Positions 1-64,000 of a stretch of 64,000 nt of DNA are shown here, piece by piece. The DNA comes from Branchiostoma floridae (Eukaryota > Chordata > Leptocardii > Amphioxiformes > Branchiostomatidae). The stretch covers positions 12,791,304 through 12,855,303 of the forward strand of contig NC_049981.1 in assembly GCF_000003815.2 (NCBI RefSeq), written 5' to 3'. Every line of letters begins with the position of its first letter. The stretch's first letter is position 1. The translations under genes and the position numbers were made by a program. The notes under the pieces were generated by a model, which was not told the origin of the DNA, ran no database searches, and saw only the letters and a list, made by a program, of their open reading frames with translations.

Positions 1-213
1 CATACCCAATGTTATCGATGACAAGAAGTATCTGGAGAAATGTGTTGGATAGGTATATACAGATCGCGCAGTTTTCCATTTCATATTCCATATCTATCGC
101 CTTAGCATTAAAAAGTTGCAGACTCCTAAGCTAAACTCAAATTCTGTCCTACTCATGATTATCTAACTGATTCACAACAATATAGAAAAAAAGTGTTACA
201 AAGATCCGCTTAC

Positions 214-3200
214 CGCGGCTTGTTTTCACAGTGATATCAGATCTCTTAAAGACTCTGTTGTGATGACCAACTCTGACTTTCAGAGAAGCTTCCGGAGACA
301 GTAGTGGTCCAAGAACAACTCCAAGTTTTCCAACAGCCTAGATTAAATTGGCATATACCATAAATACAACAACTGTGAAAATATTGCATGTTGGTGTGAA
401 CCTCCTTTAGATATCCACGTTAGATCTTGGCATTGCAGTTTGCACTTAAAATGTATTGTGTCTGCATGAGCATGCATTTTAGGTGTGCAGTATTGATGAC
501 TTGTACACACCACTACCAGTGGACTAGCCCTTTGCTGTAGTGATTGCGTTGTGTGGCCCAGGGCTAAGAAAACAGAGATGGGCACCCCCCTATGCGCCAT
601 CAGGCGCGGGAAGGGTTTAACTTTAACATGTATTGAATAACAATACCTTGACTCAGCCTGATTGGCACAAAATACACATTGGTCGGTGATGACAATTTTC
701 ATAGCGACATGATCCACAGAAGTATTCTCTATGTAGCTCTATAGCCCTGTGTTTAAAATCAAAACATATCATATCTATCGAAGCGAATTGTCAAAGCCGA
801 TTTATAAAAACAATCGGATTTAGAAAAAAAACGACTCACCGACCCAATCAGAGGACCCGCATCAGCGAAAGTATTATGCGAAATCTCCACGACCCCAGAA
901 TCATTCACGACTTGCACAATATCTCCAACCAGAATGCTATCCTTCTCTTGTTCTATGTGGGAGACAACGCTTCTGGGGAATCCAACTCTGTCGAAGTGTC
1001 AAAGGAAAAATAATGTTCAACAGCATTTCCATAATTAATATGGTCCAGACAATTCTGATTAAAATTTTCAAATGGTCTATTTCCTCTATACACATGCACC
1101 TGGCACATCTCCCTAATGTGTATATAATGGTTCATTCCAGAGGTGACAGGGATGGTCACAGATACTCTTTCAACTAGTTGTGGATCTGTGCAGCCATCGG
1201 CTTCATCACCTTATACATTTTCTGCTAGTACTTATCCCTAATGTGTATACAGTGGTGACAGGGGTGACTAATTGCCCCAGCTGGCATGCTCTAGTATTTC
1301 CAGATAAACCATAGGACCACTCTACTCCTGTCAAAAAGGGGTGTAAATATTTTTTAAACGAACCACAAAACTGCAGCAAACTTCTCATGCTGATGCACGC
1401 TAATTTAAAGCACAATGGCTCACAACATACACCCCCATAGCAAACGTGATCGCAATCCATCCAGCGGGTCTAAAGCTTTCTGTCGGGAATCACAAACTCC
1501 AAAACGTGATTCCTACCAAAAACAATACCTGTTTTTTTTTTTCAAGCAGGTAACAAAAAATAAAAAAAATATATAGACGATGTGTTGTGTCTTACCCTTC
1601 GATGCCTGTTATCTGCTGGCCCTGCTTGCTCCTTTTTTCCAACTTAAGCAACACGTGGCCAACATCATCTAAGCCGGTTACAATCCCTTCCGTACCACAG
1701 GTGGAAAACTGGAAATAAGGACATCATTCAGACTGTGACATCGCTTTTAAGAAATTCTCTCAGCAAAATTTTGTGACGTTCTCTCTGATAAGCCGGTAAG
1801 TGACATCAATTTGGCTTGGAAGCATAGCACAAGAAAAAACAAACCTTTTCCAAGCCTCTTGAAATTGAGCTGGATGTCATGCATATGTTTGCCAGCTCAT
1901 CTCTATGTGACTGAAGTCTCAACCAAGCCTAAAAGTGAGAACTGCGTTGTCACACTCACCTCTGACCATTTCTCCTCCACCGTCCCCTGTGCCACATTCC
2001 TTATTCCCTCATCTTCCATGAGTTCTTTCGAGACTTTCACTTTAGTTCTGATTTTGACGCGATCATGCCTCTCAAAGTGTCGATACCTTGCCAGGGAAAC
2101 AGTCTCGTTGCCTGTGTTTTGTGTAAAACAAGTTACAATTTCTCTCTGGAATATATATAAAGCTGGTGTGTTACGCCGAAGGGCGGTTATACCGGCTTTA
2201 TAGATACAGATATAAAAAATCAACCTACAGCTGCAAGAGTATGAAACTTAGAAGTACGTATAGGTTAATCACGGGTACATGTAGGTACCTTTTTTTCAAT
2301 ATCATTTTGTCTTCATATTGCATTCTAATTTGCACCCTGCAGGCTCTTGGAATTATGCTGGATTCATCTAGACGATATGTAAGCTCGTTCAACTATATTT
2401 GCCATTCGGTGGAAACGGTCAAAATTGAAAATCCTGGCCACCTTTGCTCCAAACGATCATGAAATGGAAGTGACTGCAGAAGAAGAAACTTCAAATCATT
2501 TCTTTTTTTGTTATTTTACTGTACTTGTTGGGATTTTATTGAATGAGACATTTCCTTTTGTACTTCACAACTATTGTAGGAAGTGTTTTGAATGGTGGAG
2601 GCTGTTATCCTTCTCAATACAATGTATCCAAAATAATTTGCCCCTTTAAGGCTGCAGCTGGAGGGTTTATAAGATACTTTCCTCCTTCAAGACATTGTTA
2701 AGAATCACGCAAACTAGCTTACGTATCTGTTTTGATATAACTGTAGTGAATCATGTCTTACCTACAATCTGGACACCAATTGCTCGACCATGAATGTCAA
2801 TGATTGCCCAAAGAGGAGTGCCTGTGTCTACTCCACTGAAGAGAAGTCCTCTCCGTACCCCATTGATCGCATAGAGCACGTGCCCCTCTGTGGTGGCCCA
2901 AAAGGAAACTACATTTTCCTGTCTCACAAACTTATCAGGAATGGGATTGAGCCAAAATCCATTCCTCTGAGACAGATCTGGGTGACAAAGGGAAGGCAAA
3001 TTGACAATTGAATTCGGGTCTTCGCTGGTGAAACCAACACTCATTGTCTCACCACCTTTACATGTCTTCCTTCTAGCAAACACAAGAGACATGTGCACTC
3101 TTTCTTCTATTTCAATTGGTCTATCAGAGAACACAATTCCGTCAGATTGGCTGTTTTTGCTCCGTGCCACACTATTTCCATATTCAATTATGATATTGGA

Positions 3201-4532
3201 ACCGTGACTAGTGGTGTTAAACATGAAGGGAGACTGCCGCGTGAGACCTTCAGTGGTGCCATCGGTGGATACTGCAAAACAGAGGAACAAATAGACCAAA
3301 TGTAAAAATAACACTGGAAAGAATTGTTTTCAATCAATACATTTAATACTTTCGGACATAGACATTCAAATAGGTCAACAGTGATCACCCACAGGAATGT
3401 TTCCAGACAATGGATATGGATAGTATGTAATTTTTTCGCCATCCCATTTTTTTTCACTTTTCAAAGATCAAAGATACTGCAAATTTTAGTCGAAATACTT
3501 AATTGCCACTTAGGCCACAGCAAGTAAATTTTATGGATGACATCAGCGCTCGCATTAATTTTCGCCTGATTTCAGAAAAAAAAACAAGAATTTTTTTATT
3601 CTGCAGGGATGGTCAACATGACGATAAAGTACCAAAATGAGGAAATATATATCGTGTTATAGCCTAATAATTGTATTTGTAGAAGTGACACTTGCGAGGT
3701 ACCCAGGACTGTAGTTGTAGAAATGAAACTTATTGGACAGTTGTAAAAGTGACACCAATATGGAAGCTATGAGTGTGGTTACCAACTTTGTTGGTGATGC
3801 CAGTCTACCACACTAGTGTCACTTTTACCACACCAGTATATGTCTTAAATACAGGAATGAATGCTTTGTTGGCTCTGATATCATGTTTTGTCCCTTTAAT
3901 TCTTTTTACAACAGTCATCACAACTTTATGGTGCCTATTTTTGAAAATGTATCCATCTTGTTTTTTTCACCCATCTTGTTTTTTTCGCCCTATCGCACTA
4001 TTTTTGCAATCTGCAGAGGATGTCATCCATAAAATTAACTTGCTGTAGCCTTACATCAAAGTTAACACTGATGCAACAGGAACCACTTGATCACTTTGCC
4101 TTTCCCTCGTGTGTACTAAAAATCAACCAGCCCATTCACTATTATAACATCCCTTATAACTCACAACTTTGCTACCTAACCATTGTTTCCAACGTCAAAT
4201 GTGAAACGTCTAATAGAACATGGCGAATATACAACAACACCTTTACCATGCCTATTGTTCCGTTTACCTGCAGTTCTTGAACTGCCCTGGGACGATCGAC
4301 TTGTTCCGACCGTGCTACTGTCTCCTTCAATTCTCACTTGCTTCCATTCATCATCTAATGCTGCTAGTAGTCGATGGCGCTGCTCGAATGATAGTTCTAA
4401 CTCCTTTACATTCTCTTTGTTAATGAGCTTGATTGAGTCTATCGAGTCTAAACCTTCACTTATGAGTTTGTCAATTGTTTTTTGGTTAAGACGATGGGTG
4501 TCTGCCCATGACTTAAATTCAAAGTCTGACAT
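214..4532 (-). CDS. SAM-like + Neuralized (NHR) + Mind-bomb-type repeat protein, 3' end cut by window edge
   Basis: Minus-strand exons: 4247-4532 (start codon at 4532), 2762-3271, 1960-2111, 1596-1708, 840-972 and 214-337, all with GT/AG borders and compatible phases. They give about 439 residues before the gene leaves the window at the left. Residues 1-60 look like a SAM/death-fold domain (W-A-D-T-H, then D-S-I-D-S-I, then Q-R-H-R-L-L-A-A-L-D-D-E-W), followed by a Ser/Gly/Arg linker. The 510-nt exon encodes a Neuralized homology repeat (F-M-F-N-T-T-S-H-G-S-N-I, then V-S-F-W-A-T-T-E-G-H-V-L-Y-A-I-N-G). The last four exons encode two units resembling the Mind bomb REP/MIB domain (D-R-V-K-I...G-T-E-G-I-V, and V-G-D-I-V-Q-V...V-G-K-L-G-V-V). 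NHR and MIB repeats each bind Notch ligands in their own E3 ligases. Function here is inference. No RING or ankyrin part is visible, but it could lie beyond the edge. The in-ORF Met before the NHR exon that mimics a signal peptide is intronic. Confidence 0.7.
2164..2207 (+). repeat. 44-bp dispersed repeat shared with 49923-49966
   Basis: TGGTGTGTTACGCCGAAGGG and the following CGGTTATACCGGCTTTATAG recur in inverted orientation at 49923-49966. It lies in intron 3 of the SAM-NHR gene. Longer boundaries could not be set. Confidence 0.75.
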
Positions 4533-4609
4533 ACTGCCTGACTTTGAGTCTCAATTATGACTGAAGTGGTGATCTTCTGTTGCCTCTTGAGGAGACTTGC
4601 CTTATTTCC
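4533..4609 (-). other. probable 5' UTR part of first coding exon of the SAM-NHR gene
   Basis: Reading the minus strand, a pyrimidine-rich tract ends in CATAG just before 4609, a strong 3' splice acceptor. It is followed by 77 nt without a start codon in frame and then the ATG at 4532. The acceptor implies an upstream non-coding exon, perhaps in the GC-richer patch at 4740-4960, but its donor could not be fixed. Confidence 0.45.
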
Positions 4610-6563
4610 CTATGTAAAAGAGAGAAAATGTAAATTTGTCACAGTAGTGTTGATGTTTTCACCAAAAATGCATTGTAAACATCTACCAAGGAGCAGTGAC
4701 ATCATCCTAATTAATAAACAATTTCTCCTGGCAGACCGGTACCCCTACCAGCCCCAATGTACTAGGCAGAATCGCCAATTTCGCCATGGGAGAAGAGAGT
4801 GCCATGGTCGCCAAGGTCGATATCACCCCGGCGACTGTTTTTAATCGGGTGAAACCGTCGCCGTGCGAGCGCAGAGGATGGCAAGCCAACGATGAGCACA
4901 GAGAGGGTGCCAACAGAGCCGGCTACAAAGAACGCGAAACGAGAGCTAAATAGTCCCAACAATATAGTATACATGTATATTACCCCTGGCCCATTCCCAT
5001 TGGGTCGGTGTTCTCAACGCGCTATCAACTGTAGCTCAAACAAATTCATTCGTGAAGAAGTTAATTTTTAGTGAATAGAGTTGTCAAATCATACTTTTGT
5101 CATTATTTATACAAATTAATCAAGATATCACAACATTTTTTTATACAAATTAATCAAGATATTTATTGCGAAGAAAGCAAATAATAAATTGAAAGAAAAC
5201 AGCAAACGTATATAAGCTGGGACTCACACTAAGCGACTGTAACCAAATTGGATTGGTATTGGCCTTGATTTTGTAACTTGAATACTATGCAAGACCTAAA
5301 AGTATGTCTTGAAAGACGACAAAACGCACGAGACGTAAAATAAATCAGTCTTCGGAATTCGTTGATTGGTCCGTCAAATCTTTAGTCGCTCATAAACGTT
5401 GCTGACATTTTACTTTTTGGTCCCGCTGGGAGCGCGCTGGGTCGTCGGAAACATTTAATAGAGTTACATTTTCTGGGATCTCGGCGCTCTCACGGCGCTC
5501 TGGCCAAGTTTACATGTCGTGCACGTGAGAGCGTGGTGAGAGCGTCGTCAAATTGAATGGGGGAATTACTCACACCGATATACACTCACACAGACACACG
5601 CACGCACAGGTCGACACACACCCAACTAACTCTTCTTGTCTTAAATACGCACACTCTTTCGCTAACAGTTATATGCACTCACACACAGACTCTAAAACCT
5701 AAAACACATATACTTGCCCGTCCAATGGACGGTCGCAGCGACATAGCCTTCGAGTAGAATGGGGGTCTTAAACTCACAGCTACACTCAGCGCTAGCGGTT
5801 ATCATGGGGGGGGGGGGGATATGTTAAAAACAGTGAATCAGCATGGTGATGCTAATTCGCTATGGGCGAGGGTCTTATTCCGGAAAGGTCGTGTCTAGAA
5901 TAGGTCGCAGAAAAGACTTTCCGGCCCATATGTCGAAAATATAATCTTGCCCATATGTTGAAAATTGCGAATCAGTGAACACCAAACCCACCCCACCGTG
6001 GACGGCTGCGAATGGAGCTTAAGCCTAGAAGATATATTGGAGATCATCAAAGTAACCCAAACACAAACACAAGATCATGAGCTTGATAAAAGTCAATCAT
6101 GCTCTCCTGTTATGCCCACTTTTCGCTTTCGTACGGAGAAAGACTAATTGACGGAGATTCCTACCTAGCAAGAAAACAAAAATTTTAACGGAGCTGGCCC
6201 TTACAAAGTCAATGGAACATTTCAGTCATACGTAAAACACACGCAACAATCACGTTTTCGTCAATGGGGACGGGTGGAATTTCAGGGTTGGTCCCTTCTT
6301 TTTCTCTTTGTTTCATGTTGAATGTGTTTTCAAAGCGAAGTCATTACATTTTCAAGCGTCTGTTAAATATTTGAGCTTTGAAGCAGAAAAATGTTATTAT
6401 ATTATAATTAATCTTCTTTGGAATGTTCGTGTTGCTTTCCCGATCGAAGGTCATGGAGACGTAGGCTCCAAAAATTTAGGACATAAACGGACTTACGTAC
6501 ATTTCTTATGCAGTTGTGCAACGTCCGGTGAGTGCCAAGTGTGAATTTTGACAACACTCCGCC
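4610..6563. other. intergenic; GC-richer patch and low-complexity DNA, no gene recognised
   Basis: The 4740-4960 patch is GC-rich and open on both strands (a 70-residue minus reading with a hydrophobic start, and a plus reading ending in TAG at 4950). No family is recognised in either. It may be the promoter or first non-coding exon of the gene to its left. 5104-5163 contains a tandem duplication, 5560-5720 is a CA-rich simple tract, and 5800-5820 has a G run. Confidence 0.4.
5110..5163. repeat. two-copy tandem duplication
   Basis: The word TTATACAAATTAATCAAGAT occurs twice about 36 bp apart, each copy preceded by a run of T. This is a simple local duplication in AT-rich intergenic DNA. Confidence 0.7.
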
Positions 6564-7027
6564 GGTTACAGGTTGTTTCGCAACAATGTCAGTTCGCAAC
6601 CGTCAGTTCGCAACAAGGCAAGTCTTTTCGCAACAAGGTACAAGTCGTTTTTTTGCAACATTTGAATGTTATTAATCTTGATAGCCTAATTGTATTAGAA
6701 ATCGTATTCCTAAAATAATTATGCAGCTGCCTGTGCACGCTGCGTGTGAAACTGTACCGCCCGGCGTATGAAAATCATCGGGCTGTCAGGTCCATGCGGC
6801 CCCATGTTGCTCTACCGCGGGGTTGTCCTTCGCACCCGGTAGACTTTTTACGTGGAAGGAGTGTAATTATGTTAAGAATACGATTTCTAATACATTTGTA
6901 CTAGTAGGCTATTAAGATTAATAACATTCAAATGTTGCGAAAAGACTTGTACCTTGTTGCGAAAAGACTTGCCTTGTTGCGAACTGACGGTTGCGAACTG
7001 ACATTGTTGCGAAACAACCTGTTACCC
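6564..7027. mobile_element. 464-bp foldback MITE, hAT-like, with 8-bp target duplication
   Basis: Long terminal inverted repeats of about 158 bp (6564-6721 versus about 6863-7027) pair almost perfectly. The arms carry short internal direct repeats of TTCGCAACAAGG and CAGTTCGCAAC. The element is flanked on both sides by ACTCCGCC (6556-6563 and 7028-7035), an exact 8-bp target site duplication as seen for the hAT superfamily. Outer termini are close to GGTTACAGGTTG and its complement. The roughly 140-bp centre is GC-rich and non-coding. There is no transposase, so it is non-autonomous. Confidence 0.85.
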
Positions 7028-7554
7028 ACTCCGCCATTTTACCTGTACGATATTTACGTGTTCAAATCCACCTTCCCTAAGTTATATGATAAGTGGAGCC
7101 TTCAACTTAATATATAGTCCATGAAGCCAGATAAGTCACAAAAATTTGTGCCACGTAGCTTTTTTAGACGCGGGCACGTTTCAAAATATGTAGCTTTTTC
7201 CAAGGACGTTGGTGGCTCTTGTTTTCTCACCTTCGTGTTGAGAGGCCATAGGTCGGTGTTGGCTAGGTTGGAATAAAAGACACACTAGAGTGAGCGCCTG
7301 AAAGCAACTTTATGCTATCATGTTGCATTTTATAGACAAAATCTAAGCAAAACTTGTGTGGTCTGAAGGCAGCTAATAATGCCGCAAAACTTGTGACGTT
7401 TCTGGCATATCACTATCATGTACTGGTATGAGGAACGTAACAAATACATGCCACGTTATTGTAGATATTTAAAAAAAATGGCGTCCCGCTCCTAACTCGT
7501 TGTTCAAATTTGTGCGTATATAAATTCCGCATGGTTTCCGTGCTGACATACCTT

Positions 7555-7822
7555 GGGAGCCAGACAGGACCGGGTAACTAGCGAGTTTTGTTCGGGGAGC
7601 CAAGGCAGTCAGCCCGCCGATCTCACACTAGCGCTACGAGGAGTTTAAGCCTGAAGGAGTTATCGCTACCCTTTTCCATAATAAAAGGGCAGGATAAGGG
7701 CAGGTGGACCTCATCGGGCTTAAACTCCCCGGGGCACTAACAGTAGGAGATCTGGCGGGCCTGACTGTCTTGGGCCACCAAATAAACAGAGTGTCCTAGC
7801 TGCCCGATCCCGGCTGGCTCTC
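7555..7822. repeat. 268-bp diverged inverted-repeat element
   Basis: A left arm beginning GGGAGCCAGACAGGACCGGG is mirrored by a right arm ending CCCGATCCCGGCTGGCTCTC. Inner blocks also pair: CAGTCAGCCCGCC with GGCGGGCCTGACTG, and AGGAGTTTAAGCC with GGGCTTAAACTCC. Arms are about 105 bp with many mismatches. No flanking target duplication was clear. It is probably an old non-autonomous DNA element. Confidence 0.7.
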
Positions 7823-8044
7823 ATGATAGTACTGACAATGCTGATAATTAAAAATAGGTAAAGTTAGCAGGAAGAAGTTTTTATGTTTCTTTTTTTTTTA
7901 TAGTTTGACTCAAGTCATAAGCTCCATAGTAAGACGAAAGTTATTTTTCTATATTGTCGAGCTCACTCCCAGACAGAAGTTTTTACACTCAAAATTCGCT
8001 CAAAAGTCGCTCTCTGGCTGATAGAACAAAATGCCCTCTGACTT

Positions 8045-8195
8045 GAAGAGATTTTTTTTTTCAAACTTTATTCAATATTTCAGCATAATACACAATAGCA
8101 CATACATATACATCATTGGAGCACAATGGAATAAAAAAACATTAACATGAGGTATAACAAAACTGGGTGAGAGAGAGAGAGAGAGGGGGGTAACA
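8045..8195 (-). repeat. possible retroelement 3' tail plus GA microsatellite
   Basis: A T-run followed by CAAACTTTATTCAATATTTC reads, on the minus strand, like the A-rich 3' end of a retrotransposed copy. A (GA)n and G-run tract follows at 8168-8191. No coding similarity is visible. The tail interpretation is weak. Confidence 0.3.
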
Positions 8196-8249
8196 AGCGT
8201 TGACTTGAAGAGATGGTAGCTGAGATCTAGAGGGATTCTACATTAACAT

Positions 8250-8680
8250 GTAGGAGATAATTTCTGTTCTGTATGTGGGAGATGATTTCTGTTCTGTACG
8301 TGGAAAATAATTTCTGGTTTGTATGTGAGAGAATTTTTGTTTTGTATGAGAGAAAGAATTTCTGTTGTTCTGATTTTGTGGGATAGAATTTCTGTTTTGT
8401 ATGTGGCATAGAATTTCTGTTCTGTATTTGCCACAGTGGGGTAGAATTTCTGTTCTGTATGTGGAAAATATTTTCTGTTCTGCATGCGGGAAAGAATTTC
8501 TGTTCTGTATGTGGTCGTATGGAGAGAATTTCTGTTCTGCTTGTGGGAAAGAATGTCTGTTCTATATGTGGGAGAGAATTTCTGTATGTAGGAAAGAATT
8601 TCTCCCTGTTCTGTGTGTGGGAGAATTTCTGTTCTTTATGTGTAAGAGAATTACTGTTCTGCATATGGGTGAATTTTCCT
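8250..8680. repeat. minisatellite, unit about 20-30 bp
   Basis: About 17 imperfect copies of a unit built on GAATTTCTGTTCTGTATGTGGGA are arranged head to tail. Both strands stay open across the array, so the several open frames here are by-products of the repeat. Confidence 0.9.
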
Positions 8681-8699
8681 TTTTGTTGTAGAGAAAAAG

Positions 8700-10140
8700 T
8701 GTCTGTAATGGACCATCTTTATATGCGACAGTAATAGTAATTATTGATATGAGTCAAATAATTCAGTTAGGCTAGAAGAGCGGAGTTAGATACTTTGTGA
8801 ACAGATCTATATATATGAGACGGTCGACAGCTTCAGTCAGGGCCTCAGCAAGAACGCTGCAGCTGATTATCATAACTGCCATCATAAGGGTCTGATAGAC
8901 TGATTCAAGATTCAAAAGCACGAAGAATGTATTCTTTCATTAATTTGTATGGCTTCGCGGCATGATGTGTCGTAGACGTGCCCAATGATTCAATGAACAA
9001 AGAAGATAAGTTACATGCATGTACAGGACGGACGGGCAATACCGTCAGGTTTGAACCCCGGCCCGCGCGCTGGTGGGAGCGCACCCCGGGCTTATATGTG
9101 CAAGAACAAAGCAACCGCCTCGCAGACAACTATGGGCGGCGTGAATGTCACTGAATGTCACACTAATAGCTCATTAAGTATATCAGGCTCCTTTTCAACA
9201 TACCTTCTATCGTTGTAAAATTATTTCAAATGAAATGTTGCATATTTCCATGGTAGACGGTTTTTTACTATTGGCACATATGCATATTTTGGTAATTGAT
9301 AGTTTGAATTATCAGACACAGCAGTTACTACATTCAACCCCAATGGTTCTTAAGTCACCGCATCAAATCAGAAATTTAAGCATGCTTAATGGCATTCGTA
9401 AATGAAGGAAGCTTGAACATTTGAACGTAATAAAGTAATCTCAAAGCTACAATTAAGCAATCGCAAGTGACACAACTAACACTCAATATTTACGACACGC
9501 TTAAGAACAAAATTAAGTCCGCTCAAAATATTAGGTATCTTTTTACTTGATCTTTTAAGTCGCTTACATGCTACAGGGGTGAGACTGTGTTTTCAGGTAC
9601 CCGGAACATCGATGTGAAAGACGATCGTTTATGCAATGACGTTCTCTATATAACGTCCTTGGTTAATGTACATGTTGTCTACATAGTGCGGTACGATGAC
9701 CGTGGGATTCCCTGTATCTCTACGGTCCTGGGGAGAGCATTGTCCGCCCGCCAGAATCAAAAAGCACGTTCCAGTCCGCGGATTTTTTACATGGAATTCC
9801 TTAGAGTGGCCACTTCCTCTTTCTACTACGATAATGGCTTGAGTAGTGGCTGTCAGAAAAAGTCATGATCCTGTTTTATTGCGGCACTGGCCATGGGCCT
9901 GTGAAATCCCCTCCGGATGGTACCGGACCGGACTAGGCTTCGGTGAACCTGAACATATTGATCAGTCGGGAACTCCGAGCTAACCCAGTGAAAGTTGGGT
10001 AGACAAACATCAAGGTTTGGAGCTTTTAATTCTGTCCTGGTATTTATATGTAACGTCATCACCAGTCTCTCCCAGCTTTGTAGGTCATCACCAATCTCCC
10101 CCAGGTCTGTAGACGGAATGTCCCCGGCACAATAAGTGTA
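8700..10140. other. intergenic; no gene recognised
   Basis: No convincing exon chain is seen. 9045-9060 contains GGTTTGAACCCCGG, reminiscent of a Pol III B box, but there is no matching A box. A 93-residue open frame at 9587-9868 lacks any recognisable family or splice context. Confidence 0.4.
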
Positions 10141-10210
10141 GCACAATAAGGATCTATCATTCCGCCAGGTTATTTGCACAATAAGGATCTATCATTCCGC
10201 CAGGTTATTT
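10141..10210. repeat. perfect 35-bp tandem duplication
   Basis: Positions 10141-10175 and 10176-10210 are identical (GCACAATAAGGATCTATCAT and on). Just upstream, a diverged duplication of TCATCACCAATCTCCCCCAG-type sequence is also present at 10056-10110. Confidence 0.9.
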
Positions 10211-10588
10211 GAGCCCAGGCTCTGCTTGCTCGAAATGACCAGTATCCTTCCTCATATGTGCAGAATCAAAGGCGAAATTTCCATGGAGGACTATCTGCCT
10301 TTGTGCCATGTTTGTGCCATAAACTGAATGGTGTAGGCCCGGGTTACTTACAATAACATACACATTTGTTTCTGTTTTGTGTTTCTGTTGTTGTTTTGTA
10401 CCGGTGGAATCAAACACCCTCAGATGGCTCCCGTCTGACTCTCCTTGTAATACTTACGATCTAGCCCTCCAACAACATCAAACAGATCGTTGACATTACG
10501 TTATTTTTTTTCTAAATTGACTCAACACATTACATTTTCTATGCGGTGATAAAATGTATAATTTCTAGTCGTATTTTTTTGCATAGGC

Positions 10589-10699
10589 AAGCTTGTTAGT
10601 ATATATATATATATGTAGACAATTTACAAGAAGTACACTCTTCTTGGGTTGTAGACTCTATTGTCCAATTCTTGGAAGTACGAAATAGCTAACAAGCTT
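10589..10699. repeat. 111-bp element with 11-bp perfect terminal inverted repeats
   Basis: AAGCTTGTTAG at 10589-10599 is mirrored by CTAACAAGCTT at 10689-10699, with a TA microsatellite inside. No target duplication is visible. It is possibly a tiny DNA element, possibly chance. Confidence 0.4.
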
Positions 10700-10844
10700 C
10701 GTTCCGAATAACAATATACATAACACATGTACAGGTGATTGTGTCTGCTGACTGCAAATTATAATTGTTTCCACTTACATAACGCTGGATTTAAACCGAT
10801 TTAACCTCCTTGATTTAAACCAATCAACACTCATGCTACTAAAC

Positions 10845-11425
10845 TCGGCTTGAAAACGTTTGGAATATCAATTTTGGTAGATAATACTTGTTTCTGCATT
10901 TATTTCAATGTATTATATATAAATAGAAAATGTGATTTCCTATCCATTATCATTGTAAACTCATGGAACGAGGACCAGGCCTGCTTAGTACGTGAGTGGG
11001 TCACACAAATAATTTGCCCAAATTTCCATGCGCTGTTCAAAACTGAATCGATTTAATTTTTTTTTTTTCACGTAACTTTTGGTATACAGAACATCCAAGT
11101 ATACTTAAAGCACCTTTGTATACACATTTATTATATTTACCTTTTTGGCTGTTGATTATCAAATTTGAGTAGAGCTTTCTAATGATATAATTCAGTTAAT
11201 TTGAAATAAAACCCGGCACAAAAAGTTTGGAATATTAACTTCGGTTGATCATATTTCCGTTGTTTCTGCATCAATTTCAATGTATTATATATATATATAA
11301 ATAAAAAGCTTGTGTGATTTTGTGATTTTCTTTCCAATGGTATCAAACTCATTATTATTGTAAAGTCATGGAATAACCGTTTTGATCAGAAGCAGGGAAA
11401 TTTGGGGAATTTTTGTGTGTGACCC
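10845..11425. repeat. two related copies of a dispersed AT-rich repeat
   Basis: 10845-11020 and 11215-11425 share long blocks: GTTTGGAATAT, TTTCAATGTATTATATATA, CATTGTAAACTCATGGAA versus TATTGTAAAGTCATGGAA. Both carry the word GTGACCCACTCACGT or its complement near one end. They are about 370 bp apart and in the same orientation, so this is a diverged duplication. Confidence 0.65.
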
Positions 11426-11664
11426 ACTCACGTAAACAGCTGACCTGGTTCCATGACTGAGCGTACATGTAATTTACGGAACCTACTTAAATGTCGTATA
11501 AGTATTATATCGAAGCAGATGTAAATATTGTGCAAATAAGCAATGCCAATACGTAACAATCACACATATTTCAAGCGTGTTTCAAGACCGGATTTGTTGC
11601 AGTGAGTGGATTTGAAGGTTCGCGGAAGGTGATATATAGAAGCATATGATTGACGCATATAATT

Positions 11665-11965
11665 ACTTATCTGTGTCTGAGACCTTTTCCATCACTTGTC
11701 GTGGGAGATAAAAATCTATATGTGTTAAAGACCTTTTCAATCACTCGAGAAAAACCTTTGTGTGTCTGTGTGAAAGCATTTCCATTACTTGTGTGGGAAA
11801 GAAAAATCTCTGCATGTGAGAGACCCATTTCATCACTGGAGTGGGAGAGAAAAATCTCTCTGCGTGAGACCCATTTCATTACTTATGTGGGAGAGAAAAA
11901 TCTCCCTGTGTGAGAGAGACTTATGAGGGGTAGAAAAAACATGTGCGTGTTTGTGAGACCTTTTT
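11665..11965. repeat. minisatellite, unit about 45 bp
   Basis: About six imperfect units are seen, each with GAGACC, CATTTCATCACT and GTGGGAGAGAAAAATCTC. The array explains the open frames on both strands in this stretch. Confidence 0.8.
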
Positions 11966-13150
11966 CAACACTTGATCCACGATACCTATGAGGAGGGGAC
12001 GTTGACGCGAGCGCTGTAAGAAGCTCAGACCTGATGTAGTGACCTTTATTGGCAAAATAGACAGATGTGGTTCTAAACTGTGTGATCGTATACAAAAGGT
12101 AATGTGAAACGAAAATCCTACCGTCTGTCTTGTAGCTTCAGCTTCATATGGTCTCACATTCGGTGCTGGACCATGGTATCCGAAGTGGAACCAAAGTACT
12201 ACAAGTACATGTTGGCTGGCTTATACATTGGCATACAATGCATTCAGCTGACCTATGTAGCAATGACAAATAACAGAGTCATCTACGTTAAATGTTGATG
12301 ACGATTGGTATACTAGTATTAGTTACGTATCTCTACCTACTTTAATTAGAAGGGAGAAATTTTAATTCCTTCTTGTCTAATAAAGAATAGTGGGTGCTTT
12401 CCCCGACAATCATCTTTTCCAGAAAAACGTACCTGTGGAGTTTCGTTCCCAGAAGACATGGCTGGCTTTCCCAGACGTTAAACACGCATTCTTTCATTAC
12501 ACCTGACTAGTTTGTTATATATTAGGAAATTTAATGATCAGCGCGTTGCTTGTGGTGCCTTGCTTATAACGACGTATCTATACCAGGATAACAATAAAAC
12601 ATAGCAAGTCATTGCCTTCCGATCCGCAATATGGTAACAAAGGATGTGCCAGTAGTTGGCGCCATAATATCCCCCCGTCGTTTAACAGTACAGTCACCGG
12701 ACAAAATTGCCTCAAGGTTTAAGCACACATATTCATATACATCTGCTCTACACATAAAATATGAAATTATTGTTACCTTTCACGTAGTCGGTGGACCCAT
12801 GTAATCTACATCAACCTGTCCAACAGAACTTTGCAAGGCATAGCACATTAGAAAGTGTTTATTTGGGCGGCTCATGTCTGCGCAGCTTAGTACGGGTTCA
12901 AGGGGTCATAGTACATGTTGGTAGGTAAGTAAACAGGAGCAAAGCATGCCGAGTATTGTTTACCAAAAAGAAATCTTACGAAGAAACGAGTGCGAGTAAA
13001 CATAACTTTCACGTAAGGGAACCGCATTTTGGTCAACGCTGACTCTGTTGTTTTTGTATTCTAATTTCAAACCTTCAAGATACATAACTCTTTGTGCATT
13101 TTTCGGTATTTGTCCTTTATTGTGCATGTAGTGATATCGTTGTGTCTTGT
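11966..13150. other. intergenic; no gene recognised
   Basis: Short open frames around 12104-12298 (plus) and 11921-12157 (minus) overlap one another and have neither recognisable domains nor a consistent splice context. Nothing else is supported. Confidence 0.35.
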
Positions 13151-13220
13151 AATGAAGTGCAAGTAGCGTTAGAGGGCGTTACTGTACAGCACTTTGTTTC
13201 AAGGTGCAATTGGCACATGA
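13151..13220 (+). repeat. left copy of a 70-bp direct repeat flanking the TRAF pseudogene
   Basis: The block from AATGAAGTGCAAGTAGCGTT through GGTGCAATTGGCACATGAAC recurs at 13799-13868 with about 90% identity. The two copies bracket the TRAF-like pseudogene almost exactly. Confidence 0.8.
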
Positions 13221-13748
13221 ACATGGTATCTTTCCCGACGTAAGCATGGCTGCTGCTGTCCAGCTGACTGAGCGGCACGAACAGCGGACGTATATATCCT
13301 GGCGATGTTCATGTCACTGGTGGGCCGCTGGAAGGACTCGTGAGTTGGTCGGGTCAGGACGGAACGCGTCAGTCACATGTTCTCAGTTGTTCTGGTCCAG
13401 GAGCATGAAAGTCGTTTGTCTGAAAGGCCAGCGCAGCAGCCCATCAAATTGCCCCCATCATTAGGACAAAGAACAGGCTGACATGAGTTGCCCATCCCGT
13501 CTCCTTTCAGTTATATCCGGGCGCATGTTTCTTGGCGAGTAGAAATTTGCGGTCTTCCCCGTGATGACACCGTGACGCTCACGGGTGAAGTTTGCGATCT
13601 TCCAGGTCAGGATACCGTCATAGCTGGTCAGTTCTAGGGTCTGGATTGGGAGGCGATGATCCTTTCCAGAGATCTGACTTTCCTTTACAGAGTCTCGATG
13701 ATTTCCCTGTCCTGACAACGTCTGTATGCCTCCATTTGAGAGCTTCAT
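13205..13748 (-). pseudogene. TRAF C-terminal (MATH) domain pseudogene
   Basis: On the minus strand, fragments in three frames follow the order of a TRAF C-terminal domain: Y-D-G-I-L-T-W-K-I-A-N-F near 13600, G-D-G-M-G near 13500, F-D-G-L-L-R-W-P-F near 13440, M-L-L-D-Q-N-N near 13400, D-A-F-R-P-D-P near 13370, S-F-Q-R-P-T-S-D-M-N-I-A near 13320, and P-L-F-V-P-L-S-Q-L-D then H-A-Y-V...D-T-M-F near 13230. The frame shifts several times, and a TGA follows Q-N-N, so no intact product can be made. There are no splice sites between fragments, which fits an intronless copy or a decayed single exon. TRAF proteins are cytoplasmic adaptors of TNF/IL-1/Toll signalling. Which TRAF it derives from cannot be settled by eye. 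Confidence 0.85.
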
Positions 13749-13798
13749 TTCTCTATTTCACGGTTCAGAACCGCTAAATGCCTTCAAACGTGTATTTT

Positions 13799-13868
13799 AA
13801 TGAAGTACAACTAGCGTTAGAGGGCGTTACTGTAAAGCTTTGTTTCAAGGTGCAATTGACACATGCAC
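13799..13868 (+). repeat. right copy of the 70-bp direct repeat
   Basis: This is the partner of 13151-13220. It differs by a few substitutions and a 3-bp deletion. Confidence 0.8.
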
Positions 13869-16030
13869 AATATGCATTAATTTAATGTTGACGAACAAGA
13901 GACGATTCTTCGCGGTCTATCATTTTTCACAGCACGCACAGTCCACACACAGCATTTCACCGATAGTATAGATCGCACACAAACTCTCTAGAGTTCACTC
14001 TACTGAGTTCTGTAATTATGACGTTTTTAATGTGTAACTCTGACAGGTTATCTGCATTCTTCGGAAATGCGTGTGATGTTAATAAGTGTTTCTAGGTCTT
14101 CAATAGCAGTGATTACATCGAACATGAGACGTAAGAAAGCTCAAACTGATTTGAGTACATGGATGACGTCCTCAGGACATGATCAAAACTGCTGCGAGCA
14201 TGCGAAGAAAACTGTTGAAGAAGAAAAAGGTACCTAACTGCAGGGTTGAATAAACGACCGCCTATATAGGACTGCCAGCGTCTAAAGTAGACTTAAGGAA
14301 GGTGATGTGTGACACCAACCGCAAGAGATATATGAAAATACCTTTTTATCATAGACATTGACCTAAGTAAAAAGCCTGTCATAGACAGGATCATTGTGGC
14401 AGGATCTTTCAGCGGGGATAACATTAACAGCACTTGCGTGGAAACTTCTGTCATCACCTGGTTCAACTTTCCTCCCAGGTGACATTTTATATCACTTTTT
14501 AATCTATGTGCAAATTATTTATTATTGCACGTGTGCATTAAAACTTTTGAAAGTTTGAACCAATCAGAAGGACAGACAAACAGGACGCTGGCCAATCAGA
14601 ATGAGATATCCAGGAATCGGCCATCTGCCAAGATAGGGGAATAAGTACAGGCATGGCAGGGGGATGGCTCCCTCTATTAACATCGGTAGTGGGTGCTTCT
14701 TTGTTCAAAGAAAACATTTGCCGTCTTAAAACAACATTGAATTACCTATAATATTTAAAACAATAAAATCTATTTCAAGTCATATCCAATTTAAACTGCA
14801 AATGGAAAATAAAATTATTTGCACCCCCGTCCATTCCAGTTCAGACGACAATAACACCACGGTCCGCCATTGAGTAGCGGTCATGGCGCTGCTGGACCAA
14901 AATGCTACCTTTCTTCGGAGAAGACGTGTCTGAGTTCGTAGTGAACTAGATTCTCAACAGCTGTGATGCACAGGGATCCCGGAATGCCGGCAGAGATTTA
15001 GCGCCTGATACGAACGAACTCGACAAACTGGAGAATGGACGAGTGGAGAAATACGGAGCGTGCAACAGTTTGTAACATAATGAATCGACTTTGTTCTTAT
15101 TTCAAGCCTTTTAACAGAAATACATTTCACGTACAATTTTTATGTTGTTCAAATTCACTGTTCAATGTACTAGGTTTTATTCGGTGGTTATAGCAAAGGA
15201 CCAGGCGTTATGACACCATATACACCTCGGGGCGGGCCATTAACCCTTAATTACAGAGTACCACCATTACGTATGGTATTACTGTAGTGTAAACGGACAC
15301 ACGAAAACATGACTGGCTCTCTCAGCTGTTGACTGCTAGAGGTCTGCTACTCCCAGCGAATTCAAGGACATTGCGGGACCCTTACCTACCGGTATTTCAA
15401 ATCCTTTGGTCACAGTTAGGTGGCACATTTAATGAAACTTTAAATGTTCACTAAAGTGGATATCATTATCGTAGGTGGATGGTGTGATGGGCATTTAACA
15501 TTTACCTACATGTACCATTGTAAACATTGTATATTTCACGACAAGCTCATCTGTACTAGCTCAAGTCATTATAAAACAGGAGCTGTGGCTCCAACCAGTA
15601 AGGAATAGACCAATACAGTCAATTACAAATTACCAATTCAACCAATGACAGCATATCAGTTAGCATGTCGACCAACCATAGTGGCTACATGTCCATGAAA
15701 TATTTGCACTTCTATTTTCAGAGGGAAGTGGACGGGGCTACATGATCAGTAAATTGGATTTGCCCAATTTAGTGACTCTGTAATGCCAGCATGACTCAAA
15801 GAAGACGTGTCCCACTTCTTTACGTTTGATGTGGTACAGCTGTCTATAGATTCTTTCCTAAGCTTTATGACCTTGATAACTATGTTATGTAAGACTAATA
15901 GCGTAGCAGGATTCCTCTCCTTCCCAATCATTTTAACTTTTATTAGTGTATTTGTTTACGCCCCTTATTCTATTCGTGAAATAAACCCAACAGAACAACA
16001 GAGACAACAAACCAACTTTGTGTCTATTTC
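13869..16030. other. intergenic; no gene recognised, 3' part may be RPLP0 3' UTR
   Basis: No exon chain is found. 14560-14620 and 15590-15680 carry several CCAAT-type words. On the minus strand an ATTAAA at 16038-16033 and an AATAAA near 15940 lie downstream of the RPLP0 stop and are candidate polyadenylation signals for that gene. Confidence 0.4.
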
Positions 16031-16161
16031 ACTTTAATAGACTGTATGATGGGACTCATGTTGGCATTAGCTGTTTGGTGGTCCCATATTCCATGCGTGT
16101 GCCTGTTGAAAGACATATCCACTGCATCATAGACTGGAACCACCACAGCAACGTTTGTGGA

Positions 16162-21139
<4,978 letters not shown>

Positions 21140-21290
21140 CTTGATGTAGTTCAAGGATTGCCACAAGCGGGTTTAAAGACAAGATCTGAAAACAAAAAAT
21201 CTCTGTTAAGACAAAGCAGAAAGTACGACAACAGCAGGCAGCTTAAGTAAACATATAGTATACGTTAAGCAAAAATGATTCATAATTTAC

Positions 21291-21318
21291 TTCCGGCCCT
21301 GAGGCGTCGCCAAAAAGG
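21291..21318 (-). promoter_or_regulatory. RPLP0: probable non-coding first exon of RPLP0 with 5' TOP tract
   Basis: On the minus strand, CCTTTTTGGCG starts a short leader that ends in GGAA before GTAAAT, a usable donor. The acceptor of the first coding exon lies at about 21186. Metazoan ribosomal-protein mRNAs begin with a C followed by pyrimidines (the TOP motif read by mTORC1/LARP1), and this is the best fit upstream. Transcript start and donor are inference. Confidence 0.5.
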
Positions 21319-21991
21319 ATATCGAGCTCACAACTTAATGGAAGAGCCTTCCGTAAAAGGAACAGATATAAACACAATAGATCGTTCTGGTGTTCTTCCA
21401 GTTTAAAGGGATCTTAATAGTTTGCCAAGACAATCTCAAGCCTTGTCATAATCAAATATATCAAATTTGTAGCGCTCACATGCGGACATGTTGGATGCCA
21501 CCATAGCACTAGTAACAAGGCGCAGCGCTACGCAACGTGAAGTATCTGCCAAATATCGACCGCATCTTTGCCTATATACTATCGTTTAACATTCTTTATT
21601 GTTAAAAGATTTTTATGGAATAGAAATACGTCTGCTTGGTAAAGAAAGAAGCTGTAGATACTCTAAAATACACCGGTTTTGTTCGTCGATGTTCAGGACG
21701 AAGTAGATTTTTACCTTCTTTTCCAGCAACCTTTCGACGAGAGGAAGTCACGTGGGTCCCAGCATTCCCTTGCCAGTAGTACCCGATCGGCCGCAAGGTG
21801 GCGCTTCCGCAAAATTCAAGCAGATGTTGGGATGAGACTCCGCAAGGGAAGCCAGCTACCTGAAGAAAGCTCTATCTTCTGTCTCTAAATCAGAAAATTG
21901 ATCAGTGAGATACAGCTTATTCTAAAGATACCAGAATCCTGATCTTCTATAATGAATAAAGTAGTTGCCCCTATGATCTAAGTGTGACACA

Positions 21992-22091
21992 NNNNNNNNN
22001 NNNNNNNNNNNNNNNNNNNNNNNNNNNNNNNNNNNNNNNNNNNNNNNNNNNNNNNNNNNNNNNNNNNNNNNNNNNNNNNNNNNNNNNNNNN
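21992..22091. other. assembly gap (100 N)
   Basis: Exactly 100 undetermined bases, the conventional length for a gap of unknown size. True sequence between RPLP0 and SIN3 may be longer. Confidence 1.
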
Positions 22092-22775
22092 CTGATGAAT
22101 TGTGTAGTTTCAAGGTTATGCGTATGAAGATGCAGGTAAACATGGGGAGGGTGGGATGTAGGGATTTGACGGGTCACTCTTAGTCTTACAGTGGCGTCAT
22201 CAAAATAAACGTAGTAGCATAATGCTTAAAGGAGTTGATCATCGATAGATCTTCGTGTGTTATTCTTGAAGACTTCCTGGATCGGGGCGATTGATTGAAA
22301 TACTTATAAGTTCAAACGTTAGCACAGAAGATGACTCTGTTTAGTTGCACTTCGCTTTGCCGATAGATCGCCATTTTGTTGTTTTGTGTGGATATTTTGT
22401 TTTGGCGCGTAGACGCTAAACTGCGCCAAATCTTTCTAACACAAACGTTTCTGACGAATGGATTAATGCAAGCTAGACCTACGATTCTCGTTGTTTTGTT
22501 GAAGTATTCCCGCATGATCGTGCACGAACTATTTCGCAGTCACACAAACAAGGAAAGTTTGTTTTTGAAAGGGGAGGGGGAGGGGGGCGGAACGGGATAG
22601 ATTAGGACGAAATTGCCATAAATCCCTATTTTGACTTTACTAAAATAGAATCGAAGGTGAGGCATGTAATCTATGACTATTTCCTACGGTTGTGCGATTT
22701 TTGTCGTTATTCAGAGGTTTAGTTAAAGTAGAAATCTAGGTTGTTGCCAACAAATTTGGTATCGGCAGCTGAAAT

Positions 22776-22790
22776 CAAGATGGCCGCCAT
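22776..22790 (+). promoter_or_regulatory. YY1-type site upstream of SIN3
   Basis: CAAGATGGCCGCCAT contains the AAGATGG and GCCGCCAT words of a YY1 motif. It lies about 400 bp before the first coding exon of SIN3, where a 5' UTR or promoter is expected. Functional use is inference. Confidence 0.4.
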
Positions 22791-23196
22791 GCAAAATACT
22801 GTAGATTCATTTATTTTCGCAGGAAGTCAATTTCAGAAAGGAGGTTTTTAATTCCATAGTACAGTGTAATTTGATACAGTACTTTGGAGACATATATTAA
22901 CAGTGAATTTGGAGTTGAAAGGTAAAAGAGAAATTGTATTTTTAGATTAAAACGAACTGTGAACACTTAGAGATTCACAGTAATCGTAATCTACAGGCTG
23001 AGTACAGCATAGCCTTCAAGTGATATTTGGGTTTCAAACTTATCTGTTGGCATCAATTTTGCATCCAGCCCTTATGTCCAGCAAATAGTTATGAAACGTT
23101 AATCTATAGTATATGCTTCAATGAAATGAAAATGAAATATTACATGGGTTTCAAAATGTATTGTTGTCATCCAGCTCTGATGTCCAGTGAATAATC

Positions 23197-42016
<18,820 letters not shown>

Positions 42017-42935
42017 AGCTAGTCTATTCAACAGTCTTATCCCTTGTACATAGAGCATAGACTTAACAAAACCAACGAACTGAACAATACCAGAACACAA
42101 ACTCTGATAGGTTTATTCAACTTTTTAGGAAATGTTACCCTACAAGACCACTCAAGGGCCATTTAAAACCTACTCTATGTGGACAGGTGGTAAATATTGA
42201 CAGGATTCGTAATGCTTGTGTCGAGGAAAATATATCTAAAGGATTACCAAAAAGTGGTCACATTGGCCAGGTGGTCCTTGTGTAGAGTCGATCACTTGTA
42301 TAGCTTCATTATTGTCCATATATCACAAAAAAAGGACACTGAAGTTGTAGGTACTTCAGTCATTTTGTTGTGTTGTAATAGTTATCCATCCCTGTCTTTC
42401 TCAGTGGAGATACAACAAAGACAGTAACAGCTGGCAGTTTCTATTCCCAATGTGTTATGATCCATTCCAGTTCTGTTTTAAAGTATCTTTAGACTTGGTG
42501 GAAGATGTATAAAGGAACATGATGAAGATAGTAGGAGACATGGGCACACAGCTGTAAAAATGTTAAGAAAACCAGTCATGTTACTACAAGTATTGAGTCA
42601 GTTAGATTATGGTAGATCTAAGAGTAGAGTTTCCAAGTGAAAGTGTTTATTAAATGTAAGAAGAATGAGAGTTGGAAAGTAAGGTCCAGGACCATGTATA
42701 TTCCAGCATATCTTCATGTACTTCAAGCTTATTAAAAACAAAGAACTTTTATGCTGTTGAAAGCCTATGGTCATGTAAACAAGATTTTTGTGTGAATATT
42801 TTTGCATTTTGCGACTTGCAGTCGCAAAATGCCTTCCGGCCAGTGTAGTCGCCGTTGTGATGTTGAGATGAACGGACCTGTTCAATCCATGCCAAACATT
42901 TGTATACCTGTTAAAACAGGCATTTCTTCAACATG

Positions 42936-43006
42936 TTCGCACTAGCGCAGTGGTAAAGTTTACGCATTCTAAACCAATGCACCCGGTTCGAATCCGGGGA
43001 GGTAGA
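42936..43006 (+). pseudogene. tRNA-like Pol III pseudogene or SINE head
   Basis: TAGCGCAGTGG is a perfect A box, GGTTCGAATCC a perfect B box, and CCCGG...CCGGG forms a T-stem. GCATT/AATGC forms an anticodon stem around CTAAACC. A T run follows within 10 bp as a Pol III terminator. The 5' acceptor strand does not pair with the 3' one, so a working tRNA is unlikely. Confidence 0.65.
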
Positions 43007-43402
43007 TTTTTTTCAACTTTTTTTTTTCTTTTTTACATCCATTAAAATACTAATTTTTACATCCATTTGGCCACACCAATTTATTTCTTTGGTTAACGGA
43101 TTCGCCGCTTCGTTTTTTTGCCGAATAGAAATAAAAATTAAAAAAAAACAACTTAAAAATGCCCCGCAACAGAGCTCACTCAAAAACAGGCAATGTGTAG
43201 TGAAATTTGCTGCAGTTCACGCAAATTTTAACAGGTGGCGTCTAGATCTGCTGCAGTTCAGGCACATATGTGAATCTCTCCATGCGCCAATATCAGGTTT
43301 AGTTACTCTGTTCTATTTATATGACATTCTAATAACTAGAAAAAAAACGTTCACACACGCAAACATTGGCAAAATGCCAGCTTTTTTAAAAGCACTTGTT
43401 TG

Positions 43403-43409
43403 GTATGTT

Positions 43410-43440
<31 letters not shown>

Positions 43441-43445
43441 ATGCA
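43403..43445. repeat. (GT)n/(GTAT)n microsatellite
   Basis: GTGTGTGTGTGTGTATGTAT and following ATGT units form a compound simple repeat. Confidence 0.9.
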
Positions 43446-43522
43446 TACATGTATGTGTGCATGTGTCCATTTGTGAAGGAGGTAAAGTCTGCCATCTCTG
43501 TAAAGCCCACACAGAATTTTCC

Positions 43523-43626
43523 TAGCCTGGTATCCAGCCGTAATATAGCTCCCGAGTCTCTTCTCTCCTCTTTGCAATTAGGAGAGAAGAGACTTGGGAG
43601 CTATATTACGGCTGGATACCAGGCTA
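43523..43626. mobile_element. 104-bp foldback element with exact 9-bp target duplication
   Basis: The two arms (TAGCCTGGTATCCAGCCGTA... and ...TACGGCTGGATACCAGGCTA) are about 48 bp and almost perfectly complementary around a short loop at 43569-43578. GAATTTTCC occurs immediately before (43514-43522) and after (43627-43635). The element has no room for coding capacity. Confidence 0.85.
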
Positions 43627-44374
43627 GAATTTTCCTTGCTTTGGCAGACTACTGACAATGGCTATTTTCCCCCAAAAATTCAAGGAGTTGCGGCACTTGT
43701 CTTGTATACATTTTATTTATAATGTTACATGAAATGTCTTATTTGTAATGTTACATCTTCTTTGCAACAAGTTGCTAACAATCAGTGCTCATAAAACTCA
43801 TTTTATTATCTACTTTACTTCCATTACCAAGTTCAAATTAGTGAATTTTGATAAGTTGGGTGAAAAGTAATGATAGGACTTCGGTTTCCAATATTCTCTC
43901 ATGCTGATAACTATATACAAGTATGGATCCTGGTATACTGGCCCATGTTTTTGTCCTTGATGTGAAAGTAGTAGTCGACTGTCAGCCAATTAGATATTTC
44001 CTCTATAGTTGGAGGGGAAATTTAACAGCCAATCATGTTGCTACATGTGATAGGCTGGCAAGGTGATTGGCTGAACGGGTGTGAGGAATGGCCTTCAGTC
44101 TCGCCAATCAGGAATACACCAGTGACAACTACAGTAAAACTTCCTGACCTTTTATTCTCTTCCTAAGCTAAGATACAACGAGCTACGTTCTTCATGTCTG
44201 CCTCTCTGCTACTTCTACTATATTTTAAAGAAACCTTTGGGCCGCTGCGAATCATTACCGGTGACTGTTACGACGTGAAATCTCATGGAGAAAGAAGTTC
44301 CTCGACACAGTCAAGCGGCGTGCCTGACTGGAATCAGCGACGATGATCAGGCATTTGCCAGGTGAACAAACAGC

Positions 44375-46929
44375 TCAACGTTTATCACATGGACCGAGAT
44401 GCATCTTCAGAACCCCTCGTCTATGCAGATCCCTGTGAAACTCGTATTCCCGGTTCACGTTGTGTTTTTTGTCAAAGTTATTGTACAATGGGGGATAGAC
44501 CTTGTCATGTGGATAGTAGTGGTAGGGAACGGGGACGTTGTTGATGTCCTTCATGAAGGGAAAGAATCCGTATACGTAAGAGTGGTCACAGAACGCCGTC
44601 GCCATCAGGACAGTCACGAGTCCAATAGTGGGACTCCGCCCCATCGACCTGTTGGCAACGCTGGATGCAATCCTGGTTCAGAAGGTAACAAGAAGAAACG
44701 AGAAAAGGAGGTTAATCATCTCCAGCATTGTCTGAGTCAGAACCGATGAAATAGCCTAGTGGGTAGTGCTTGCTTTGACCTTTGCATTTGGGAAGTTGTG
44801 CGTTAAAAAAATCCAAATTAACGAGAGGTAAATGATGGGGATTTCATTCTTGTAACACCTATAATTTAGGTTGAAGTTGACACCATTATTAAAGACTCCT
44901 TAAGGCATCATTCTAAGCAATTGGGACAATATTGCGAAGCATGGGGTCATGGCATGCTTGAAAGTGTCTGTGATGTTGGATTTCACATGATTGTATCGAG
45001 GTTTCTCAATCTCTCATTGTTGATAGATAAAACAGCTACTTACGACATAACACCATTCCGCAGTCTATTCTTTGTAGTCAACACTGTAAGTGGTAGTTTA
45101 TACACGCCTAGAGCCTCCATGATCTTGTCTTTTGATCTGTGATCTGCAAGAAGAACCGAATCTTTCACGTCTTGTAGTCGACTCTCGTACACGTCCTGTG
45201 ACCTATTTTTGAAACGTGAGGACTGGGCCAGTCGACCGGGCGCTTTCAAGTTGACCACTGTCATGTTGGTCCGTCCGCCAACGTCTTTTTCGAACCCTCT
45301 GAGAACAGGCAGGTCTATTCTGATGACGTAATCCTTGGAGTCGATCTCCGGACCACAGCGGCTGCCGAGGAGAACCCCGCTATTGCCCACGATAGCGCAT
45401 GCGTTGTAGTGACCGATGGGAAGCGCAGTATCTTTTGTGGCGTTTCCCCACCTATGCTCCTGCAAGCGAGCCCCAAGGTTCAGCCTCCTCGCCGTGATAT
45501 TTCTGTAAGACAAAATTGTAGTGATGCCTCAGTGAGTCATCTTTGCAAGGTTGGGGGGTACCGGTGTAGATGGTTTTGGCCTGACAGATCATGCTACAGT
45601 TACATCTCTGAACCAATGCCCGCCGGGTAGTTTATATGAACATATCGTGTTGTCCCTTTTTACCTTCGGTGGGGCTCCGATCCCAGTGGCTGCCGGACTA
45701 TTTTGGGGCTAGATCGGGCCCACGGTACGGCTTAGATTCGGCGTCTTTTTCGCCGGGATCCATATTCTAAAATGCAAAATATAAGCCCGTAAACTGCCTG
45801 GTTGGGCATCGGTTTAAAAATGTGACTGTAACATAAGTCAAGACGAGCTCGAAGTGGCGAGAAATGTTTTTGTTAATCCGTACACAAGACATTAGTATTG
45901 CAATTATGGATTATCACAGGATAAAAGATCCTTACAACAATATATAATTAAGTAAAGCTAAAGGAAAAGATGTAAAGTTTGACTGACCTAACTTCTCTCA
46001 GAGCTTCATCGTTGAACTGCCATGGCGAATCCGGCGCCAGGTTTCCAAACACCCAATCTCGGGTTGGCTGAGCAGTCGGATAGGCGTCCCTCGTGTGGTT
46101 ATTATCGGCATCACTGACTTTAACTGCCACCAAGTTCCCAAATACTCTTGATGGGCCTTGAGCCGACTGAACAGTCGGAGTTGGCATCAGGCGTGTCTTG
46201 GTGATCGGGACAGCAAAAGCGAGTTGTAATAATTCTCTGAGTATTGTAGGCAAAATACATTAATGTGGGTATCTTCCTATAACGTGACCGCCATTTGCGT
46301 CTATAACTGCAATGTAGTTGATAGGTATGAATCATTTTACTTACTCCATATCCATAAAGCAAGCAGGAGCTGATAGCCATGTTGGTGTCCCTATTTGCAT
46401 TGGAGCGTTCAAGCCTACACAATAGTCCTGTGATTCATTATTTTAGGTATAAGTGATTCTCGAGACATTTAATGGTGATCTACTAATGAGTATTATAAGT
46501 TGATGTTAAGTATTCCATTGTCTAGCCTACACATGATAATAGTACGCAGAAGACGTTTATAAGCTAATATTGTGCTTTTTGTCTAATGCTCATTAAATGA
46601 ATGTATGTGAATAAAATAAAAATATAAAATAATAGTAAAATTTGTTTCTATTCTATTGTACGTTTCTTTCTTTGAAATTTCTACAATCGGGCACTTATCA
46701 TACAGTTTATTTCGACATCATACAAGTGCTGTGACTGTGTATAGATCTGCATGTGTAATGTACTGCTGCATTTTGAATAAATAAAAAATAAATTTAATAA
46801 ACGCTGTTACCTTAATGGCACAGCCCATAGCAGTATGTAAAATGTTGAAAGTAATGTTACACAAATGACCGTGAGTCGGATTAGTTGACGGGTTGTCCAA
46901 CTTTCGTTGCCATCATTTCTTGACGCCAT
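44375..46929 (-). CDS. ST8-like sialyltransferase (GT29 family)
   Basis: Five minus-strand exons: 46811-46929, 46345-46414, 45988-46196, 45044-45502 and 44375-44672, 1155 nt, 384 aa. The N terminus (M-A-S-R-N-D-G-N) leads into one membrane anchor at about residues 16-37 (type II Golgi topology). Sialyl motif L is C-A-I-V-G-N-S-G-V-L-L-G-S-R-C-G and following E-I-D-S-K-D-Y-V-I-R. Motif S is G-R-S-P-T-I-G-L-V-T-V-L-M-A-T-A-F-C-D. Motif III is H-Y-Y-P. Motif VS is H-N-V-N-R-E, with the C-terminal R-G-V-L-K-M-H-L-G-P-C typical of alpha-2,8-sialyltransferases. N-glycosylation sequons include N-M-T and N-R-S. It transfers sialic acid from CMP-Neu5Ac to glycan acceptors. Acceptor choice (ganglioside or glycoprotein) cannot be read here. 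The acceptor of exon 3 is the least certain border. Confidence 0.9.
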
Positions 46930-49635
46930 AGCTTTCAATCAGAAGAAATTAAACAATAAAAGTTATAACTGTTCTAGAGAAAAATCAAGACATATTACGG
47001 GATTTCCTCCAAGAGTAAGAAACCACTTAAGAATGTTAGCATGAAAATTCATCTGTGTTGATAAATGACGTTGTGGATAAACTAAACGTTACCTAACCAA
47101 CACTAGAATTGATTGGGACTTACCCCAAATTTTCAGCCGACTCCGTCAGCCTTGTCTACGGAATGGACCCGTCTGCTGTAACTTCACGGGTCCATTCCGT
47201 GAGCAAGCTTAAGGCTGACGGAGTCGGCTGAAAATTTGGTGTTGGTTAAGTAAAGTTTAGTTTACCCATAATACATGTATATTCAGGAATGTGTCAAAGC
47301 GCTTGAACAACAATCTTAAGTCTATTGACGTGACGCAACAAAAGTACAGTGTCGAAAGGTCACTGCATATTGGCAAACAAGCATGTAAATGAGTTTAGAA
47401 TTTACAGACAAGAAACGTTATGATGATTAAATCAACATCCATTGCAAGGTTTCGGAACAATGATACTAATTTGATTTAAAACCGCATCAAAATATACAGA
47501 ATACACAGATTACCTATAGTCTGTAACGCTTCAGCTGACGTGGTAATTACGCTGCCTCGCCCATGTTACTCTGACTTCAAATATTTACAACTAAAAACAA
47601 CATTATAAAGGTTCTTACCCAAACTGAACCTTATCGGAATGAACAAATTGAATATAGTAAACGTTGAACCGAAAAAGTGCACAAGATAAACTGACCGCTT
47701 GTAAATAGCTGAGGTTCTTTACCCGATCGAGTAGTATTAAAGTGGCGTCTAGGCTGCGCAATGACCTTCCCATTTTCAGGGCAATGACTATCAAAAACCG
47801 GTTGAACTGTTTATTAAATAGCTTAATTGTCGCAACGAAGCCGAAGGGTCACAAGGGCAGACTTGGCTGATTATGAAGGAGAGCTAGAGGGGCTGCATGG
47901 GGGTCCCAACAACGACACATACCATGTTGATTTATTGATTGTATGGATGACATCACATAGGAACCCCGAAACTGGTGCGAGCGTGCTAAGAAAAAAGTTG
48001 CCTCTGATATGAGATGTATAGCTAATTGGTCTGGAAGGTTGAACAAATGACTGAATTCGAATACACAAAATATGGTACAAACCGAACAAAAGCATGAAAG
48101 ATGCTTCATTTTCAACAAATGCATGTTCTTTTACATCTTATTTCACTTTCGGACTGACTTTGGCATTCTACGACGTAAGTAGACGTTTTTCGATATTTTT
48201 TTCCAAAAATTAATTTGCACACAATTGGCACATATTTGCTTATTTCGCAGCTGCTTTGTATGATTTATAAAGATCAAAGTGCGGAAACTTTCGAAAATGG
48301 CCGAAAATTTATGCACGCACGGATGTTATTCATACAATCAAATCAACGATGGGACTAACGTCAAATCTTGGAGAATTATGTACAATTCAATTAGTTTTTA
48401 GGCTATCACGTGAATAATACGTATACTTAATAAGGCATATGAAACTAGCCTACGCATAGAATCTTTTAAAAAGTATGCAGGCCCACATAAAGTTAACTTT
48501 ATGCTTATGGCATGGGATGAACCAAGAAGGGCAAACCGAAATCAGTTTCGTCATGAATGAATGATAACTTTATTGCGAAAAATTGGAAAAGGTACAAAGT
48601 ATGGCATCTACTGATGCATAAGGCCACAGCAACTTAATCTTATGAATGACATCCTCTACAGACTGGAAAAATAGTCACATATGGCGAAAAAAGACAGTCA
48701 TCCAACTGGGGTAACCTAACCACAGTTAACTTACTTCATTTCTACTCCTACAAGTAACGTTAAAATGTACGTTCAAGGCTATTATTTTCTCATTATTTTC
48801 TAGTTAAGTTGACCGTCTCCGGACCACTTTTTTTTAAATTCTCCAAATGGGTGGAAATCACTGCATGCGCCGATATGTCATCCAAACATGCTGAGCAGTT
48901 AACAGCATTTCCGCATGAGGACGCTCTTGATGTTGTACATGACCCGGAAGTAAACGATGAACGAGTTCCAGGCGAGTTTGGCAGAAAGATTTAGACCATG
49001 ATGTTTTTCAGTGTTGAAAGGTAGGTCCTGACTCGCTGTTTGTGACTGTTGTAGTGGTCAACCGTTCATTATGGGGACGTGAAAACAATTAGGTATTTTT
49101 TCAGCCTTCTCTTTTGATTGTAGTTTGGCAGCGTGAATATTATAACGTATAAATGTAGCGTATGTAAACACCTTTACGTGAGTGATGTAACTGAGTTATA
49201 AGCAATGTTGGAATAGTCTATTTCTGCAAGGGTAATCTTGGATTAGTCAACTTTTGCTCAGGGGAGAGATATGGTTGAAATACCTTTCTAGCGGTAAACT
49301 CTTACTTTTCGCCTTTCTTGTCATTGATTAGAATTTAGAGATAACTTAAATGTTTGGACAATCCATCCAGAACAATTTGACAAATCATTTATCCTTTTAG
49401 TAGTTTTACTTCTAACTATCAATGCCATTAATACACTTTGAACATCCATTTTATAACGTTAAAAGGTGATATTATTAAGTGAGCTTAGTGTGTTGATCAT
49501 GATGTGATCCTTTTATTTTTAATTAATTTTTAGTTTGCCTGCCTGCTTCACTACTTTATTTCAGAAATATTTGAACCATATTTTTGTCCATTTCCAGATC
49601 CGTGTAAGTCCTTGGTGTAAGTGAGCCCCGTGACC
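46930..49635. other. intergenic; no gene recognised
   Basis: This contains a palindromic element at 47124-47239 and A/T-rich DNA. A run near 48555 (AACTTTATTGCGAAAAA) resembles a retroelement 3' tail. Open frames at 47827-48012 and 48809-48994 have no splice context or family. The 5' UTR of the PRAS40-like gene starts within the last part. Confidence 0.4.
47124..47239. repeat. palindromic element, arms about 45-55 bp
   Basis: CCAAATTTTCAGCCGACTCC...GGAATGGACCCGT at the left pairs with ACGGGTCCATTCC...GGAGTCGGCTGAAAATTTGG at the right. Weaker pairing extends outwards (GATAAACTAAACGTTACCTA at about 47077 with the complement at about 47245-47268), so the element may reach from about 47077 to 47268. 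Confidence 0.85.
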
Positions 49636-52600
49636 ATGCGGCTGTCTTGTAGGTGTTTGAACGTGTCCGTGGAGATTCGAGAGGCGACACTAGATTTTGC
49701 CGACACCTCCGACCCTCTGACGTCGGCCCCCCACACAGATGTCTTCAGTGGTGAGGACACAGCAGAGGCAACCCTGGGACTAGCGGGGGTCACAGTGGTA
49801 AGTCTCACTCCCTGGGTACAGAACAGTAATGCCTGGTACTAGTATCTGCAGCTGTATCTATCACTCACTCCCTCACTCCCTCGAGCTCGCTTGAAATCTC
49901 CACATTACTGTACTACTGTAGTGTATCTATATAGCCGGTACAACCGCCCTTCGACGTAACACACCATCTTCGCAGGCACGCGGCATGGCAGCAGTTGATT
50001 ATTTTTGTATTGTACTAAACGACCTATCACACCTAATTTTGGGCACATCAGTATTCTTTAAAACTATCCAGTGTAGCCGCGGGCGACTGTAGGTCTGTTT
50101 TTTGGGAGCATAGCGATAAATAGACCTACATTCGCCCGCAGCTATATCCAGTGAAGATTCAATCAAAAGTGTTCTTTTAATTTTTTTTCATCAGTACTTA
50201 GAATACTCTGATTATTATGGAAGTACTCTTACTTGTATATCCCTCTCATATTTTTGCCGTTATAGAAATACCCATTTTTGACAGAGGAGACGTCAGCAGG
50301 TGAATGGAAGGTGCTACAATGTCTTAACTGTGGTCTGAGAACACATGCCTGTAGGGTGGATGAAACCACTGGGGCTGTGCTGGTCAGTAGGAAAATGCAG
50401 GTGAGTTATCCAGAGTATGCCGATGAGTTGGACATGACTGTGCATGTATTATCATGCATTAATGAGGACCCTGTGGTTGTTTGATTCTAGAGCTCCAAGG
50501 TAGAGAGTATTCCCATTGAAGGTGGGGAGGGAATCATGTTAACTGTTATAGTAATCACATCGTCTGGTTAATTGCATTTTTTAGTAAAAATTTGAATAGA
50601 TATAACGTTAGATAGACAATAAACATAACGCTTCTGATATGTTTTTATGAGGAACTTTTAGCTGATTTCTGCAATTCATTGAAGGATACACATTTCATGT
50701 ACTGAAGTCTGAAATGTTTAAACATTAAAGCTAGTTATCAGTATAACAGACATAACAATATATATATTATAGGCCCTCAGACCAGATTATACCCCTCTCG
50801 GGTATACATTCTGGCATGTATTGTAAACACCTGTGTGCTTAGTCATATCTAGCCATGACATCACACATATCCATCACCATGAAATGTTTTGTTTTGCAGA
50901 CATCCCCGCCATCTTCTCCCACAGGTGACCAGTCTGTAGACTTTTCACCTGCCTTCCAGCTGGTCCTGTCAGGTGCAGACTGGCCAGATGTAGGTGCAGC
51001 TGGCACAGATGGAATGTCCGAACCCACCCGTCCAGAAGTCTTAGGTAAAATTCACCTTTTTCCTATAATATATTATATAAATGTGCAACTGGCAGCTCAC
51101 AGCCAACATTGTCATTCAGCTTGGCACCTTCAAACTGGATGTGGAATGCTTCCTTGATCTTTCTGTGGGCTTTACTTGATTCTTGATCTTTCTGTGGGCT
51201 TTACTTGATTCTTGATCTTTCTGTGGGCTTTACTTGATTCTTGATCTTTCTGTGGGCTTTACTTGATTCTTGATCAATAAGTTCAATATTGGTACTGTTG
51301 ACTGAGTGTGGATTTACAATCCTTACAGTCTATGGACTTTACATGTTACACAGTCCATTACCCTAGTGATCTTTCGGTTTCCCCCACATACACCTCACCA
51401 CACTGTACATATTGTGTTGTATGTTGCTTACCAATACCAAGTGTGCGTAAACAAGCATATAACTGACAGCTAAGAATTGCATTGTAAGATCACTGTTTTG
51501 CAACATTGTCATTTAGGTTGCATAAGTTTTCACTCCCTGAGTATAGTTATGCCATGATTTCAATAGACTTCAAACATTAACCGTACTTTGAGTATCTGTA
51601 AAACACATAAAAAGTCCTCTGCAGTGCGGATATGGGTTCTTATGTTGCAGACAGTTGTTCAGCTGACCGTCAGGAGGTTCATCACAGGCTCTCTCATTAC
51701 CTTCAACAGCAGAAGGCAAGGATGGAGGAAGCCATCAGGTCAGTTTACTCTCATACGTCTCCGGTGTTATAAACTGTTTGGGTGGGTGGATGATGTTCAG
51801 TACCAAGGACAGGTATGTTTATGTGTGTGTGGATGGTGTTCAGTACCAAGGACAGGTATGTTTATGTGTGTGTGGATGGTGTTCAGTACCAAGGACAGGT
51901 GTGTTTATGTGTGTGTGGATAAGAATGAAGGACAGGTGTGTTTATGTGTGTGTGGATGGTGTTCAGTACCAAGGACAGGTGTGTTTATGTGTGTGTGGAT
52001 GGTGTTCAGTACCAAGGACAGGTGTGTTTATTTGTGTGTGGATGGTGTTCAAACGAAGGACAGGTGTGTTTATGTGTGTGTGGATGGTGTTCAGTACCAA
52101 GGACAGGTGTGTTTATTTGTGTGTGGATGGTGTTCAAACGAAGGACAGGTGTGTTTATGTGTGTGTGGATGGTGTTCAGCACCAAGGTCAGGTCAGTTAA
52201 CATGTGTACTCAGCCTGATAGTGTTCAATACCAAGGGCAGACATGTTAACATTTGTATGGATAGTGTTCAGTACCAAGGACAGGTATGTTCATCTGTTTG
52301 TAGATAAAGTTTAGCAAGATGGGCAGGTGTGTTTACCTGTGAGTGAATTTGTTCTGCACCAAAGACAGGTGTATTACTTGCATGTGCTATGTTTTGTACC
52401 GAAGACAGGTAAGTTTACATGTATGTGTTAGTTCATGGGCATTGTCTGCATGGACGTTGTACATGTGTACTTCCTGGCTATAATTGTTATTCTCTTTAAG
52501 TATCTTACATTAGAAATGAGTTGGAGGAAATCCAATAGTAAGAAAGAAGCCCATGTTAAGAGTAAACAATTATCTGTTTGCACTAGGCGAGTAACTGAAG

Positions 52601-55600
52601 AACAACAAAGGAAATATGAAGAGTTGGAAAAGAGAGCATTGGTGGATGAAACTCGGCTACTCAGGTAAGTGAGCACTTAACAGTTCACACTTGATACCTC
52701 CATACATTTTGATGATTCCAACTGTAACTCAGTCCAAGTTTCATTTCATTTTTGTAATGTTATTGATCTTGCTGTATTTTGAAAAATGTTAGAAATTAAG
52801 AAAAAGTTTTTTTACTCTCTAGTGTTCTCCATGCTGTTGGCCAGAGAAAGCTTGAAGCCCAGCAGTCAGCCACAACCCTGAGGCCAGAGTCTGGTATAGA
52901 GTCAAGTACCAATGTACCCTCCACAGGGCCTGAGAGCCAGGCTACTCCTCAGGCTAGTACTCAGAAGGCAGCACCTTCTGGTGAGTAGTGGTGAAATAGT
53001 GGTGAATTCATTCCAATCTTACTGTAAGTGTTATTCTACCGCCATATACTAATTTTTGTGTAACCTTAGTTCACCTCTATCCGTATGGTAACCTATATCC
53101 GTTGTGTTGCTAAACAGGGTATCCTGGGATATCAAATTGATGGACAATAGTTTCAAATTGTATCATTTTCAAAATATTGCAGTTTGAAACCGCCATCTGT
53201 CGACTTGCTATCCCTAAATGCATTGTGTTTAAAAAGAATGGATAAAGGTTACACTACGGATAAAGGTAAACTATCATTAATAGAACAACAGTCTTGGAAA
53301 AAAAAACGGAAATCATCTTGAAATTAGCTTTTGTTCTATTCAATGGGTTCTATTGTTTTCTTCTGTTCACACTGCTCTTTGATTTTGTTTTTGACTTGCT
53401 TGATTGATCTCTAAGTTCATCTTTAGTCGACTTCCAAACGTATGAAATTCTCATCATAGATCTATATGTGATTACCATACTAAGTAGTATGTACGAAAAG
53501 CAAGACATCTAACCTGAGCTTCTTCTGGTGTTCTTAATGTTCAATTGCAGTTTCTTATTGCTTTGCCTGAGGGAGTTTACATTGACTTTTCAGAACTAAA
53601 ATAACATTCAAAGTTTTTGCAATATCTCTATCTATAGAAGCCATTGTTAAGAAGACCGCTGTAAAGCCCCATAGGCCACCAGTATTTAAAGTCCCAGGTG
53701 CAGGTCGGAGAGCACAGGTATGTTTACATGCTTTTCTCTGCTGTGGTGGGAACTGAATCATAGAAGGGTGCTTGTAGATTTCTTACAATGTAGTACTAGT
53801 CTCCAATATGTATCTAAAAAAGTTTATGTTTTTAGCATGTAACGCTAGTTCACCTTTAACCACGGGGTAACCTTTATCCGTTGTATATAAAATCGGAGTA
53901 TTTAGGGATATCAAGTCGACAAACAGCTGTTTCAGACTGGAGTGCTATGAAAATATGGCAATTTCAAACCAACGTCCGTCGACTAGATTCCCCTAAATAT
54001 CTTTTTTTGCAAACAACGGATAAAGGTTACCATGTGGATAAAGGTGAACTACTGTTAAGTGCCTAGTTTACCACACATGTTCCTGTATTGTGTGGCCTGT
54101 ACATAGTGTCCAACATGAACATGCCTAGGTCTGTGTGTTGTAGCCTTAGTCTCCAACATGTGTATGTTGTTGCCCTGTACAGGTCAGACATAGTAAACCA
54201 AGGCAAGACAATACAGACCAGTTATCATGGGATTCCAGCACAAACACAGATGCAGACAGTAAGATATTCTTTGTTTTGGGATATTTTTTTGTAGCCTATG
54301 TTATATTTTAGTTGGGTTTATGTTGTGAAATGTTTTTTTTTATATTACCTTGTAAAAGATGAAGACCACAGTCTGTAAACACAGCTAAGATACTCACAAT
54401 GTAATTGTATTAATACACCCTCATCCAGACAAGCCTTATGTGGCAAATAGTCCCAATAGAATGTCACAAGAGTGGAGCAAAATTCAACATTTCTACAGTC
54501 AATGTCGTGTGGGGTAACAGCAAGGTGTTTGCCCCAGTACCCAGAGGTGCTGGGTTCGAATCCTGTCATGTCACTGATCTTGTGTCGTTGGGAAAGGCAC
54601 TTTATTGCATTACTTCACTCAGATGGAAATGAGTACCTAGTTTTCATTAAATCTTCTCATCCATTGACTAGGAAGTGCCATATGGTATTGCTGAAGGTAA
54701 CAAATTCAGACATGTTATGTTTGGGGAAATATGCTCACCCTTCTTGTAAAGAACACAACTTTTAAAACAATTGTGCAATTATATAGCAAATGAATGTTAG
54801 AAAAGAAAAAAGTGTATTTGAACAATGTAGTGTATCATGTCTACATGTACCCATGATGAAATGTTGAGCTTTCACTTGTGTTTTACAGTACTGTTTGAAG
54901 TTGATGACATCACACCACAGCCATCTACACCAGGCCAAATGGAAAAGGCTAGTGCTGCAGCTGGTACATCTGATAGGGTGGAAGGTATGTCTGTTAGTCT
55001 CTTATGGATCAGACTGTTCTTGTGTGTTAAGTAGCACTGTGTACTGTATACTGCACCAGAACTGGACTTCTAAAAGCGTTTTGATTCAGTAAGAAAAGCT
55101 CAAGAACCAGACTTACAAAATCTGTCTCACGTTTGTATTCTCCTTCTTGTTCTAAACTACCTAAAACCTTCCAGAAATTTGCTCTGATAAAAAAAGACAA
55201 TGAAAATGTGGCTGTTGTTTGTGTATCTTACTGAGCATTTGTGTTTGCTACCGACTATGCATATTTTTGCATGTATATTTTTCAAATAGTATAAGATTGC
55301 TTGTTGGCATGATGTAATGGTTTAGAGGTTTATGATTTTACAAAACATATGATTTCTGGAATTTTTAAATCCTAGCCTTAGTAAGTTCACAGTCATAGTT
55401 TTTGCTTTTCAAAGATGGTCCAGATTCCACCGTTAGTACAGCTATATTACAAACTTGAGAGTAAATGACAAGTTTTTAAGGTGTGTATAATATAGTTTTG
55501 GTATGATTTCGTGACTGTATGTGACAGGATTTCATTTTGCTACATTGTAGAATGTTTTAATGATGCTATGTTCAGTGTTGTGTTGTGTTGTGGACATGTT

Positions 55601-56732
55601 TGCCTTGTTGCCTGACTCAGACAAGCCAGTAGAAGACCACTACCCGACCGTGTCTGAGCTGCCCGCTGTCCCAGACCTGGACCACAGACTGTACGCCTCC
55701 TCCCTCCCCATGGACATGCCCTTCATGACCCGCGCCAGGATAGCGCACGTACAGGAGGAGGACACTGGCTTCTCGGTAAATAGATAATATTATATCATAC
55801 TCAAGCTGTATTTAATTCCATATTGGTATACTATATTCCAACTGGTCCTTATTTTACTGTTAGTGCCGGAGCTCCATACTTCAATTTGAACGATAAGAAC
55901 TCGCTTGCGTGCAGTGCTGTCAAAAATTCAAACAGCTGTTCAACTGTACATTGATTGAGATAAACTTAAGTTTGCTCTCACTAGTTGGTATCATATGTCA
56001 TTGAATAAAATACAACATGGTGTATTCTGTATCGCCCTTGGTCCCAGCCCTCCCGTGGGTCAGATCACCTTCCAGGTAATCCTATCTACGGTTGGGTCGT
56101 ACCTCGGGCAATAAGGAACACTCCACCTTGTATTCTATATATACACAATGTGTTCTGTATAACCCACAGTACCAGCCAGACTGCTGGAGGTCTGGGACCA
56201 AGTAGAGTGATGCTGAAGACACCCCATTGTGTTCTTTTTATGTCATACAAAATGCACCCGAAGTTGAAAAGTATGGTATCCTCTAATAAAAAAAAGGATT
56301 GTTCTAACATCAATGCCAATGTCCAGATTTGCCACTGTTGCAAGAACTCTTTAGACTTGTTAGTTGTGTAACATGGATTGCCACTGATATTGTGCATTTA
56401 CTACAGAGATTTGCATTTTACTGCAGTATTGACTTCATCTAATGTTCTGTGGCTGATGCTCACTAAGCATGTTATGGAAACAGAATCTGTCGATATTTTT
56501 GCATGCTCAGTGTCTTTCAGCAGCCTTGACTTTGAAATCTCCTGAATGTTAGAATTCTTATATTATGATAAATAACACAATATGTTGATTTCAGAGCTCC
56601 ATACAAGACCCAGAACAGATGGTGGCGAGTATGAAGGCGCTGGCCATGAGTGTACAGGAGGACGGGACCCAGATGTTCGGAGACCTGCCCAGGCCTCGCA
56701 TCAACACAGGAGATCTACTGGCACGATGGTGA
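49636..56732 (+). CDS. AKT1S1: PRAS40 (AKT1S1/Lobe)-like protein with N-terminal Cys-rich module
   Basis: Eleven exons: 49636-49797, 50266-50400, 50900-51044, 51651-51738, 52587-52664, 52823-52980, 53638-53717, 54183-54258, 54889-54984, 55621-55775 and 56595-56732. Total 1311 nt, 436 aa; phases close at every junction. An in-frame TAA lies five codons before the ATG, fixing the start. The C-terminal 90 residues match PRAS40: Y-A-S-S-L-P-M-D-M-P-F, then S-M-K-A-L-A, then F-G-D-L-P-R-P-R-I-N-T-G-D, where R-P-R-I-N-T429 fits the Akt consensus (human Thr246). F310-E-V-D-D is a TOS motif for Raptor binding. Residues 1-83 carry C5-x-C7 and C73-x-x-C76, resembling a zinc-binding beta-tent fold, and residues about 147-210 are charged and probably coiled-coil. 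PRAS40 is a cytoplasmic mTORC1 substrate and inhibitor. The human protein (256 aa) lacks a recognisable Cys-rich module. Whether fly Lobe has it could not be checked. Confidence 0.88.
49923..49966 (-). repeat. 44-bp dispersed repeat shared with 2164-2207
   Basis: The reverse complement of this stretch matches 2164-2207 (GGTGTGTTACG-C/T-CGAAGGGCGG onward to TAGATAC) with only a few differences, in inverted orientation and 47 kb away. Confidence 0.75.
50074..50144. mobile_element. 71-bp foldback element with exact 9-bp target duplication
   Basis: TAGCCGCGGGCGACTGTAGG at the left pairs with CCTACATTCGCCCGCAGCTA at the right, with a short spacer. TATCCAGTG occurs immediately before (50065-50073) and after (50145-50153). 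It is in intron 1 of the PRAS40-like gene. Confidence 0.85.
51152..51275. repeat. 29-bp tandem repeat, four copies
   Basis: Four near-perfect units contain CTTGATCTTTCTGTGGGCTT. They lie in intron 3 of the PRAS40-like gene. Confidence 0.92.
51785..52410. repeat. minisatellite, unit about 43 bp, directly after PRAS40-like exon 4
   Basis: About nine good units (GGATGGTGTTCAGTACCAAG, GACAGGTGTGTTTATGTGTG) at 51785-52200 decay into weaker units to about 52410. Every unit contains GGACAG|GTGTGT or GTATGT, a donor-like word. The repeats are stop-free in several frames and produce long artefactual open frames. Confidence 0.92.
53069..53271. mobile_element. 203-bp MITE with GTTCACC termini and TA target site (copy A)
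   Basis: The left end GTTCACCTCTATCCGTATGG and right end ...GGATAAAGGTAAAC are inverted, flanked by TA (53067-53068 and 53272-53273). The interior pairs as well: TATCCGTTGT with GGATAAAGG regions. Same family as 53848-54049. Confidence 0.85.
53848..54049. mobile_element. 202-bp MITE with GTTCACC termini and TA target site (copy B)
   Basis: The left end GTTCACCTTTAACCACGGGG and right end CATGTGGATAAAGGTGAAC are inverted, flanked by TA (53846-53847 and 54050-54051). The interior has GTCGAC and TTTAGGGATATC mirrored by GTCGAC and CCCCTAAATATC. It is in intron 7 of the PRAS40-like gene. Confidence 0.87.
54490..54660 (+). repeat. tRNA-derived SINE
   Basis: GGGTAACAGCAAGGTGTTTG, CAGTACCCAGAGGTGCTGGG and GGTTCGAATCC (B box) are followed by TTGTGTCGTTGGGAAAGGCA, CTTTATTGC and a final ATGGAAATGAGTACCTAG. 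This is the classic body of a widely shared metazoan tRNA-SINE. It is in intron 8 of the PRAS40-like gene. Confidence 0.8.
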
Positions 56733-59484
56733 AATCAGACCCGTTCATGGAAACCTTGGATCAATGAATTCCATGGCCATGAAATGCATCATTAGAGTGG
56801 TGAATTCCATGGCTGTGAAAATTCTTTAATTCAAAGTCATGGACTTCGTCACTTTGGGTAGTAAAGTCTATAGTCATAGGTTACTTAGATAGGTTACTGT
56901 ACTGTACTGTAAATGCATTCAAGTTTGTGAAAATTTCTGCATTTACAGTACTGTGTTTCCGCAGACTCTAACCTCTCAGTGAGGAATACCATGGTCATGA
57001 CATTCATCATTCCATGGTCTTCAGAAAATGTGGACATAGTTTATAGTTGTGTGCTTGTGTTTAAACGTGCAATCAACACATATGGAATGTTTTTAATCAT
57101 TATCAGAGATTGGAGAGAGTGAAACCATCTATTGTAGCAGTAGACTAGAAAAACTAACAAACATACTTTTGTGAAGTTGATTCATGTTGTGGAAAGGATA
57201 AGACATTATGGAGTATTTTGACCCACCTCTATTTTGAAAACAGGCAGGATTGAATGTTTCATGTGTACAGACATTGGTGCATTCATATGCATGTGTGCCC
57301 GTATGTCTGCAACTTGTATACAGGTGAAGTTTCATCAGGTTGGTATGTCACTGGGTATCAAAAGTCTTTGTACACAACAAAGTGTTTTATTCAAGACTGA
57401 CGTTTTGGTGACCGTCTGTCACCTTCCTTAGGACAACTTTAACTGGTTCTTTTACACACTACATCTGTTAGCTGTCACACAGTGAACCAGTCAGTATTGT
57501 CCTGTGGAAAGTGATCGTCAGTCACCAAATTGATGGTTTTGACTACAACTCTTTTTTGTGTACATTAAGGACTATGTTATTCTGTATAGTAATTATGTAA
57601 TACTTCAATGTTCCAAAAGTGAAATCTGGGATCTGTATAATATTTAAAAGGTGATACAAACCAGTTATAGGAAGAATTTACCAAAAAAATTAATAATTAG
57701 TGAAAACTTTGCAAATGTTTGGAGTGTTTAGTATGTAATGTAGACCTAAGGTAACTGGAAAACCAATTCCATAAATCGTACATTTTCAGTTGATAATGTT
57801 GCATAATTTTTGACAGTGATCTCAGTAATGAACTTGGAAACGACCATTGATTTCATTTGAATGTGTGCCAACAGGCTTGATATGAAAATTACAAAAAGTA
57901 TCAATGTTGTAGCTCTTTTTAATTAATAAATCAGAAAAATAGCAATCAAGAGTTTGTCATGTTTCCATGAGATTATCTATTTTAGATTATATAAAATTTA
58001 ATCTTTCAGATGAGGAAATTAAGTATTTCAGATACTATAACTTCTATAGGCTTTTGTCAAGGAAAAAATATTACAGGAATTCTCAAGAATACAGCATTTA
58101 GAACGGATTTATGCCAATTTTAGTTAGGCCTGTTGCAAACATTGCCAAAGAAACAAGATTTTACCTTTGAAACATGAGCTTTTGACTGCTATCTCCAATG
58201 CGGCTTTAACTGCAAAATTGTACGTGTGCATTTACTTGCATTCATTGTGGAGAAGATAGAGTTCTACACCTTGGTGATTGTTGTAAGTTGAAAGCCCTCT
58301 GAACAAGCGGGGTCTATTATGTTGCATGTAGCTATTCAAATATTTCATCAGGATCATGGAACAAACTTTGTTGGGCATAATGACTTTTTATTAGGTGTTC
58401 TATAACATATAAACACTAAAAGGAAATAAGTAATCCTACAACAAATGTACAACCATGTAATAATTTCTAGTCAACGACATCTTGCTTGTCATGTGCCTAA
58501 AGTTGGTCATCTATACAGGTGAATGTTTATAACAGTGACAGGAGATTAGGACTAAAATGGTCCTCACAACTCATTACTTAGTATTTTTAAAGAACTTTCA
58601 CAGTTTTTCACATCATTTCATTTGACACTGATCACAGCTTTATGTTTTTCTGAAGCTGCCATTCTGGGTTCCAAACTGGTGACCATGGTCACTATAACAT
58701 TCAACGATTGATTTGGTTGTTTTTTTATGGTGTGATGTTCGATCAAAGGACAAGTATGCATATTTAATGCAAATGTGTGTATGTCAATTTAATGATATTA
58801 CATGCTGTTGCACATAACCAGAAAGTGTAGTACTTTATTTCATATAATCTTTACCTACTAGGTTGAAATACATTAAGGTATCATGAAGTATGCTCTATAA
58901 ATAACAGGTGTTTGTCAATATATCTTGTATTATATACCAGAAAGATAAACAAACAGGGTAGCTATCTGGTTCTTGTATCAGCTACATGTACATGACATTT
59001 TGTATAAATATATACTATACGATATATACACAGCAACATTACAGCAACCACAGTTTCTTGACTGGCACAATATCTCTAGTCAGTGAGTTTCTAGTCAGAC
59101 TAGGTTATTTATGAAGGTCTTATGACTTTTAAAGGCCCCTTCTGTAAGATTTTGGTGCTCTTAAAAGAAAATTTTGTCCAATGTTTGTATTCCTAACAGC
59201 TTCTTATGTTCTCATTTCAAGTGTTTATCTATGGCCAAAAGATGACCTGTACATGAATAGAACTTAAAAAGTGTGATATTCCGGACTATACATAAAGCAA
59301 AGGTGAGTTTTAATCAAACCCTATGGCCAATTTTCAACATGTTTGTTCAGCACAACAGCATCATAATTGTGCCATGGGAATTTCTCTCATTAATGTGTGT
59401 TGAAGCAGATTTAACTTGTGTGAAAAAATTATCAAAAACACTGATTTTTGTTTGAATCCTACAATAGGGGCCTCTGATATTTCC
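56733..59484. other. 3' UTRs and convergent intergenic space between PRAS40-like gene and TP53I11
   Basis: No coding exon is recognised. An AATAAA near 57924 (plus) is a candidate polyadenylation signal for the PRAS40-like gene. A TTTATT near 58387 (AATAAA on minus) is one for TP53I11. It contains the deleted MITE at 56907-56948. Confidence 0.4.
56907..56948. mobile_element. 42-bp deletion derivative of the CTGTAAATGCA MITE
   Basis: CTGTAAATGCATTCAAGTTT at the left and TTTCTGCATTTACAG at the right are the two ends of the family seen at 25653-25845, joined with almost nothing between them and flanked by TA. Confidence 0.8.
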
Positions 59485-62400
59485 CTAGTCCTGATTGTCC
59501 CTAATGGTGCCTGGCTTGCGAGGAGGGGCTCCCGTCAGGCGATAGAACACCATGGACGTCATGGCACCCAGCAGTCGCGCTATCTGCACCACCGGGGCCC
59601 AGGACAGTCCTGGTCGCTCTGATTCGCCCCACACTGACATCTCTGTGGCTGGACAAACAAAACAAAAGCAGAGATGGCATACTTCACCCCATTATTATGT
59701 TCACTATCATTTCATGGTTTCTCCCTGCCCCTTGACCCTTAGATTCATCATGCAAATTGTGGCTTGCCCTTAGATGTAAAAGTCAAGCCATACATTTAAC
59801 AGTATAGGATACAGAAATAGATCATACATGATGGTACTACAGGGCATACGTGTATTACTGTGACTCACATTACATCACAATTGATGACTTACCAACAGCC
59901 TGGAACAGCAGGAAACTGGCCTCCATTAACAAGCCCCACCTTTGGTAGAATTAAACACAAATATCAGCAATTTGTATATGGATTGAGAAGAGAAGATACA
60001 GATGGTTCACGTGCCCGTTATGAGTACAAGTCTATAATTCAATCCTATGGTTGTCTCAGCTGAGGACATGTTGCAAGTAATTGCTTTTGTCTTTTGTAAG
60101 GGACATAAAATGGGGGTCCCATGTTTGAGCAACATTAAACAGCCTCTTTACTCAGATTGGGTACCTATTGGCTGCAATAATACACCAAGGTGAATAATCA
60201 TATCATTATCTAATGATATACTTAGACTTCATTGCTAAATTTGCTAACATATAGCTAGGGTGAAAAGGGCCTCCATCCTTGAGTTGGCACAAAAAGAACA
60301 TACACAGATGTCTGTAGTTATATTACCTGATGAGCAGTTTCTCAGGTGCAGTTGCAGCACTCCACAGCAGAAGTGCAACCGCTGCAAGGAACAGAAGGGA
60401 TTTACATCACATGAACAAAGGGCCATGTCACTCATTGATAAAAGTCTTACAAAAGGTCATTCAAATGGAAGTTTGCATGTTTGATGTGTTCTGGGCAGAC
60501 ATAGGATGGATTGTTTTTGTTAGAAAAGCTTGAGTGTGCATTGTTAGTCTAAACCACAGGAAACTGTAATCTGTACAGAGACATAACATTTAGATTTTTT
60601 TAAAGTTAAAATTTACCTGCCAGAGCAGTGCCATGGAGGCGACCATTGAGGGAACTGCAGCTGCCAGTCCGGACATCAGCCACACTGGTTGACAGGACTG
60701 TCTGTGTAGCAGTGTCTGGGAACACCAACATCTGAACAATAACAACAATCATCAGTATTAATCAAGGTATAAGATAAAGCAATCATCCTCTGATTAGTCC
60801 TGGAACATGATGCTTCTTGAATTATTTAACAGCACACCTGCTCTTCTCACCGAGAGCCTGATTTGATTCCTTCAACAAGTTTACCTTCTGAAGTTTCGCA
60901 TACACATGACATTCATATATAGCTTTTGTATTTGCAGTCGAAATACAGTGAAAATGTTATTTTGGCTGGTATTGCATTCTGATGAAATGAGAGTCACTTA
61001 ATAATTATGAGGAAAGCTTCAGGATTGAGAAACAATGCTCATAGTGGGATGCATCTGTTTTATCCATCCATTGCATGCCATGCCATACTATTGCACATCT
61101 TACACTTACATCCAATGTGCCTGCAGATTTCATGACCATGATATCTAAGTTCTAACTCACAGTTAAGGCCAGGGCTGTGATGGTCGCTGCAGACAGCACC
61201 TGCCAAGTCCTGTCAGGGATTGTAATTAGTACATGTATATGACCATGTAGAATAGGCTGAAAGATTACCAAAATGTTGACATTCTTTCTACCATTGTGTC
61301 ACCTAAGTTCCACAATTTTGTTTGGCCAGACAAACTATGATGCATTATGCTTCCTAGACTGATAATTTCAAGACATGAGTGACTTAAGTTTAGGCTTGTG
61401 ACCCCGTATTTCAAATTGTATGTACCCAAAGTATTGTGCACAAGCCAGCCAAAAGACATTTTGATTTACATCATAAATGAATATTAATTTTAAAGAGATG
61501 ATTAATCAATCACAATCTAAGGATAAATGTTGAAGGGGTAACATAGCACCAACCTCAGTCCGGGTGGTAGTCGGGTTTTTAGATGTTCACTTCGTCCCAA
61601 GATCTGGCTAATCTACAGAAAAAGGGAAAAATGCCAATCATGAGAAATCAGCTACTGTAAATCATGAAATATTTGCAGTGGTCTCATGTTTTTTTTCTTG
61701 CAAACTCATTACAAAATGAACAATCATATGTTTGTCTTGCATTGTTGCATTGGTACTGCTGTTTACAAGACAACGCAAACTTACCCCAAAATATACTGCA
61801 ACTTTAGAAAATTAACGAAAAAAAATCCCAGGCACCTACATGTTATACATTATAGCTGTGTCTATGGCTTATGTATGAACAGTATAGACAAACTGTTGCT
61901 AGTTTTTAGACACTAGTCTATCAGATGCATGAAGAAGACACTATAAAATGTAGATTATTACCTTGGAGCGGTGTATCTCACCATCATCATCCTCCCCCAC
62001 CCCCAGCATCTTACGTGTCTTAAGACGAGACTGAAGATCTCCACAGCTTTCCTTCCTCAGCAGGAGGGGTGGGGAGGAGGAGGAGGATGGTGTTGTGGAC
62101 GGTGTCGTCTGGTCCAAGGAACCTTCCTTATCTGTTCAGGCAGAGCAAAAAGGAGGAAAAAGGCAATCAGAGATGGTAGGCTTCTGATCCCTTTAGCCAT
62201 CCTGCTTTTGGTCCTTCCAAATCAGAGACAAAAATTTATCATAGAAATACGTGCACACACTTTCCCCCTTCACACACTCACACATACTCTCACACACGCA
62301 CGCGCACACACACACACACACGCACGCACACACACACACACACACACAAACAGCTTGTGGTTTAACTTGTGCTTTCTGCCACCTTTTTAATCCACAACAT

Positions 62401-62894
62401 GTTTCCCCAACCATGCATGTGGTATTTTGTACACAAAGCTCAGTCCCCCACAATTTGAGTTGGTCGGCCCACCAATGACTACTCATTCTTCTGATGAAAA
62501 CACTTCAGCACTAAGGACATACCCTACAAAGTAGAAAATAAAACCGCGGCCGGTGAGCTAGACGCTTATTGTTTCCTTCTCGTACAAAACACTATGATAA
62601 TCATTATCCACAGTAATCTTTGGATATATTTGTTTCGCCAGGGAAAATGATCCCACATTTGATAATTACGCATTGGGAGAGGAAACATTAGTCCGGGTTG
62701 CGCAGTAACCGGTGACGTTTACTTAAACGAAAGCTGATGTAGCCAGCAGAATGGGGATGTTTAAAGATTCTTTACCCATCTCAGGCGTAGCATGTCTGGA
62801 GATCATATAGCATTCTATAGATCCTACTAAAATATCCGATTTTTGGTAGAAAATGATGTAATAGATCGTTACCTGGCGTCTTTGCAGCGCACAT
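59485..62894 (-). CDS. TP53I11: tumour protein p53-inducible protein 11
   Basis: Eight minus-strand exons: 62873-62894, 61962-62131, 61554-61612, 61161-61209, 60617-60731, 60327-60381, 59893-59939 and 59485-59648, 681 nt, 226 aa (human 189). It starts M-C-A-A-K-T-P, then a Ser/Pro/Thr-rich insert that accounts for much of the extra length. The family signature follows: [26 protein letters not shown]. Hydrophobic segments near [20 protein letters not shown] and [13 protein letters not shown] suggest several membrane helices. The tail is G-A-P-P-R-K-P-G. The family is multi-pass membrane protein of poorly known function, p53-induced in mammals. The longer in-frame-looking ATG at 62938 is in a frame that does not join exon 2. 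Confidence 0.92.
62270..62348. repeat. (CA)n-rich microsatellite
   Basis: CACACA runs interrupted by CGCACG lie in the first intron of TP53I11. This explains the Cys/Val-only open frames on the minus strand. Confidence 0.95.
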
Positions 62895-63008
62895 ATTGGC
62901 TTTTTCCGCGTCCGCTCGGCCGGATATGACGTAGTCATGTACTTAGACTACTACATTCGGAACAGTATATGGGGAGGCAAGGGCTTGGAATATACGATTT
63001 ATTTCAAA
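62895..63008. promoter_or_regulatory. compact bidirectional promoter between TP53I11 and the right-edge gene
   Basis: Start codons of opposite strands are 114 bp apart. The spacer holds TTCCGCG, CGGCCGGATAT (ETS-like) and TGACGTAG (CRE-like). Transcript starts are not determined. Confidence 0.5.
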
Positions 63009-63632
63009 ATGGTGAGTGACATTTGTCTTCGTGTGGGCTTTATCAACGACCATTGTAAAATTGTCCACAGGTTTTCATACTGTATCTAGGTGTATTGCGA
63101 TTTGATTTACAATTAACGTTAACACGTATTCTGTTGGAAATTTTCCTATAGCTTTAAATTTCATTTATATACAACCCCGCCTTAATGCTAAAAGATATGA
63201 TCGAAATATACGAAAATCTTGTCCCATGAAGACAAAATTTCCTAAATCATGTGACGATAAGATACATTACCGGTAACCGCTGTACACTACTTTAAATACA
63301 AGTCTACACTACTTTAAATACAGGTGTACATATGTTCACCCAAAAGAACAATTGCAAAGCATCAAATTATTTTCAAAACGCCTGAACGATCCGTTTAAAG
63401 CTACATAAGATCCGATTGTTTAAATCTTCCGTTACAAGATTTCACTAAAAGCCGAAAGACCCTTTAAACAGAACTGAACAATATTCAGTGTAGACCGTTT
63501 GGCTGACATATTTTGCCGTTAACAAGATCATCAGGTAGAGAAATCATCTGTTGAATCACTTTTTCCGGTACGCCATTTTTTCAGGTCACCTTCTTCCAGC
63601 AGGTGTCAACACCTGACGTCGTGCCGTGTAAG
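63009..63632 (+). CDS. unidentified gene, first two coding exons, runs off right edge
   Basis: ATG at 63009-63011 is followed at once by GTGAGTGAC, a good donor, so exon 1 would encode only the start Met. A T-rich tract and CAG acceptor precede 63585. Exon 2 reads V-T-F-F-Q-Q-V-S-T-P-D-V-V-P-C-K, then AAG|GTGGGT at 63632 or an earlier GTAAGG donor. The joined start would be M-V-T-F-F-Q-Q-V. No family is recognised from this fragment. The head-to-head position with TP53I11 supports a real gene. Confidence 0.45.
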
Positions 63633-64000
63633 GTGGGTTTCTTATGTCCTTGTGTGTTTGGTAATTCAACGAGACATAAACCAACATTCCAAATAAGTTT
63701 GTAGACCGTAATATTCAGGTTATGTTACAGAATACGTCGTCCGTTAATAGGCAGTACGTTATAATGAATACATGGTTTCGACGCCCATATAACGTTAACG
63801 TTAGGTTCTATAGTACACAGTGAAAATGGTGTCGTAATTGTTCAAGTCTCAATCTTTTGCATTGACGGTGTAAATGGATTAGGAAATAAGTACATAAACA
63901 ATTACGTAAATCGTATATGACCGGTATAATCAGTGAGACAATGCATGTAAACTATGCCTTTGTTATCATAGCTAGACTTAAGTTACATCCTACTATTCAT
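63633..64000. other. probable intron of the right-edge gene
   Basis: AT-rich, no exon recognised. Confidence 0.35.

Follow-up and report, generated by a model that had tools for sequence, protein, structure and literature searches.

A predicted lancelet gene joining a SAM-like domain, a Neuralized-type NHR and Mind bomb-type REP units: a candidate RING-less adaptor

A gene model from Branchiostoma floridae places a SAM-like domain, a Neuralized-type NHR, Mind bomb-type REP units and cysteine-rich modules in one open reading frame. We lean, on the strength of its sequence, towards a RING-less, hybrid, multivalent adaptor built from these four kinds of module and devoid of MZM, ankyrin repeats and RING, with Notch ligands as first candidate targets. 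The best reading is that the gene belongs to a hybrid family, with similar loci (NHR, REPs, cysteine-rich module, REPs) elsewhere in the genome. Among the papers listed by full-text searches of open-licence literature, no title or abstract opening describes an NHR–REP hybrid.

Known readers of Notch ligands

In Mind bomb ligases, the MZM consists of MIB_HERC2-ZZ-MIB_HERC2, and ankyrin repeats and C-terminal RINGs are also present. The MZM of Mib1 is reported to bind the N-box and its REP the C-box, and a fly Mib1 devoid of MZM but retaining REP appears dominant-negative (PMC11887331). The NxxN motif is described as required by NEURL proteins (PMC12678834). Neuralized and Mind bomb are presented as ligases that are not obviously similar in sequence and can replace each other on the same ligands; in the same source, a lysine-free Delta is enhanced by Neur, and NHR1 is needed (PMC5675594).

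Structure of the gene

The window analysed is a 64,000-nucleotide stretch of DNA. On its minus strand, between positions 214 and 4532, six exons with GT/AG borders are spliced in frame into one open frame encoding a SAM-like domain, an NHR and two weak REP-like units. Exon 1 (4268..4532) carries the start codon (ATG) at 4532, which an in-frame stop precedes by 18 nt; from sequence and frame, it would encode the SAM-like domain (residues 1-88) and ends on a phase-1 donor. Exon 2 (2762..3271; 510 nt, phase 1-1) corresponds to the NHR. Exon 3 (1960..2111, phase-0 end) and exon 4 (1596..1708, phase-2 end) are assigned to the two halves of REP unit 1 from a sub-cut-off PF18346 match of both together and the phase pattern, to which the frame is added for exon 4. 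Exon 5 (840..987, phase-0 end) would contain the end of unit 1 and the first half of unit 2, and exon 6 (214..337, phase-1 end) the second half of unit 2, after which the gene runs on left of the window.

These six phase-compatible exons had been proposed in the sequence-only reading and are retained here with one border shifted, exon 5 probably starting at acceptor 987 and not at 972. The frame is kept with either acceptor. Position 987 is favoured because the residues that then follow the phase-2 intron (G-VGFPRSVV) align by eye with the same site of a later unit (W-CFNPEALKKV), and because of the phase pattern 0-2-0-1. A terminal exon within the window (acceptor 33-32, stop 14-12) was considered and dropped, since the cysteine-rich exon 7 fits the frame and the position and has an equal-length copy, exon 21.

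Beyond the left edge, a hand-built model adds 19 exons up to a stop, giving a total of 25 exons and 1,267 aa. It reaches about 11.7 kb past the window (C3:12779596-12791303); hence, the gene does not stop at 214 and exceeds what the window shows. Every border is GT/AG, all phases are compatible and the sole stop lies at the end, after REP unit 9; as borders were chosen by hand for frame compatibility, the exon phases are not fully independent evidence. The domain order is SAM-like, NHR, one REP pair, cysteine-rich module, three REP pairs, cysteine-rich module and one REP; residues 259-437 hold units 1 and 2, and residues 438-542 the first cysteine-rich module. Intron phases of the REP pairs (0-2-0-1) are identical in window exons 3-6 and in the three later pairs. 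The earlier proposal of a composite SAM-like, NHR and MIB-type REP gene, which would be transcribed as one unit, is thus supported by the gene model. The NHR, followed by REPs, the CysA and CysB modules and more REPs, recurs at three other loci (two on C13, one on C206), where no SAM was seen.

The NHR domain

The identification of the exon 2 domain as an NHR, already made in the first reading, is certain from sequence comparison. Exon 2 matches PF07177 with an E-value of 1.1e-30 and 107 bits (cut-off 23.3), residues 109-259 being aligned with positions 3-149 of the 149-position profile; with the whole 1,267-aa protein, the score is 105 bits. Searched against the PDB, the exon retrieves Neuralized (2yue/4kg0, E about 1e-25), and 54 of 153 aligned residues (35%) are identical in the NHR1 of Drosophila Neuralized. 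This is the single NHR match on its contig (C3). In a 10-sequence tree, the hybrid NHRs separate from NEURL-like NHRs with a support of 0.91.

The REP units

For the gene as a whole, the REP assignment is firm, because the left flank adds seven clear units (units 3-9) and the complete model matches PF18346 over 7 stretches with an E-value of 5.6e-75 and 248 bits (cut-off 24). The first reading had named a lack of HMM matches to MIB-type repeats as grounds for refutation, and for the gene this does not apply. For the two MIB-type units first noticed within the window, matches stay under that cut-off: the spliced window protein reaches 16.8 bits (E 0.0087) and exons 3 and 4, unit 1, reach 20.5 bits (E 5.9e-4), with no match of unit 2 to PF18346 in the Pfam search. 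PF18346 appeared in none of 10 shuffled controls; one shuffle matched another family with an E-value of 0.0068, so Pfam E-values of such a size are not proof by themselves.

Comparisons with the clear units gave little signal. Half-unit profiles built from the flank match no window exon at E 0.05, and pairwise comparison of unit 1 with units 3, 4, 6 and 8 and with human REP2 shows no similarity. A profile combining units 3-9 with the human REPs gives 0.6 bits for unit 1 and 5.5 bits for unit 2, and places the window tail 689th against 20,000 shuffles. In Smith-Waterman alignments, no shuffle out of 2000 reached the score of unit 2 with human MIB1 REP2 (under different gap costs, 3 of 5000 did), and unit 1 with REP1 is weakly favoured (12 of 2000); neither unit 1 with REP2 (844 of 2000) nor unit 2 with REP1 (192 of 2000) is special. 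When 1304 window frames are compared with human MIB1 REP2, exon 5 comes out on top with a score of 50 (the next being 38) and exon 6 is 31st; against REP1, exon 4 ranks 6th and exon 3 390th. With the human MIB1 REPs, HMMER does not place the window protein above shuffles and hhalign gives probabilities of 5% and 1%; phmmer of the window tail against the PDB misses MIB1. The human MIB1 REPs are too distant as queries to decide on the window units. From their position and phase pattern, units 1 and 2 are classed as divergent REP units.

Other matches obtained in these searches were set aside. Unit 2 has a sub-threshold match to PF23982, a phage minor capsid family; this one and the sub-threshold matches to DUF4314 and BPL_C were each taken for a chance or small-barrel match, and scans of IMG/VR confirmed no relative.

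The SAM-like N-terminus

The N-terminal domain had been called SAM- or death-like; a SAM fits better than a death domain, as judged by sequence. The best PDB match of exon 1 is the ASK3 SAM (MAP3K15, PDB 6v0m; E 0.037 over 57 residues, ungapped). With a two-row profile made of exon 1 and the ASK3 SAM, other SAM chains rise above the ranks that they have with the ASK3 SAM as sole query, its 20 listed chains including Caskin-1, SHIP2, EphA5, SASH1, ANKS1B, SAMSN1 and the p73 SAM, together with non-SAM chains. The Pfam search of the spliced window protein gave no SAM match, and a single-sequence AlphaFold prediction of exon 1 alone, one long helix, is uninformative.

Search for ligase parts and the cysteine-rich module

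Ankyrin or RING domains had been expected to the left; none was seen there, and what the flank contains is the stop, preceded by further REP units and by both cysteine-rich modules. The spliced protein matches none of four motif patterns covering RING, ZZ and ankyrin, and no RING or ankyrin pattern is found in the open frames of L009-L011, although an intron-split RING could escape such a search. The absence of RING and ankyrin is based on these patterns and on six chosen flank frames in Pfam, alternative 3' exons being possible. At L031 and L032, which have MIB_HERC2 nearby, the same scan found ZZ at both and ankyrin at L031 but no RING, so that RING detection is without a positive control. 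In a genome search with PF06701 (MIB_HERC2), none of the 8 matches listed (18 candidates scored) lies on C3; they are on C14, C2, C7 and C1. The missing RING points to an adaptor rather than a ligase.

The protein contains two copies of an unnamed cysteine/histidine-rich module, that of exon 7 being equal in length to that of exon 21. Four copies, on three chromosomes or contigs, have 16 invariant columns in common, which fit zinc binding. The module has no Pfam or PDB match and could itself be zinc-binding or catalytic.

Proposed function and alternatives

In the adaptor that we favour, the NHR would read short peptide motifs as Neuralized reads NxxN, REP pairs would do so in the way Mind bomb 1 recognises the C-box, and the SAM would multimerise the protein. 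Such an adaptor might present targets or compete for them without ubiquitinating them itself; a role on Notch ligands is plausible. A bolder version, which we regard as tentative, is that the NHR replaces the Mind bomb MZM, so that one chain would hold a ligand at NxxN and C-box together while the SAM clusters the complexes. The result would be a lineage-specific dial on ligand endocytosis, bypassing or blocking both ligases, and the cysteine-rich module would be an undescribed domain.

The strongest competitor, which we consider a serious though less probable explanation, keeps the same architecture and changes the targets: the gene could belong to a lineage-specific repeat family unrelated to Notch, an expanded scaffold serving perhaps innate immunity or stress signalling; its NHR and REP would bind other short motifs and its ASK-like SAM would link to kinase or death-fold assemblies. 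NHR and REP are, however, both known Notch-ligand readers, their order mimics that of MZM and REP, and no immune domain passes the Pfam cut-off in the whole protein. Such a scaffold would agree with the several related loci, whose N-termini and repeat numbers vary, with ASK3 as nearest SAM by sequence, and with the unusually fast gain of new domain pairs (PMC4284660) and the shuffling of SAM in immune genes, for example TIR-SAM (PMC2575513), reported for lancelets.

It is unlikely that the gene encodes a full hybrid E3 ligase whose activity would come from an unseen 3' exon or from the cysteine-rich module. The two copies of this module, with invariant columns that fit zinc binding and no database match, leave room for catalysis; against this, the motif scans described above detect no RING, and the open frame stops after unit 9. 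Finally, it is very improbable that the window exons are parts of neighbouring or broken genes joined on paper only. Such a reading might be suggested by hand-picked borders, by the weakness of units 1 and 2 and by an in-frame Met within exon 2 (residue 105), which lies four residues ahead of the Pfam-aligned part and is a possible separate start. Against it stand 25 compatible exons with a repeated phase pattern, three other loci whose domains follow a similar order, and the donor of the NHR exon, which falls at one and the same codon in four of the five loci examined.

If the adaptor reading is right, a family fusing the reading modules of Neuralized and Mind bomb, with catalytic parts apparently lost, would amount to a natural experiment showing which modules are enough to recognise a ligand. 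It would also make ubiquitin-independent ligand activation a testable question.

Comparison with known systems

The gene resembles MIB1 and MIB2 by its tandem REP units (PF18346), which are paired here and of which units 3-9 clearly belong to the same family. It differs from them in having an N-terminal NHR and SAM-like domain, more REP units and extra cysteine-rich modules, whereas no MIB_HERC2 match is listed on its contig and the scans showed neither an ankyrin nor a RING pattern. With Neuralized, NEURL1 and NEURL1B it has the NHR domain in common; these proteins have two NHRs followed by a RING, in contrast with the single NHR, the downstream REP units and no visible RING pattern here. The SAM domains of ASK kinases are the closest PDB sequence relatives of exon 1, but Pfam finds no kinase domain in this gene. 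NEURL4, a HERC2 partner with six NHRs, offers a further parallel as an adaptor-like NHR protein acting on Delta-like 1, since it is reported to bind Dll1 and to enhance Neur binding (PMC4565672). That source describes NEURL4 by its NHRs only, whereas NHR, REP and SAM-like domains are combined here in one predicted chain.

A hybrid gene with Neuralized and Mind bomb modules

The minus-strand gene that runs on past the left edge of the window belongs to a hybrid family, which is present at several loci and combines known modules with one unnamed module. Its six window exons, all on the minus strand with GT/AG borders, are exon 1 (4268-4532), exon 2 (2762-3271), exon 3 (1960-2111), exon 4 (1596-1708), exon 5 (840-987), and exon 6 (214-337). 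Splicing them gives a single frame of 437 residues; the start codon is at 4532, and an in-frame stop is found 18 nt upstream. Intron 1 carries inverted arms of 33 nt (3512-3544 and 4019-4051), 94% complementary and 474 nt apart, an arrangement resembling a small non-autonomous DNA transposon. Elsewhere in the window are a long reading frame for a DDE-type transposase, recognised by its DDE_1 endonuclease domain (29317-30822, minus strand), an exon of a SIN3 co-repressor gene (37995-38339, plus strand; Sin3a_C, E 4e-24), and a family-29 sialyltransferase exon (45040-45528, minus strand; E 2.5e-23).

The predicted product of exon 2 is a Neuralized domain (NHR). It matches PF07177 with E 1.1e-30 and Neuralized chains of the PDB at about 1e-25, and 54 of 153 aligned residues are identical to Drosophila NHR1. 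The sole in-frame Met ahead of the Pfam-aligned part of exon 2 is residue 105, where an independent start may lie; the phase-1 donor of exon 1 fits exon 2. It is very improbable that the window exons belong to adjacent or broken genes and are joined on paper only, an idea given slightly more weight because of this Met.

For the N-terminus, the sequence-only reading had proposed a SAM- or death-like domain. Exon 1 is tentatively read as a SAM rather than a death domain, with no SAM match in its Pfam search. In the PDB, its closest relative is the ASK3 SAM (6v0m; E 0.037 over 57 ungapped residues), against which exon 1 scores 67 and the next-best of 1,304 window frames 35. A profile made of exon 1 and the ASK3 SAM found 20 PDB entries, among which were SAM chains of Caskin-1, SHIP2/EphA2, EphA5, SASH1, ANKS1B, SAMSN1, and p73, together with some lower-ranked unrelated chains. 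As a control, the ASK3 SAM was searched by itself, as a single sequence and hence by a different method; this gave 27 entries, many of them ubiquitin. Compared with this control, values were 0.0033 vs. 0.35 for Caskin-1 and 0.0048 vs. 0.6 for SHIP2/EphA2 when exon 1 was added.

Mind bomb repeats and the left flank

Taken by itself, the window would make a modest case for Mind bomb repeats (REP, PF18346). Matches to its spliced protein (E 0.0087) and to exons 3-4 alone (E 5.9e-4) both fall under the curated cut-off. The second unit has no Pfam match; its score against human MIB1 REP2 is reached by none of 2,000 shuffles, and by 3 of 5,000 with other gap costs. With a profile built from later units, window units 1 and 2 score 0.6 and 5.5 bits, and half-unit profiles do not match them at E 0.05.

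At the sequence level, it is the left flank that decides the question. Of the 16 PF18346 matches in the genome, two share the strand of the gene and lie to the left of the window, at distances of about 3 and 10 kb. The flank provides 19 further exons, all GT/AG and phase-compatible, with a stop at position 12779596 of C3, the contig on which the window occupies 12791304-12855303. In the full protein of 1,267 residues, PF18346, the profile named beforehand for the suspected repeats, matches with E 5.6e-75 in 7 stretches, and PF07177 with 5e-30. Nine REP units can be defined, in pairs 1+2, 3+4, 5+6, and 7+8 plus a lone unit 9; leave-one-out profile scores of units 3-9 range from 25 to 74 bits. 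Every unit is split mid-way by a phase-0 intron, a phase-2 intron interrupts the leading unit of each pair close to the conserved Trp position, and every pair ends in phase 1. Because these phases, 0-2-0-1, recur identically in exons 3-6, which encode the pair inside the window, and in three later pairs, the exon-5 acceptor was set at 987 and units 1 and 2 were accepted as divergent REP units; exon borders being hand-picked for compatible frames, the pattern is support and not proof.

Ankyrin or RING domains, which the sequence-only reading suggested looking for leftwards, did not turn up. The spliced protein has no RING, ZZ, or ankyrin pattern, and in Pfam six chosen minus-strand frames past the stop gave neither RING nor ankyrin and one sub-threshold mucin-like match. 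In unspliced frames of the stretches of genomic DNA scanned (L-numbers), no RING pattern lies on any gene strand; L024 has a single RING-like and ZZ-like match, on the strand opposite to the gene. L031 shows both ZZ and ankyrin patterns, L032 a ZZ pattern, and L041 one weak ankyrin-like match. The MIB_HERC2 matches listed are on contigs C14, C2, C7, and C1, with none on C3. These domains are likely, though not proven, to be absent from the hybrid gene.

The cysteine-rich module and paralogous loci

The unnamed module, rich in Cys and His, is present twice (exons 7-8 and 21-22) and has no match in Pfam or the PDB. Four copies, two from the C3 gene and one each from C206 and C13, have 16 invariant columns in common. 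When one copy served as protein query against the genome (E up to 1), 15 places were found, two being the query itself. Outside C3, six matches are better than 1e-3 (two on C206, two on C13, one at 35.31 Mb of C1, one at C7:15844760-15844888) and seven are weaker (four on C13, two on C206, one at 35.29 Mb of C1). The C7 match is isolated, and L033 holds a REP array and the module with no NHR within the 10 kb examined; the module may therefore travel without the NHR.

The order NHR, REPs, the Cys-rich module (CysA, CysB), then further REPs is read with home-made profiles, some half-units being weak, at C13 8.61 Mb (L024 and L040), C13 8.62 Mb (L025 and L026), and C206 (L027-L030). At C1 35.26 Mb, an NHR is followed on the same strand by module matches 22 kb (weak) and 45 kb further on; because no REP is found within the 3.4 kb examined, this locus is counted only as a likely hybrid. 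The donor after the NHR is at an identical codon in four of the five loci, the exception being C13 8.62 Mb. In a tree of ten NHRs, which omits L008 (domain too short) and duplicates, the five NHRs that come from hybrid loci, or from the likely one, are set apart from NEURL-like ones with support 0.91. The two-sequence SAM profile finds no SAM in the paralogue stretches examined and recovers exon 1, one of its building sequences. At the C13 8.62 Mb paralogue, a 1,577-residue open frame (L025, 1772-6505, plus strand) takes in the NHR together with the stretch before it and contains a repeating motif of about 13 residues (SRKQDEPVSSPEV). Upstream of the 8.61 Mb paralogue's NHR is a Cys-rich open frame with no Pfam match (L024, 6471-6788, minus strand).

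Possible origin and function

According to one study, domain-pair gain is very fast in lancelets and biased to 1-1 phase exons (PMC4284660). Since the NHR exon is itself 1-1, birth of the hybrid gene by exon shuffling would be natural in a lancelet. Published findings on MIB1, NEURL, NEURL4, and Neur lead us to infer that its product is most likely a RING-less adaptor, possibly with Notch targets, which could grip a ligand at NxxN and the C-box simultaneously and might cluster via its SAM. A scaffold role unrelated to Notch is nearly as likely. The comparison behind the proposed Notch adaptor draws on the following reports. In MIB1, the MIB_HERC2-ZZ-MIB_HERC2 region (MZM) binds the N-box and REP the C-box, and a fly Mib1 that lacks MZM and retains REP is seemingly dominant-negative (PMC11887331). 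NxxN in the ligand is required for the action of NEURL proteins (PMC12678834), and lysine-free Delta is enhanced by Neur, but not by Neur without NHR1 (PMC5675594). Finally, NEURL4, with six NHRs, is described as adaptor-like; it binds Dll1 and raises Neur binding (PMC4565672).
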